From: Methylacidimicrobium fagopyrum
GTDB taxonomy: Bacteria; Verrucomicrobiota; Verrucomicrobiia; Limisphaerales; UBA11358
Reading direction: 5' to 3'
DNA: 64,000 bases
Assembly: GCA_026225255.1 (NCBI GenBank)
Contig: JAMFSJ010000036.1
Location: 1 to 64,000, forward strand
The notes beneath the pieces are model-generated. The model did no database searches, was not told the origin of the DNA, and saw only the letters and a program-made list of their open reading frames with translations. Shown here piece after piece: positions 1 through 64,000 of the stretch (positions within the stretch are counted from its first letter, which is position 1; every line of letters starts with the position of its first letter). A program made the translations under genes and the position numbers.

Positions 1-212
1 CCGCCCCACGGATGGCAGCGGCAAATCCGTTTGGCCGCCAGCGCACCGCCATTTAATGTGCCGTGATTTTGAATAGCTTCGATAGCGAATTGCGAACAGG
101 TCGGTGTGAAACGGCAGCCGCCCGTCGGGCCGAATAAAAAAAGCTGCGCGGGCGAAATGACCAGACGATAAGCGCGGATGGCAAAAACCAAGCAGTGCTG
201 GATGGGGTTCAT
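1..212 (-). CDS. yidD: Membrane protein insertion efficiency factor YidD (3' end truncated by window edge)
   Basis: Reverse-strand translation [51 protein letters not shown]..., with the typical GCRFxPTCSxYAxEAI motif; adjacent to rnpA/rpmH as in most bacteria. Confidence 0.93.
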
Positions 213-213
213 T

Positions 214-651
214 TCAGTTTTTCAACAGATGCGCGCGTTTCAGCGCGGCGAGAAAATCTTTTTCCACGCCCGCAAAACTTTTTCCGGCGATGGAATTCCG
301 CGCGACCAAAACCAACTCGACCGGCTGCGCCAGTTCATGTTGATGCAACCGGAAACTTTCACGCAACAGACGCCGGGCGCGATTGCGTTGCACCGCACCG
401 CCGATTTTTTTACTGGTGACTACGCCTAATTTTGGCGACGCGCCGTCCGGCAATTTGTTCCAATTGGCGATCAAACAGCCGAGCGCGAGGCGTTCGCCGA
501 CCTGCCGCACGCGCGCAAAATCGCGGCTCTGCTGAAGACGCGACTGGCGGCTCAAGCACAGGCGTTTCGGCGCATCGGCGTTCACGAAATCAAACCGGCG
601 TGAGGCGTTTGCGGCCGTTGCGACGGCGGTTGGCCAGCGTGGCCTTGCCAC
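214..651 (-). CDS. rnpA: Ribonuclease P protein component (start uncertain: ATG at 651 lies inside rpmH; GTG at 585 is an alternative)
   Basis: [18 protein letters not shown]...[27 protein letters not shown], the RnpA signature (KKxGxAVxRNRxRRxxRE). Confidence 0.93.
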
Positions 652-727
652 TCTTGGTGGAATTGCGGTTGAGAAACCCGTGCTGGCGTTTGCGGCGGAT
701 TTTCGACGGTTGATACTGGCGTTTCAT
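590..727 (-). CDS. rpmH: 50S ribosomal protein L34
   Basis: [45 protein letters not shown]. Confidence 0.95.
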
Positions 728-859
728 AAATTCAAATAAATCGTTTCCGGCAAAAAACCGGAGCGTGTGAGAATAGCAATAAAACACTTCGAGTCAAGAA
801 GCGGTTCAAATTTGAAGCGACGCGTCAAATTGACAAAACGGCGCGGATTTGATTCACTT

Positions 860-1025
860 TGGCCGTTGCAGCCTAAATCCGGCTTGCTTCCCAAACCGGA
901 TGCGGGAGACCCAGATTCCTCAAATCGAGGATGGGGCGAACGAAGTCAGGCAACTGATTTCAAGGTCATTTTCAAGGCCAAGCCCGACAGCTAATCTCGC
1001 AGGCAATTGGAAAGGCGATCCTCTG
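860..1025 (+). ncRNA. Candidate c-di-AMP riboswitch (ydaO/yuaA type) in the leader of the APC permease
   Basis: Contains GGATGCGGGAGACCCAGATTCCTCAAATCGAGGATGGGGCGAACGAAG and CCCGACAGCTAATCTCGCAGGCAATTGGAAAGG, matching from memory the conserved GGGGGACCCA / GGGGUGAA / CCGxCAGCUAACCUCGUAGGC / GAAAGG blocks of the ydaO motif. Confidence 0.85.
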
Positions 1026-1064
1026 GGGCAAACCGGCTCCACGTTCCCGATGCGGAATTGTTTT

Positions 1065-3059
1065 ATGAATGTGTTTCGTCTGGCGAAAGACGTGGTGATC
1101 GGGCGGGCGCGGAATCTTTCCGACAAGCGCATTTTTCACAATATGTCGCTCATCGCGCTGCTCGCGTGGGTCGGCTTGGGTGCGGACGGTTTGTCTTCCT
1201 CGTGTTACGGCCCGGAAGCGGCGTTTCTGGCGTTGAAAGGTCACACGCATTTGAGCTTGTTCGTCGCGGCGGCTTCGGTGCTGACCATCGTGGTCATCTG
1301 CGCGAGTTATTCGCAGATCATTGAATTGTTTCCCACCGGCGGCGGCGGTTATCTGGTTGCGAGCAAATTGCTTTCACCGACGCTCGGTGTAATTTCCGGC
1401 TGCGCGCTCATCGGCGATTATATTTTGACGATCGCCATCAGCATCGCCAGCGGCGCGGACGCGACGTTCAGCTTGCTGCCGATCGAATGGCAGGTATGGA
1501 AATTCAAATTTTCCATCGGCATCGTGGTCGCGCTCACGCTGCTAAATCTGCGCGGCGTGAAAGAATCCGTCGTGCTCTGGGTGCCGGTGTTTTTCGTTTT
1601 CGTTTTGACTTATACGTTCGCGATTGTGTGGGCGGTCACGGCGCATTTTGGTGATTTGCCGGCCATCGCACACGGCGTCGCGGACGATGTTAAATCTGAT
1701 TCTGCCGCAGTTGGCGTGTTTGGCATGATTGCTGTTTTGTTGCGCGCTTATAGTCTTGGCGCCGGAACTTACACGGGCATCGAAGCCGTGAGCAACGGCC
1801 TGAACGCACTGCGCGAACCGCGCGTGCAAACCGGCAAACGCACCATGGTTTACATGGGCGTCTCGCTCGCGTTCGTCGTCGGCGGACTGCTGCTCGCGTA
1901 TCTTTTGTATCATGTCGAACACGTGGACGGCCAAACTCTGAACGCCGTCCTGTTTGAAAAAATCACCGCCGCGTGGCCGCATTCGATGTCACGCGGATTT
2001 GTCATCGCAGCCATGGCGTCGTCCGGCGCGCTGCTGTTCATCGCCGCGCAAACGGGATTTTTCGGCGGCCCGCGTGTGCTGGCAAACATGGCGGTGGACC
2101 GCTGGATGCCGACGCGTTTTGCCACCTTGAGCGACCGTCTCGTCACGCAAAACGGCGTGATCTTGATGGGTCTCGCCGCGTTGGTGGTCTTGCTGGTTGT
2201 CCATGCGTTTTCCGCGCGCGACATGGTCAGCGTCCTCGTCGTGCTCTACAGCATCAACGTTTTTATCACGTTCAGTTTGTCGCAACTCGGCATGGTGCGA
2301 CATTGGTGGCAGGAGCGGGCGAAAACGCCGAACTGGAAAAAGAAACTGTGCGTGAATGGTTTTGGCCTGTTGCTCACCAGCGGCATTTTGATCTCGCTCT
2401 GCGCCGTGAAATTTTTTGACGGCGGCTGGGCGACACTGTTCGTCACCGGCCTGCTCGTCGGCGTGGCGTTTTGGGTCAAACATCATTACCGCCAGACGCA
2501 GAAAAAATTATACCGCCTCAACGAACTCGTCGCCGCCGCACTCGCGGACGACGCGCTGGTCAGCAGCGTTGAAACGATCAAATCGCCCGCCACCTGCGAT
2601 CACAACGCACGCACCGCCGTTTTTCTCGTGAATGGTTTCAACGGCCTCGGCTTGCATACCTTGCTCGCAGTCGTGCGGATGTTCCCGAAAGTTTATCAGA
2701 ATTTTATTTTCGTGCAGGTCGGCGTGCTGGACGCGGGCAATTTCAAAGGCGCGGCGGAAGTGGACAATCTGCGCGAACATTCCCGCATCGCCGTCGAGCG
2801 TTATGTCACCTACATGAGTCGGCGCGGATTTTATTCCGAGGCGCACGTCGCACTCGGCACGGACATCGCGGATGAAGCGGCGAAAGAATGTAATCTCATC
2901 GCCGAAAAATTTCCGCAGGCGCAATTCTTCGCCGGTCAGCTCGTTTTCAAAGATGAAAGTTTGATCACGCGCTGGCTGCATAATCACACGGTCTTTGAAT
3001 TGCAACGCCGCCTCTATCAAAACGGCCGCGCGATGCTGATCTTGCCGATCCAGGTCTGA
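1065..3059 (+). CDS. APC superfamily amino acid/cation permease (ORF-track start at 849 runs through the riboswitch)
   Basis: IFHNMSLIALLAWVGLGADGLSSSCYGPEAAFLAL... multiple TM segments; start reset to MNVFRLAKD at 1065 (ATG at 1050 is an alternative). Confidence 0.85.
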   Translation: MNVFRLAKDVVIGRARNLSDKRIFHNMSLIALLAWVGLGADGLSSSCYGPEAAFLALKGHTHLSLFVAAASVLTIVVICASYSQIIELFPTGGGGYLVASKLLSPTLGVISGCALIGDYILTIAISIASGADATFSLLPIEWQVWKFKFSIGIVVALTLLNLRGVKESVVLWVPVFFVFVLTYTFAIVWAVTAHFGDLPAIAHGVADDVKSDSAAVGVFGMIAVLLRAYSLGAGTYTGIEAVSNGLNALREPRVQTGKRTMVYMGVSLAFVVGGLLLAYLLYHVEHVDGQTLNAVLFEKITAAWPHSMSRGFVIAAMASSGALLFIAAQTGFFGGPRVLANMAVDRWMPTRFATLSDRLVTQNGVILMGLAALVVLLVVHAFSARDMVSVLVVLYSINVFITFSLSQLGMVRHWWQERAKTPNWKKKLCVNGFGLLLTSGILISLCAVKFFDGGWATLFVTGLLVGVAFWVKHHYRQTQKKLYRLNELVAAALADDALVSSVETIKSPATCDHNARTAVFLVNGFNGLGLHTLLAVVRMFPKVYQNFIFVQVGVLDAGNFKGAAEVDNLREHSRIAVERYVTYMSRRGFYSEAHVALGTDIADEAAKECNLIAEKFPQAQFFAGQLVFKDESLITRWLHNHTVFELQRRLYQNGRAMLILPIQV

Positions 3060-3068
3060 AAACAAAAC

Positions 3069-3099
3069 CGCCCGCGATTTTCATCACGGGCGGTTTTTT
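3069..3099. terminator. Rho-independent terminator between convergent permease and rpoD
   Basis: CCGCCCGCGATTTTCATCACGGGCGGTTTTTT hairpin with T-tract; A-rich on the other side. Confidence 0.85.
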
Positions 3100-3111
3100 A
3101 ATTCTATTCCC

Positions 3112-5040
3112 TTACGCCGGTTCCGCGCCTTCGAGGAAGCCTTGCAGATGGCGCACGCGCGTCGGGTGACGCAGTTTACGCAACGCCTTCGCTTCGATCT
3201 GACGGATGCGTTCGCGCGTGACATTATACATCTTGCCGATTTCTTCGAGCGTGCGTTCGTAACCGTCAAGCAAACCGAAACGCATTTCAAGAATTTTGCG
3301 TTCGCGTTCGGTCAACGTCGTCAAAACGTCGCTCAATTTTTCGCGAAGCAAACTGTAGCTGGTCACATCAGATGGATTTTCCGCCGACTTATCTTCGATG
3401 AAATCGCCGACGCTCACATCGCCGTCATCACCAACGGGCGCGTGCAGGGAAACCGGCTGTTGCGCCATTTTCAGCAACGCGTGGATGCGCGCGACTGGCA
3501 TGTGCATTTCGTCGGCCAATTCTTCGGGAGTGGGTTCGCGGCCAAGTTCCTGCGTGAGCTGTTTCTGCGCGCGCCAGAGCTTGTTCATGATTTCGATCAT
3601 GTGCACCGGAATACGGATCGTGCGGGCCTGATCCGCGATGGAACGCGTGATCGCCTGACGAATCCACCAGATCGCATAGGTCGAAAATTTATAACCGCGG
3701 CGATACTCGAACTTCTCGACGCCTTTCATCAAACCGATGTTGCCTTCCTGAATCAAATCCAGAAACGACTGACCACGGTTCGTATATTTTTTTGCCACCG
3801 AAACGACGAGGCGCAAATTGGCTTCCGCCATGTGCGTTTTCGCCTTCAAACCGCGATCGGCGGCGGCTTTCAAATCTTTGAACGATTTGTAAAAATCTTC
3901 GCGCGGCATCCGCACAAATTGTTCGAGCGTGGAAATCTTGGCTTCTTCCGCTTCCACCGCCGCACGTTTTTCCGCCGTGTTGCGATGCGTTTCCAATTCG
4001 GTCAAATGACGCAAGCTCGCTTGAAATTTTTCGTAAATGTTGCCGGCAACGACAATCATTTCTTCCGCGACTTTCTGTTTGTAATAAAATTTCGCAAACA
4101 GTTCCTGCAGCTTCACGCTCATCTTGTGCAGTTCTTTGGCGAGCGCTTCTTTGCGACCTTTTTGCTGCGCTTTTTGCCATGAGAAATATTTCTCGTCCAC
4201 TTTTTGATCAGCGACGTGAATTTTCTTGATGAGCGTGCGCAAATCTTTCAAGTGCCCTTCGCGATTGGCGATTTTTTTATCAACAATCACGCGATCAAAA
4301 CGTTCCTTCGGCGGATCGGACAATAATTTTTCCGCGATGGCGATGTGTTCTTTCGCCGTGAAACCGAGCGCGTAAATGATCGTCTTCATCGAGACTTCGG
4401 CTTCCTCGATTTTTTTGCAGATCTCGACTTCCTGTTCGCGCGTGAGCAAAGGCACTTTGCCCATCTGGTTCATATACATACGAACCGGATCGTCTAAAAT
4501 TTCCAAGCGGGAATCTTCATCCGCCGCCTCTTCCTGCTGCTCGGGCTGCTTGCGTTCGGCCCGTTCGGCCTCGGCCGCGTCCATGACGATTTCCACGTCC
4601 AGGCCGCGCAGCTTGGTCAACAACGCATCCAAGTCATCCGGACTCAAATTGTCCGGCAAAATGTCATTAATATCGTCGTAAGTGACGTAACCATTTTCCT
4701 GCCCGAGATGCACGAGCGTCTTGATCGTTTCCGTCAAATCCACCGAAGTGAACGTAGCCGTCGCGGGCGCCGGCGCAGCGGCGGGCTGGCCGTTCGCGGC
4801 TTTAGCCACTTTCACGGCTTTTGCGGGCTTGGCGGGCGTGGGCGCCGGAACAGCGGGCGCGGAAAGTTTGGTTTTGACCGCTTCAGCTTTGGTGGTTTCG
4901 GGCTTGGCTTCAGGTTTGAGAGCTTTGCTGGAAATGACAAATCGCTTACGAGCCGCAGGCGTTGGGGCCTTGGCTGGCTTATCGTTGCGATGGCTGTCGA
5001 GCGACGCACTTTTCGGCGCCGTAACTTTGCGTTTCAACAT
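3112..5040 (-). CDS. rpoD: RNA polymerase primary sigma factor (RpoD/sigma-70) with Ala/Pro/Lys-rich N-terminus
   Basis: [74 protein letters not shown]; region 4 [13 protein letters not shown]...[30 protein letters not shown]. Confidence 0.98.
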
Positions 5041-5424
5041 AAAGGTATCTGACCGGGAAAATCCGTTTCAGTTCATTCAGTCCAGAGAAACTTCTCCTAA
5101 ACTGCGAATCTCGACTTCTGACGACACACCCACGAATTATCTCTACTCTTGGGAATCGCGAACTCCAGAAGACTGACGCGGCGTTTATAATAGCCTGATT
5201 TCCTGAAAACTCAAGGATAATCTTGCTTTACAAACGGTAGGCATTGGCGGTAAAGGCGGTTTTATAGGGTCAAAAACCGCGATATTACGCTGGTTTTGAC
5301 CGGCTTAACCGGCGGCGACATGATGATGTTGGCAGCGACGGCTCCAAGCGGGCTGCCGTTGGGTTGCCCGTCCGCGTATTTTTTTATTTCGCGGTGAAAC
5401 CAGCTTTCACGCAAAAATGGAATT

Positions 5425-6348
5425 TCAGATCAACGCCCGCACTTGCGCCACATCCAGTGCAATTTGCTCGCGCAATTCTTCGGACGAAGCAAACCGGCGT
5501 TCGTCGCGCAGCTTTTCGCCGATTTCCAATTCCAATTCCGCGCCGTAAAGATCGCCACTAAAATCCAGCAAATGCGCCTCCACGCGCAAAACCGGTTTGG
5601 CCGAAGCCACGGTCGGGCGCAGACCAATATTCAATGCGACGCGGTAAAACTGCCCGTTCAGCTTGGTTGCCGCCGTATAAACCCCATTTGGCGGCAACGT
5701 TAACGATGTCGAATCCAAATTCGCCGTTGGAAAGCCAAATTTTCGCCCCAGCCGGTCGCCTTCGATCATGCGACCGCAAATTGTGTAAGGCCGACCGAGC
5801 ATCTGGCTCGCTGCATCAAAATTTCCGCCGCGAAGCGTCTCCCGAATCCGTGTGCTGCTTACCACCTGGCCATCGAGGGAAACCGCCGCGAGCCCGTGAA
5901 CATGAAAATTCAGCTCGCCGCCCAATTGTTTCAGCAAAGCGACATCGCCGCTGCGTTTGCAACCGAACACAAAATCTGCCCCGACGCAAACGCTATGGAT
6001 TTTTCCAAAAGCCGCCGCCAGTTCGCGGATAAAGATTTCGCCGGACTTTTCGCTGAAAGATTTATCGAAGGGGATTTCCAACAACGCGTCCGCGCCGAGT
6101 GATTCGATGGCGCGATATTTTTGCGACGTGGCATAAATCATCGGCGGCACGCGATCAGGTGCAACCACGGAATTGGGATGCCGATCAAACGTGATGACCA
6201 GCGCAATCGCATCGTGCAACCGCGCATCGGCAAGGGTTTGCCGGATGATCTGCTGATGCCCGAGATGCACGCCGTCAAACACGCCGATGGCGAGACAGAC
6301 CTTGCGGTTGCCATTGCCCAGTTCGTTCGCGGCGCGGATGATGTTCAT
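5425..6348 (-). CDS. ribF: Bifunctional riboflavin kinase/FAD synthetase
   Basis: LAIGVFDGVHLGHQQIIRQ...; KFGFPTANLD...PPNGVYTAATKL..ALNIGLRPTV. Confidence 0.95.
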   Translation of the reverse strand: MNIIRAANELGNGNRKVCLAIGVFDGVHLGHQQIIRQTLADARLHDAIALVITFDRHPNSVVAPDRVPPMIYATSQKYRAIESLGADALLEIPFDKSFSEKSGEIFIRELAAAFGKIHSVCVGADFVFGCKRSGDVALLKQLGGELNFHVHGLAAVSLDGQVVSSTRIRETLRGGNFDAASQMLGRPYTICGRMIEGDRLGRKFGFPTANLDSTSLTLPPNGVYTAATKLNGQFYRVALNIGLRPTVASAKPVLRVEAHLLDFSGDLYGAELELEIGEKLRDERRFASSEELREQIALDVAQVRALI

Positions 6349-6457
6349 CTTGAAAAAATATTTTTTACCACCGAGCCACCAAGCGCACCGAGGAAATTCT
6401 TTTTAAAAATCTCGGCGCGTTCGGTGTCTTCGTGGCAATTTTTATTCATAATCGCCG

Positions 6458-7171
6458 TTACACGGCTGCTAATTTTAGAAAAGGCATCACCCGCTTTTCC
6501 AACTCGACGGCGGATAATTTCAAAACCGCATCTAACGTCAACGCGTCGGCCACGTCAAATTTACCGGAAGCACTGCGGCGCAAGGTCGTCAGATGCGCGC
6601 CGCAACCGAGTTTATTGCCTAGATCGTGCGCGAGGCTGCGGATGTAAGTGCCTTTGGTGCAGGCAACGCGGAATTTTCCAAGCGGCTCGGTGTAATCCGT
6701 GAAACGAAAATTATAGATGTGAATCAAGCGCGGTTCACGTTCCACCTCGATACCTTTACGCGCCAGCTTGTAGAGCGGCACGCCATTTTTTTTGATCGCG
6801 GAAACCATCGGCGGCACTTGCATCAAGTCGCCGATAAACGTCGCCGCTTCATTGTTCAATTCATCCAGCGTCATCGGCATCACCAGCGATGAATTCGTCA
6901 GTTCGCCATCAGAATCGTAGCTGTCGGTCGTCTCACCAAATTTGATCGTGCCTTCGTAAACCTTGTCGTCGCCCATCAAACGTTCAGACAATTTTGTGCC
7001 GCGGCCGAGCACAATAATGAGCAGACCGGTCGCATTCGGATCGAGCGTGCCGCAGTGGCCGACTTTCTTGATGCCGAATTTGCGACGAATCGCGTCCACG
7101 ACATCATGCGACGTCGGGCCGCTGGGTTTATCAACGAGAATAGCGCCGTCAAGCGCGGAGAAATCTTGCAT
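6458..7171 (-). CDS. truB: tRNA pseudouridine(55) synthase
   Basis: DGAILVDKPSGPTSHDVVDAIRRKFGIKKVGHCGTLDPNATGLLIIVLGRGTKL. Confidence 0.97.
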   Translation of the reverse strand: MQDFSALDGAILVDKPSGPTSHDVVDAIRRKFGIKKVGHCGTLDPNATGLLIIVLGRGTKLSERLMGDDKVYEGTIKFGETTDSYDSDGELTNSSLVMPMTLDELNNEAATFIGDLMQVPPMVSAIKKNGVPLYKLARKGIEVEREPRLIHIYNFRFTDYTEPLGKFRVACTKGTYIRSLAHDLGNKLGCGAHLTTLRRSASGKFDVADALTLDAVLKLSAVELEKRVMPFLKLAAV

Positions 7172-7175
7172 ATAA

Positions 7176-7967
7176 TTATTTCCAAACTTCTATCAATGCC
7201 GCACGAAACAGTTCATCCAGCTTATCGTTTTGACTTGGCAATAAAGGCTGTTCACTAGCTTGTTTCTTTAAACGCTCCAGTTCACTTTCAATAAAATTAC
7301 TAATGGCTGGAATTCTGGGTTCAAAATCCAATTCTTGCCCATCTTGTTTGCGCTTTAGCAGTGAATAGATTTCTTGCTTAAGCACGGTGGACGGGGCCAT
7401 TTTTTCAACTAGTTTTTCAAATTCCATCGGCACGGGCCCGAGCCCAGATTCAATCCACCGACAACCAAGCAAAGGGCGAAGAACGTAAAAATACTTTTTA
7501 ACACGGACATTTTCTCCGCGCAAATATTCGCGAAAGTTGCCCTCAGCCATGTGCAAGTAATGATGGAAACAATTTCGCGGCGAATAAAAATCCGGCAATA
7601 GACTCCGAAGTTTATCAGCGATAGAAAACTTTTGTTGATAAATGATGGGTGAACTTAACCATTCCAGTAAAGGTGGATTTGATTTGCGGAATAAACGAAG
7701 TGCTTTACGAATTTCCCAACCACTTAAATCAATCTCCTCTACCAACGGCCGCTCAATCACATCACGATGGTCTTCGATCGAAAGATACCAATCGCGCGGA
7801 TGAACGTAGATGAAGCGAACATCATAATCACTGTCTGCGGAAGGAAATCCCCACGCACGGCTGCCGGATTCGCAGGCATAAAGGATACAAACATTTTCCT
7901 GCCGCTCGATTTCAAGAAGCTTCTGCTGGATGTTCGATTTAATCGCTTCCGAGACCATGGAAATCAT
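7176..7967 (-). CDS. Nucleotidyltransferase of the DNA polymerase beta superfamily, RlaP/DUF2088-adjacent type (RNA-repair-associated family)
   Basis: CILYACESGSRAWGFPSADSDYDVRFIYVHPRDWYLSIEDHRDVIERPL, GSRAxG...SDYDVRF nucleotidyltransferase motif; start reset to MISMVSEAIK, overlapping the nrnA stop. Confidence 0.85.
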   Translation of the reverse strand: MISMVSEAIKSNIQQKLLEIERQENVCILYACESGSRAWGFPSADSDYDVRFIYVHPRDWYLSIEDHRDVIERPLVEEIDLSGWEIRKALRLFRKSNPPLLEWLSSPIIYQQKFSIADKLRSLLPDFYSPRNCFHHYLHMAEGNFREYLRGENVRVKKYFYVLRPLLGCRWIESGLGPVPMEFEKLVEKMAPSTVLKQEIYSLLKRKQDGQELDFEPRIPAISNFIESELERLKKQASEQPLLPSQNDKLDELFRAALIEVWK

Positions 7968-8947
7968 TTCGCCGCTTTGAGCGCGCGCTTGATCGCCGCG
8001 ATCACTTTGCGTTGCACCGTGATCGGTTTGCCGGCCACACGTGCACCCGCCGCCGCCGGATGACCGCCGCCGCCAAATTCGCTGCAAATGGCACTGACGT
8101 TTACTTTCGTATTTTTGGAACGCAGGCTGATGCGCGTGAGTTCAGGTTCCACTTCCTCAAACACGCAGGCTACGACGACCGGCTCGATCGCACGGATATG
8201 ATCAATCAAGCCTTCGGTGTCATCGGTCTCCGCACCGGTGCGATGAAAATCAATTTTCTTCAACCAGAACCAGGCGATCTGATCATCGGCGGCGAGACGG
8301 AATTTGCTGTAAACGTGCTTCAACAATTTCGCACGGGAGAGCGGATACGATTGATAAACCTCATTGCCAATCTTCGCCAAATCCGCGCCGCGCGTGACGA
8401 GTTCCGCGCCCGCGTGGAAGGTGCCGGAACGCGTGCTGGGATATTGGAACGAGCCGGTGTCGGTCGAGATCGCAGTGAACAATAAATCCGCAATGGACTT
8501 GGTGATCGGCCAGCGCGCCACCTTCATCAGGCGATAAATCAGTTCGCCGCAGGAAGGTTCACGCGGCGAAACCCAGTTCACATCGGCGTAACGCGGATTG
8601 CTGACGTGATGATCAATGTTGATGAAAAATTTCCGGTCATTGATGCATTCGCCGACTTTGCCTAAGCGTTCAATGCTCGCGCAATCGGTGGCGATGACGC
8701 AGTCGAATTTTTCGCCATGCTTCGGCTTGTGGAACAGGCCTTCGTCGTTGAGAAATTTATATTTTTGCGGAATGGAATCTTGATTCCACACCGTCACCTT
8801 TTTGCCTTCGTTGCGCAACGCCAACGCGAGGGCGAGTTGCGAGCCGATGCAATCGCCATCGGGCCGGACGTGGCCGACGATGCAAAACGTCTTGTGTTCA
8901 CGAATGACTTCGAGGATGCGATCAATGACTTTCGGATACGCCTTCAT
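7964..8947 (-). CDS. nrnA: DHH/DHHA1 phosphoesterase (NrnA-like oligoribonuclease/pAp phosphatase)
   Basis: GHVRPDGDCIGSQLALALAL...IATDCASIERLG...NIDHHVSNPRYADVNWV...FGGGGHPAAAGARV. Confidence 0.93.
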   Translation of the reverse strand: MKAYPKVIDRILEVIREHKTFCIVGHVRPDGDCIGSQLALALALRNEGKKVTVWNQDSIPQKYKFLNDEGLFHKPKHGEKFDCVIATDCASIERLGKVGECINDRKFFINIDHHVSNPRYADVNWVSPREPSCGELIYRLMKVARWPITKSIADLLFTAISTDTGSFQYPSTRSGTFHAGAELVTRGADLAKIGNEVYQSYPLSRAKLLKHVYSKFRLAADDQIAWFWLKKIDFHRTGAETDDTEGLIDHIRAIEPVVVACVFEEVEPELTRISLRSKNTKVNVSAICSEFGGGGHPAAAGARVAGKPITVQRKVIAAIKRALKAAK

Positions 8948-8971
8948 TTAAGAAAATTAGCCGTCGCCGCG

Positions 8972-9349
8972 TTATTTACCCGCGTCGGGCGCGGGCGGAA
9001 CGGTCGGATTTTTTTCCAGCTCTTCCATGATTTGCAAGACGCGGTTGCCGCGCAGGATGGAATCGTCGGTGACAAATTTCAGCGTGGGCGTGTATTTCAA
9101 GATGACCGCTTTGCCGATGATGCCTTGGATGCGTATGCGATTATCGTTGAGCACATTCACGCCCCGCTTTTGTTGATCGGCGTTGCCGAGAATGCTGATG
9201 AAAACCACCGCCGTGCGGAGATCGCCACCGAGATCCACGTCGTTGACCGTGATGAGGCCGACCTCGTTGACGTGAAATTCGCGGCGGATAGCTTCGCCGA
9301 TTTCGCGCTTCAACAATTCGCGCACGCGTTCGTGACGGAGGTTTGACAT
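8972..9349 (-). CDS. rbfA: 30S ribosome-binding factor A
   Basis: RHERVRELLKREIGEAIRREFHVNEVGLITVNDVDLGGDLRTAVVFISILG. Confidence 0.92.
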   Translation of the reverse strand: MSNLRHERVRELLKREIGEAIRREFHVNEVGLITVNDVDLGGDLRTAVVFISILGNADQQKRGVNVLNDNRIRIQGIIGKAVILKYTPTLKFVTDDSILRGNRVLQIMEELEKNPTVPPAPDAGK

Positions 9350-9356
9350 AACTAAT

Positions 9357-9426
9357 TTTGAGTTTTTAATTTTTAATTTTGAGTTGAATCGCTCCGAACT
9401 AAAAATTCAAAACTCAAAACTTAAAA
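9357..9426. repeat. AT-rich imperfect inverted repeat in the infB-rbfA spacer
   Basis: TTTTGAGTTTTTAATTTTTAATTTTGAGTT ... AACTAAAAATTCAAAACTCAAAACTTAAAAT. Confidence 0.7.
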
Positions 9427-9431
9427 TCAAT

Positions 9432-12044
9432 TCACAGCTTGGCCGCGATTTTTTCCACCGAGTAACATTCGATCGCATCGCCGACTTGAAATTCGCTGTA
9501 GCCTTCGATGCGGATACCGCATTCCATGCCCGCGCGCACTTCGTTGACTTCGTCCTGAAACCGCCGGAGCGATTGCAAGATGCCTTCGTAAATAACGTCT
9601 TTGCGACGGCGCACCCGGACTTTGCCACGCACGATACGACCGCTGCTGATCATACAACCGGCGACCGGCACACCCTTCGACAATTCGAAAATCTGCCGCA
9701 CTTCTGCCGAGCCGACAATGACTTCTCTCAAGTCCGGATCGAGCAAGCCCGCCATCGAATCTTTCACTTGATCAATCAATTCATAGATGATCGCGTAAAG
9801 TTTGATCTGCACGCCGGTGTGCTTGGCTTTTTCCGCCGCCGTGCTGTCCACGCGCGTGTGAAAACCGAGGATGACGCCGCCGGAAGCGGAAGCCATCGCC
9901 ACATCGTTTTCCGTGATCGCGCCGACCGCGCTGTGCAAGATTTCGAGCGTCACTTTGCCCGACTCGATCTTGTTCACCGCTTCGACAATCGCTTCGACCG
10001 AACCTTGCGTGTCCGCCTTGATGACGACGCGCAACACTTTGTTCTGGACCGCTTTGAGCGAGTCAAAAAGATTTTCGAGCGTGACTTTGGAACGGCTTTC
10101 CAAGTCTTCGCTCTTCGCGGCAAACGCGCGTTCTTCCGCGAGCGCGCGGGCGGATTTTTCGTCGTCCACCGAGCTGAATTCCCAGCCCGCTTCCGGCACG
10201 CCGTTCAAACCCAGAATGCTCACCGCGACCGACGGTCCGGCTTCCTTGAGACGCTGACCTTCTTCGTTGATGAGCGCGCGGACTTTGCCGTAATACTCGC
10301 CGCAAATAATCACATCGCCCAAATGCAACGTGCCTTTACGCACCAAAACCGTTGCCGTCGGACCGCCGGGCGCAACGCCGGATTCGATGACGTTGCCCTT
10401 GGCATTGCGATTCGGATTCGCTTTTAACTCGAGTAAATCCGCCTGAAGCAAAATCATTTCGAGCAATTTATCAATGCCGACTTTCGTCAGCGCGGAACAT
10501 TCAACGAAGATCGTATCGCCGCCCCAATCGTCCGGCACGAGACCTTTGTCCTGCAATTGCTGACGCACGCGCATCGTGTTCGCGTTCGGATGATCAATCT
10601 TATTGACCGCCACCAGAATCGGCACTTTCGCCGCTTTTGCGTGCGCGAGCGCTTCCAAAGTTTGCGGCATGACGCCGTCGTTCGCCGCGACTACGAGCAC
10701 GACGATGTCCGTCACATTCGCGCCACGGGCGCGCATGGAACTGAACGCCGCGTGACCGGGCGTATCGAGAAAAGTGATCTGCGCCATCTCCGTTTTGCGT
10801 TCCGGATGCGGCACGGAAATCGTGTAAGCGCCGATATGCTGCGTGATACCGCCAGCTTCGCCCGCGACGACGTTCGCCTTGCGGATGACGTCGAGCAACG
10901 ACGTTTTGCCGTGGTCAACGTGACCCATGATCGTCACGACCGGCGCGCGCGATTTCAAATCTTCCGGCTTATCGTCCGTGTCGAGCTCGACTTTCTTGAC
11001 CGACGTGTGGACGACGCCTTCGCCCTTCGCCCGTTTTTCAGCTTCAAAACGGAAACCGTATTTCGCGCTCAACTGCGCGGCGATTTTTTCATCAACGGTT
11101 TGATTCACCGTCGCAAAAACATTCAGGCCCATCAAATCCGCGATGATCTTGAACGGCTTTTGCTTCAATCGTTCCGCCAATTCGCGGACGACGATCGGCG
11201 GTTTCATGATGATGACTTCACCACCGGCCGGCACGACAAACTTCGGCTGCTGCGGGGCCGCCGGCTTGGGTTGATCGCGGAAATTTTGCACTGGACGACC
11301 ATCGCGACCGCGCTGCTGGAACGGCGGACGGTTGCCACCGAATTGCGGTTGACCCGGACGATTCCCACCAAAGGGCGGCTGACCCGGGCGATTGCCACCT
11401 TGCGGCGGTTGGCCCGGACGATTGGTCGCGGGTGGCTGCGGCTGGCCGGGACGGTTACCGCCCCGATCGCGCTCGCCCGGACGGGACGATTGCGGACGCG
11501 TGGGCAATTGAATGAAACCAACTTTTTGGCCAATCTGCGACTTCGGCGGTTCCACAGGCGCAGGCGGCGTCACGGGCGCAACCGCTTGAGGCGTCGGCGA
11601 CGACGTTGCGTGCGCAATCGGCTTGGGAGCTTCAACCACCGGCGCGGCGGGCGCGGACGATTCAGCGGCGGCGGACGGAATTTCGGTAACCACCGGGTCG
11701 GTTTCTGGCGCTACAACCGGTTGCGGTTCCGGCGCGGGCGTATAAATAACTTCCGCAACGGGCGCGGGTTCGGGCTCCGGTTCAGGTTCGGGAGCGTGAA
11801 TGAAAACAACTTTTTCCTCGACGACGGGGGCTTTGGGAGTTTCGACGACGGGCGGCGCGGACAGGCGGGCGACGACATCCGGGCGGTCTTTCAGAATTTC
11901 GCCTTCAAGCCATTCGGCGCTGATTTTATCCAGCGAGCTCGACGGAACTTTGGCGGCGGCAATGCCCAGCGACTTGGCCTTGGTGAGAATTTCTTTGCTC
12001 TCCAGACCAAACTTCTTCGCGATGTCGTAGATACGAACGGGCAT
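9432..12044 (-). CDS. infB: Translation initiation factor IF-2
   Basis: [38 protein letters not shown]...[18 protein letters not shown]. Confidence 0.98.
11319..11460 (-). repeat. Intragenic tandem repeat in infB encoding NRPGQPxxGG units
   Basis: Translation [45 protein letters not shown]. Confidence 0.9.
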
Positions 12045-12184
12045 AAAATCTTTTTACTGCAAACGCTGACACTAACAAACTTTTCAGGCAAACGCGCATA
12101 ACTTCAAAGCACGAATGACAAATACCGCATGACGAAACCCGCTTGCGTGACGCACTTTTTCATTCGTCATTCGTCATTTTGCAT

Positions 12185-13438
12185 TCACTTTGCGCGCTTC
12201 GCACCTTCAGCCCGCGCCGCGTCCAAAATGGCCGCTGCGCTGTCGCCGATGGCCGGCAGATCCGCGATATCACTCGCTTCTGCCGACAACAAATCTTCCA
12301 ACCGCGTGATCCCGGCGTGCACAAGCGCATCCGCCTGTTCGCGGGTGATGCCCGGAATCGCGGCAATCTGCGCGACAGCTTCGGCCACCTTCTCTTCAAA
12401 ACCTTTGGTGACAATGTGCTCCGCATCAATGTCCACTTCCCAACCCGTCAAACGCGCCGTCAAACGCGCGTTCTGGCCGCGCTTACCGATAGCAAGCGAC
12501 AATTGATCTTCCGCCACCAAAATTTTGACGCGTTTACCTTTTTCCTGCAACTCGATGCTTTTCAACTGCGCCGGTTCCAGCGCCTTCGTGACAAACGCCT
12601 TGATGTCCGCCGACCAGGGTATCACATCCACCTTCTCGTTGTTAAGCTCGCGGACGATATTTTTCACGCGTTGACCGCGCATGCCGACGCAAGCGCCGAC
12701 TGGGTCAACCTTCGGATCACGCGAATAAACGGCCATTTTCGTGCGAAAACCGGGTTCGCGCGCAATGCCTTTGATCTCGATTGTGCCATCGCTGATTTCC
12801 GAGACTTCCACGGAAAATAGCTTGATGATGAACCGTGGATCAGCGCGGGATAAAATGATTTCCGGCCCGTGCGGACCTTCCTGCACGGCCTTGACGTAGC
12901 AACGAATGCGTTCGCCGACTTGATATTCTTCCGTCGGCACGCGTTCTTTATTCGGCATCACGGCCTCGTATTTACCGAGATCGAGAATGACGTCCGAACG
13001 GTCAAAACGACGCACTGAACCGCTGATGATATCACCGACGCGGTCTTTAAATTCCGTCAACAGCATGGCTTTTTCGGCCTGCCGGACTTTTTGCATCAAC
13101 GCCTGTTTGGCGTATTGCGCGGCCACGCGACCGAAGCCGGTGGGCGTGACTTCTTTTTCAACTTCATCGCCGACTTTGGCTTCCGGATTGATTTTGCGGG
13201 CGTCGTAAACGGAGATTTGATCGTGTTGCGAAATGACTTTTTCCGCGACGATCAATTTGGCAAACGCGCGGATGTCGCCATTTTTGGCGTCAATATCCAC
13301 GCGCAATTCACGCGCCGGGCCGACCGCTTTCTTGGCAGCTTGCAACAACGCTTCATGGACGGCAGTCATGAGAGTTTCACGACTGACGCCTTTTTCACGT
13401 TCCCAAAATTCCAATCCCGCTAAAAAATCAGCATTCAT
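12185..13438 (-). CDS. nusA: Transcription termination/antitermination protein NusA
   Basis: MNADFLAGLEFWEREKGVSRETLMTAVHEALLQAAKK...S1 and KH regions (DPVGACVGMRGQRVKNIVRELNNEKVDVIPW); start moved from 13582 to the conserved Met at 13438. Confidence 0.95.
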   Translation of the reverse strand: MNADFLAGLEFWEREKGVSRETLMTAVHEALLQAAKKAVGPARELRVDIDAKNGDIRAFAKLIVAEKVISQHDQISVYDARKINPEAKVGDEVEKEVTPTGFGRVAAQYAKQALMQKVRQAEKAMLLTEFKDRVGDIISGSVRRFDRSDVILDLGKYEAVMPNKERVPTEEYQVGERIRCYVKAVQEGPHGPEIILSRADPRFIIKLFSVEVSEISDGTIEIKGIAREPGFRTKMAVYSRDPKVDPVGACVGMRGQRVKNIVRELNNEKVDVIPWSADIKAFVTKALEPAQLKSIELQEKGKRVKILVAEDQLSLAIGKRGQNARLTARLTGWEVDIDAEHIVTKGFEEKVAEAVAQIAAIPGITREQADALVHAGITRLEDLLSAEASDIADLPAIGDSAAAILDAARAEGAKRAK

Positions 13439-13477
13439 AGGCACAACGCGGCGACCGTTCTGACTGAATCCGGCGAA

Positions 13478-13511
13478 CAAAAAAGTCGGAAAGACCCTTG
13501 TCTCCGACTTT
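13478..13511 (-). terminator. Intrinsic terminator-like hairpin in the nusA leader (candidate attenuator)
   Basis: Minus strand AAAGTCGGAGACAAGGGTCTTTCCGACTTTTTTG: AAAGTCGGA pairs with TCCGACTTT, then a U-run, about 40 nt upstream of the nusA start. Confidence 0.75.
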
Positions 13512-13733
13512 CGCACGCTGGTCAGCCAGCAACAACACCGCTTTAGTCTGGGAAAGCTAAAGACTTCCATAACATCTGTCAATGATAAACGCCCTTGGCG
13601 GATGAGGTCTGACGGCTTAGGGCCGGGTTCCGGGGCTTTTCCTCCTCATCCTCGTCCTCATCCTCATCCTCAAAATTTCAAATGACGAATGGCGGGCATC
13701 GCGTCGACCTGCAACCTGAGCGCGGGTAGCAAC

Positions 13734-13801
13734 GGAGCGCCGATCTCCTGATCGGCTCGGCGATAATTTCCCTAGCTTGCCGATCAGGCGCTCGGCGCTC
13801 C
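13734..13801. repeat. Dispersed palindromic intergenic repeat (GGAGCGCCGA family), copy 1
   Basis: ggagcgccgatctcctgatcggctcggcg...gccgatcaggcgctcggcgctcc; related copies at 26427, 30217 and 37544. Confidence 0.75.
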
Positions 13802-13922
13802 ATCTCAACTCCAGTTGCGTGAGCCTCACGCCAAACCGCGTGAACTTCACGCTTGCTGGGGAATGCCAACCGCGGATTCATTGGCAAATCGCGTTGGCAT
13901 TCGCCATGCTAAATCGAATTCC

Positions 13923-14579
13923 ATGAAACTAAATTGCTCGAATCAAAGAAACCTTGCACTGACGTTGATTGAAGTATTGGTGGTTGTTTTTGTGCTCCTC
14001 ATCCTTGTGGCCATCCTTTTGCCCGCGCCTCACAATCCTAAACGCATGGCTCAGCGAATAAATTGCGTCAATAACCTCAAAGAAATCGGCCTTTCCTATA
14101 AACTTTGGGAAGGCGATAACAACGACAAATTCCCAATGGCCGTTTCCGTGACCAACGGAGGCGCCATGGAATTAGTCGCTGCTGGAAACGTCACCACTTG
14201 TTTTCAAGTCATGTCCAACGAATTAAGCACGCCTAAAATTTTACTTTGCCCGGAAGATGCTCCGCATACGTTCGCGACCAATTTTGATACCGGCTTCACC
14301 AGTCGGAACATCAGCTACTTTGTCGGTGCGGAAGCCAACGAAACCAACGCGCAAATGTTTCTCTCGGGTGACGACAATTTTGAAATCGGTAGTGTTCCTG
14401 TGAAATCCGGCCTGCTGGAATTTCACACGAACGCGCCCATCGCTTGGTCGGCGACGCGACACAAACTTGCCGGCAATATTGGCCTTACCGATGGCTCGGT
14501 TATGCAACTCAGCCAAACCGGATTAAAAACCGCCATCGTGCAAACCGGCACCGCCACCAATCGTCTGGCCATTCCTTGA
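13923..14579 (+). CDS. Type II secretion/type IV pilin-like (pseudopilin) protein with N-terminal methylation motif
   Basis: LALTLIEVLVVVFVLLILVAILLPA; downstream DUF1559-like pattern ending in H..G.IGLTDGSV. Confidence 0.8.
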   Translation: MKLNCSNQRNLALTLIEVLVVVFVLLILVAILLPAPHNPKRMAQRINCVNNLKEIGLSYKLWEGDNNDKFPMAVSVTNGGAMELVAAGNVTTCFQVMSNELSTPKILLCPEDAPHTFATNFDTGFTSRNISYFVGAEANETNAQMFLSGDDNFEIGSVPVKSGLLEFHTNAPIAWSATRHKLAGNIGLTDGSVMQLSQTGLKTAIVQTGTATNRLAIP

Positions 14580-14611
14580 TTTTCAAGCACATTCCCACAG
14601 TTCCACCAAAA

Positions 14612-14649
14612 TAAAAAAAGCCCCGCGCGAAAAAAATCGCCCGGGGCTG
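14612..14649 (-). terminator. Rho-independent terminator of fba
   Basis: Minus strand AGCCCCGGGCGATTTTTTTCGCGCGGGGCTTTTTTTAT. Confidence 0.9.
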
Positions 14650-14664
14650 ATTTGAAACCTTAGC

Positions 14665-15627
14665 TCAGTCAAACGCGTGACCGGCACTGCATAAGACGTT
14701 TTTCACCTTGTGACGGACGAGGTCTTTGACCATTTGACGCGCCGGGCCCATGTATTTGCGCGGGTCGAATTCACCCGGTTTTTCCGCGAACACTTTGCGG
14801 ATACCAGCCGTCATGGCCATGCGGAGATCGGTGTCAATGTTAACCTTCGTGCAACCCACGCGGCGCGCGATTTCGATGTCGCCTTCCGGCACACCTTGCG
14901 AGTCGGGCATGTTGCCGCCGTATTTGTTGATCTCATCCGCGAGATACTTCGGCACGCTGGACGCTCCGTGCAATACGAGCGGATAATCGCCGAGATTGGC
15001 TTCCATCAACGCTTTCTTGATCAATTTCAAACGGTCCAAGTCCAAGTGCTGTTCGCCCTTGAATTTGAAAGCGCCATGGGAATTGCCGATCGCGACCGCG
15101 AGGGAATCACAGCCGGATTCTTTGACGAATTTGACCGCTTCTTCGGGCACCGTGTAGTGGCCGCTCATGGAGTGCGCGCCGCCTTCTTCACCTTCGTCAA
15201 ACTGCGCGCCAACGAGATGACCGAGTTCAGATTCAACGGAGCAATTATGCTTGTGCGCGTATTCGACGACTTTCTTCGTGATTTCCACGTTTTTATCGAA
15301 TTCTTCGTGCGACGCATCAATCATGACGCTCGTGAAACCTTCGTCAATGCACTGTTTGCACAAGTCGAACGTGTCACCGTGATCCAAATGGACCGCGATC
15401 GGGATGTTCGAGAGGCTGACGGCGGCATCGATGAGTTTCTTGAGATAAACCGGGTTCGCATATTGGCGCGCGCCCTTGGAAATCTGCAAGATGAGCGGAG
15501 ATTTTTCCTCTTCGCAGGCTTCGACAATGGCCTGGATGAGTTCCATGTTGTTGACGTTGAAAGCACCAATGGCGTATTTGCCCTTGAGCGCCTTAGCGAA
15601 CAGGTCTTTGGTATGAGTTAATGGCAT
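14665..15627 (-). CDS. fba: Class II fructose-bisphosphate aldolase
   Basis: KYAIGAFNVNNMELIQAIVEA...PIAVHLDHGDTFDLCKQCIDEGFTSVMIDASH...LVLHGASSVP. Confidence 0.95.
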   Translation of the reverse strand: MPLTHTKDLFAKALKGKYAIGAFNVNNMELIQAIVEACEEEKSPLILQISKGARQYANPVYLKKLIDAAVSLSNIPIAVHLDHGDTFDLCKQCIDEGFTSVMIDASHEEFDKNVEITKKVVEYAHKHNCSVESELGHLVGAQFDEGEEGGAHSMSGHYTVPEEAVKFVKESGCDSLAVAIGNSHGAFKFKGEQHLDLDRLKLIKKALMEANLGDYPLVLHGASSVPKYLADEINKYGGNMPDSQGVPEGDIEIARRVGCTKVNIDTDLRMAMTAGIRKVFAEKPGEFDPRKYMGPARQMVKDLVRHKVKNVLCSAGHAFD

Positions 15628-15922
15628 AAATTTTAATCTGGTTGGGCGGAACGCAATGTTCCGCCATGACTAACAGCCGCGCATGATAAAAAATTCTACG
15701 CGAAAGCAAATGAAAATTTATTCACACATTGGCGACCCACTTGATGCAAACTAATGCTGCCGCAGCGAGCCCACCGGCGCACGCCCTATCCCAGCCCACC
15801 CACGCAACGGTCAAAGTCTCGTGCGCGCCTGGTTTTTCAAACGGGAATCCGTAACTTCATTTCAAAAAAAACTTCAAAGGAACATTCGTCCACCGCCGTC
15901 TTATTCCTTAAAATGACACCGC

Positions 15923-16498
15923 ATGGTCGAAACCGATGACGAGCAACTCTGGGTGACGCGCAGCCAGAATGGCGACGAAGCGGCGTTCGCAGCGTTGATC
16001 AAAACGTATTCGACGATGATTCATTCGCTCACTTTTCGCATGACCGGTTCCACCCCCGACGCCCAAGATCTGGCGCAGGAAACGTTTGTTCGCGCGTATC
16101 AACAGCTCGCTACCTTCCACGGCACATCCAAATTTTCTTCCTGGCTCTATCGCATCGCCGTCAACGCCTGCCTCGATTGGCGACGCCGGGAAAAACGTCG
16201 TTTAGACCTGCATACGAACTGGAGCAACGAAAAGGCGAATGCCGATTCTGCGCCGGCAAACACCGCCGAATTGGACGACGTAAGCCGCGAAGTGCAAGCC
16301 GCGTTGCTGAAGTTGCCGGAAAAACAACGCGCCGCCATCACGCTCACCGTTTATGGCGAACGGAATCACGCCGAGGCCGCTGAAATTCTTGGCTGTTCCG
16401 AAACCACGATTTCGTGGCGCATCTTCAGTGCGCGCCGGAAATTGAAAAAGCTTTTGAGCGTCAAACATTTGAAAACCGACGGAGACCGCCATGACTGA
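15923..16498 (+). CDS. RNA polymerase ECF-type sigma factor
   Basis: DAQDLAQETFVRAYQQLATFHGTSKFSSWLYRIAVNACLDWRRREKRR; sigma-70 region 4 HAEAAEILGCSETTISWRIFSARRKLKKLL. Confidence 0.93.
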   Translation: MVETDDEQLWVTRSQNGDEAAFAALIKTYSTMIHSLTFRMTGSTPDAQDLAQETFVRAYQQLATFHGTSKFSSWLYRIAVNACLDWRRREKRRLDLHTNWSNEKANADSAPANTAELDDVSREVQAALLKLPEKQRAAITLTVYGERNHAEAAEILGCSETTISWRIFSARRKLKKLLSVKHLKTDGDRHD

Positions 16499-17105
16499 TT
16501 CTGAATTGGATAAAAAACTGAATGCCGCGCGCACGCCGAAACTGGCAGCGGATTACACCGCAGATTTTCCGCGCGCGGTTTTTGCGAAAGCGCGCGCCAC
16601 GCCAATCTCAAAAAACTCCACCCGCTATTCATCCGCCCCGCACTGGTGGCCGGGTTTGGTTTGGAGTGCTGGTTTTGCCCTGTTTTTTTTGATCGCCGGA
16701 TTTGGCTTGGGCCATTGGCGGGGAAAAAGTGACGTCGCGGCACCGGCGAACGAGCTCTTGGCCAACGTCAAAATGATCAAGGAAACGTTGGCGTTATTTC
16801 CCAATCGCGTCAGCGCCATCGTGCAAAACGGGCACGACGTGCAACTCGTGCTGGCCGACCGGGCGGACGTGCCCGATTCGCCGCCCCTGTTCGTAAAAAT
16901 TTGCGACGGTAAAAAATGTTCCTCACTGGTGACTTTTAGCGGACAGGAAATTGAGATCGCTGGTCAAAAAATCACCGTGCTGGCCGACGCGAACGGCGGA
17001 ATCATTTTGGAAGGCAAACAATTCGTCTGGTCGAGTGCCGGGGAAAATATTTTGTCCACCGGTTTGAAAATCGAAGCCCGCAGCCTCGCGCAATTGAAAC
17101 TGTAA
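16491..17105 (+). CDS. Putative anti-sigma factor / single-TM membrane protein
   Basis: Overlaps the 3' end of the sigma gene (translational coupling); one TM segment WWPGLVWSAGFALFFLIAGFGLGHWRG. Confidence 0.65.
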   Translation: MTDSELDKKLNAARTPKLAADYTADFPRAVFAKARATPISKNSTRYSSAPHWWPGLVWSAGFALFFLIAGFGLGHWRGKSDVAAPANELLANVKMIKETLALFPNRVSAIVQNGHDVQLVLADRADVPDSPPLFVKICDGKKCSSLVTFSGQEIEIAGQKITVLADANGGIILEGKQFVWSSAGENILSTGLKIEARSLAQLKL

Positions 17106-17124
17106 AGGTCGTAGTTATCGCCGC

Positions 17125-20100
17125 ATGAAAAAAATCCTCACGTTTTTTGCCGTTCTTTTTGCCGTTCATCAACTCGTCGCGCAGACCAATGCGCCCGCCC
17201 GCCTCGCGTTGATTTCAGAAACGGAGGACACCGCCCCGATTGCCGATCTTTTGACCGCGCAACTTTCCAGCAATCAAAACGTGCAATTACTCGAGCGCGA
17301 CCAAATCGAAAAGGTGTATCGCGAGCAGGCGTTATCCGTGGCGAATAAGGATTATCTCAAGCTCGGCCAAATTTTGGGTGCGGATGGTTTGCTGTTGCTA
17401 GAAATGGTCAAAGTCGGCACGAACCAATTTTTGAATGTCCGCTTGCTGGCCGTGAAGCCGGGCGTGGTTTTATCGGCGGAAAAATTTCCGCGGTCACCTG
17501 ACGGCCTGACTGAATGGTCCGCCACATTTGCCAAACGATTGAATTTATTTTTGCCCAAACTAACGGTGTTGCCGAAAGACGCGATCCCAATTTCCGTGGT
17601 CAATTTGCGCTCCGCGATCGCATCGGCGGACGCGGCGGAAACAGAGCGGCAATTAAAATTGCTGACCGTCCAACGCTTGAGTCAGGAGCGGCAATACTTC
17701 GTTTTGGAGCGGCAGAAAATGTCGTTACTCGGCGACGAAAAAGATTTGAAAGCCGACGACACCGCGTTTTGGAACGGCAGTTATTTGGTGGAAGGCGTCG
17801 TGGATCAAAATGGCTATTCCGAAAGCACGATCACGCTGAATGCGCGCCTGACGCCGCCACGCGGTGGCGCTCCGATCTTGCTCGTCGCGAGCGGCAGTCG
17901 CACAAATCTGGCGGAGGTCATCAATCAACTCGTAGCCAAAATAAATGGCGCATTGAAAATAAATTCTACGACGCCCGCGTGGAATGCGGCGGACGAGGCG
18001 GCGCAATATTTTAACGAAGCGAATTGGGCGATGCGCTGGGGAGCTTTCCCCGAAGCGCAGGCGGCGGCGGATTCAGCTTGGGCGCTCGGAAAACGCGATT
18101 TGGACTGCGCTTTGGTGCGGGTGAAATCGTATGTGGCGGAGGTGAATGCGACAGTTGGAAAATATCAAAGCGAGTTTGCATTTTATGATCCGCCGGGCGG
18201 TTATGATTCCAGCGGCAAACCGCGCGGTGATTTTCTGGCTGAGCGCGACGTGCAAGCGGATATAAAACGCATAGTCAAGAAGCACCCTTGGGGCATGTAT
18301 TTCAAAGAAACACACGACGAAGCGCAAATGGCCGTAGACATTCATTTTATGTTTCTGGATCGAGCCCCGAATCCAAAAAATGTGGATCGAGCGATTCACG
18401 CCTTGGAACTGTATGAGGAATTCAGCCGGACTTCGCCCGATGGGCAACCCCAAATTATTTCACACGAAGGCGCGAACAAATGGCGCAATTCAGATTGGTA
18501 TGATCTGGGCATCGAAAATTTGACGGTGGCTTCATACGTTTTGCAAAATTTCAACGCGATCCCAGAATCGCAAAAAAACGTGGCGGACAAATTAGCTGAG
18601 TTGCACGCTATGGCGAGGTCGGTGGCAGCCTTGATCGTGCAATCCGCTTCGGTGCATGACAGCTATTTCGTCGGCGACCGCATCGTCACACATGATGAAT
18701 TGGCACGCACCCTTCAAGAGACGCCGAACATTTTCCGATGCGAAGTGATTTGGGGCGGCTATTGGCAAGAAACGCCGGAAAACAGTGTTGCACTATATCG
18801 CGAGTTGATGAGCAGTCCGGTCTTCAGTTATATCCACGCCGATTTTTGGCTGCGTGACCCGCAAAACCCGCGCTTCGTGGGCTGGAACGAAACTGATCGG
18901 TTAAGACTGCCGCAAGTTTGGAATAGTTTTTTGGCGGAGCTACAATCTTCAACCAATGCCTTTTGGCCGTTGGAAGCCAAAGCTCTTGCGCTAGCTGATG
19001 CGGATGGCGGAAAAAATCGGGACCGCGGTTTCACCAACTTTTTTGCCGCGCTTATGGAAAATCATGATGCGTTGGTGAATAACAATGTGGAAGTGCTTTA
19101 TTTGGATTGGGGGCTGGATGGGAAGGTTAATTGGTTCGAGTCCACTCGGGTCGTGGATTCACTGGCAGGCATCGTATGGGGCGGCCTGCTCTTGACAGAC
19201 ACGCCAAATTCGCGGCTCTATGATTCTGAATATCGCCCCAAACTGGAGGCGATGGATCAGGAGTATTGGCGAAAAAAGGACGATCAAAAAACTGCTAGCA
19301 AAAATGCGTCCGCATTTGAAGAGCAAAAACAATTTTTGAAAACCAGCCTGCCGTTTGATTCCGAGAAGGCAAGCTTAGAATTCGATAAACACTTCTTTTT
19401 TGGCTTCAAAAATTATTCCAAAGCGCAAGCCTTGGAACTTCAACCATTGGTGGCCGCTTTCCATTCAAAATTATTGGCGCAAATGGCCGCTTTGCCACCA
19501 AGAAAACAAGGCAGGTCAAAAATCGGGCTAATGCAAATCACCGGTCTAGAAACGGCCTTGTCCAACATTGTGAATCCACCCGCCCCCAGGCCGCCTCCGG
19601 TTCATCCGCCGGAGCGCGTGGCAACGCCGATTGCTCCTGCGCCAGCGGTGCCGATGATTTACGCGCCCACCCAGGCGCCGGAAGTGCCCACCAATATCGT
19701 CGCCGTCGGGAAATTTTTCCCGATTCCACTGGCGGGCTTCATGCGTGTGGCTGGATTTGAAACGGTGGATGATTCCACCGCCATTATCACGGCGCATCAT
19801 TGGCTGGCGGGGAAATTATTGTTGAATTTTGACCGTTTGCTAGTCAGTAAAAAAAACTATGGCGGCGTCCAAGGTTCGGCCCTCGCCACGTTTGACCCGG
19901 CGACCGAACAATGGACAGTCGTCATTTGCCCCGCAGTGACCGCTGAATCGCAAAATAATTTTTATCATCGCAGCGTATTATTTCGCGGCGACTTGTTTGA
20001 TAGCGATGGCGGGCAGATCAAAAAATACAACGCACAAACCCAACGGTGGGAGGTGGTGGCCGTTTCGGATGGAAATAATTATGAACTATTCGTCATCAAT

Positions 20101-21624
20101 GAACACTTTTACGCGGCGAATAAAAATTTGATTTTTGAAATCCTCGACGGCGGCAAAAGTTCGCAAATTTTAGCCAGCACCCGGCGACAACCACCCGTTA
20201 CCACGTTGGACCTGCATGGTTTGGGCATGCCGGTTTTATTTGAAGGCCCAAATCATTCCCTGCGGGTCATCGCCGGCGACAAAATTTATTCCTGGACCGG
20301 CAATGATTGGCGGGAAGAATGTGCGGCGCCGTCCGTTTCTTCGGCCCCGGAAATTTTCACGGATGGAATTTTGTATCGCCACGCGGAATGGTCGGGTCCG
20401 CCACCGACGCTCACTTTTTTCGCCACGGCAGCCACCGCGCCTGAACTGTATCTCTGGCAAAAATCGACAGGGCTGAACTCTATGGTTAATTTCAACCCGC
20501 TCGCCGCACCGCCCGTGCCGCCGGTTTGGCAAATGCCGGCCAAATGGTTTTTTGCCGGCTTGGCGGCTGGTATTTGCGAATCCAATTTGTATCTGCTGGC
20601 GGATCAGCCCGCTGTTTCCAGGAGCACCAACAATACCTACGACAGCACGTTGCTCTGTTTTTCGCGGGGCGCACCTCTTCCGCAGAAAATCTTTTTGAAA
20701 TTTGCCGCCCCCGAAGGTCATCCACCCATGACCGGAGTCGGCCCCACCGCGCAAACCTATTTTTCCGGCCCGACGACAACCTGGATGCTGGCCACGACCA
20801 ACTTAATTTTATTGGGCACCGAACATCTGAGATATAGTCCCGACTACGGAAATAATCAAAATGTGCGTGGCCACCAAACCGGCGTCTGGCTGCTGCCGAC
20901 CGCCCAACTCGCACCCATGATTGCCGAACAAAAAGCCGCCCAACTTGCACAGGCAACTGCGGCGGTGGCCGACGGCAAACAAGCGGCCAAAAATCTCTTC
21001 AATAAATTTGATCTCAATCACAACGGCGTCATTGACCCGGACGAACGCGCGGCGGCGTTGGACGATCCCGCATTCATCGCCTCGCAACTGGACGTGATTG
21101 ACGCGAATCACAACGGCCAGATTGATTTGGCCGAGCTAACCTATTTCGACGCGAATCAAAATAAAATGCTCGAACCCAAAGAACAGGCCGGTCTGGAAAT
21201 TGCCCAACATCTGCTCGCCGAAAAGGCGATGCAAACATTCGATGTGGACGGCGACGGACTTTTAGACCAAGGCGAGTTTGCCGGCTTGTGGAACGCCGGA
21301 TTCAAAAGTGATTCGAAATCTTTTTACAATGCCAGTTTGTTTTATGTGGCATACGATAAAAACCACGATCAGAAAGTGGACCTTGCCGAATTGGAATCTT
21401 TTTTGAAGCAACTGCTACAGCAAAAAGTGCAACCACCCGGACGGAATGCCGGCGGTTTTCCCTTTCAAATACAATCGCAATTTCATCGCGCAGAAGAGGA
21501 CCGCTCGGATTTCAAATTTGATGTTGAAGCCTATTGGAAAAATCCTGACCTGCTGACTAATGGCCCCGCGATTCATCGGCGGGTGGTTCCAAACGCGATT
21601 TCCAGCCAGAACAGGGCACCATGA
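17125..21624 (+). CDS. Very large secreted protein: CsgG-like N-terminal region, long middle region, C-terminal EF-hand repeats
   Basis: Signal peptide MKKILTFFAVLFAVHQLVAQ; LLTAQLSSNQNVQLLERDQIEKVYREQALS...ILGADGLLLLEMV; EF-hand loops FDLNHNGVIDPDE, IDANHNGQIDLAE, FDVDGDGLLDQGE, YDKNHDQKVDLAE. Confidence 0.8.
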   Translation: MKKILTFFAVLFAVHQLVAQTNAPARLALISETEDTAPIADLLTAQLSSNQNVQLLERDQIEKVYREQALSVANKDYLKLGQILGADGLLLLEMVKVGTNQFLNVRLLAVKPGVVLSAEKFPRSPDGLTEWSATFAKRLNLFLPKLTVLPKDAIPISVVNLRSAIASADAAETERQLKLLTVQRLSQERQYFVLERQKMSLLGDEKDLKADDTAFWNGSYLVEGVVDQNGYSESTITLNARLTPPRGGAPILLVASGSRTNLAEVINQLVAKINGALKINSTTPAWNAADEAAQYFNEANWAMRWGAFPEAQAAADSAWALGKRDLDCALVRVKSYVAEVNATVGKYQSEFAFYDPPGGYDSSGKPRGDFLAERDVQADIKRIVKKHPWGMYFKETHDEAQMAVDIHFMFLDRAPNPKNVDRAIHALELYEEFSRTSPDGQPQIISHEGANKWRNSDWYDLGIENLTVASYVLQNFNAIPESQKNVADKLAELHAMARSVAALIVQSASVHDSYFVGDRIVTHDELARTLQETPNIFRCEVIWGGYWQETPENSVALYRELMSSPVFSYIHADFWLRDPQNPRFVGWNETDRLRLPQVWNSFLAELQSSTNAFWPLEAKALALADADGGKNRDRGFTNFFAALMENHDALVNNNVEVLYLDWGLDGKVNWFESTRVVDSLAGIVWGGLLLTDTPNSRLYDSEYRPKLEAMDQEYWRKKDDQKTASKNASAFEEQKQFLKTSLPFDSEKASLEFDKHFFFGFKNYSKAQALELQPLVAAFHSKLLAQMAALPPRKQGRSKIGLMQITGLETALSNIVNPPAPRPPPVHPPERVATPIAPAPAVPMIYAPTQAPEVPTNIVAVGKFFPIPLAGFMRVAGFETVDDSTAIITAHHWLAGKLLLNFDRLLVSKKNYGGVQGSALATFDPATEQWTVVICPAVTAESQNNFYHRSVLFRGDLFDSDGGQIKKYNAQTQRWEVVAVSDGNNYELFVINEHFYAANKNLIFEILDGGKSSQILASTRRQPPVTTLDLHGLGMPVLFEGPNHSLRVIAGDKIYSWTGNDWREECAAPSVSSAPEIFTDGILYRHAEWSGPPPTLTFFATAATAPELYLWQKSTGLNSMVNFNPLAAPPVPPVWQMPAKWFFAGLAAGICESNLYLLADQPAVSRSTNNTYDSTLLCFSRGAPLPQKIFLKFAAPEGHPPMTGVGPTAQTYFSGPTTTWMLATTNLILLGTEHLRYSPDYGNNQNVRGHQTGVWLLPTAQLAPMIAEQKAAQLAQATAAVADGKQAAKNLFNKFDLNHNGVIDPDERAAALDDPAFIASQLDVIDANHNGQIDLAELTYFDANQNKMLEPKEQAGLEIAQHLLAEKAMQTFDVDGDGLLDQGEFAGLWNAGFKSDSKSFYNASLFYVAYDKNHDQKVDLAELESFLKQLLQQKVQPPGRNAGGFPFQIQSQFHRAEEDRSDFKFDVEAYWKNPDLLTNGPAIHRRVVPNAISSQNRAP

Positions 21625-21671
21625 ACCTCGTGAATTTTCAAAGGCGCGATCGTTCCACATCGTCTTAATGA

Positions 21672-22511
21672 TTGATAATGAAATGTTGGCTGACATGGCT
21701 GTTGCTGGCGAGTTGCGCGATGAGCGCGGCCAACGCCCAACTGGAACTCGTGCCGGACGCGCAGACACCGTGCGTGTTTGGCGGCGCAACGCAGAAGATT
21801 ACTGTCGTCTGGCGCAATGACGGCGGGCAAATAACGAATGCGGAAATTCGCACGCAGATTTTTCAGACGACTTCGGCCACGACGGTTTTGCTGGCGGATG
21901 TGGCGTGGAAAAAACTGTCGGTGTTGCCGGCGCAAACTGTAATCGAATCGAAGTCGCTAGAATTTCCGGCGGTGAAAGCGGAGACTAAATTTCTCGTGCA
22001 ATGGATGGTGGCCACAAATCAAATTCTGGGGGTAACCGAAGTGTTCGTTTACCCAACGAATCTGCTGGCGGAATTGAAACCGCTCGCGGGCGAAGGCGCG
22101 ATCGGTTTGTTCGATCCGCAGAATCAATTAAAGCCGTTGTTGAAAAATCTGGGTGTAGATTTTGTGGATTTGGAAAGTTCCGGACTGGAAGTTTTTTCCG
22201 GCAAGCTTGCGGTTGTCGGTCCGTTTGAATCGCGCGCACAGCTGCGCGCCAGCCTGATGGCGCAGTTGGAATTGGCGGCCAAACGGGGCATAAATAGTGT
22301 GTGGTTATTACCCAGGACGGATCGTTCGGCAAAACTATTGCCCTCGTTTTATGCCGTGGCGGAGAAGACCAATTCCATCGTCGTCGTCCAGCCGGAGTTG
22401 GTGGCGGATTTGCCGGACAATCCGTCATCACAACGCAATTTGATTTATTTTTGCAAACTGGCGTTGTCGCCGTCGCCGCCAGCTTTGCCCAATTTGGCAG
22501 CGCAACCTTGA
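21672..22511 (+). CDS. Secreted protein of unknown function
   Basis: Signal peptide MIMKCWLTWLLLASCAMSAANAQ; no family recognised; lies between two CsgG-like genes. Confidence 0.7.
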   Translation: MIMKCWLTWLLLASCAMSAANAQLELVPDAQTPCVFGGATQKITVVWRNDGGQITNAEIRTQIFQTTSATTVLLADVAWKKLSVLPAQTVIESKSLEFPAVKAETKFLVQWMVATNQILGVTEVFVYPTNLLAELKPLAGEGAIGLFDPQNQLKPLLKNLGVDFVDLESSGLEVFSGKLAVVGPFESRAQLRASLMAQLELAAKRGINSVWLLPRTDRSAKLLPSFYAVAEKTNSIVVVQPELVADLPDNPSSQRNLIYFCKLALSPSPPALPNLAAQP

Positions 22512-22521
22512 ATTAAAAATT

Positions 22522-23451
22522 ATGAAAACATTTCTAAAATTAACCGTGTTCGCCGCGCTGATTTTTTCCGCCGGAAAAATAGTCGCCGCCGAGGAAGCTT
22601 TAACCGTGGCCGTCTTTGATTTCGTCTCACCCGATGATGCGGTCCACGATCTCGGCCCGAAAGTTGCCGCGCTCGTGAATGCCAATTTGTCCGCCGAGCC
22701 GAACCTTGTCATGGTCGAGCGCGCGGAATTAGACAAGGCGTTGGGCGAACAGGAACTGGGTTTGTCCGGCACGGTCTCGCCGGAGAGCGCGGCGAAAGTC
22801 GGCCATTTGACGGGCGCAAAAGTGTTGGTCACCGGTCGCGTGTTTGCCGTAGATAATCAGACGATCATCGTCGCGAAAGTCATCGGCACCGAAACCAGCC
22901 GCGTCTACGGCGAGGTGGTCAATGGCAAACCAAACTCCACCATCACCGCGCTGGCAACGGAACTGGCCAAAAAAATCGCCGCCGATGTGACGCAGAAAAG
23001 CGACACGCTGATCGCCAAAGTGGAGTCGCGCGACGACCGTATCGCCAAAATCAAAAAGCAGCTCGACGGCAAAAAGCTGCCGGTCGTTTCCGTGATAATT
23101 ACCGAGCAACATATTGGCCAGCATGTCATTGATCCGGCAGCGCAAACGGAATTATCGCTCATTTTGCAGCAATGTGGTTTCACGGTAGTGGACGAACTTT
23201 CCACGAACAAAGCCGACGTGGAAATCACGGGCGAAGCGTTCAGCGAATTTGGTTTGCGCAAAGGCAATCTGCAAAGCTGCCGCGCGCGGATCGAACTCAA
23301 AGCGCGCAACGTGGCGAGCGGCGCGGTTCTCATCGTGGATCGCCAAACCAGTGTCGCGGTGGATATCGCCGAGCACGTGGCGGCGAAGTCAGCGTTGCAA
23401 AACGGCGCGGGCGAACTGGCGGAACGGGTAATTCCCCAATTGATAAAATGA
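22522..23451 (+). CDS. CsgG-like secreted/periplasmic protein
   Basis: LTVAVFDFVSPDDAVHDLGPKVAALVNANLSAEPNLVMVERAELDKALGEQELGLSG...LTGAKVLVTGRVF. Confidence 0.75.
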   Translation: MKTFLKLTVFAALIFSAGKIVAAEEALTVAVFDFVSPDDAVHDLGPKVAALVNANLSAEPNLVMVERAELDKALGEQELGLSGTVSPESAAKVGHLTGAKVLVTGRVFAVDNQTIIVAKVIGTETSRVYGEVVNGKPNSTITALATELAKKIAADVTQKSDTLIAKVESRDDRIAKIKKQLDGKKLPVVSVIITEQHIGQHVIDPAAQTELSLILQQCGFTVVDELSTNKADVEITGEAFSEFGLRKGNLQSCRARIELKARNVASGAVLIVDRQTSVAVDIAEHVAAKSALQNGAGELAERVIPQLIK

Positions 23452-23548
23452 AACCGATCTGGAACATGCCGACCGATTGGCGGATGTGATCATCATATTT
23501 TCCAATGCGATCGACGGGGCCTTTCAAAACGCGCACTGAATAAGCTAA

Positions 23549-25093
23549 CTATTCATCCGAGCGTCCCCCGAAACCGGCGAGCAGCTCAGCGATATAATCC
23601 AATTCCGCCGTGTGGCTTACTTCGGCTGAGGTGGCGTAACGGTTGAGCATCAAACTGAACGCCAGTTTTTCTCCTGCCGCCGTCGTCATGTAGCCGGAAA
23701 GCGAATTCGCCCAGCGCAATGTGCCTGTTTTGCCGCGGACATTGTTGGCGGCCAGTGTGCCTTTCATCCGCCGCCGCAGCGTGCCGTCAACGCCGGCGAT
23801 CGGCAACGCGTTATAATAATCCGACGCCCAACGATTGGTGGCCATCATTTGCAATAGCGCCACCGTCGCCTGCGCCGAAGTCAGGTTGTTGCGCGAAAGG
23901 CCGGAGCCTTCGTCAAAATGCACGTCACCGGGAATTTTTTTGGCGGTGATCATTTTATCCAACGCCCGCAACGCGAGCTGTTCGGAAGTGCGCCACATGG
24001 GGGCATTGGCCGGACGCGATAATTCGCCAACATGTTGAAAAATCAAATCCGTTTCCAGATTTTGCGACGGTTTCATAAAGCCGCGCACCAGTTCGCGTAA
24101 CGGCGGCGATTTGACTTCGCCCAGTTTCACCAGGTTCGTTTCGCTCCACGTCGGCGTTTCCGGCCACGCGACACAACGCACGTTGCCATCCACGGTGATG
24201 CCATTTTTCGCCAACGCCTCCTTCAACGCGACACCAAACCAGAACGCGGGTTGCGGCACGGGCTCATCCAGAACCTGACTTTTGGCACCGATCGGCAGTT
24301 GGCCAAAAACGTAAAATGTTTTCGTGCCGGGCAATTTCCGCACTTCTAAAAAATCGTCGCCGCCCTGCGCCACGGTCTTGGTGCGATTGACTAAAACGAT
24401 GCCGGTGTCCGGCGGCGTCACGGTCAGCGAACACGCATCGGCAATGGTTTTGCCGGGCGTCACGTGGAGTTGCGCGGTGTTATCTTCCAACGTCAACGCG
24501 GAGATTTCCGCGCCGTCGCTGTCTTCCAAATCGTCCACGGTCCAACCGCCACCGCTCGGCGGGCCGTGCAAGAACGTGTTGTCTACCACGAGATCGCCGG
24601 TGACGCGACGCACGTCCGAATTGGTGAGCGCGGCGATGAAGGGCGTAAAATTATCCCAAAAATTCGCGGGCGATTTCCAACTCGGATCGCCGCGACCGGA
24701 AATGATCACGTCGCCATTGATGCGGCCAAAATCGTCGGGCCGGAGCGTGGCGTAAATCGGCGTGGTGATTTGGTAATCGCCGCCGAGCGTGTTGAGCGCG
24801 AGGGCGCCGGTGTAGAGTTTGCTGTTGGACGCCGGGCTCATCAAGCGTTCGGCATGATTTTCGTAAATCGTTTTGCCGGTCGTGAGCGAAACAACTTTCA
24901 CGCTCCACGTCGCGCCGCTGAAACGGGAATCGTTCAAGCGCGCGTCCAATCGCGTGCGCAGATCCGCCAGCGTATGGGGGAAATTCGTCGGCTGCGCGTG
25001 GGCGGTCAGCGCAAAAACAATCGTCGCCAACAAACTGTTTGAGAAAATAAATCCGCGCGCAGCTCGCGCTGTTAAAAAATGGGCATTCATCAT
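23549..25093 (-). CDS. dacB: D-alanyl-D-alanine carboxypeptidase/endopeptidase (PBP4/DacB)
   Basis: LMSPASNSKLYTGALALNTLGGDYQITTPIYA; DEGSGLSRNNLTSA; VRGKTGTLRWANSLSGYM. Confidence 0.92.
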   Translation of the reverse strand: MMNAHFLTARAARGFIFSNSLLATIVFALTAHAQPTNFPHTLADLRTRLDARLNDSRFSGATWSVKVVSLTTGKTIYENHAERLMSPASNSKLYTGALALNTLGGDYQITTPIYATLRPDDFGRINGDVIISGRGDPSWKSPANFWDNFTPFIAALTNSDVRRVTGDLVVDNTFLHGPPSGGGWTVDDLEDSDGAEISALTLEDNTAQLHVTPGKTIADACSLTVTPPDTGIVLVNRTKTVAQGGDDFLEVRKLPGTKTFYVFGQLPIGAKSQVLDEPVPQPAFWFGVALKEALAKNGITVDGNVRCVAWPETPTWSETNLVKLGEVKSPPLRELVRGFMKPSQNLETDLIFQHVGELSRPANAPMWRTSEQLALRALDKMITAKKIPGDVHFDEGSGLSRNNLTSAQATVALLQMMATNRWASDYYNALPIAGVDGTLRRRMKGTLAANNVRGKTGTLRWANSLSGYMTTAAGEKLAFSLMLNRYATSAEVSHTAELDYIAELLAGFGGRSDE

Positions 25094-25231
25094 CGTCCTT
25101 ATTTCGGCAGCGTAACGGCTCGTCGTTAAAAACTCAAGCCGCGGAGAAAAGGCTGATGAGGCTCACTCCACCAAATGGATTTATCATTTTTCACGCGTGC
25201 GGTTTTGCGTCATCAAACTTACACTCGCACC

Positions 25232-26323
25232 ATGAACGAAGCGGAGGCATTGGCATTTATCGGCGAGAACGAAGTCCGTTGGCGCGGACGCACGCTCACT
25301 TATTTTTCCGGGTGCGATTATTTTCGGCTCGCGCGCAATCCTCAAGTCGCCGCCGCCGCCGTTTTATCGCTCAAACAAAATGGCTTGAACGTCGCGGCCT
25401 CGCGTTTCACGACGGGCAATCACAAAATCTACGCCCAACTCGAAAGCGCACTCGCCAAGTTTTTTCGCGCGGAAACCGCCGTGCTTTTTCCCGATGGTTA
25501 TTTCGCGCCGCTGGCCGTGGCACAGGCCTTCGCGGGCGAATTCACCCACGCCTTTGTGGATGAATTGGCGCACGGCGCGTTGCTCGACGCAGACCGGATG
25601 CTGGATTGTCCAGTGCAAACATTCAAACATCGCGACGTGGCCAATCTGAAAAAAGCCCTGACAAAATACGGTCGCAAGACGCGCCCCATTATTTTGACCG
25701 ACGGAATGTTTTCGCACGATGGCTCCGCGGCACCGTTGCGCGATTATCTGAAAATTTTACCGGCGAACGGCATGATCCTCGTGGACGATGCGCATGGCGC
25801 CGGTGTTTTGGGTGCTACCGGACGCGGCACTTTGGAGTTCGAAAACGTCAGCGGCGAACGCGTGGTGCAATGCGTGACGTTGAGCAAAGCGTTTGGCACT
25901 TACGGTGGCGCGGTGTTGGCAACGCAGGCGTTGCGCGAAAAAGTTTTATCGCGCGGCCGCGTATTTGTCGGCACGACGCCGTTGCCGCCGCCGCTCGCGG
26001 GAGCGGCGTTGGCTTCGTTAAAAATATTGCGCAGCGAAACTTCCCGGCGAAAAAAATTATTCCAAAACACAGCGTATGTGCGCACCAAGTTACGCGCGGC
26101 GGGTTGGGAGATTTCTGAAACGCCGGGGCCGATTGTTCGTTTGCGCGTGATGAACGAAACGGAAGTGCGTGATCTTAAAACACGCTTGCTGGCGGCGGGA
26201 ATTTATCCGCCGTTTCTAAAATACGGAGCCGCGGCACAGGGTGTTTTTCGATTCGTGATTTCCAGCCAGCATACAAAAGCGCAATTGGATAATTTAGTTG
26301 AGGTGCTGATAAAACCAAACTGA
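25232..26323 (+). CDS. Aminotransferase class I/II, alpha-oxoamine synthase-like (BioF/KBL family)
   Basis: DYFRLARNPQV...LVDDAHGAGVLGATGRGTLE...CVTLSKAFGTYGGAVL (PLP lysine motif). Confidence 0.88.
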   Translation: MNEAEALAFIGENEVRWRGRTLTYFSGCDYFRLARNPQVAAAAVLSLKQNGLNVAASRFTTGNHKIYAQLESALAKFFRAETAVLFPDGYFAPLAVAQAFAGEFTHAFVDELAHGALLDADRMLDCPVQTFKHRDVANLKKALTKYGRKTRPIILTDGMFSHDGSAAPLRDYLKILPANGMILVDDAHGAGVLGATGRGTLEFENVSGERVVQCVTLSKAFGTYGGAVLATQALREKVLSRGRVFVGTTPLPPPLAGAALASLKILRSETSRRKKLFQNTAYVRTKLRAAGWEISETPGPIVRLRVMNETEVRDLKTRLLAAGIYPPFLKYGAAAQGVFRFVISSQHTKAQLDNLVEVLIKPN

Positions 26324-26426
26324 TGCGAGCGCGCAGTCGGAGGGAGAACGGTTGCCCCTCGCCCCGCCGAGGGGAGAGGGCTGAACGCGCAGAAATCTCC
26401 CACCCGCCAAAAGCAGCCAATTACCT

Positions 26427-26452
26427 CCGAGCCGAGCAATGCTCGGCGCTCC
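26427..26452. repeat. Dispersed palindromic intergenic repeat (GGAGCGCCGA family), copy 2
   Basis: ccgagccgagcaatgctcggcgctcc. Confidence 0.65.
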
Positions 26453-26453
26453 T

Positions 26454-27695
26454 TCAAAAGCGAAGGAAGATTTTTTTGCGGTAGAGAAAATTCGCGAACG
26501 CCACGAACAACAGCACGGCAATGGCGGAAATGACAAGCTGACCAAAGCCTTTAGCGATGTGGGTGTCGAGGAAACTTTTCACCGGGCCGCCGCCCAGACG
26601 GACGGCGAGTTTTTCAAAGCCGAGGCCACCGAGAAAATTGCTGGTGAGATAGAGCGTGATGGGATTCATGCCGATCCAGACAAACGGCTGGCACCACGTG
26701 CGCCATTTTTTTATGTCTACAATCCAATAAAACGCGCCGAGGAACATCGCGCTGTAACCGCCCGCGACGAGCACGTAGGACGAAGTCCAAATCTTTTTGA
26801 TGACGGGAAATTCGATGTTCCACAACCAACCCAACGTCGCGCTCGCCGCGCCTGCGCCGATGAGGAAGAGAACTTTTTTATGATCGGTCACGGATTTATC
26901 GCGGAGGAGCAGGCCGGCGAAAATTCCCAGCAGCGCAGTGACGATTGCCGGTATCGTGCTCAAAATGCCTTCGGGGTCGTAGGTGCCGTCGTATTTGCGC
27001 GCGGGCAGATATTTTTGATCCACGTAATCCGTCAGGTTCACGCCTTGGATGTAGGAACCGTGAATGATATTCGTGCTGGCCATGTTCAATTGCGCAACGT
27101 CAGTGAAACCGGCTTCCTTGGTGATTACGGCATCCGTGCCAGCCAGACTCCCCGGGCGCACATCGGGAAAAGGAACCCACGCCAGCAGCGCCCAATAACC
27201 CAGCAACAACGCCACCGCAATGCCGGCCAGCGCTTTGGGCCGGAAGAAAATGAACAACAAACCGCCGAACGTGTAAGCCAACGCGATACGATTCAACACG
27301 CCCATCAAACGCATGTCCGGCCACGGATTCGTGAAGCCGCCGGAATAGATCAGGCCGATGATAAACAGTAAAATTCCCCGGCGCAAAACGCGTTTCACCG
27401 CGGCGGCGCGACCTTCGGTGGCGATGATTTTCGTCAGCGAAAAAACGGTTGAGACGCCCATCATGAACACGAACATCGGGAAAATAAGGTCGTAAAAATG
27501 AAAGCCTGCCCATTCGGCGTGGTCGAGTTGCGCGGCGAAAAATTTCGTCACCACATTGGGACTCATAGCGTTCAAGGCGTAGGCGAGCGAATCGGCGCCG
27601 AGAATCCAAAACATGTCGAAGCCGCGCAAGGCGTCAAGTGACATGAGGCGTTGCGATTCGGGCACAGGTGTGCTGCTAGTGGTGTTTTTTTTCAT
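26454..27695 (-). CDS. Heparan-alpha-glucosaminide N-acetyltransferase-like / DUF5009 membrane acyltransferase
   Basis: RLMSLDALRGFDMFWILGAD...FHFYDLIFPMFVFMMGVSTVFSL. Confidence 0.85.
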   Translation of the reverse strand: MKKNTTSSTPVPESQRLMSLDALRGFDMFWILGADSLAYALNAMSPNVVTKFFAAQLDHAEWAGFHFYDLIFPMFVFMMGVSTVFSLTKIIATEGRAAAVKRVLRRGILLFIIGLIYSGGFTNPWPDMRLMGVLNRIALAYTFGGLLFIFFRPKALAGIAVALLLGYWALLAWVPFPDVRPGSLAGTDAVITKEAGFTDVAQLNMASTNIIHGSYIQGVNLTDYVDQKYLPARKYDGTYDPEGILSTIPAIVTALLGIFAGLLLRDKSVTDHKKVLFLIGAGAASATLGWLWNIEFPVIKKIWTSSYVLVAGGYSAMFLGAFYWIVDIKKWRTWCQPFVWIGMNPITLYLTSNFLGGLGFEKLAVRLGGGPVKSFLDTHIAKGFGQLVISAIAVLLFVAFANFLYRKKIFLRF

Positions 27696-27844
27696 TTTTT
27701 CTTTTCGCCTTGAACTTTTTGGGATGATGAATTGAATCAACGACTTGTCCATCAAAAAACCGCCAAAAGGCACCCCCTATAAATGGTTGTAGCTTTTTTA
27801 CCAGTTTTGGCACAAAACTTTCCGGTCGGCTATTAGGAGAAAAG

Positions 27845-29239
27845 ATGGAAAACAAAATCATTGGAATATTGGTCGCGTTACTGTGCGTCGGCATGCGGCT
27901 GGGTCACGCCGAAACACCGTTGGAAATAGCCGTGCTCAAAGCGGTGCGTGACGCCCATTTTGAGCGGGTAATTGATTTTGGAGCGGGCAACGAAAGTCGT
28001 CCGGCCAAACTGAATTTACAGCTGCCCGCGGCCACCATCGCACAGCCGCCGAATGTCAACGTCGCCGTCATCCAACTCGACGCGGCCGGGCGAATGGTGG
28101 ATCGCGCTTACGTTTTGTTATCGCGCGATTATCCGAACGGACTCGTCGTGCCGCTGGATAAAAATACCGGTGCGAGCAGCGTGCGTTTTTTGCGCTGGGA
28201 CATTGAACGTTTCGATGGCGGAACATTTTCGCCGGACGGCAAACCGCTCACGACCAAAGGCTGGACGAATGACCCGCCGTTGACCGAAGCCGATGACCTC
28301 GTGCCGGGCCGCACGCAGGCGCCGTATCAATTCATGGCGCCGTATCCGGCGTCGCTGTTCAAAATCATGGTTGCGTTCCACGTCATGCGGATGATTGACG
28401 CGGGAAAAATCTCGCTCGATTCCGAATACATTTATGACGCGGGCACAAAACCAGAGCCGCGCAAAATCCGCGACTGGCTGGAGCCGATGATCACGATCAG
28501 CGACAATCACGCGACGAGTGCGCTGGTGAAAATGTTTCATGATAAAAACGAAATCGAACCGTTGAACCGAGAGTTTCGCGATTTAAATCTCGGCACGCTG
28601 CAACTGAATGCGACCAGCGGGGCCAACGGACTCGGCTGGTCACCGGGGCAAATCCACGTCACCGCGTTCGATATAGCGCGGTTGTTTTGGGTCATTGACG
28701 GCGGGTCGGGCGAGCTATGGCGCGGCGCGAATGACCAGCCGGTGACGGCTAAATTATTATCCGATCCGGCGCGGGCATTTCTAAAAAAACTATTGTTGGA
28801 TCAAGGTTTTAACGATGTGCTGACGACGGCGAATTTTCCCGGCGCCCCGAATGTCCGCGCGGGAATTCCGTCGCGCGTCGCCGAACGCTGGCTCAACGCT
28901 ACGAATGGACATGCGATCGTGGACGGTGAAGATTTCGGTGTGGATATTCGCGCGACGAACGCGGCGGCCGAGGTGGCTTTCGCGCACAAGACCGGGTTGA
29001 CGTTCAACTACGGCTCGGATGCGGGCATCGTCACGTCGCTGCCCGGCAAGCCGTTTCGGCATTACGTCATCGCGTTTTTGGGCAATCTTGGCTATCGCTA
29101 TGCGGACGAAGTTTTTGCGTCGCGCACCCGTTTTCCGGCGTTCGACAAGGTCGGTCCGATTTGTTATACGCAACGGATTCCTGCGCTGGGCAAGGCGATT
29201 GACGACGCGGTGCAAAAAATTTCCACAACGACAAAATAA
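27845..29239 (+). CDS. Serine hydrolase, class A beta-lactamase-related
   Basis: PASLFKIMVAFHVMRMID (SxxK), ITISDNHATSALV (SDN), AHKTGLTFNYGSDAGIV (KTG). Confidence 0.85.
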   Translation: MENKIIGILVALLCVGMRLGHAETPLEIAVLKAVRDAHFERVIDFGAGNESRPAKLNLQLPAATIAQPPNVNVAVIQLDAAGRMVDRAYVLLSRDYPNGLVVPLDKNTGASSVRFLRWDIERFDGGTFSPDGKPLTTKGWTNDPPLTEADDLVPGRTQAPYQFMAPYPASLFKIMVAFHVMRMIDAGKISLDSEYIYDAGTKPEPRKIRDWLEPMITISDNHATSALVKMFHDKNEIEPLNREFRDLNLGTLQLNATSGANGLGWSPGQIHVTAFDIARLFWVIDGGSGELWRGANDQPVTAKLLSDPARAFLKKLLLDQGFNDVLTTANFPGAPNVRAGIPSRVAERWLNATNGHAIVDGEDFGVDIRATNAAAEVAFAHKTGLTFNYGSDAGIVTSLPGKPFRHYVIAFLGNLGYRYADEVFASRTRFPAFDKVGPICYTQRIPALGKAIDDAVQKISTTTK

Positions 29240-29248
29240 TTTCCGAGC

Positions 29249-30208
29249 ATGAAAAACTTGATCAAACCTGAACGACTTAATCTGGGCGACACCATCGGCA
29301 TCATCGCGCCCGCGAGCGCGCCGCCAGATCCGAAAGCGGTGGATCGCGCAGTGACGGTGTTGGAAAAATTTGGTTTCAAAGCGAAGCTCAGCGCGAATGT
29401 TCGGGCGCGCAAAGGTTATCTCGCCGGCGATGATCGCGACCGCGCGGCGGATGTGATGGCGATGTTTGCGGACCCGGAAGTAAAGGCGATCATCTGCCTT
29501 CGCGGCGGCTACGGCGCGGCGCGGATTTTGGATTTGCTGGATTACAAAATCATTCGCCGCCACGCAAAATTGTTTGTCGGCTACAGCGACATCACCGCTT
29601 TGCACAGCGCGTTTCAACTCAAAGCAGGATTAATTTCCGTGCACGCGCCGATGTTGAATTCCGGTCTGGCGGCGGACGATTTGCCGGAATTTACGCGCGC
29701 GGCTTTTTTGCGCACGGTGATGGAAGCGAAGGCGGCGGGCAGCATTTGCGCGGGTTATGATAAAAAAGATATTTCCACGCTGCATTGCGGCGTGGCGGAA
29801 GGCCGTTTGATCGGCGGCAATTTATCGGTGCTGTGCGCGTCCATCGGCACGCCGTTTCAACCCCAGTTCAAGGGACGGATTTTATTTTTGGAAGACGTCG
29901 GCGAACGTCCGTATCGGTTGGACCGCATGCTGACGCAATTGTTGAGCGCGGGAATTTTGCAACAAGTCGCGGGCGTGGCGATTGGCGTAAACAGTGATTG
30001 TGAGGAGAAAAAAAGCCCGCCCTCGGGCGAATACACGCAATCCGCGGCGGACGTGATCGCAGAACGGTTATCGTCGCTGAAAGTGCCGGTGGTGACAGGC
30101 CTGCCGTTCGGGCATGTGGAATTGAACGCGGCATTGCCGGTCGGCGCGAAGGTGAGACTAGACGGCGATAATGGCGATTTGATCATCACGGAAGCGGCGG
30201 TGACGTAA
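29249..30208 (+). CDS. ldcA: LD-carboxypeptidase (peptidase S66)
   Basis: LNLGDTIGIIAPASAP...ICLRGGYGAARILDLLDYKII..KLFVGYSDITALH...GRLIGGNLSVL. Confidence 0.93.
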   Translation: MKNLIKPERLNLGDTIGIIAPASAPPDPKAVDRAVTVLEKFGFKAKLSANVRARKGYLAGDDRDRAADVMAMFADPEVKAIICLRGGYGAARILDLLDYKIIRRHAKLFVGYSDITALHSAFQLKAGLISVHAPMLNSGLAADDLPEFTRAAFLRTVMEAKAAGSICAGYDKKDISTLHCGVAEGRLIGGNLSVLCASIGTPFQPQFKGRILFLEDVGERPYRLDRMLTQLLSAGILQQVAGVAIGVNSDCEEKKSPPSGEYTQSAADVIAERLSSLKVPVVTGLPFGHVELNAALPVGAKVRLDGDNGDLIITEAAVT

Positions 30209-30216
30209 ACCTCCAA

Positions 30217-30239
30217 GCCAGCGTCTGGCTCGGCGCTCC
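30217..30239. repeat. Dispersed palindromic intergenic repeat (GGAGCGCCGA family), degenerate copy 3
   Basis: gccagcgtctggctcggcgctcc. Confidence 0.5.
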
Positions 30240-30244
30240 CTCCG

Positions 30245-32959
30245 TCATTTTCCCAACGCACCCATCCGCCGCAAACGCAAAGTGGGTTCGCCGCGCGTTC
30301 GGGATGCGGCTAAATCGATTTCAAATTCGGCGACCCAATCGTTGTCTTCTTTCGGGTCGAGCAACATCTGTTGCACGCGCCAGAATTTTTTATCCTCGGA
30401 TGGCACGACGTAAGTATGACGGGCGTTGCGCGCTTCAGGATCAAGTCGCAACCGTTCGTGGCCAACCTCAAAATCTTCCATCAGCTTATCTAGCCGATCC
30501 AGCGTCCACGGCAAACCATCATCGTCCAGCGGTGAATCCAGATTCGTGATGGCCGTTTCGTAATCAGCCACAACTAAGCCGCGCAGGAAAATAAAAATCC
30601 GGTTGCGAATGCTCGCAGTGAATGCCTTCGTGTCGCGTGTGATGTCGCGATCCGCTTCCTCGGCGCCGGGCGGACGTAATTCCTTGGTCTCGGCGCGTTG
30701 GTAATTCGGGTCGCGCAACTTTTCCCATTCATCGAGCAGACTGGAATCCACCTGCCGGATCATCGTGCCGAGATACAGTTCCATTTCGCGCACTTGTTCG
30801 TTCTTGGCCGCGTCCGGCACCGTTTGCGTCAGCACTTTGAAAACACTGTTCAGATGCCGCAGCAACACCCCTTCGCCACGCTGCAATTCGTAGAGTTTGA
30901 TGTAATCGGCAAACGAACGAAATTCCTCGAACATCTCGCGCACGATGGATTTCGGGTGGATGTTTTCCTGGCCGACCCACGGATGACGCGCGGCAAATTC
31001 GTTGAACGTGGAATAAATAAATTCGCGATTCGGCTTGGGATGCTCAAGCTTCTCAAGTTCCTCCATGCGTTGGTCGTATTCGATGCCCGCCATTTTCATC
31101 TCGGCCATTTTCTGATCCTTCACGCGGTCGAGCTGTTTGCGCAAAATGATCGCCGGATCTTCAAGGATGGATTCCACCAGCGTCAGCAACACGAGCGCGT
31201 AATCCGGTGCCGCCATATCCATCAACGGCAACGTTTCGAGCAGATACAACGACAACACTTGGTTCATCGAAAAATCTTCCTGCAAGGTGATGTTCACGCG
31301 AACTTTCTGCTCGCCCGCAAACTGATTACTCTGGGTGGCACAGGCCTCCGGCCGGTCGTTTTGGGCGTCCCGCCCAAAACCGTTTGGTGGCAAGGATGGA
31401 TTTTGGTTTGCGTTCACCAATAAACTATCAACGCCACCAACGAAATCCGGCGAGACGCCGGCTTTGACGGGCGGGACGCCCATGCCACCACGCGGATGAA
31501 TAAACTCCACGATCTTGCGATCTAGCAATGAACGGAATAATTGCCACGCGCGTTGTGTGTGCGCTTTCTTTGCCTTGGGTGTTTCGTGCGAATCGCGGAT
31601 GAGTTGCCGCATCGCCGCGCAACCATCGCCTTTGCGCCCGAGCACATTCAGCAACATCGCGTGCGTCACTTGAAACCGGGAGATCAATTTTTCCGGCGAC
31701 GCAGCGATGAGGCGCACGTAAGTATTCTTGTCCCAATTGACGAAATTTTTCTCCGGCGGCTGACGTTTGACAGATTTTTTCCCGGCCTTTTCCGCGAGCT
31801 TGAGATTTTCGATCACATGTTCCGGCGCCTGCGCGACCACCCAGCCTTGATCATCAAAACCCTTGCGTCCGGCGCGACCGCTGATCTGATGAAAATCCCG
31901 CGCACTCAAGATGCCGGTCTTTTGGCCATCGAACTTGCAGAGCCGCGTGAACAACACCGTGCGAATCGGAACGTTGATGCCGACGCCGAGCGTATCCGTG
32001 CCGCAGATGACCTTCAGCAAACCTTTTTGCGCGAGCTGTTCGACGAGGATGCGATATTTCGGCAACAGCCCCGCGTGATGCAAACCGATGCCGTGGCGCA
32101 ACCACTTTTTTATATCCGGACCATATGGACTGCTGAATTTAAATCCTTCGATCACGTTCGCAATTGCCGCTTTTTCTTCGCGCGTGCACACATTGATGCT
32201 CGTAAAATCTTGCGCACTTTCCGCCGCTTCCAGTTGCGTGAAATGCACGACATACACCGGTGCGCGACCGCCGGCGACGAGACTTTCCAACGTCTTCGCC
32301 AATGGCAATTCTGAATATTCATGCGCGAGCGGCACCGGTCGGTCCGTCGAAGAAACCGTCACCGTTGGCCGGCCGTTGAGCCGCGTGAGTTCCGTTTCAA
32401 AAAACGCCGTGTCGCCGAGCGTGGCCGACATCAACAGAAAGCGCGTCTGCGGCAACGTCAACAACGGCACTTGCCACGCCACGCCGCGTTCGCGATCGGC
32501 GTAGTAATGAAATTCGTCCATTACCACGTCGTGCACGTTCGCCGCTGCGCCTTCGCGCAAGGCGATGTTCGCCAGAATCTCTGCCGTGCAGCATAGAATC
32601 GGCGCATCGTGATTCACCGTCGCATCGCCGGTGCTGAGGCCGACATTGTCCGGCCCGAACTCGCGGCAGAATGCCATGAACTTCTCGTTCACCAACGCCT
32701 TGATCGGACAGGTGTAAATCGAGCGTCGCCCTTTCGCGATCGCCTGAAAATGCAGGGCGGTCGCGACCATGGATTTACCTGAACCGGTCGGCGTATTGAG
32801 GATGACGTTCTTGTCGTCGAACAATTCGAGGATGGCGGATTCCTGCGCGGGATAGAGCTGAAGTTTGCGGCCCGTCGTGTAATCAAGAAAGCGTTCGAGC
32901 AACAGATCATTGCTCGGCGTCGCGTCCTTCGGAATCAGATCATAAAGCGTGGCGGCCAC
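30245..32959 (-). CDS. DEAD/DEAH-box (Ski2-like) helicase with DUF3516-type C-terminus, carrying an in-frame palindromic insert
   Basis: [20 protein letters not shown] (Walker A), [16 protein letters not shown] (DEFH), [18 protein letters not shown]. Confidence 0.93.
31334..31489 (-). repeat. 156-bp palindromic element inserted in frame in the helicase CDS (copy A)
   Basis: Sense strand ggtggcatgggcgtcccgcccgtc...ggtttTGGGCGGGACGCCCAaaacg...ggcctgtgccacc; encodes [17 protein letters not shown]...[19 protein letters not shown]. Confidence 0.92.
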
Positions 32960-33022
32960 AGGATGCGAACATTACGATTTATCGCCGCAACGAAGCAAGG
33001 CTGACCGGTGGCAATTCAGTCA

Positions 33023-34357
33023 CTATTGCTTTAAACGGAAAAACAAATTCCCGGTTGTGGAGGCAGCACTGAAGCTTTTGATCGTCCCATTATCCACGAT
33101 GCCTGCGCTGGTCAACCAATTGGTGGTCGCCAGATTAGTGTTTTCCTGCAAGGTCCAGTTCGCCCAAACCGATGGCCAGGAGACGGCAACGGTGTTACCG
33201 GAACGTTTAATACTCAGTGCGTATATCTGAGTGTTGAGAAATATCGACAAGTCGCTATCAAATAAATTCACACTGATTAAATCCTGGCTACCGTCATGAT
33301 TTAAATCCGCTGCCACCACCTCGACCGGATAATATCCGGCGCTGATCGTCGAGTTGGAACTGAAAATACCGCCGCCATTATTGGTAAAAATCGTCAGCGA
33401 ATTTCCATTGTTGTTGGCACTGATCAAATCCACTTTGCCATCGCCATTCAGATCAGCCGCCGCGCCCCAAGTGACTTGGGTGCCGGCATTCAGCAATGCA
33501 TTGGAAGTGAAAATTCCGGAACCGTTATTCTTCAGGACGATCAGTCCGAGCGAATAATAACTGGCCACAATTAGCGCCGGCTTGCCGCTGCCATCAATGT
33601 CCGCCGCGACGACCGATTCTGTGCCGGAACCCGCGGAATAGATGGTGGCGTTCGAGGAAAAAATACCGCCGCCGTTGTTCGTCAAAATGGTAAGTGTGTT
33701 GTCGTTTTTATTGACACAGATCAAGCTTGGATGGCCACTCGCATTGATATCGGCAACCGCAACGGAATAGGGTTGGCTACCGACAACATAAGTCGCATTC
33801 GAACCAAAGAGGCCGCCGCCGTTATTGGTCAGGATGGTAAGCGTGTTGTCATCGCGATTGGCGCAGATCAAATCCAGATTACTGTCACCATTGATATCCG
33901 CTGCCATGACGTAGCGAGGATAAAGGCCCACGTTATAAGTGGCGTTGGAGCCAAAAACACCGTTGCCATTATTGGTCAAAACTGAAAGCGAATTGCCGTT
34001 GGCATTGGCACAGATTACCGCTGGTTTTCCGCCTGACTTGATGACCGCCGTGGTGACCCAATACGGCGTATTGCCAACCTTGTAACTGGCTGGACTGGCA
34101 GTGAAGTGGCCATCACCGCTATTCGTAAAAACTTCCACCGCGCTCTGGCTGACGTTCGGCGCGATCAAATCCAATTTCCCATCACCATTAACATCTGCGA
34201 TAGCTACGGAATTGGGGCCACTACTAATGCCAGGGCTAAGCAGCAACGCCGGAGCAAAATTCGGATGTGCAAAAATAGAATCCATACTCACGAGCAGTAG
34301 CGTCGTTGCCAACGCAATAATCAACGGTAGAAAATAAAGGGTGCGGGATGCCTTCAT
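33023..34357 (-). CDS. Secreted FG-GAP/VCBS-repeat protein
   Basis: Repeated VAADINGDSNLDLICANRDDNTLTILTNNGGGLFGSNATY units, N-terminal signal sequence. Confidence 0.9.
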   Translation of the reverse strand: MKASRTLYFLPLIIALATTLLLVSMDSIFAHPNFAPALLLSPGISSGPNSVAIADVNGDGKLDLIAPNVSQSAVEVFTNSGDGHFTASPASYKVGNTPYWVTTAVIKSGGKPAVICANANGNSLSVLTNNGNGVFGSNATYNVGLYPRYVMAADINGDSNLDLICANRDDNTLTILTNNGGGLFGSNATYVVGSQPYSVAVADINASGHPSLICVNKNDNTLTILTNNGGGIFSSNATIYSAGSGTESVVAADIDGSGKPALIVASYYSLGLIVLKNNGSGIFTSNALLNAGTQVTWGAAADLNGDGKVDLISANNNGNSLTIFTNNGGGIFSSNSTISAGYYPVEVVAADLNHDGSQDLISVNLFDSDLSIFLNTQIYALSIKRSGNTVAVSWPSVWANWTLQENTNLATTNWLTSAGIVDNGTIKSFSAASTTGNLFFRLKQ

Positions 34358-34490
34358 CGATTGATAGTAATCTTATCTTACTGGGGCACAACCAATTACG
34401 GAAAGAGCGATTTTAAAATTCGGCCCTGCCCATCACGCTGTTAGCTCGCACCATTGATTTCACCCGCCGCCCGTTTATCCTGCGCGCCGC

Positions 34491-37400
34491 ATGTTTATCA
34501 TCGGGCAACGTTGGATCAGCGAATCAGAACCGGAACTCGGCTTGGGCACCATCGCGCACACGGGCGACGGACGCGTGCAAGTCACGTTTGCGGCGGCGAG
34601 TGAGACGCGCATCTATGCCGTGGATCAGGCACCGTTGAAGCGTGTGCGCTTTCGCGTCGGTGAAAAAATCCGCGCGCAAGCCGGTTCGGAGTTCATCGTC
34701 AAAGAAGTGATCGAGCAACATGGCTTGTTGACTTACGTCGGTGAAAAAGAGCGATTGCCCGAAACGGAATTGAGCGACCGCGTCAATCTCCAAGGCCCGC
34801 AAGCGCGTTTATTGGCGGGGCGATTTGACACGTCAGCGGCATTCACATTGCGGCGACGTTCGCTGAAATTGCTGCATCGTTCGCGGCAATCGCCAGTGCG
34901 CGGATTTGTGGGCGGACGCATTGACCTGATTCCGCATCAACTTTACATCGCCCAAGAAGTCGCCAATCGTCACGCGCCACGCGTGATGCTTTCGGATGAA
35001 GTCGGGCTCGGCAAAACTATTGAAGCATGCCTGATTCTGCATCGGCTGCTATTGAGCGGACGCGCGAATCGCATTTTGGTGCTCGTGCCGGAATCGCTCG
35101 TGCATCAGTGGTTCGCGGAAATGCTGCGTCGCTTCAACGTGTGGCTACATATTTTTGACGCGGAACGTTGCGCCGCCATCGAAGCCGGTGAACCAGGCGC
35201 CAATCCGTTTCTCGACGATCAGCTCGTGCTGACGAGTATTGATTTTCTCGCTGCCGATCCGCGTCGCGCCGAGCAAGCGGTCGCCGCCGGTTGGGATGTG
35301 CTCGTCGTCGATGAAGCGCATCATCTCGCGTGGTCCGAGACTGCGCCGAGTCGCGAGTATCAAGTCGTAGAAGAACTCAGTCGCCAATCGGAAGGGCTTT
35401 TATTGCTCACCGCCACGCCGGAACAGCTCGGCGTCGAAAGTCATTTTGCACGTCTGCGTTTACTTGATCCGGATCGTTATCGCGATCTGGCCACGTTTCA
35501 AGCCGAGTCGAAGGATTATAAAACCACGGCGGAAGTTGCCGAGAAATTACGGGGTGAAAAAGCGCTCGCGAAAAAGGACATTACCTCATTGCGTCGTTTG
35601 TTTGTGAATGAGACTCAACTCGATCAACGCCTCGCCGACATTGAACAAAACAATGTCGAAGCACGGGCGGCCATGTTGGAAGATTTGCTGGATTTGCATG
35701 GGCCGGGCCGCGTGCTCTTTCGCAACACGCGCGCCGGCATGAAAGGTTTTCCCAAGCGGACTTTGAAGTTGGCCAAGCTGGAACCGAGCGTGGAAGCCGA
35801 GCAATGGCTGGAACACGTCTCCAATGAATTTGCTGAAGATGCGGGCGATATTTTGATAAGCCTGGGTGGCACGGGCGTCTCGCCCGTTAAATCCGGCGTC
35901 TCGCCGGATTTCGTTTTGGATAAAAAAAATTCTTTGGCACCAGCGAACCAAAACCTAGCTACATCGCCAAACGGTTTTGGGCGGGACGCCCAAAACGACA
36001 GGCCAGAGGCCTGTGCCACCCAGGCCAGCGTCACCGCACGACGCAGTTTACTAACTTCAACCGGCCTCACCAGCGATCCGCGGGTGCTGTGGCTCGTAAA
36101 ATTATTGCAACAACTCGAACCGCAAAAAGTATTGTTGATCGGACGGACGATTGAAAAAGCGGAAGCCATTGATGCGGCATTACGCCGTCACTTGGATATC
36201 AAAACCGGGATCTTTCACGAAGGGCTCACGCTCTTGCAACGCGATCGCAATGCCGCGTGGTTCGCGGAACCGGATGGCGCGCGATTGTTGATCTGCTCCG
36301 AGATCGGCAGTGAAGGACGCAATTTTCAATTCGCGCATCATCTCGTGCTATTCGATCTGCCATTGAATCCTGAGCTGCTGGAACAGCGCATCGGGAGGCT
36401 CGATCGCATCGGCCAGACGGAAAATATCCAGATCCATGTGCCGTATCTCGCGCACAGTCCGCAGGAAGTTTTGGCGCGTTGGTATCACGAAGGCTTGAAC
36501 GCGTTCGAAAGTAATCTCGAATGCGGTAACGAATTGCTATGCGAGTTCGGTCGCGCCGTGCACGATCTCGCGTTGAAATTTTCCGTGGCGGATCGTGCCG
36601 CCGCCGAAGCGGAATTGTCCGCGCTTTTGAAGAAAACTTCGGTCGCACGGCTGGCGATGCGCAAACGGCTGGAGCAAGGACGCGACCGTTTATTGGAAAT
36701 GAATTCGTTCCGCCCCGCGACCGCGCAACGCGTCATCCAGCAGATTCAGGAACAGGAACGGCAACCGGATTTGGAAGCGTATCTGCTCGATGTGTTCGAT
36801 CATTTTGGCGTGCACATTGAAGAGCTTGCGCCGCACACCTGGCAATTAAATCCGCACGGCATCGTCACCGATTCGTTTCCCGCGATGCCCGCCGAAGGCA
36901 TGATCGCCACGTGCGATCGCCGTCGCGCACTCAGCCGCGAAGACGTGGGTTTTCTCACGTGGGATCATCCGATGGTCACGGGCGCAATGGAATTATTGCT
37001 CGGCGCTGAAACCGGCAACTGCGCCTTCGCGGTGCTGCCAACGGCGAACGACCGCACGATGTTGTTGGAACTGATTTTTGTGTTGGAAACCATCGCCGCG
37101 CCGCGCTTGCACGCAGATCGTTTTCTGCCTCCAACGCCGGTGCGCGTGATTATCAGCCACAAGCTCGCGAACGTAACCGCCGAGTTTAGCGACAACGCGT
37201 GGGAACAGAAACTGGAGAAAGGTTTAGCGCACAAATTGCTGGAAAACGCCGACATCGCCACGCGTAAATTGCCCGCGATGTTTCAAGCCGCCACCACCAT
37301 CGCCGAAACTCAAGCGACGACTTTGCGCGAGTCGGCGCTGAAAGAAATGAATCATCTACTCGGTCGCGAAGTGCAACGTCTGCAAACGTTGCGGCAAGTG

Positions 37401-37538
37401 AATGATCATATTCGTCCGCAGGAAATTGAGTTGGCGCAGGCGCAGCAGGACGCGTTGACCGCCGCGATCCAACAATCGCGTTTGCGGTTGGATGCGGCAC
37501 GTCTCATTTGGCGCGGGCCGCAAGAAACCTTGCGGTGA
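34491..37538 (+). CDS. rapA: RapA-like SNF2-family RNA polymerase-associated ATPase, carrying an in-frame palindromic insert
   Basis: LSDEVGLGKTIEACLILHRLLLSGRANRILVLVPESLVHQWFAEM; DVLVVDEAHHLAW; HHLVLFDLPLNPELLEQRIGRLDRIGQ. Confidence 0.93.
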   Translation: MFIIGQRWISESEPELGLGTIAHTGDGRVQVTFAAASETRIYAVDQAPLKRVRFRVGEKIRAQAGSEFIVKEVIEQHGLLTYVGEKERLPETELSDRVNLQGPQARLLAGRFDTSAAFTLRRRSLKLLHRSRQSPVRGFVGGRIDLIPHQLYIAQEVANRHAPRVMLSDEVGLGKTIEACLILHRLLLSGRANRILVLVPESLVHQWFAEMLRRFNVWLHIFDAERCAAIEAGEPGANPFLDDQLVLTSIDFLAADPRRAEQAVAAGWDVLVVDEAHHLAWSETAPSREYQVVEELSRQSEGLLLLTATPEQLGVESHFARLRLLDPDRYRDLATFQAESKDYKTTAEVAEKLRGEKALAKKDITSLRRLFVNETQLDQRLADIEQNNVEARAAMLEDLLDLHGPGRVLFRNTRAGMKGFPKRTLKLAKLEPSVEAEQWLEHVSNEFAEDAGDILISLGGTGVSPVKSGVSPDFVLDKKNSLAPANQNLATSPNGFGRDAQNDRPEACATQASVTARRSLLTSTGLTSDPRVLWLVKLLQQLEPQKVLLIGRTIEKAEAIDAALRRHLDIKTGIFHEGLTLLQRDRNAAWFAEPDGARLLICSEIGSEGRNFQFAHHLVLFDLPLNPELLEQRIGRLDRIGQTENIQIHVPYLAHSPQEVLARWYHEGLNAFESNLECGNELLCEFGRAVHDLALKFSVADRAAAEAELSALLKKTSVARLAMRKRLEQGRDRLLEMNSFRPATAQRVIQQIQEQERQPDLEAYLLDVFDHFGVHIEELAPHTWQLNPHGIVTDSFPAMPAEGMIATCDRRRALSREDVGFLTWDHPMVTGAMELLLGAETGNCAFAVLPTANDRTMLLELIFVLETIAAPRLHADRFLPPTPVRVIISHKLANVTAEFSDNAWEQKLEKGLAHKLLENADIATRKLPAMFQAATTIAETQATTLRESALKEMNHLLGREVQRLQTLRQVNDHIRPQEIELAQAQQDALTAAIQQSRLRLDAARLIWRGPQETLR
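35865..36020 (+). repeat. 156-bp palindromic element inserted in frame in the rapA-like CDS (copy B)
   Basis: ggtggcacgggcgtctcgcccgtt...cggttttgggcgggacgcccaaaacgacaggccagaggcctgtgccacc; encodes GGTGVSPVKSGVSPDFV...[19 protein letters not shown]. Confidence 0.92.
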
Positions 37539-37543
37539 ACTGG

Positions 37544-37617
37544 TTGGAGCGCCGAGCATGGCTCGGCTTTATATGAACGTCAAAATCCTTCGAGCCGATC
37601 AGGAGATCGGCGCTCCG
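37544..37617. repeat. Dispersed palindromic intergenic repeat (GGAGCGCCGA family), copy 4
   Basis: ggagcgccgagcatggctcggc...cgagccgatcaggagatcggcgctcc. Confidence 0.75.
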
Positions 37618-37622
37618 ACGGG

Positions 37623-39467
37623 CTATTCCTTCGTCAGCACTTTTTCGAGCAACTGATTGAGGCGCGTCAGCATGGCGCGCGGATCTTCGAGTTGGCCAGC
37701 GGCGACACGCGCGTTATCGAGAATTTGCTCGGCGACACTCGTTGCCAGGGCCGCATCTTTTTGGCGCATAGCGTCGAGGCGGGCCATGATCGGATGCGCG
37801 GGATTGATCTCAAAATCATGTTTGGTCGCGGGCATTTCCGGGCCGTCCTGCTTCATCGCTTGCATCATGCGCCGCATGCTCGCGGTCATGAATTTATCCG
37901 CGTCCACGATCACCGCCGGGCTTTCCACAAGCCGTTGCGAAACGCGCACTTCGCTGACTTTGTCCCCGAGCGTTTCCTTGAGCCATTGGGCGAGTGTTTT
38001 CGCGGCGTCTTCAGACAATGCGCTGTCTTTCTTGGCGCTCAAATTCAAGTCCGCCTTCTCGGCGAGGCGCAGCGATTTACCTTCAAATTCACGCAGATGT
38101 TCCATGACGAATTCGTCCCACGCATCGTAAAGGAACAGCACTTCCAATTTTCGTTCGCGGAACACTTCGAAATACGGGCTCGCCTCCGCCGCCGCGCGAT
38201 TCGCCGCGAGCAGACAATAAATTTCCTTCTGCTCCGCCGCCATCCGCTTCACATAATCCGCCAGCGACGTGCGCTTGCCCGCGTCGAGCGACGACGATTC
38301 GAAGCGCAGCAGTTTGCCGAGCGCTTCTTTGTGCGTGAAATCCGTGACGATGCCTTCTTTCAGGAAGCGTTGATATTCGTTGTAAAATTTATCGTAAGCC
38401 TCGGCTTCCTTTTCCGATTGTTCATCGAGAAATTTCAGGAAACGGCTCGTCAGCACCTTGTTCAACTTTTGCATCAACGACGTGTCTTGCATCGTTTCGC
38501 GCGAAATGTTGAGCGGCAAATCTTCGCTGTCCACCACGCCTTTGAGAAACCGCAGCCATTCGGGAAACAAGCCTTTGGCCTTCGCTTGAATCAGCACTTT
38601 GCGACAATACAAATTCACTTCGGACTCGATGCGACCCATGCCGAGCGTTTCAAAATTGCGCGATGGCACGAACAGCAGCGACTGAATCGCCAGCGGCGCG
38701 TCGGCGTTAAAATGTAAACGGAACAGCGGCGCGTCGTGGTCGTGGCCGATGAACGTGTAAAACTCGTTGTATTCCTCCGGCTTGATTTCGTTTTTATTCC
38801 GCGCCCAAATCGCCTGCACCGTGTTCAGCCGCTTGGTGTTCAGCTCGATCGGGAACGGCACGAAACTCGAGTAACGTTCGATGATGCGTTCGACGGTGCT
38901 TTCCTGCGCAAAATCCTTAGCATCGTCTTTCAATTCTAGCGTGATTTTTGTGCCGCGCGGCAGATCGGCCGCGGGCGCCAATTCGTAACCGCCCATGCCT
39001 TCGCTCGTCCATTGCCAACCGGATTCTTCGGTCGCGAACGAACGGCTCAACACCGTGACGCGTTTCGCGACCATGAATGAGGAATAAAATCCAACGCCAA
39101 ATTGTCCGATCAAACCGACGTCCGGTTTTTTCTCTTCGCTCAACTGCTTGAGAAAAGCCTTCGTGCCGGAGTGCGCAATCGTGCCGAGATTTTCCACGAG
39201 CTCGGCATGCGTCATGCCCAGGCCGGTGTCGGTGATCGTGATCGTGCCCGCCTTTTCGTCCGTGACGATGGTGATCGTCGGCGCAATCTCTGATTGATAA
39301 ACCGGCGTGCCGGCGGATTGGTTGAAGCGCAATTTTTCGCACGCGTCCGCTGCGTTAGAAATCAGTTCGCGCACGAAGATTTCTTTGTCCGTGTAAAGCG
39401 AGTGAATGACGATATTCAGCAGTTGCTGGATCTCGGCTTGAAAATGATGCGTTTCGGTCTGTGCCAT
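37623..39467 (-). CDS. htpG: Molecular chaperone HtpG (Hsp90)
   Basis: ETHHFQAEIQQLLNIVIHSLYTDKEIFVRELISNAADACEKLRF...DTGLGMTHAELVENLGTIAHSGTKAF; start reset to MAQTETH. Confidence 0.97.
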   Translation of the reverse strand: MAQTETHHFQAEIQQLLNIVIHSLYTDKEIFVRELISNAADACEKLRFNQSAGTPVYQSEIAPTITIVTDEKAGTITITDTGLGMTHAELVENLGTIAHSGTKAFLKQLSEEKKPDVGLIGQFGVGFYSSFMVAKRVTVLSRSFATEESGWQWTSEGMGGYELAPAADLPRGTKITLELKDDAKDFAQESTVERIIERYSSFVPFPIELNTKRLNTVQAIWARNKNEIKPEEYNEFYTFIGHDHDAPLFRLHFNADAPLAIQSLLFVPSRNFETLGMGRIESEVNLYCRKVLIQAKAKGLFPEWLRFLKGVVDSEDLPLNISRETMQDTSLMQKLNKVLTSRFLKFLDEQSEKEAEAYDKFYNEYQRFLKEGIVTDFTHKEALGKLLRFESSSLDAGKRTSLADYVKRMAAEQKEIYCLLAANRAAAEASPYFEVFRERKLEVLFLYDAWDEFVMEHLREFEGKSLRLAEKADLNLSAKKDSALSEDAAKTLAQWLKETLGDKVSEVRVSQRLVESPAVIVDADKFMTASMRRMMQAMKQDGPEMPATKHDFEINPAHPIMARLDAMRQKDAALATSVAEQILDNARVAAGQLEDPRAMLTRLNQLLEKVLTKE

Positions 39468-39938
39468 AAATAGGGGCTGCTTTATTAAACAACGCACTGA
39501 CAAACGTCAAGGTTTGGAAATATCCCACCACGCGCATGACGGGTTCGACGCGCCGACGTTTCCAGTTTTCCCCGCACGGTTTTGCTTATCTGTCCAGAGA
39601 CATAAAATTTCCGGCGGTGACTTTGCGACCGCGAAAAAACGGCATAGTGACTGCTGAAACATAGCGAAATGTTTTTCCCAAATGTCATTCCCCAGTGTCA
39701 GCGGCGGAACGCGAATTTCCCATTGTCCCCTGTATTAATCGCGCAACGCGCAAACCTGGCGGATGAAATCCGGCTTATGAATCGGTTAAGCGTCACGGGG
39801 AAAACAGTATCAAAACGAGACAATGCATGGACGCATCTAAGGCATTAATGACTTTATATCAAAGACTTGCGGCTGTAGCGGCGGACGGTTTTGGGCGCAC
39901 CGTTGCCAGCTCAACCCGACCCGAATGATTAAATCTAT

Positions 39939-40544
39939 ATGACGCGGATCTATTCCCTAACCAACCCGAGCTGCCGCATGAAAGTGCTGATGCCCTTGGT
40001 GGTGGCGATGGAGCGGCTGTTCGCCCTCAAAATCCCCGCAGCGCAGCGTGCCCGGCATGCGACGGCGGCCAGCCAGCCAACGACCGAAAATTTCTCGCAA
40101 GCGCAGGCGCAGCCCGCCACCGCGACCCCGCAAGCGACCCAGCCGCAGTTGGCCGGCTTGGAAAAAGGTCGGCCAAAAAAAATCCTGGTCGTGGACGATG
40201 AAGAATCTATTCGCTGGCTGCTGCAGGAAGAATTGCAACCGCCCCTCTACCAAACCGCCACCGCCAGTAATGGCGAATCGGCGTTGCGCCAATTGCGGCA
40301 GGAGCCGTTTGACCTGATCATTTGCGACGTGAAAATGCCCGGATTGAGCGGCCTGCAAGTCTATGAACGCTTGCGCGTGGAAAACCCGAACTTCTGTCGC
40401 CGCATGATATTCATTACCGGCAACCCCGAAGACGAACTGCTGCGCCGGTTTTTGAAAACTGAAAAACGTCCTTGTCTCGCAAAACCGTTCACGTTAGCGG
40501 AGTTGCGTCAAATGGTTAAAACCGCGCTCGTCGTCGCGGATTAA
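39939..40544 (+). CDS. Stand-alone response regulator receiver protein with kinase-like N-terminal remnant
   Basis: [20 protein letters not shown]...FDLIICDVKMPGLSG...[36 protein letters not shown]. Confidence 0.88.
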   Translation: MTRIYSLTNPSCRMKVLMPLVVAMERLFALKIPAAQRARHATAASQPTTENFSQAQAQPATATPQATQPQLAGLEKGRPKKILVVDDEESIRWLLQEELQPPLYQTATASNGESALRQLRQEPFDLIICDVKMPGLSGLQVYERLRVENPNFCRRMIFITGNPEDELLRRFLKTEKRPCLAKPFTLAELRQMVKTALVVAD

Positions 40545-40794
40545 CTATCGGCCCACTTTGATTTTCAGATCCGGAGCCCGATTCGACGCGGGCGTCGATC
40601 TTCACGGTCTTGGAAACCGACTTCTGAGTGGCTGCTGCCATTTTCCCCGCCTCACCGATTGCCAATATGACTCCCGCGATGCTGCTCAGCCGGTTGATAA
40701 ACCGTTAGCTAAATCAATGGTTTTTACCTGCTTACGCCAAGTTAGCCAGCTTAACGGCAAGTCAAACGGCATAACTGTTGCTAAACACACAAGA

Positions 40795-42105
40795 ATGACC
40801 AGCCGGAAGGCCATCTTATTGTCCTTAATTATAGGCGCGACGACGCTGTCGCGCTCTGCGCTGGCTGATACCGATACGAATTTAGCCAATGAAATCAGGC
40901 TTTTGCGCGAACAAAACGCCGCGTTGCAACAGCAGGTGCTAAAACAAGGCAACGCCTTGGACACGCTTTCGAAAAAAGTGCAGGATTTGGAGAGTTCTAA
41001 GTCAACCTCGGATAATGACGGCGCGGCGGTGACGGAAACCGCCCCGGCCAAAAACGGTTTCAGTTTGGGCAAAGTGCACCTTGGCGGTGAGGGCGGCGTC
41101 GCTTTCTTTGATACGGGCCGCGAAGGTTTTGCGTCCCATCCGGATTTTCGCGTGGATGAAGCGCGGCTCTTTGTCGATGCCCCGATCTGGAACGAAGTTT
41201 ATTTTCATAGCGACATCGACCTCGCGACGCGCGAAAATAACAACACGGAACTTCAGCTCGGTGAACTGTATCTCGATTTTGAGGACGCCTCGCAACTCTG
41301 GGGCAAGGACAATCAACTCAACGTGCGCGCCGGGCGAATCTTCACGCCATTCGGGGAAGAATATCTGACGCGTTACGCGATGGAGAATCCGCTCATCTCT
41401 CACTCGCTCCCGGATTTGTGGGCGATCGCTCCCGGACTTGAGCTTTACGGCAACTTCGGAAAATTCAGTTACGTCACCGCCGTGCAAGACAGCAGTGGCG
41501 CGAATGGCGTGCAAGATTTTGAAAGTGACAAATCCTTTTCCGGCCGGGTCGCCTACGATCTGGATCCGCACTGGCATTTCAGCCTGAGCGCGATGCGCAC
41601 CGGGAACATCAACGCGGATCCGAACGCCATTTCGGCGATGTGGTTTGGCAACGGATTTTTCCAATCGCTCGGCTCACCCGCCACCACTCATTTTCAAGCG
41701 AACCTCGTGGAAGGCGACCTCACGGCGCGTTGGCATAACGGTCATGTGAGCACGTTCGGCGGCGTGGCGCGTTACAGCGACAATGACCCGAATGCCAACA
41801 ACGACCGTAATATCTTTTTTTATTCCGTCGAAGGCGTCCAAAATTTGACGAAGAAATTTTATTTAGCGACACGGTTCAGCGAAATCTTGGCGCAACAAGG
41901 CATTCCCGTCATGGGTTTTGGGAATGGCAGTTATTTTAATTCGCTGGCCACGCAGCTGTGGCGTTTGAGTTTGGGCTTGGGCTATCGCTTCAGCGATCAC
42001 CTTGAAATCAAAGCGGAATACTCCTTCGAGCGCGGCAATGAAGCGGACGGCAGCACGCGCAATCACGAAGATTTTTTTGGCACAGAAGCCGCTTTTCAAT
42101 TCTAA
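40795..42105 (+). CDS. Porin-like outer membrane protein (phosphate-selective porin O/P-like) with N-terminal coiled coil
   Basis: Signal peptide ILLSLIIGATTLSRSALA; coiled coil EIRLLREQNAALQQQVLKQ; beta-barrel-like FRVDEARLFVDAPIWNEVYFHSDIDL... start reset to MTSRK. Confidence 0.8.
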   Translation: MTSRKAILLSLIIGATTLSRSALADTDTNLANEIRLLREQNAALQQQVLKQGNALDTLSKKVQDLESSKSTSDNDGAAVTETAPAKNGFSLGKVHLGGEGGVAFFDTGREGFASHPDFRVDEARLFVDAPIWNEVYFHSDIDLATRENNNTELQLGELYLDFEDASQLWGKDNQLNVRAGRIFTPFGEEYLTRYAMENPLISHSLPDLWAIAPGLELYGNFGKFSYVTAVQDSSGANGVQDFESDKSFSGRVAYDLDPHWHFSLSAMRTGNINADPNAISAMWFGNGFFQSLGSPATTHFQANLVEGDLTARWHNGHVSTFGGVARYSDNDPNANNDRNIFFYSVEGVQNLTKKFYLATRFSEILAQQGIPVMGFGNGSYFNSLATQLWRLSLGLGYRFSDHLEIKAEYSFERGNEADGSTRNHEDFFGTEAAFQF

Positions 42106-42114
42106 CTGTGGGTC

Positions 42115-42807
42115 ATGAAATTATTTTTTCTTAGTTCCATCCTTATTCTTGCCGCCGGCGCCGCGGCGGGCGGAACCATCATCGGCCATGTTCAGGCGGA
42201 GGGCAAATCGGGCACGGGCGCCGACGCTGCCAGCCCGGGCAGTTATGCGAAGTTCAAATATAAATTCGCGGAGAAAGTGGATTACTCCGACATGCACGAT
42301 TTCGTGGTGTCGGTCGAAGGTTCTTTCGGCACGAATAATTTTTCCACCAACACGCTGGAAGTCGTGACCACGCGGATCGCCCAAAAAGGGGCAATGTTTT
42401 CGCCACACATTTTACCCGTGATGATCGGCACCAAAGTGGAATGGCCGAACAACGACGACATTTATCACAATGTTTTTTCGATGTCGGACAACAAAGCCTT
42501 CGATCTCGGACTTTACAAAGGCAATCCGCCGGACAAATTCATCGTCTTCGACAAACCCGGTCGCGTGGATGTTTTTTGTTCCATCCACGCCAACATGCAC
42601 TGCGTCGTGCTGGTGTTGCCCAATCCGTATTTCGCACTGACGGATGACGGTGGCGACTACAAAATTTCCGACGTGCCATCGGGCACTTATCAATTAAAAG
42701 CGTGGAGCGAACGCGTGCCGGCGGATGAGCAAAAAATCGTCGTGCCCACCAACGGCACCGTGCGGGCCGACTTCACGCTCTCGATCAAAAATCTCCCGAC
42801 CCATTAA
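42115..42807 (+). CDS. Cupredoxin/plastocyanin-like secreted protein
   Basis: GTKVEWPNNDDIYHNVFSMS...GRVDVFCSIHANMHCVVLVLPNPYF, a type-1 copper-like H...C..H pattern; C-terminal carboxypeptidase-regulatory-like segment. Confidence 0.78.
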   Translation: MKLFFLSSILILAAGAAAGGTIIGHVQAEGKSGTGADAASPGSYAKFKYKFAEKVDYSDMHDFVVSVEGSFGTNNFSTNTLEVVTTRIAQKGAMFSPHILPVMIGTKVEWPNNDDIYHNVFSMSDNKAFDLGLYKGNPPDKFIVFDKPGRVDVFCSIHANMHCVVLVLPNPYFALTDDGGDYKISDVPSGTYQLKAWSERVPADEQKIVVPTNGTVRADFTLSIKNLPTH

Positions 42808-42813
42808 ACCATC

Positions 42814-45078
42814 ATGGCCCGCCTGCATTTCATCGCCAACGCGAGCTTCCGCACGAAAGTGCTGGTGCCCGTGGTTTCGGTGATGGTGTTGCTGCTGGCG
42901 GTTTCATTGTGGTTGATCGACGAACGCTTCAAGGACCAGATCCACCGCAACGCCACCGAGCAATTGCAGACGGCGGAAGGCGTTTTGAAAATCCGCCAGC
43001 AAACGCAGACGAAGGAACTTTTTTTACGCTTCAATAGCGCCCAAGACGAACCGCGCTTCAAGGCGGAAGCCACCAGTTTGCTGGCGGAACAAAAGGCTTT
43101 AACGACTTCAGAAGGGCAAAAAACCTTTCGCGAATTGCTGGATGAAATGATCCAGAGCGGTGTCGCGGACATCATCGTGCTGACGCCGGGATCGGATTTG
43201 GGCCGGGCGATCGCCGTCGCGCGCGACCCGCAATTTAATCCGGAAAAATTCTCCGCGCTGTGCGCCAACTCCGTCAAACAGGCCTTTGCCAGCCAACCCA
43301 GAGTGGACACCGTGGCGGATGATGGCCGCTTGTTCGATATCGTCACCCTCCCGATCACGGTCGGCGGCGACATCGTCGGCACCATTACGTTCGCCGTGGA
43401 AAACTCGATGGCGCGCGAGTTTGCGCAATTGATGCAAAAGGATAACGATCTAGTTTTATTGCTGGACGGCCACGTCGTGGATTCCACGTTGCGCGGCGGA
43501 ACGGAAACGCGCCTGGTGCCGGAAAAGTTTTCCGCCTTGATCGCGCAAAACTCAGGTTCCGGAGCCATGCGGGAAATCATTTTGGGGGACGAACATTTTT
43601 GGGGAATCGCCGGCTGGCTGGGCTCGCCAGATGACGCGCCCCGACTGGGTTATCTCGTATTATCTTCTTATGAAAAACCCCTGCAAACATTGCGGGCAAC
43701 TCAACAAATGATTTTGCTGGTCGGCTTTCTGGCGATTCTTTTCGGAACGGCCGTAGTGTGGTTTCTGGTGCGCAAAATCACCGCGCCGCTCCGCGAATTG
43801 CGCACGGTGGCGGAAGCGGTTGGGCGGGGTGATTTCACGCAACGCGTCGCCGTTCACAGCCGCGACGAATGCGGGGAGTTGGCCACGGCCTTCAATCAGA
43901 TGACGGAAAACATCGAACAGTCGCAGGCGCAACTCAAACAAACCGTTGAGACCCTCAAGAGCACGCAGGCGCAATTGATCCAAACGGAAAAACTTTCGGC
44001 GGTCGGCGAATTCGTGGCCGGCGTGGCGCATGAATTAAACAACCCGCTCGCCGCCGTGATGGGTTTTTCGGAAATGCTGAAAGACGCCGACGTGGGCGAA
44101 CCACATCGCCGCCATCTCGGCATGATTTTCAAATCCGCACAACGCTGTTCGAAAATTGTCCAATCACTTTTAAGTTTTGCCCGGCGCGACCAGCCCGAAC
44201 GCAAGCCGGTGTCGGTAAATAAATTGATCGAAGACGTGCTGGAAGTCGTCGCCTATCCGCTGCGCACCAGCAACGTCAACGTGATCACCCATCTTTCCGC
44301 CACGTTGCCGCTCGCGCTGGCGGACGGCCATCAGATCCAACAAGTCGTGTTGAATCTGATCAATAATGCGCGGCAGGCCATCGAAGCGAATCAGCCCGGC
44401 GGACGTATTACCATCACCACGCAAGCGGATGAAAAAACCATCCGCATCAGCGTGCAAGACAACGGCCCGGGCATTTCACCCGAAAATCTGAAGCGCATTT
44501 TTGATCCGTTTTTCACGACGAAAGAACCCGGCAAAGGCACCGGCCTCGGCTTGAGCCTGTGCTACGGCCTCATCAAAGAGCATGGCGGCAACATCACGCC
44601 CACCAGTGCGCCCGGCGAAGGCGCAACCTTCACGATCGAACTCCCGGCGACGTGCGAACTGGAACCGGCCGAGCCTTGCGCGAGTGCCAGTCCGACGCGA
44701 AATGGCGGCGGCAAAAAAATTCTGGTGGTGGATGACGAGGAATCGCTCCTGCAAATGATCCAGGACGAATTGCAACAAGCGCACTACAAAATCGCCACGA
44801 CCAATAATGGCGAAACGGCGTTGCGCAAATTGCAGCAGGAGTCGTTCGACCTCGTTATTTGCGATATGAAAATGCCCGGCTTAAACGGTCAACAAGTCTA
44901 TGAACGTTTACGCCTCGAAAATCCCGCGGTCTGCCGCCGCATGATTTTTATCACCGGCGACGTCGTGAATGAATCGCTGCGCCGATTTCTGGAAACGGAA
45001 AAACGTCCTTTTCTCGCGAAACCGTTCACGTTGGCGGAACTGCACCAGATGGTTCAAACTGAGTTGGCGAAGGTGTGA
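42814..45078 (+). CDS. Hybrid sensor histidine kinase/response regulator
   Basis: HAMP ([26 protein letters not shown]), HisKA ([24 protein letters not shown]), HATPase ([33 protein letters not shown]), C-terminal receiver. Confidence 0.95.
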
Positions 45079-45332
45079 TTTCCAGTTTTAGTTCGCGCGC
45101 ATTCAATCATGCGTCACGCTGATTTTTCCGTTCTCGTTCAGAATTTAATTTTCGCCGTATCGGGAGCCACGTCCGCAAACGGGTCTTCACCGGTGGGTTT
45201 CGTTACTGGCTGGTTACTTGCCTGTCCAGCTAGGGTCGCGGAACGAAGGCAACGTAGAAGCAGGATGTTCAACCCTTGCGTTTCCATTGCGGAAACGTGA
45301 GTATGGCCTTCGAAAGCAAAAACACCATTTCC

Positions 45333-46472
45333 ATGACGAAACTCACCTGCGTCTATTGTGGCAAGCCTTTCATGGCCGCCAGCACTGCGGAAAACGATCT
45401 TGTCTGTCCGAATTGCGGATCGAAAAATATCATCCCGCTGCGATCTACCCCGATCGTGCAAGCGGCCAACGCCCAAGCCGCCGCGCAAGATTTCGCACCA
45501 CGCGCCGCAGGCGATTCACCCGTCGGCACCATCGCCACGCGCCTGATGGATAACATCGAGAAAGTCATCGTCGGCAAGCGGAACGAAATTTTGCTGACGG
45601 TGATGGCTTACTTCGCCGAAGGTCACGTGTTGCTCGAAGACGTGCCCGGCGTGGCCAAAACCATGTTGGCCCGTGCGTTGTCGCGTAGCGTCGGTTGCGA
45701 TTTTAAACGCATCCAATGCACGCCAGATCTGTTGCCGAACGACATCACGGGCAGTTCAATTTTTAACCCTAAGACGACGGAGTTTGAATTTCGTCCCGGC
45801 CCGTTGTTTTCGCAAATTCTGCTCGCCGATGAAATCAATCGCGCCACGCCGCGCGCACAGGCTGCGTTGCTCGAAGCGATGGCCGAACGCAAAGTCACTG
45901 CCGACGGTTATAACTACGAATTAATGCCGCCGTTTTTCCTCATCGCCACACAAAACCCGATTGATCACGAAGGCACGTTTCCGTTGCCCGAAGCGCAACT
46001 GGATCGCTTTCTCGTGCGCTTGAGTTTGGGTTATCCGCAATTTGAAAATGAAGTCGCCATGTTGCAACGGCTCAAGTCGCAACATCCCATCAGCACGTTG
46101 GAAACCGTCACCAACGCCGAAGAAATTTTGGCGTGTCAGGAAGCCGTGCGCCAAGTTTACGCCGATGAAAAAATCATCCGCTACATCGTGCAACTCATCC
46201 AAGCCACGCGCGAACATTACGATCTCAGCCTCGGCGGCAGCCCGCGCGCGTCCCTGGCGTTGCTGCGCTGCGCGCAATCCTTCGCGGCGATTCAGGGCTA
46301 CGATTTTATCGTGCCGGACGATGTTAAATACATTGCCGCCTTCGTGCTCGGTCATCGTTTAATTCTCAAACCAGAAAGTCGGCTGCGAAAAAAAACGGTG
46401 CGCCATGTCCTCGATGAAATCATGAACACCGTGCCCGTGCCGCAAATGCCGCCCGCCGGTTTCGCCAAATGA
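45333..46472 (+). CDS. MoxR-family AAA ATPase with N-terminal zinc-ribbon
   Basis: MTKLTCVYCGKPFMAASTAENDLVCPNCGSKNI; GHVLLEDVPGVAKTMLARALSRSV; ILLADEINRATPRAQAALLEAMAERKV. Upstream ATGs at 45276 and 45303 also possible. Confidence 0.92.
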   Translation: MTKLTCVYCGKPFMAASTAENDLVCPNCGSKNIIPLRSTPIVQAANAQAAAQDFAPRAAGDSPVGTIATRLMDNIEKVIVGKRNEILLTVMAYFAEGHVLLEDVPGVAKTMLARALSRSVGCDFKRIQCTPDLLPNDITGSSIFNPKTTEFEFRPGPLFSQILLADEINRATPRAQAALLEAMAERKVTADGYNYELMPPFFLIATQNPIDHEGTFPLPEAQLDRFLVRLSLGYPQFENEVAMLQRLKSQHPISTLETVTNAEEILACQEAVRQVYADEKIIRYIVQLIQATREHYDLSLGGSPRASLALLRCAQSFAAIQGYDFIVPDDVKYIAAFVLGHRLILKPESRLRKKTVRHVLDEIMNTVPVPQMPPAGFAK

Positions 46473-46506
46473 AATGAGATTCTCGCTGCGAAATCTATTT
46501 TCGTTT

Positions 46507-46577
46507 GTAGCGGCGGTCTGTGACCGTCGTTGGGTTGTTATTCGCCTGAAAAACACGGCGGTCACAGACCGCCGTTA
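46507..46577. repeat. Intergenic inverted repeat between moxR-like and DUF58 genes
   Basis: gtagcggcggtctgtgaccgtcg ... cggcggtcacagaccgccgttac. Confidence 0.85.
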
Positions 46578-46598
46578 CATTGAATTAGCAGAAATCTC

Positions 46599-47924
46599 AT
46601 GAAATGGATTCTCGGCACCCTCGCGCTGCTGATCGTCGGGCTGATGCTCAAACTCAGTCTGCTGGTTTACGCGATGTATGTGTTACTGGGCGTGCTGTTG
46701 CTGAGCCGATTTTTTACGCGGACATGGACGGAAAAACTGGTCGTCACGCGCCAGTCCGAGGGTGATATTTTTCAAATCGGCGACCGCACAGAAGTCGTGG
46801 TCGAGATCGAAAATCAAGGCGCGCTTGCCGTTCCGTGGTTGATCATCGAAGACGCGTTGCCGCGCGATGAATTCTCACAAATCTCGCAACGCATCAAAGT
46901 GGACGGCGGACGTTTGCGGCTCACCCGTCTGGCGCGCGGCGAAACGGAAAGTCTCGATTACAGCGTCACGTTTCTCCAACGCGGCTACTATCAACTCGGT
47001 CCGCTGCTGCTGGAGACCGGCGACGTGTTTGGGCTGCACCGACGTTTTCGCGTCGCGGGCGAACCGCACTTTGCGCTCGTGCTACCAAAGGTTTTGCCGC
47101 TGCAAGGTTACAACCTCGCCTCGCGTCGGCCAATGGGTGAAATCCGTGTGGTGCATCGTTTGTTTGAAGATCCGACGCGGCTCGCCGGCGTGCGGCCGTA
47201 TCAACAAGGCGATCAACTGAATCGTATTCATTGGCGGGCGACCGCGCGCACCGGCGAATTGCACAGCCGCGTTTTTGAAACGTCGCGCGTCGCGGGCGCA
47301 ACGTTCTTGCTCGATTTTCATACGCACAGTTTTCAAGGCGCGGGCGGCAATGTTTCGGCCGAACTCGCTATCACCACGGTCGCGTCGCTAGCCAACGCCG
47401 TTTTTTTGATGGCGCAACAAATTGGTTTCATCAGCAACGGACGCGACGCGGCGGATCGGATTCGCGAAGAAGGTTGGCGGGCGGAATATCTTTCCCGCGC
47501 TGATGCGCAACAACGCGCCAGCGATCCGTTGACGAATGACCGGCTGAAACCCGTGCGCATCGAGACGCGCAAAGGCACGGAAAAAATGACGCAAATTCTC
47601 GAAACGCTCGCCCGGCTGGAGCACACCGATGGCCTGGATTTTTCCGAAATGCTGGCGACCATCATTTCACAAATTCCGCGCGATGCCACGGTCGTGCCCG
47701 TGTTGCGTCAAGTCACGCCGGCGATCGCGATCGCCCTCGGCGAATTAGTGCGCCGCGGTTTTCTGGTGACCGTCGTGGTGGTCGCCTTTGAAAAGGATCC
47801 TATTCCTGATTGGGCGCAACCGCCGGAATGGGCGGGATTGTTGCTCGCGCAAGGCATTGATTTTCGCTTGGTGAATTCCGAGGAATCCGTAATGAACCTT
47901 TGCGCCCAAGCCATTGTGAGGTGA
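46599..47924 (+). CDS. DUF58 domain-containing protein
   Basis: DPTRLAGVRPYQQGDQLNRIHWRATARTGELHSRVFE, the DUF58 signature; follows a MoxR ATPase. Confidence 0.9.
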   Translation: MKWILGTLALLIVGLMLKLSLLVYAMYVLLGVLLLSRFFTRTWTEKLVVTRQSEGDIFQIGDRTEVVVEIENQGALAVPWLIIEDALPRDEFSQISQRIKVDGGRLRLTRLARGETESLDYSVTFLQRGYYQLGPLLLETGDVFGLHRRFRVAGEPHFALVLPKVLPLQGYNLASRRPMGEIRVVHRLFEDPTRLAGVRPYQQGDQLNRIHWRATARTGELHSRVFETSRVAGATFLLDFHTHSFQGAGGNVSAELAITTVASLANAVFLMAQQIGFISNGRDAADRIREEGWRAEYLSRADAQQRASDPLTNDRLKPVRIETRKGTEKMTQILETLARLEHTDGLDFSEMLATIISQIPRDATVVPVLRQVTPAIAIALGELVRRGFLVTVVVVAFEKDPIPDWAQPPEWAGLLLAQGIDFRLVNSEESVMNLCAQAIVR

Positions 47925-47925
47925 T

Positions 47926-49485
47926 ATGCAACCGGTCAAAAAACCAACGCTGACGGCCGCCGATTATCTCGTCGTCGGCATTAGTCCGGCGTTGATCATG
48001 TTACTCGTCGGCAGTTTGACTTTTTTTCTGATCGAAGTTTTTTTCCACGGCCCAGCCGTCGGCAGCGTGCGTTGGGTGATGTTTTGGTTCGTGATGGCGG
48101 TCGTGCTCGTGTCGCGCATTGGCATCGAACAAGGCACCGGTCACGCGGCGATGTATGGTTTGGCACTCGCAGCGGCGACGTGGCTTTATCTCGTTCGAAT
48201 TCATCCCGCGTTTCTGCTCGGCATGATCCTGCTCGGTATTGTTTGGTGGTGCGCGCATAAGTTGACGTGGGATTGCACGTTAATGGACGAAAGTGAAGAT
48301 GCTTCCGGCGGTGGCCTCCTTCAAACTGCCAGTGATAAAAAGGGAATCATCGCGCTCGCCAAAACGGCGGTGAATATTCGCGATTCCAAAAAGGCAAAAA
48401 CCGCCACGCCCCATCCACCGGGACTTTGGGTGGTCTATTTTTCGCTCGCGGCACTGCCGCTGTTTGGTATTGGCCAAATGCTTTTGCCAACGGATGACAC
48501 CGTGGCGCGACACCGGGGTTTTACTTTTCTCTTCACTTACATGATCGCCGCGTTAGGGTTGTTACTCACGACCAGTTTTCTCGGTCTGCGCCGCTACTTA
48601 CGCCAACGCTACTTACAAATGCCACCGATGGTCGCCTTCGGCTGGATTCGTTTTGGGGTCTTCGTCGCGGCGTTTGTCTTGATCGGAGCCTTATTGTTAC
48701 CACGGCCCGGCGCGAACGATGCGTGGTCAGCGCTGAATTATCAAATCAACTATAAGTTACACCAAGCCAGTGACTACGCCCTGCGTTTTAGTCCGCACGG
48801 AAAAGGCCAAGGTCGCACTGGCAATGAAACTCAACCCGCCAATTCAGATTCGTCAAAAAATCCTACTGGCACGACCCAACCGCAGCCAGGTTCTGGTCAA
48901 GCCTCTAGTCCGGATCAAAACGGAACCGAGCAAAATCAGAACGCCACACCACAATCACACGCTCCCGAAAATTCCAATTCCCTGGATCGCTTATTCAAAA
49001 GTTTATTTCTACTCGCCCTAGTAATTCTGGCGGGCTGGTGGATTTTTCGGCGACGTGATTTAATTTTTCAAATCGTCCAATCCGTCATCGCCGCATTGAA
49101 GCAGTTCTTCCATAACTTATTTAGTTCGTCACCCAAAGCCCCCGTTGTGGCGGTTCAAAAAACGCAGCCGGTTCGTCGTCGATTTGCGGTTTTCAAAAAT
49201 CCCTTCCTCACCGGCAAGGCTGGTTCATGGACGCCGGAGCAATTGATTCTCTACAGCTATGAAGCGCTGGGGGCTTGGTCAGAGGAACAAGGATTTAACT
49301 CACGCCCAGAACAGACCGCACGGGAATATTGCATTGAGCTAGGTGAACGTTTTCCCGAAATGAATTTCGAACTCACCCAGTTATCTTTTCTGTATAGCCA
49401 CGCGGCTTATGGCATAGCTGTGCCGGCTGATCGGGACCTGGAACCGGTCAAAAATCTCTGGCGATTTATGAGCGCACAAACGTAG
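47926..49485 (+). CDS. Multi-TM membrane protein, DUF4129-like C-terminus
   Basis: Several TM segments; C-terminal LILYSYEALGAWSEEQGFNSRPEQTAREYCIELGERFPEMNFELTQLSFLYSHAAYG. Confidence 0.75.
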   Translation: MQPVKKPTLTAADYLVVGISPALIMLLVGSLTFFLIEVFFHGPAVGSVRWVMFWFVMAVVLVSRIGIEQGTGHAAMYGLALAAATWLYLVRIHPAFLLGMILLGIVWWCAHKLTWDCTLMDESEDASGGGLLQTASDKKGIIALAKTAVNIRDSKKAKTATPHPPGLWVVYFSLAALPLFGIGQMLLPTDDTVARHRGFTFLFTYMIAALGLLLTTSFLGLRRYLRQRYLQMPPMVAFGWIRFGVFVAAFVLIGALLLPRPGANDAWSALNYQINYKLHQASDYALRFSPHGKGQGRTGNETQPANSDSSKNPTGTTQPQPGSGQASSPDQNGTEQNQNATPQSHAPENSNSLDRLFKSLFLLALVILAGWWIFRRRDLIFQIVQSVIAALKQFFHNLFSSSPKAPVVAVQKTQPVRRRFAVFKNPFLTGKAGSWTPEQLILYSYEALGAWSEEQGFNSRPEQTAREYCIELGERFPEMNFELTQLSFLYSHAAYGIAVPADRDLEPVKNLWRFMSAQT

Positions 49486-49605
49486 TTGAAATAGAATCAA
49501 TCTTAGTGGTTAGTTTTAAATATAATACAAGCCGCTAACTGGTTACAGTTAACCTTATATTTTGAGCTAGCTTAGAAAGTAGGTTTAGTCTATGCTCAAC
49601 TTACT

Positions 49606-49965
49606 ATGAGTAATCAATTATCATCATTAACTACAACTCAACTCCGTCGCGCGGCTGATCTTAAAGAAAAGATCGACGGGTTGACCAAGGAACTAAACGC
49701 GCTTTTGGGCACGGCTACGGTCGCTGTTGCTAAGGCACCCAAAAAGGGCGGCATGAGCGCCGCGGGTCGCGCCAAGATCGCCGCCGCTGCTAAAGCGCGT
49801 TGGGCAAAAATCAAAGCTGCCAAGCCTGCGTCCGCTGCTAAAGTGGCCGTCAAAGCTCCGGCCAAAAAGAAGGGCGGCATGAGTGCCGCTGGTCGCGCCA
49901 AGATCGCCGCCGCTGCTAAAGCGCGTTGGGCCAAAGTTAAAGCAGCTGGTAAAACCTCGCTGTAA
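49606..49965 (+). CDS. Small basic Ala/Lys-rich protein with two tandem MSAAGRAKIAAAAKARWAK motifs (putative DNA-binding)
   Basis: KKGGMSAAGRAKIAAAAKARWAKIKAAK ... KKGGMSAAGRAKIAAAAKARWAKVKAAG. Confidence 0.85.
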   Translation: MSNQLSSLTTTQLRRAADLKEKIDGLTKELNALLGTATVAVAKAPKKGGMSAAGRAKIAAAAKARWAKIKAAKPASAAKVAVKAPAKKKGGMSAAGRAKIAAAAKARWAKVKAAGKTSL

Positions 49966-49989
49966 TTCATCCCGATTCTTTTATAAAAG

Positions 49990-50023
49990 TGCCGTCCGGC
50001 TTTTTGCCCGGACGGCATTTTTA
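49990..50023 (+). terminator. Rho-independent terminator
   Basis: TGCCGTCCGGCTTTTTGCCCGGACGGCATTTTTATTT. Confidence 0.9.
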
Positions 50024-50101
50024 TTTCTGGTTTGAACCGTATAAAAAGTGCCAAAAGCTAGTTGCAATGTAAGTTGCGAAACTTAAACTCCCTTCCCAGC
50101 C

Positions 50102-51349
50102 ATGAAACTCCACCACCATTCATCATCTACGTTTCTCTGGTCACGGATTAAAACGCACTTCGTCTGGTTGTTAATTATTTCGCTACTATCAATGCGGACT
50201 CAGGCCGCCCACATAAACCAGCGGAGTGCGGATGAAGTTTTGTTGGTGATCAATACGAATAGCCCTATCTCGCAAGCGATTGGTGAAGACTACGCCCAGA
50301 AAAGATCCGTCAAAAATATCCTTTCAATTCAATGTCCAGACTCAGCCTTAAGCACCCAAAATGAGGCTATTAAACTGACGGACTATGCTCAGTCCATCGA
50401 GACTCCCGTTCGCACTTATTTGGCCGCCCATACCAATATTGATTTTATCGTGCTGACGAAAGGCATTCCGATTCGCATCACTGGTTCGGATATGGGCAGT
50501 TGTGATGAGCATAGTCACGCGCCCCGAGAAATTCGCGGACATCCGGCGGTGGATAGTTGTTTGGCAGCGCTCGATTATACCAATTTTCCCAACGCACTGA
50601 AAATTGACATCACCGGTTCCGGCGCCATTGGCTGTGCCTATTCCAATCGTTACTGGAACGCAACCGAACCTTTTTCGCACACGAAATTTGGCGGCTATCT
50701 GGTGACCCGGCTCGACGGTTACACGGAAACCGATGCCAAGGCTTTGGTGACAGAATCACTCGCCACCGAACACGGACTCACGCATGGAAAAATCCTGTTC
50801 GATGTTCAACCCATTTTTGGTTTGGGCGATAAGACGACGCCACCGGCTCCGATTACCGGCCCAATTATTTTGCGCGAATCACCATGGGATACTTACAACG
50901 CCGACCTGCAACGCGCGCACGCTCTGTTGACGCAACGCGGTATTCCCGATGAGTTGGATTTGACGCCGACCTTCATCGGCAGCCGTTCAAACTTGCTCGG
51001 CTATTTTTCCTGGGGCAGCAATGACGCCCGGTATTCGAGCGCGGCGTATCAAACGCTTTTCTTCGCGCCCGGCGCTTTGAGCGATACCGCCGTTTCCACG
51101 TGTGCCCGGACTTTTCTGCCCACGCAAGGCGGCCAATCCTTGTTGGCTGATTTGATCGCCCACGGTTTAACCTGCGGCAAAGGTTATGTGGACGAACCGC
51201 TTTTGCAGGCGAATGCTTCGCCATCCATTGTGCTGGATCGTTATACTTCCGGCTACACCATGGCGGAAAGTTTTTACGCCGCGTCCCGTTTCGTCAGTTG
51301 GGAAGATGTGGTCGTCGGCGATCCGCTTTGCTGTCCATATCGCAAATAA
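50102..51349 (+). CDS. TIGR03790-family secreted protein
   Basis: INQRSADEVLLVINTNSPISQAIGEDYAQKRSVKNILSI...IDFIVLTKGIPIRITG; Verrucomicrobia/Planctomycetes-type family recognised from memory. Confidence 0.75.
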   Translation: MKLHHHSSSTFLWSRIKTHFVWLLIISLLSMRTQAAHINQRSADEVLLVINTNSPISQAIGEDYAQKRSVKNILSIQCPDSALSTQNEAIKLTDYAQSIETPVRTYLAAHTNIDFIVLTKGIPIRITGSDMGSCDEHSHAPREIRGHPAVDSCLAALDYTNFPNALKIDITGSGAIGCAYSNRYWNATEPFSHTKFGGYLVTRLDGYTETDAKALVTESLATEHGLTHGKILFDVQPIFGLGDKTTPPAPITGPIILRESPWDTYNADLQRAHALLTQRGIPDELDLTPTFIGSRSNLLGYFSWGSNDARYSSAAYQTLFFAPGALSDTAVSTCARTFLPTQGGQSLLADLIAHGLTCGKGYVDEPLLQANASPSIVLDRYTSGYTMAESFYAASRFVSWEDVVVGDPLCCPYRK

Positions 51350-51474
51350 TGAACGCCCCTTCATGCCTGTAACTTTTCGGTCCGATTACCGTCTTAAAAA
51401 CAGAAGCAACCCCGAACTTGAAACTTATTATAACCATTACGGGAACTTCACGAAATAGACTAACTATAAATATT

Positions 51475-51897
51475 ATGACTAAATTCATCAAAACCCTCAT
51501 TGGCACAATTCTCGTAACCGGTGCTTTAATGCAAGCTAACGCCGACGACCAAAAGGTGGATCCGACCGGCACTTACGTTTGGACGATGCCCGGTCGCAAT
51601 GGCGGTCCGGATCGGACGAATACTCTGGAACTGAAAGTGGACGCGGGCGCGTTGACCGGCAAACTGTCTTCGCCCGGACGCGGCGGCAAAATTAACGAAG
51701 CCAAAATTGCCGACGGCAAAGTCACTGGCGCGGACGTGTCCTTCTCCGTGGTGCGCACGTTCAATGATAACACCATGACGAATAAATATTCCGGCACGAT
51801 CACGAACGGCGTGATCAAAGGCAAAATGGAATACCAACGCGACGGCGATACGCAATCCCGCAAATGGGAAGCAACCAAACAAGCCGACACAAAATAA
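51475..51897 (+). CDS. Small secreted beta-rich protein of unknown function
   Basis: Signal peptide MTKFIKTLIGTILVTGALMQANA; DPTGTYVWTMPGRNGGPDRTNTLELKVDAGALTGKLSSP. Confidence 0.8.
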   Translation: MTKFIKTLIGTILVTGALMQANADDQKVDPTGTYVWTMPGRNGGPDRTNTLELKVDAGALTGKLSSPGRGGKINEAKIADGKVTGADVSFSVVRTFNDNTMTNKYSGTITNGVIKGKMEYQRDGDTQSRKWEATKQADTK

Positions 51898-51927
51898 TTC
51901 ACCGTTCCCAAACGAACAATTCATTCA

Positions 51928-51955
51928 CGCGCAGCCAAAAGGCTGCGCGTTTTTA
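51928..51955 (+). terminator. Rho-independent terminator
   Basis: ACGCGCAGCCAAAAGGCTGCGCGTTTTT. Confidence 0.9.
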
Positions 51956-52198
51956 CGTAATGAATAAAGGTAACGTTAATATATTATAAAATGGCCAATT
52001 CTAGATGTTTTTTGAATGAAATGCGTGTGAATATTAATCTATCCAAACGCAGCTATTTTTCAATACATTGGGAACGATCTCACGCTCCCATAAGAAGGAA
52101 GCGGGCCGTGGCAAGGGCACTCAAAAGTGCCAGAATTCCTCGCTCGCCGATTTTTAATTAGCGAAAATGAGCGCAGATTAGCGGTTAAAAAACCGTCT

Positions 52199-54160
52199 TC
52201 AATTCTCGTCGTCAATATTTTCCAACGCACACCCCTCGTCATTGGCCACAGCGATTTCGTTCTTCAAGCCGACTCCACCCGCACGTTTCAGCCAGATCAA
52301 TAAAATGCCGATGTCGGCCGGCGAAACGCCCGAGATGCGTCCCGCTTGACCGATTGTGCGTGGACGGATTTGTGTTAATTTATGCCGCGCTTCCAAACGC
52401 AGGCTCGGCACAGTCGCGTAGTCAAAACTATCAGGGATGTTTTTATCCTCAAGTTTTTTCATTCGACTCACTTCCACTTCCTGCCGATCCACATAGCCGG
52501 CGTATTTAATCGCAATCTCCACTTGCTGAATGACTTCCTCCGTCAAACCTTCCTGCCGATTCGGCAAATCGCGATAAGTCGTTTCGGGCCGCGAAAGAAT
52601 CTTCGCCAACGAATCTTTGACGTAAAATGTTTTATGCAAGCGCGCTATTTCACTCTCGATGGCGATTTTCTTAGCTTGAAATTTAATAGCGTTACGCGCT
52701 GGCAACAAACCAATGTCCGCACCGATTTGGCTCAGGCGCAAATCAGCATTGTCCTGGCGCAACAGCAAACGGAACTCCGCGCGCGAAGTGAACATACGAT
52801 AAGGCTCCGAAGTTCCCTTGGTCACCAGATCATCTATCAGCACGCCGATATAAGCTTGGTCGCGACGCAAGACAATGGGTTCGCGATTTTGAATTTTACG
52901 GACCGCATTGATTCCCGCCATTAATCCTTGCGCCGAAGCCTCTTCGTAACCGGATGTGCCGTTGATCTGCCCCGCCAAAAACAAATTGCCGCAAACTTTG
53001 GTTTCCAACGATGGACGCAATTGGGTTGGGAACGCAAAATCGTATTCAACTGCGTAAGCCGGACGCAAAATTTCGGCATTCTCGCAGCCGATAATCGTCC
53101 GAACCATATCTACTTGCACCTCAAACGGCAGACTGGTCGAGCAACCGTTCACATAATATTCATCCGTGCCGATACCTTCCGGCTCTAAAAAGATTTGGTG
53201 TCGGGATTTTTCGGCGAATTTTACGATCTTATCCTCGATGGACGGACAATAACGCGGGCCGACACCTTCGATTTGCCCAGAATACATTGGCGATTTATGC
53301 AGGTTCGCGCGGATAATCTCCGCCGTCTTTTCGGTCGTAAAGGTAATATGGCAAGCCAATTGACCGTTTATCCGATCCAAGATCGAGCCGGGCGGATATT
53401 TCCCGTTCGATAGATTCAAAACTGGCGATGGAACGTGCGATTGTTCCATGTGGAACAAATCGTCCTTCCAAAAAGTGAAATACGGAACCGGATCGTCGCC
53501 GTATTGGGGTTCCATCTTAGAAAAATCAATCGAGCGGCGCAATAATCGCGGCGGCGTGCCGGTTTTCAATCGTCCCAGCTCCAAACCAATCTCCTTTAGA
53601 GAACCAGAAAGGCTCATGGCTGCCGAATCACCCGCGCGACCGCCGGATTGCTGATTGGTTCCGATGTGCATCAGTCCGCGCAAAAATGTTCCGGTCGTGA
53701 TGATTACCGTCTTAGCGTAATACTGAACTTCCAGTGTCGTCTCGATGCCGATGGCAAAACCATCCTTGTGCAAGATTTTAGCCGACTGACCTTGCTTCAC
53801 ATCCAAGCGCGGTTCGGATTCACAAACCCATTTCAATCGGAACTGATACGCTTTTTTGTCGCACTGCGCCCGTGGTGCCCAAACGGCCGGACCTTTTTTT
53901 GTATTCAACATGCGAAATTGGAGACCCGTCATGTCCGTTGCTTTCCCGACCTCGCCGCCAAGCGCATCAATTTCGCGCGCCAAATGTCCTTTGGCCAGTC
54001 CGCCAATCGCCGGATTGCACGACATTTGTCCGATGGAATCCGCATTGATCGTCAGCAAAAGCGTTTCGCAGCCCATTCGCGCCGACGCCAATGCCGCTTC
54101 AACCCCGGCGTGACCAGCGCCCACCACGATCACATCGTAACTTTTTGGATAAATATACAT
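52199..54160 (-). CDS. mnmG: tRNA uridine-5-carboxymethylaminomethyl(34) synthesis enzyme MnmG
   Basis: YDVIVVGAGHAGVEAALASARMGCETLLLTINADSIGQMSCNPAIGGLAKGHLAREIDALGG. Confidence 0.98.
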   Translation of the reverse strand: MYIYPKSYDVIVVGAGHAGVEAALASARMGCETLLLTINADSIGQMSCNPAIGGLAKGHLAREIDALGGEVGKATDMTGLQFRMLNTKKGPAVWAPRAQCDKKAYQFRLKWVCESEPRLDVKQGQSAKILHKDGFAIGIETTLEVQYYAKTVIITTGTFLRGLMHIGTNQQSGGRAGDSAAMSLSGSLKEIGLELGRLKTGTPPRLLRRSIDFSKMEPQYGDDPVPYFTFWKDDLFHMEQSHVPSPVLNLSNGKYPPGSILDRINGQLACHITFTTEKTAEIIRANLHKSPMYSGQIEGVGPRYCPSIEDKIVKFAEKSRHQIFLEPEGIGTDEYYVNGCSTSLPFEVQVDMVRTIIGCENAEILRPAYAVEYDFAFPTQLRPSLETKVCGNLFLAGQINGTSGYEEASAQGLMAGINAVRKIQNREPIVLRRDQAYIGVLIDDLVTKGTSEPYRMFTSRAEFRLLLRQDNADLRLSQIGADIGLLPARNAIKFQAKKIAIESEIARLHKTFYVKDSLAKILSRPETTYRDLPNRQEGLTEEVIQQVEIAIKYAGYVDRQEVEVSRMKKLEDKNIPDSFDYATVPSLRLEARHKLTQIRPRTIGQAGRISGVSPADIGILLIWLKRAGGVGLKNEIAVANDEGCALENIDDEN

Positions 54161-54680
54161 GAAAACGGCTCTATATTAGCAGATTTTTTAGTTCGCTTCT
54201 AGTTTTTAATTCGGGATGATTCAACGTCCAGATGCTGAAGTGTAAAACACAAAAGAGGAAATATTACTGAGAAATTCGCGAAGTGAAAATAGCTAGTTGG
54301 ACTTAATAGCGAGGATCCTTGCCGTTCGCGTCATAAAGTGCGGTGATAAAGCACATGGCTTTCGAATCGACCGAAATCGAACGGAGATGAGAATATCTTG
54401 GTGCGAAAGCGGTTCGGCTCTTCCGTTTCCGCCGCGCGCCATGATGTTTTTGAGTCGTTGGATACTGGAGAAAACTAATGCGTTCTAATTCGCCACGATG
54501 GCGCAAACACAGTGGCGCACCTCGCCCGCGCTGATGGAATTTTCAAATTCCCTGAGGATTTGGATGTTTTCTAATTTATCCGCGTCAAGTCTGGCTCAGT
54601 GCTCGACTACAGGAACATCACAGCGCGATAGGCTCGCAGCCAACCACAGCGTGCGAAATAGGCATTTTATGGGATCGATT

Positions 54681-55277
54681 TTAATTTGCGTAATGAACCG
54701 CGCAGCCGTAAGGTTTAGATCGCGTTATCGTTACCGCCTTGCCGGCAAGCAGTTCATCTAGTGCGGCACGGACATAATTTTTTGCTGTGCGCGGATCGCC
54801 GAAGGGTTGCGGGCGATTATCAATAGCGCCGTCGTAAGCGAGGGCGCCGTCCTTACCGATCACGAACAAGTGCGGCGTCGTTTTCATGTCATAAAGATGG
54901 CCGATAGCGCCGGTGTTGTCATCGAGCCACGCGGTCGCATTCATTTTTTGGGCGGCGAATTCCGCGCGCGCCTGTTCGGGTGCGCGATAGCTGAAATTTT
55001 TTGTGCTCACTGAATCTACTAGAAGCCACACGACGCCTTTATCGGTAAACTCCTTTTGTAATTCCTGCGCGGCACCGGTTTTATAGTGATTATGGTCGAA
55101 GGGACAATCGGAATTATAAGATTCGAGCACGACTAGTTTGCCTTTGTAATCGCTCAAATGAACGGTCTTGCCGTTAATGTCCGTGCCGGTGAAATCCGGC
55201 GCGGGCTTACCAATTTCGACGGCAAAGGCGGACATCTCCAAAGTCAACGCGGCGAGTAAGATAAAAGTTTTTTTCAT
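54681..55277 (-). CDS. Thioredoxin-like/peroxiredoxin-type redoxin
   Basis: IGKPAPDFTGTDINGKTVHLSDYKGKLVVLESYNSDCPFDHNHY...KTTPHLFVIGKDGALAYDGAIDNRP. Confidence 0.9.
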   Translation of the reverse strand: MKKTFILLAALTLEMSAFAVEIGKPAPDFTGTDINGKTVHLSDYKGKLVVLESYNSDCPFDHNHYKTGAAQELQKEFTDKGVVWLLVDSVSTKNFSYRAPEQARAEFAAQKMNATAWLDDNTGAIGHLYDMKTTPHLFVIGKDGALAYDGAIDNRPQPFGDPRTAKNYVRAALDELLAGKAVTITRSKPYGCAVHYAN

Positions 55278-55349
55278 AAATTTAATCGTAGGTCAAAATA
55301 TCAGACAGAACTCGCGGTCGGTTAGTTCAGAGATTTATTTGGGTGCGGT

Positions 55350-57500
55350 TCAGGACTGGTCGGCTTTTTCCAACGCATTGAGCACAATTCCCGGCGTCAA
55401 TACTTCTGGCAAAACGATGGGCGGCGCGGCGGGATCTTTCGGATAAACCAAAACGAGCGGGACACCCGCGCGTTGGAAACGTTGCAATTCTTTCGCGATG
55501 CTTTCGGGGAAATGGGTATTGTCGCCAATGAGCGCAACGACGTTCAGGTCTTTAATTTTTTTGCGGACGGACGGAATTTCGATGCTGGTTTTTTTATTCA
55601 CCTGACACGTCAGGCACCAGTCGGCCGTGAAATCCACCAGCACCGGGTGACCGGCAGCGCGGGCGGACGCGATGGCGGCGGGCGACCACGGTTGCCAATC
55701 AATACCGTCGGCGGATTCTTTCAACGAACCATTGGTTTGCGTTTCAATATAAGGCGCGCGCCAATTTAATTCTTTTTCCAAAATCAAAACGTAGCCGCCC
55801 ACGAGCAGGAGCAAGACGACGATGGCTGACACGGCTTTTTGACTGCGACCGCGCTGGACGAATTCGCCAAAAATCCACGCCGCGAGGGCCACGACGACAA
55901 GAAAACCGCCGAGCCAGGCGACGTTTTTGCCATAGCTGCTGGACGCGATGTAGAACAACCACATCACGGTCGCGAGCATCGGAAAGCCCATAGCGATCTT
56001 GAATTTTTCCATCCACGCGCCGGGTTTTGGCAGGAATTTTAGCCACGCGGGATTCCAACTTAATAAAATATACGGCGCCGCGAGGCCAAGGCCGACAGCG
56101 AGAAAAATTAAAACAATGATGCCGTTGCTTTGCGCGAACGCGAAGCCAAGCGCGGGCGCGAGAAACGGCGCGGTGCAGGGCGTGGCCAACGTGGTGGCGA
56201 GCACGCCGTTGAAAAATGCGCCCGCCGCGCCGTGCTTGGAAGCGAGGCCGCTGGCGGTGTCCAACGCGCGTCCACCGAGCACGACTTCAAACACGCCAAA
56301 CAGATTCAACGCGACCAGCGTGACTAGCGTGGTCAGGCACACGATGAAAATGGGACTGCCGAATTGCATGCCCCAACCCGGGATTAACCCGCTTGATTTG
56401 ACGCCGATAACGATACCGGCGAGCGCCATGAAGGAAATAAGCACGCCGAGCGCGTAAATCAATCCAAGCGTGCGAACGTGGCGCGGTTCGCTTTTCGCTT
56501 CATTGACGAAGCCGAGAATTTTCAACGCAATGACCGGCAACACGCACGGCATGATGTTGAGGATCAGCCCGCCAATAAAGGCATACAGCAGCATTTGCCA
56601 GAGCGATTTTGGAGCGGGCAGGGCTGGGGCGGCGGATGAAACATTATTCACGGCGGGCGTCGACGTCGCTGGCAGAGCTTGGTTCGCAACGGGTAAATCT
56701 AATTGAAAACTTTCCACGGCTGCATTGGCATTGCTGACGACCAAAACGCCGGAAATTTTCTTCGGCCAATCGCCCGAGAATTTTTTAACAAGCTTATGCA
56801 GGATGATCGAATGGCTGACGTCATCGAAATTGAATTTCGTTTCCGGTTGAATTTCAAAATCGTCGCTGGCATTGGGAAATAAATCTATGGCTTCGGGCTT
56901 GGGCGATTTTAATTGAATGATTACCGCGCGCGAATTGATGTTGGTCGCGTCTTGCCACCAAGCGTTGGCGGACAGATCAGCCGCTGATTTCGGCACTTTG
57001 CTTTGCCACGCGTCAATCGCCGTTACGTCGGTTGAAGCCTTGGTTTCGCTGCCGATTTTTAATTTTGCGTCCACCGTGGCGCTGCCAGGAACGCATTGAT
57101 CCTGACATTCGAGCCACGCAACGTTGGCTTTCAAATCCAGCGCGCCGGGCGCGAGATTCGTGGCGAGCGTGAGCGGCACGAGGAGCATGACTTCGTCTTC
57201 ATAGCCGTAGGTGGTAACTTCGGCGGGCGGCAGTTTTTTTGGCGTCGGCCATTGGATTTCGCCCGCAGTAATGCCGGGCGGCAAATCCCATTTGATGGTG
57301 GTGGGAATGCCGGAATCACCGGCATTTTTCCAATACGTATGCCAGCCGGGATCCATCTTCAAATCCACGCCCGCCAAGATCGTGTCGCCGGGGCGCGCAG
57401 AACCGGCGGATAACAGCAATTGCACCGCCGTATGCGCGGCTTGCGCGGTGAAGGCGGTCAGCAAAAAACTGGCAATGAGAAGAATTAAGATGCGTCGCAC
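55350..57500 (-). CDS. DsbD-like thiol:disulfide interchange protein
   Basis: Cytochrome c biogenesis TM region (GGLILNIMPCVLPVIALKILGF; ATTLATPCTAPFLAPALGFAFAQ) and C-terminal thioredoxin fold (VDFTADWCLTCQVNKKTSIE). Confidence 0.93.
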   Translation of the reverse strand: MRRILILLIASFLLTAFTAQAAHTAVQLLLSAGSARPGDTILAGVDLKMDPGWHTYWKNAGDSGIPTTIKWDLPPGITAGEIQWPTPKKLPPAEVTTYGYEDEVMLLVPLTLATNLAPGALDLKANVAWLECQDQCVPGSATVDAKLKIGSETKASTDVTAIDAWQSKVPKSAADLSANAWWQDATNINSRAVIIQLKSPKPEAIDLFPNASDDFEIQPETKFNFDDVSHSIILHKLVKKFSGDWPKKISGVLVVSNANAAVESFQLDLPVANQALPATSTPAVNNVSSAAPALPAPKSLWQMLLYAFIGGLILNIMPCVLPVIALKILGFVNEAKSEPRHVRTLGLIYALGVLISFMALAGIVIGVKSSGLIPGWGMQFGSPIFIVCLTTLVTLVALNLFGVFEVVLGGRALDTASGLASKHGAAGAFFNGVLATTLATPCTAPFLAPALGFAFAQSNGIIVLIFLAVGLGLAAPYILLSWNPAWLKFLPKPGAWMEKFKIAMGFPMLATVMWLFYIASSSYGKNVAWLGGFLVVVALAAWIFGEFVQRGRSQKAVSAIVVLLLLVGGYVLILEKELNWRAPYIETQTNGSLKESADGIDWQPWSPAAIASARAAGHPVLVDFTADWCLTCQVNKKTSIEIPSVRKKIKDLNVVALIGDNTHFPESIAKELQRFQRAGVPLVLVYPKDPAAPPIVLPEVLTPGIVLNALEKADQS

Positions 57501-58036
57501 TTGAATTAGATGCCACAGATGGCGACTTATTTGAAATTATTTTTTCATTGGCGATGCGCATGGACGCGTATGGGAAAGCTTTTACATGTATTTCACAGAT
57601 TTTCACGGATTGAAGATGGGAAATTAAACGCAAAGACGCGGAGAACGTGGAGTGGGGAAAAAGAATTAAGTTCGCATTGAAACGGCTAAAGCCCGCGCTC
57701 CGCCGACCGTTTACTCGACTCAGAACGGCTACAGTTTGGCTGAAACCACTCTAAAAATCACCGTCAGGCAACCGACGTTCCCGGCTGTATTTATGCCGAT
57801 TTAGAATGCTTTTTTGCGTAGTTTTTTCCGTGATCATTGAGGCCACGCCGACGATGCGTAGAAACAGGCTATCCTTATGCGGTGAATGAAGATTTGTAAA
57901 TTATTTGTAATTTTTTATTGCAATCTGGCGACACTAGGCATAAAAACATGTTAGTGTCATTGACATGGTATGATGCCTCGTCATGAAGAGTTCTGGCAAA
58001 TCACTGTCAGGGCTTGGGTGGAATAGAAGGAGAAAT

Positions 58037-61000
58037 ATGAAAAGCATTCAAAAGTTAAGCCGTATTGCATTGTCGTGTGCAACCCTAACCGCAGCCATAT
58101 TGTGTCCATCGCTTTCCCAGGCGACACCTTATGCGTCTTGCTTCACCAACAATGCCGGCACAATTGGATTTTACCTCAACGAAAGTGGCGGGAATGTCAC
58201 AATCACTTATGAGGACGGCTCCACCAACGCCAACTTTAATGGTGTTACCACGGGCCTCGCGGTGGCCAAAGGTGCGCAATCATTTAGTTTGAGCGGCCAT
58301 TCCAGCTACACCATCGCGGTGGCGAAGACCGGCACCGGCAAAGCAAGCATCATATCCACTCAAGCGGCGGCTACCCCGCGCGGGATTGATGTCAACAAGC
58401 GTCCTGGTTCTCCTTATTTCGGTTTTGTTTATGCCGTGAATGCTTCAGCGACGAGCTCAAACTTGGCGATCCGGTTGCTAAATAGCGATTTTAGCGGTGT
58501 CCTCACCAATGGCGGGGGCGTGGCGTGGCCCAACAGTGCTAGTGCCCCGTATCGCATCGCGGTGAATGAGGATGACTATTTGACCGTTGGTGATTTTTCC
58601 TCGGCTCATTCAGGGGTTTGGCGGGTGGATCCAACGCTGACCAGCAACCAATTATTGCTCGGGCCGATTGGTCAGACGGCGGGCTACGCAGCGCAGTCGC
58701 AAGGCGATCAATTTTCCCGTCCGTTGTTGATTGGCAACTTACAATCCGGTGGCAGTGCAGTTTTGCTGACGGTGGATGCAGGTTCGATTCCAAATGTCAA
58801 CGCGAGTCAGTTAAATTCAATTTTAGTTTATAGCAACATCACGCTGGCCAATATGCCGCGGATCACCACGCCAGATTTACTCGGGCCGGAAGTTTGTCTG
58901 AATCTAAGCCTGCAAAATAATTATCCCGGGATCAGTTACAATCCGATTACGGGATATATTTATGCCAGCAATCGGCGGGATGGTCCTTCCGGCGGATCGG
59001 CTTGCTTATATATTTTCGCTTACTCAAATCTGGTAGTTAATACTTCCGCCGGTGGTGGCAGTGTTAACTTAGGCACAGCGGGTGTTTGGAACTCTTTGTA
59101 TAATGGCGGAGTAAATGACTATTTTGCCACGGCAACTCCCGGATCAACGGTCACGACCGGCTTGGCAGATTCGGCGGTTTCAGCCGATGGAAAGTATATT
59201 GCCGGTGTCGGTTACGGCGATAATCACATCATTGTTTGTGCATTAACCAATGGTATTCCTGATGTTTCCACGCTTTATACCATATCCAACACAGTATCAC
59301 TAACTTCGGCGGGGCGTGGTATTTGCTGGGATGCAGCGGACAACGTTTACGTGAGCAGCTCTGGTGGCGCAACGTTTCAGGAATGGACTTTGGGCTTCAC
59401 CGCCACATCAATCACGACCGGGAATGCAGCAGGCCCGACCGGCTTCGCATTGACCTTACCGTCAACGGTAGTCAGTGTTTATGCCACCAACTCAATTGGG
59501 TCGGCAACGGTGTCGCAGGCTAATACCTACGGTAATCCGACCAATGCAACCTTCGTCATTCAACGTGTGGGAAATACCAGTGCGCCCTTGACGGTGCCAT
59601 TCACGCTTGCAGGCACAGCGGCAAACGGAACCTATACGATTGAAGCGAGCAATAGTGTTATCTTGGCAGCCGGACAAAGCTCCACCAATATTACTGTTAC
59701 CGCCGTTACGGATGGCATTGCCAGAACGACCACAACGATTTCGCTGACCGTGACGACTTCCGGTAACTACACACTGGCTCCGGCTACTGCGACGTTAGCG
59801 TTGATCAACGCCGCGCCCGATCAATTGGTCGCATCGGTGGGCATTCGCACCATGTATAATTCGTTCTCCAATGATTTTGCTGCAATTGCGTTCACGCGTT
59901 TAGGTGATACTAATGCGCCGACCTTCACCGCCAGCAGCTTTACCTTGAGCGGCACAGCGGTCAGCGGAGTAGATTACACCGCGCCTACTTCGATTACTTT
60001 TAACCCGGGCGATAGCGTGCAAACAAACTATGTCTATCCGTTGCAAAACGGTCAATTGCCCGTGGCCAGCAGCACCACGCCTTATGTGGGTAACAAGACG
60101 ATTGTTGTCAGTGCCGGCAGCGGCTCTGGCTATACCGCTTCTACCAACACGGCGGTTTTGACCATCATTGATAGTGCTACTCCGGCCGCGACGGCATTAT
60201 TTGCAGATCCGCTGACCGACCCGAACGATGCGGCGAATTGGGCAGTCACTTCTGCCAATAACAACATGCAGACTAATAATATTGATAATACCGTCAACTT
60301 TGGTTATGACCTGCAAAATGGTAATCCAGGTTTTTATGGGGCTATTCCCTTGCCGCCAAATGGAGCCACGACGGCCTTGCGCTTATCCGTTAATAAAAAT
60401 AATAACCCAGGCGCGGCGGCAGGTATTAATCTATATCCAACAAATGTCAGCTTCAGCGGCAACTACGCCGTCCGTTTCGACCTGAACATCATCCAAGGTT
60501 TGTCCGGCTCCAGCACCACCGAAGGGCCATTGATGGGCATCAACCACAATGGCGCTCGAACCAACTGGTTTACCGCCAGCGGCGTTGTTAGCGGTTGGGG
60601 CACACCCGCCAGCACAACGTGGACCAGCGATGGCGTTTGGTATTGGATCAATGCTGACAATGATTACAGCGGCGGTGCTTACATTGAGTTCACTGGCGTG
60701 GGTGGAACAAATAATAATACCGGCTGGCAACAACCTGCCACGGCGACGCCGGTTCCATTCGCTAGCAACTTTAAGACCAATGTGTTCTCTGGTGGCGCAG
60801 CTTGGAGCCCCGGCTTGATCAGCAACGGTTCCCCTTTGAATGACTTGCCGGCCAATAACTGGGCCAATATAGAAATTCGTCAGTTCAATAACGTAGTCAC
60901 CCTGTCTGCCGATAAAGTCGCCATCTTTACCTACACTAATAAGACCGTGTTTACTAACGGCACTTTGATGCTGGGCTACAACGACCCGTTTAGTTCAGTA

Positions 61001-61294
61001 GGCGCACAAGACAGCGCGGCCTATTTCTCCAACCTGCGCGTAGTGGCTTTGGGCGCGCCGGCGATCAGTCAAATCGCGTTAAATAAAGTAAATAGCACGG
61101 TGGCAATCAACTTTACGGCTACGGACGGCAACCTTTCCGCCGCCTCGTTCTCGGTCTCCAGTTCTTCGACCGTGAACGGAACTTATGCGAATGTGCCAAC
61201 CGCCACGGTCACCTCGCTGGGTGGCGGTGCCTTCCAAGCGGTCGTTCCGCAAAATGGAGCGATTCGGTTCTATCGTATCCTTGAAACTAATTAA
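58037..61294 (+). CDS. Large secreted protein with Calx-beta-like repeats
   Basis: Strong SD (gaaggag) before ATG 58037; signal peptide; TFTASSFTLSGTAVSGVDYTAPTSITFNPGDSVQTNYVYP Calx-beta pattern. Confidence 0.85.
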   Translation: MKSIQKLSRIALSCATLTAAILCPSLSQATPYASCFTNNAGTIGFYLNESGGNVTITYEDGSTNANFNGVTTGLAVAKGAQSFSLSGHSSYTIAVAKTGTGKASIISTQAAATPRGIDVNKRPGSPYFGFVYAVNASATSSNLAIRLLNSDFSGVLTNGGGVAWPNSASAPYRIAVNEDDYLTVGDFSSAHSGVWRVDPTLTSNQLLLGPIGQTAGYAAQSQGDQFSRPLLIGNLQSGGSAVLLTVDAGSIPNVNASQLNSILVYSNITLANMPRITTPDLLGPEVCLNLSLQNNYPGISYNPITGYIYASNRRDGPSGGSACLYIFAYSNLVVNTSAGGGSVNLGTAGVWNSLYNGGVNDYFATATPGSTVTTGLADSAVSADGKYIAGVGYGDNHIIVCALTNGIPDVSTLYTISNTVSLTSAGRGICWDAADNVYVSSSGGATFQEWTLGFTATSITTGNAAGPTGFALTLPSTVVSVYATNSIGSATVSQANTYGNPTNATFVIQRVGNTSAPLTVPFTLAGTAANGTYTIEASNSVILAAGQSSTNITVTAVTDGIARTTTTISLTVTTSGNYTLAPATATLALINAAPDQLVASVGIRTMYNSFSNDFAAIAFTRLGDTNAPTFTASSFTLSGTAVSGVDYTAPTSITFNPGDSVQTNYVYPLQNGQLPVASSTTPYVGNKTIVVSAGSGSGYTASTNTAVLTIIDSATPAATALFADPLTDPNDAANWAVTSANNNMQTNNIDNTVNFGYDLQNGNPGFYGAIPLPPNGATTALRLSVNKNNNPGAAAGINLYPTNVSFSGNYAVRFDLNIIQGLSGSSTTEGPLMGINHNGARTNWFTASGVVSGWGTPASTTWTSDGVWYWINADNDYSGGAYIEFTGVGGTNNNTGWQQPATATPVPFASNFKTNVFSGGAAWSPGLISNGSPLNDLPANNWANIEIRQFNNVVTLSADKVAIFTYTNKTVFTNGTLMLGYNDPFSSVGAQDSAAYFSNLRVVALGAPAISQIALNKVNSTVAINFTATDGNLSAASFSVSSSSTVNGTYANVPTATVTSLGGGAFQAVVPQNGAIRFYRILETN

Positions 61295-61316
61295 ATAAAT
61301 GGTAGTCTAAAAAACA

Positions 61317-61352
61317 CTGGGATGCGAGGTCACGGTAGATTGCGTATCCCAG
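61317..61352. promoter_or_regulatory. Hairpin without T-tract between the large secreted protein and pseudopilin genes
   Basis: CTGGGATGCG...CGTATCCCAG inverted repeat. Confidence 0.5.
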
Positions 61353-61364
61353 TAGTTGATTTGT

Positions 61365-62189
61365 ATGAAAATTTGTAAGAAAAGCTGGCTGGGTAATCAA
61401 CGTGGATTCACCTTGATTGAATTATTAGTTGTTATTGCCATCATTGCGATTTTGGCGGCCATGTTGTTACCTGCCCTTGCCTCCGCCAAGATTAGAGCTC
61501 AAGTCACGCAAAGCCTAAGCAATACCAAACAAATGCAACTGGGCTGGCAGATGTATGCTGGTGACAATAATGATGCGGTGCTGCCAAATGCGTCATCATC
61601 TACATTAGTTGGCACTATTAATACTTGGTGCGGGACGTCGGGAGAAAATTGGACTACGGCAGATGCAAATACCAATCCGGTTACATATGTTAATTCAATC
61701 CTCGGCGGTTATATGGGCAACCAGATTAAAGTCTATCGGTGTCCTGGGGACAATATTCCCTCCGATAACGGAACACGCATCCGCACTTATTCGATGAACG
61801 GCCAGTCGGGCACCCGACAAGGCACAAACAGCGTTTACAATCCTGGTTATCAGACGTTTATGAAGATGAACGAATTTAACAAAATAGGACCGGTCAACGC
61901 CTTTATTTTTTGCGATGAAAGCATGTATACTCTGAATGATGGATGGCTTCAGATCAGTATGGGCGCCGCCAACTGGCCGGATGTGCCCGCCGCTTATAGT
62001 GGCGGGAGAAATGAATTTTCATTTGCCGATGGCCATTCGGAAGTGCACAAGTGGTTAACCCAAGCTTTAAAAATTGTGCCTTATAAATATGGTGTTGGTT
62101 ACCCGCAGTCCGCTGTTTCAGCCCTGCCCGGCGGAAAACAAAATGTAGACTGGGTCTGGTTCACCAGCCACGCTTCTGTTCTACAATAA
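61365..62189 (+). CDS. Pseudopilin-like protein with prepilin N-terminal methylation motif (DUF1559-like)
   Basis: [34 protein letters not shown]-rich C-terminal [11 protein letters not shown]. Confidence 0.93.
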
Positions 62190-62207
62190 ATATTTCTCCT
62201 ATCACCC

Positions 62208-62237
62208 ACGCGGACTCACCCTGAGTCCGCGTTTTTT
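62208..62237 (+). terminator. Rho-independent terminator of pseudopilin gene
   Basis: ACGCGGACTCACCCTGAGTCCGCGTTTTTT. Confidence 0.92.
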
Positions 62238-62240
62238 GTT

Positions 62241-62280
62241 TAAAAAAAAACAAGAGATCAAAGGCTTTACCTTTGATCTC
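62241..62280 (-). terminator. Rho-independent terminator of the dipeptide epimerase gene
   Basis: Minus strand GAGATCAAAGGTAAAGCCTTTGATCTC followed by TTGTTTTTTTTT. Confidence 0.9.
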
Positions 62281-62319
62281 CGTTGTTAAAAATTGATCTT
62301 CTTGTCTCGCGATTCTTTA

Positions 62320-63369
62320 TCACCGAGGAGCGACCATTAAGCCATGCTTTTCTGTCGTGTCGGCAAAAGATAAAATTCCTTTTTCCATGGTGACGCCGAG
62401 ATACGGATCGTTATTGATCAAAATGCTGCCGTCGATATCAAGATAATCGGTCAATTCCGCCAGATGCGCGGCGGCGCTGATTTGCACGCTGGTCTCGATC
62501 ATACAACCGAGCATCGTTTTCAATCCTAGCTTGCGCGCGGCACTCAACGTCTCGAACGCCATACTCACGCCGCCCGTTTTGACGAGCTTCACATTCACGC
62601 CGTGAAAACCTTCGGCACAACGCGCCACGTCTTTGACCGTGTGACACGCTTCATCGGCGAACAACGGCAACGGCGAACGCGTTTTGAGCCAGACCAAATC
62701 TTCCAGTTTCGCGTCGCGCGGCATCGGCTGTTCGCAATACTGAATTTTTTTATCCGTCGCAACCAACCATTCGAGCATTTGCAAGGCGTGTTCCTTCGTT
62801 TTCCAACCTTCGTTGGCGTCCACGCGCACGGCTTTGTCCGGCGCGGCGGCACGGAGTGCGGCGAAATTTTCTTTGTCCTGCGGCGCGCCTACTTTTAATT
62901 TCAAAACCGGATACGGCGCGGCTTCCAAAACTTTTTTGTAAATGACATCCGGCGAATCAATGCCGATGCTGAACGAGCTGATGTGATAATTTTCGCGAAA
63001 GCCGAGGCCAAGAAAATCGTAAAGCGGTTTGCCTGCGCGTTTCGCCGCGCCGTCGAGTAACGCGAGGTTGAGCGCGCATTTTGCCGCCATCGGAATGCCC
63101 GGCAGCGAATCCAAAAAAGTCATGCTGCCCGGAACATCATCAAAAGAAAGCGGGCAATAATCCAGGCTTTGCAAAAAAGCCAAAGTGCCGGCGGCGGATT
63201 CCGCATAGAGACTAGACGGCGCGGCTTCGCCGATAGCGTGGGTTGAGGAATCGGACAATTCGACGATGACGGTTTTGTGTGTGCCGGAGCCGCCGGTGCT
63301 TTGTGAGCTGGCAATTTTCCACGGGTTAACAAAGTGTAATTCGACGATGCAGGCGCTTAATTTCTCCAT
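62320..63369 (-). CDS. Dipeptide epimerase (L-Ala-D/L-Glu epimerase-like, enolase superfamily)
   Basis: YPVLKLKVGAP (KxK), VRVDANEGW, YCEQPMP, LFADEACHTVKDV, NVKLVKTGG, MIETSVQISAAAHLA. Confidence 0.92.
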   Translation of the reverse strand: MEKLSACIVELHFVNPWKIASSQSTGGSGTHKTVIVELSDSSTHAIGEAAPSSLYAESAAGTLAFLQSLDYCPLSFDDVPGSMTFLDSLPGIPMAAKCALNLALLDGAAKRAGKPLYDFLGLGFRENYHISSFSIGIDSPDVIYKKVLEAAPYPVLKLKVGAPQDKENFAALRAAAPDKAVRVDANEGWKTKEHALQMLEWLVATDKKIQYCEQPMPRDAKLEDLVWLKTRSPLPLFADEACHTVKDVARCAEGFHGVNVKLVKTGGVSMAFETLSAARKLGLKTMLGCMIETSVQISAAAHLAELTDYLDIDGSILINNDPYLGVTMEKGILSFADTTEKHGLMVAPR

Positions 63370-63418
63370 GCAAAATGAAACCAAAAAACACCTCGTTTGG
63401 CAATGCGATTACGCGGAT

Positions 63419-63567
63419 TTTTAACCACGGATGGGCCCAGAAAAAACCAAGCCAGCAGGCAGAATAATGAATGATGAAATGACCGAGGCGCGGGGATCAA
63501 AACGTTTTATCTTGCTGCTTTCTTCCTCCTGCATTTCCGATTAATCCGTGACCATCCGTGGTTAAAT
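63419..63567. repeat. Intergenic element bounded by an inverted repeat (TTTTAACCACGGATGG/CCATCCGTGGTTAAAT)
   Basis: 16-nt arms at 63419-63434 and 63552-63567, 15/16 complementary, about 117 bp between. Confidence 0.8.
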
Positions 63568-63611
63568 TCTTTTTCGTGTCCTTCGCGTCTTCCGTAGTTC
63601 AAAATCAAACT

Positions 63612-63890
63612 ATGAAATCTGCTTTCGAATTAGCAATGGAACGTTTGAACAAAACGGCGCCGACGGTCAAACTGACGTCCGCGAAGAAAAAAGAGTTGGC
63701 CGAATTAGATTCTCAATACGCCGCCAAAATTGCCGCCCGTGAAATCGCGCTCAAAGCGGAAGTTGCCAAATTCACGTTGGCTGAAGATTTCGAGCAAGCC
63801 GAAGCCGCCCGCCAACAGCTCGTTCACGAACGCAAAAAACTTCAGTCCGATCTGGAAGATAAAAAGGAAAGCGTCCGCGACGCCAAATGA
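63612..63890 (+). CDS. Small UvrB/UvrC-motif-like protein
   Basis: LAEDFEQAEAARQQLVHERKKLQSDLEDKK resembles the UVR motif (F E x AAxxRDxI). Confidence 0.6.
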   Translation: MKSAFELAMERLNKTAPTVKLTSAKKKELAELDSQYAAKIAAREIALKAEVAKFTLAEDFEQAEAARQQLVHERKKLQSDLEDKKESVRDAK

Positions 63891-64000
63891 CGCGCGAATT
63901 CCAGCGGCCCGCCTTCAAATCCTGCGCTCAAAGCGCTTGGCCGACGGCTGACATTCGCACATTTTCCGGCTGGCAATTCGCCGCACCACGATAATTTCGC

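Follow-up and report, generated by a model that had tools for sequence, protein, structure and literature searches.

A PVC-wide ECF sigma/anti-sigma gene set with exported CsgG/TolB_N-fold proteins: a candidate cell-envelope module in Methylacidimicrobium fagopyrum

The locus lies in a window of 64,000 nucleotides, the whole stretch of DNA analysed, from a Methylacidimicrobium fagopyrum MAG of 3.9 Mb that is 86% complete. Five open reading frames, all on the plus strand, were found in the ORF list within positions 15923-23451, and are referred to here as SIG, ANT, BIG, MID and CSG (Table 1). The reading frames of SIG and ANT share 8 nt, and the gaps ANT-BIG, BIG-MID and MID-CSG are 19, 53 and 10 nt long; the five same-strand genes with short gaps of the original prediction were thus all confirmed at their coordinates. 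For MID, the ATG at 21678, which yields 277 aa, is more likely to be the start than that of the 279-aa open reading frame. MID, CSG and BIG are predicted to be exported by N-terminal signal sequences, as judged from their N-terminal hydrophobic segments. Elsewhere in the window (13815-14579), a protein with a type IV pilin-like N-terminal methylation motif, its match just below the cut-off, is encoded just upstream of an aldolase-type gene on the other strand.

Table 1. Features of the sigma/anti-sigma locus, in window coordinates.
Feature	Position	Strand	Remarks
ECF-type promoter (predicted)	15874..15904	+	-35 TCAAAGGA at 15874-15881, 16-nt spacer, -10 GTCTTAT at 15898-15904
SIG, ECF sigma factor, 191 aa	15923..16498	+	Pfam Sigma70_r2, Sigma70_r4_2; position kept in relatives
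ANT, putative anti-sigma factor, 204 aa	16491..17105	+	One TM segment (~56-74), conserved periplasmic domain, overlap with SIG
BIG, exported (predicted), 1499 aa	17125..21624	+	N-terminal CsgG-like region, helical middle, probable Kelch-like propeller, EF-hand tail
CsgG-family domain match within BIG, residues 13-91	17161..17397	+	Pfam
Five EF-hand-type loops in BIG, residues 1296-1422	21010..21390	+	Lineage-specific
MID, exported (predicted), 277 aa	21678..22511	+	FN3/Ig-like sandwich (22-125) and alpha/beta domain (129-263)
CSG, exported (predicted), 309 aa	22522..23451	+	Two tandem CsgG/TolB_N-like alpha/beta domains (27-158, 188-308)

SIG matched the Pfam families Sigma70_r2 (6.2e-21) and Sigma70_r4_2 (1.9e-13) and, above its cut-off, TIGR02937 of NCBIfam. 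Its domain content, sigma2 and sigma4 only, fits an ECF sigma factor, as had been read from the sequence earlier, and the protein may already belong to one of the numbered ECF groups. The overlapping ANT gene encodes a single TM segment near residue 56, in agreement with its earlier description as a single-TM, putative anti-sigma protein. Such a segment was found in all 51 ANT relatives adjoining SIG, 38 of which displayed an excess of K/R on its N side, and the predicted architecture (a gene adjoining that of the sigma factor, one TM helix, N-terminus inside) matches the layout of transmembrane anti-sigma factors. A search of Pfam with ANT gave no family match and no FecR-type domain, and that of NCBIfam only a weak antisigma match (E 0.013); the HxxxCxxC zinc motif was present in two of the 51 relatives and absent from 49. 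The periplasmic domain of ANT is strongly conserved.

CSG and BIG both matched the Pfam family CsgG above its cut-off (7.8e-10 and 3.8e-8, respectively), over just ~70-80 of the 210 family positions, and no other matches to this family were found in the whole 3.9-Mb MAG. The AlphaFold2 model of CSG (pLDDT 83.5, pTM 0.55) consists of a tandem pair of CsgG/TolB_N-type alpha/beta domains; in view of these two scores the domains can be regarded as confident and their relative placement cannot. When the model was used as a Foldseek query, the CsgG pre-pore was the top match, followed at similar E-values by FlgT, LpoB, TolB, PelC, GNA1162 and LptE, all with the low TM-scores that matches to a single domain would give. 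Searches with CSG relatives gave weak matches to LpoB, TolB_N and FlgO, that to TolB_N in four of 20 relatives; no member of the TolB_N family was found in the MAG (86% complete) at E<=0.001, and PDB sequence searches with CSG returned no informative relative. The CsgG-like character of the two proteins, as originally proposed, is thereby upheld, for CSG also at the level of the fold: CSG is a tandem of CsgG/TolB_N/LpoB/FlgT-fold domains, and not a CsgG pore. The gene is found in tandem arrays of up to five paralogues (L051, L055 and L057). In two of these, at L051:4945-11393 and L055:1122-4934, four to five paralogues stand in a row, of which one per array is 67-69% identical to the window CSG and the others ~40%. 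A separate observation concerns L053 and L054, two loci from two genomes of the genus that look near-identical across many genes. Each encodes a protein of 155 aa (L053:7975-8442, L054:9165-9632) next to a CsgG-like giant of 1138 aa; the C-terminal part of the 155-aa protein shares 65% identity with residues 200-309 of CSG (the second domain only).

The N-terminal signature which BIG had been said to have in common with CSG was recovered by hhalign, in which residues 1-342 of BIG aligned to CSG over 113 columns (probability 96.7, E 3.7e-10). Beyond this CsgG-like start the protein would continue into a helical middle and a probable Kelch-like propeller; BIG relatives match TPR, and their Kelch matches are weak and below the cut-off, as is the weak Kelch match of BIG itself (0.0013) in Pfam. 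EF-hands were matched at 2.9e-16, and PDB sequence searches with BIG returned EF-hand proteins only. A strict EF-loop pattern was present in just seven of 58 BIG-family proteins, and the relatives with EF-hands are mostly of the window's lineage; the EF-hands are a lineage-specific tail and calcium sensing is therefore not the core of the system, contrary to the calcium-responsive function once suggested for it. Two further candidates were discarded: matches of BIG to XopAW and lanmodulin fell below their own cut-offs and rested on the EF-hands alone, and a PelB-like outer-membrane barrel was dropped, as an aromatic residue is hardly ever found at the C-terminal end of a BIG protein. A scan of the genome contigs with the single BIG sequence found nothing because BIG diverges too fast; CSG is the useful bait.

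MID, originally described as a 279-aa protein of no recognised family, indeed matched nothing above cut-off in the family databases; its resemblance to Tsi1 (E 0.019, ~37 residues spanned) was below the cut-off and was rejected, and one relative had matches to LacZ_4 and DUF4350, both below the cut-off as well. No full-length match was found in the PDB, and sequence searches of that database with MID and with ANT gave no informative relative. The AlphaFold2 model (pLDDT 91.2, pTM 0.84) shows a beta-sandwich followed by an alpha/beta domain, and an iterated profile unites 42 positional homologues of the protein.

The distribution of the gene set was examined by a scan with the CSG alignment of 84,980 species genomes, which yielded 102 confirmed loci, 80 of which were kept. 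The order SIG-ANT-(BIG)-MID-CSG recurs repeatedly within the genus and the order, and 73 of the 74 kept loci with a named phylum belong to the PVC group (46 Verrucomicrobiota, 14 Planctomycetota, seven Lentisphaerota, four Kiritimatiellota and two Auribacterota); two Rhodopirellula isolates and the Kiritimatiellaeota strain B1221 are among the carriers, MID-CSG-BIG being present in Rhodopirellula sp. and in B1221, and SIG in B1221 as well. The single locus outside this group (L099) comes from a bin labelled Gammaproteobacteria, Woeseiaceae bacterium GLR87, and holds a SIG-ANT-MID-CSG-BIG-like set on a long branch, which represents either contamination of the bin or a transfer. In a sample drawn evenly across the phylum, CSG was detected at E<=1e-20 in 45 of 289 genomes; the module is therefore not essential to the phylum.

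Six-frame HMM searches were carried out around the 39 CSG loci of this phylum sample with at least 4 kb upstream, BIG being counted at the 36 with both flanks. SIG was found near CSG at 28 of the 39 loci (and was not found at 11), ANT at 26, MID at 19, and BIG at 27 of 36. In the genome-contig set, which has at least 13 loci in common with the phylum sample so that the two are not independent, the corresponding figures were 32/53, 31/53, 47/53 and 31/38. The SIG, ANT and MID profiles were iterated on sequences of the counted loci themselves, and candidates for the ANT and MID profiles were picked by position, so that these counts lean towards finding ANT and MID in place. The strand and position control for SIG is less affected, since one profile was applied on all sides: a SIG gene was found on the same strand within 5 kb upstream of CSG in 16 of 34 cases (genome-contig set) and 22 of 36 (phylum sample), compared with 0/34 and 0/36 at control positions, downstream or on the opposite strand. 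Co-occurrence of the five genes elsewhere is thus borne out, in relatives as well as in other phyla. The five-gene set is a real unit; the conserved set is nevertheless wider and slightly different from the one first described, as BIG is absent, split or relocated at some loci (L051, L055 and L057, all with CSG arrays, keep SIG-ANT-MID-CSG without it) and CSG is often duplicated in tandem.

The original prediction had named an ECF promoter upstream of 15923 as a feature to look for. A generic sigma-70 scan before SIG found no promoter. Comparison of related loci uncovered a bipartite motif, [T/C]C[A/C]AAGG[A/T] with GTC at a constant spacing after it, upstream of SIG in all 21 non-identical close loci; for the -35 part of this motif, shuffled controls gave a mean of 0.36 and a maximum of three. 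In the window its form is TCAAAGGA-N16-GTCTTAT, at 15874-15904, the sole match in the window, with 0 expected by chance. A different form of the motif, CAAAGA-N16/17-GTCTAA, was found in the distant phyla. It had 23 matches among 120 loci, 17 of them distinct once duplicates had been removed by hand and all at genes of the system (13 at SIG, two at MID, one at BIG and one at ANT), and no match on the reversed sequence of the same 120 loci. Seven of the 17 sites had been used to define the motif; the other ten played no part in its definition. Four genus members have a second copy of the motif, placed either in front of a CSG gene or in the stretch that separates ANT from MID, and copies before BIG, MID or CSG link BIG and MID with the sigma factor also at loci where the genes do not form one transcript. 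From its motif, spacing and position, the site upstream of SIG is predicted to be a dedicated, autoregulatory promoter of the ECF type with a GTC -10 element, common to the close loci and the distant phyla.

Searches of whole genomes, conducted without mismatches, returned few further sites. The Kiritimatiellae genome of L108 has just two distant-form sites in 3.0 Mb, one before BIG and one before SIG, and the distant species searched in this manner have 0-2 sites per genome. In the whole MAG, the TCAAAGGA-N16-GTC core occurs at four sites: one is the predicted SIG promoter of the window, two lie on contig 57 (G000:C57) and one, which is ambiguous, on contig 4. Those on contig 57 (L143:6489-6515 and 6891-6917) are ~400 bp apart, one before a pseudopilin-like open reading frame and one before a paralogous ECF sigma gene (L143 ~6940-7488) that stands beside GspE/GspF-type and pseudopilin genes; SIG and this paralogous sigma factor may share one promoter type. 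The site on contig 4 (G000:C4:82682-82708, L144:4683) precedes an FHA-domain gene and was tried as a further target. The last part of a coding frame (FSKD*), also conserved in a relative, runs into this site, and the conservation of the site may therefore stem from the protein code. Across the genus, the bare core pattern was just moderately more frequent than in a reversed control, and the argument therefore rests on the position of the motif before the system's genes and not on its raw count.

The conserved core of the system is formed by the sigma factor, the anti-sigma factor, MID, CSG and BIG. We consider it rather probable that these make up a self-contained cell-envelope module of PVC bacteria, built around an ECF sigma/anti-sigma pair and autoregulated. 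At rest, the membrane-spanning ANT would hold SIG; a signal on the periplasmic side would alter or destroy ANT, and the freed SIG would transcribe its own operon from the promoter predicted by motif, spacing and position. The folds and the gene linkage suggest that MID, CSG and BIG, once exported, come together in the periplasm, probably on the inner side of the outer membrane, to form a scaffold or adaptor complex of CsgG/TolB_N-fold domains, in which MID would bind a ligand or another protein and BIG would serve as a large TPR/propeller scaffold. This complex might repair or monitor the envelope and could also act back on ANT; we infer a role in envelope stress or maintenance. As a more specific and clearly tentative proposal, CSG subunits (often in paralogous arrays), the two-domain adaptor MID and the giant CsgG/TPR/propeller protein BIG could be one PVC-specific outer-membrane/periplasm machine, activated by a sigma factor that is dedicated to it.

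Several other readings were weighed against this one. That the five genes are merely chance neighbours, a suspicion to which the loci with a missing, split or moved BIG lend some colour, is refuted by the conserved order across many families and phyla, the strict strand and position control and the common promoter, and is given practically no credence. Another possibility is that CSG and BIG are working outer-membrane channels of the CsgG type, and that the operon serves a curli-like (type VIII) export of another substrate. With the CsgG curli secretion lipoprotein (PF03783; PDB 4uv2, 4uv3) CSG shares the core alpha/beta fold, the Pfam match, which BIG has too, and an N-terminal export signal, and the CsgG pre-pore leads its Foldseek matches, although the six other proteins named above match about as well. 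CsgG, however, has one such domain and CSG two in tandem. A lipobox-like pattern was detected in just 6 of 119 CSG and 3 of 85 BIG proteins, where it is mostly spurious, and in none of the window proteins. In the predicted secondary structure of CSG the plain domain order runs twice, with no extra transmembrane beta-hairpins such as form the 36-strand barrel of CsgG, and the model would leave no room for the two that CsgG has. Curli subunit genes (CsgA/B/E/F) had already been reported as not visible; CsgF and curlin repeats (Curlin_rpt), the two partners searched for, proved absent from the whole MAG (86% complete). We regard such a channel as improbable, and the secretion through CsgG once proposed is not supported, as neither lipobox nor hairpins nor the tested curli partners were found. 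Taken together, the EF-hand and CsgG labels do not carry the weight of a 'calcium-responsive secretion' reading.

An envelope-integrity system akin to that of TolB, in which the CsgG/TolB_N-fold domains and the BIG propeller anchor the outer membrane to the cell wall and are produced in larger amounts, through the sigma factor, under envelope stress, appears unlikely, though better placed than a channel. TolB is composed of a TolB_N domain and a beta-propeller, and BIG has a CsgG/TolB_N-like domain and a probable propeller in one protein. The weak TolB_N matches of four CSG relatives, the place of TolB among the Foldseek matches, the weak Kelch matches of BIG relatives and the lack of a TolB_N family match in the MAG all fit this proposal. 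BIG is, however, more than three times as long as TolB, contains helical repeats and is encoded in a sigma/anti-sigma operon; the propeller is backed by below-cut-off Kelch matches alone, Tol-Pal has no counterpart of MID, and the absence of TolB was read from a MAG that is 86% complete. Alternatively, BIG, MID and CSG could be the signal input, a cell-surface sensing complex of the FecA-FecR-FecI type that responds to a ligand by triggering ANT; the sigma factor would then have its real targets elsewhere. The beta-sandwich of MID is of a kind found beside glycoside hydrolases, propeller/TPR proteins are common as binding scaffolds, the periplasmic domain of ANT is strongly conserved, and a paralogous sigma gene and a pseudopilin open reading frame in the genome carry the same motif. 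Almost no further targets were recovered, however (four sites in the MAG and 0-2 per distant genome, without mismatches), and ANT has no FecR-type domain in Pfam; we hold this reading to be unlikely.

The autoregulated envelope module that we favour also differs from the other proteins that share its folds. FlgT/FlgO, LpoB, PelC, GNA1162, LptE and the TolB N-domain display the same small alpha/beta fold in periplasmic or outer-membrane-associated proteins, but the operon contains no flagellar, penicillin-binding-protein, Pel or Lpt genes, and sequence matches to this fold group are weak or absent. With known pairs of ECF sigma factors and transmembrane anti-sigma factors the locus has in common the overlapping genes for the sigma factor and its TM partner and a predicted bipartite promoter, autoregulatory and with GTC in its -10 element; it differs from them in that ANT belongs to no known anti-sigma family above cut-off and in that no published description was found for the downstream gene set. 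The open PMC full-text literature yielded no description of the operon, the key ECF classification papers being outside that search. The sigma/anti-sigma circuit is of a known kind, and the PVC-wide envelope gene set attached to it is apparently undescribed in the open literature searched. The sigma-regulated, undescribed envelope system of the original prediction is therefore supported, by co-occurrence, by the CsgG-like folds and by the predicted ECF-type promoter.

Little of the envelope biology of the Verrucomicrobiota, Planctomycetota and their relatives has been mapped. An operon that runs this deep through the PVC group, with one sigma factor, one near-unique predicted promoter and three proteins predicted to be exported, offers a testable entry into it, and 'CsgG' annotations in PVC phyla should not be taken as curli secretion.
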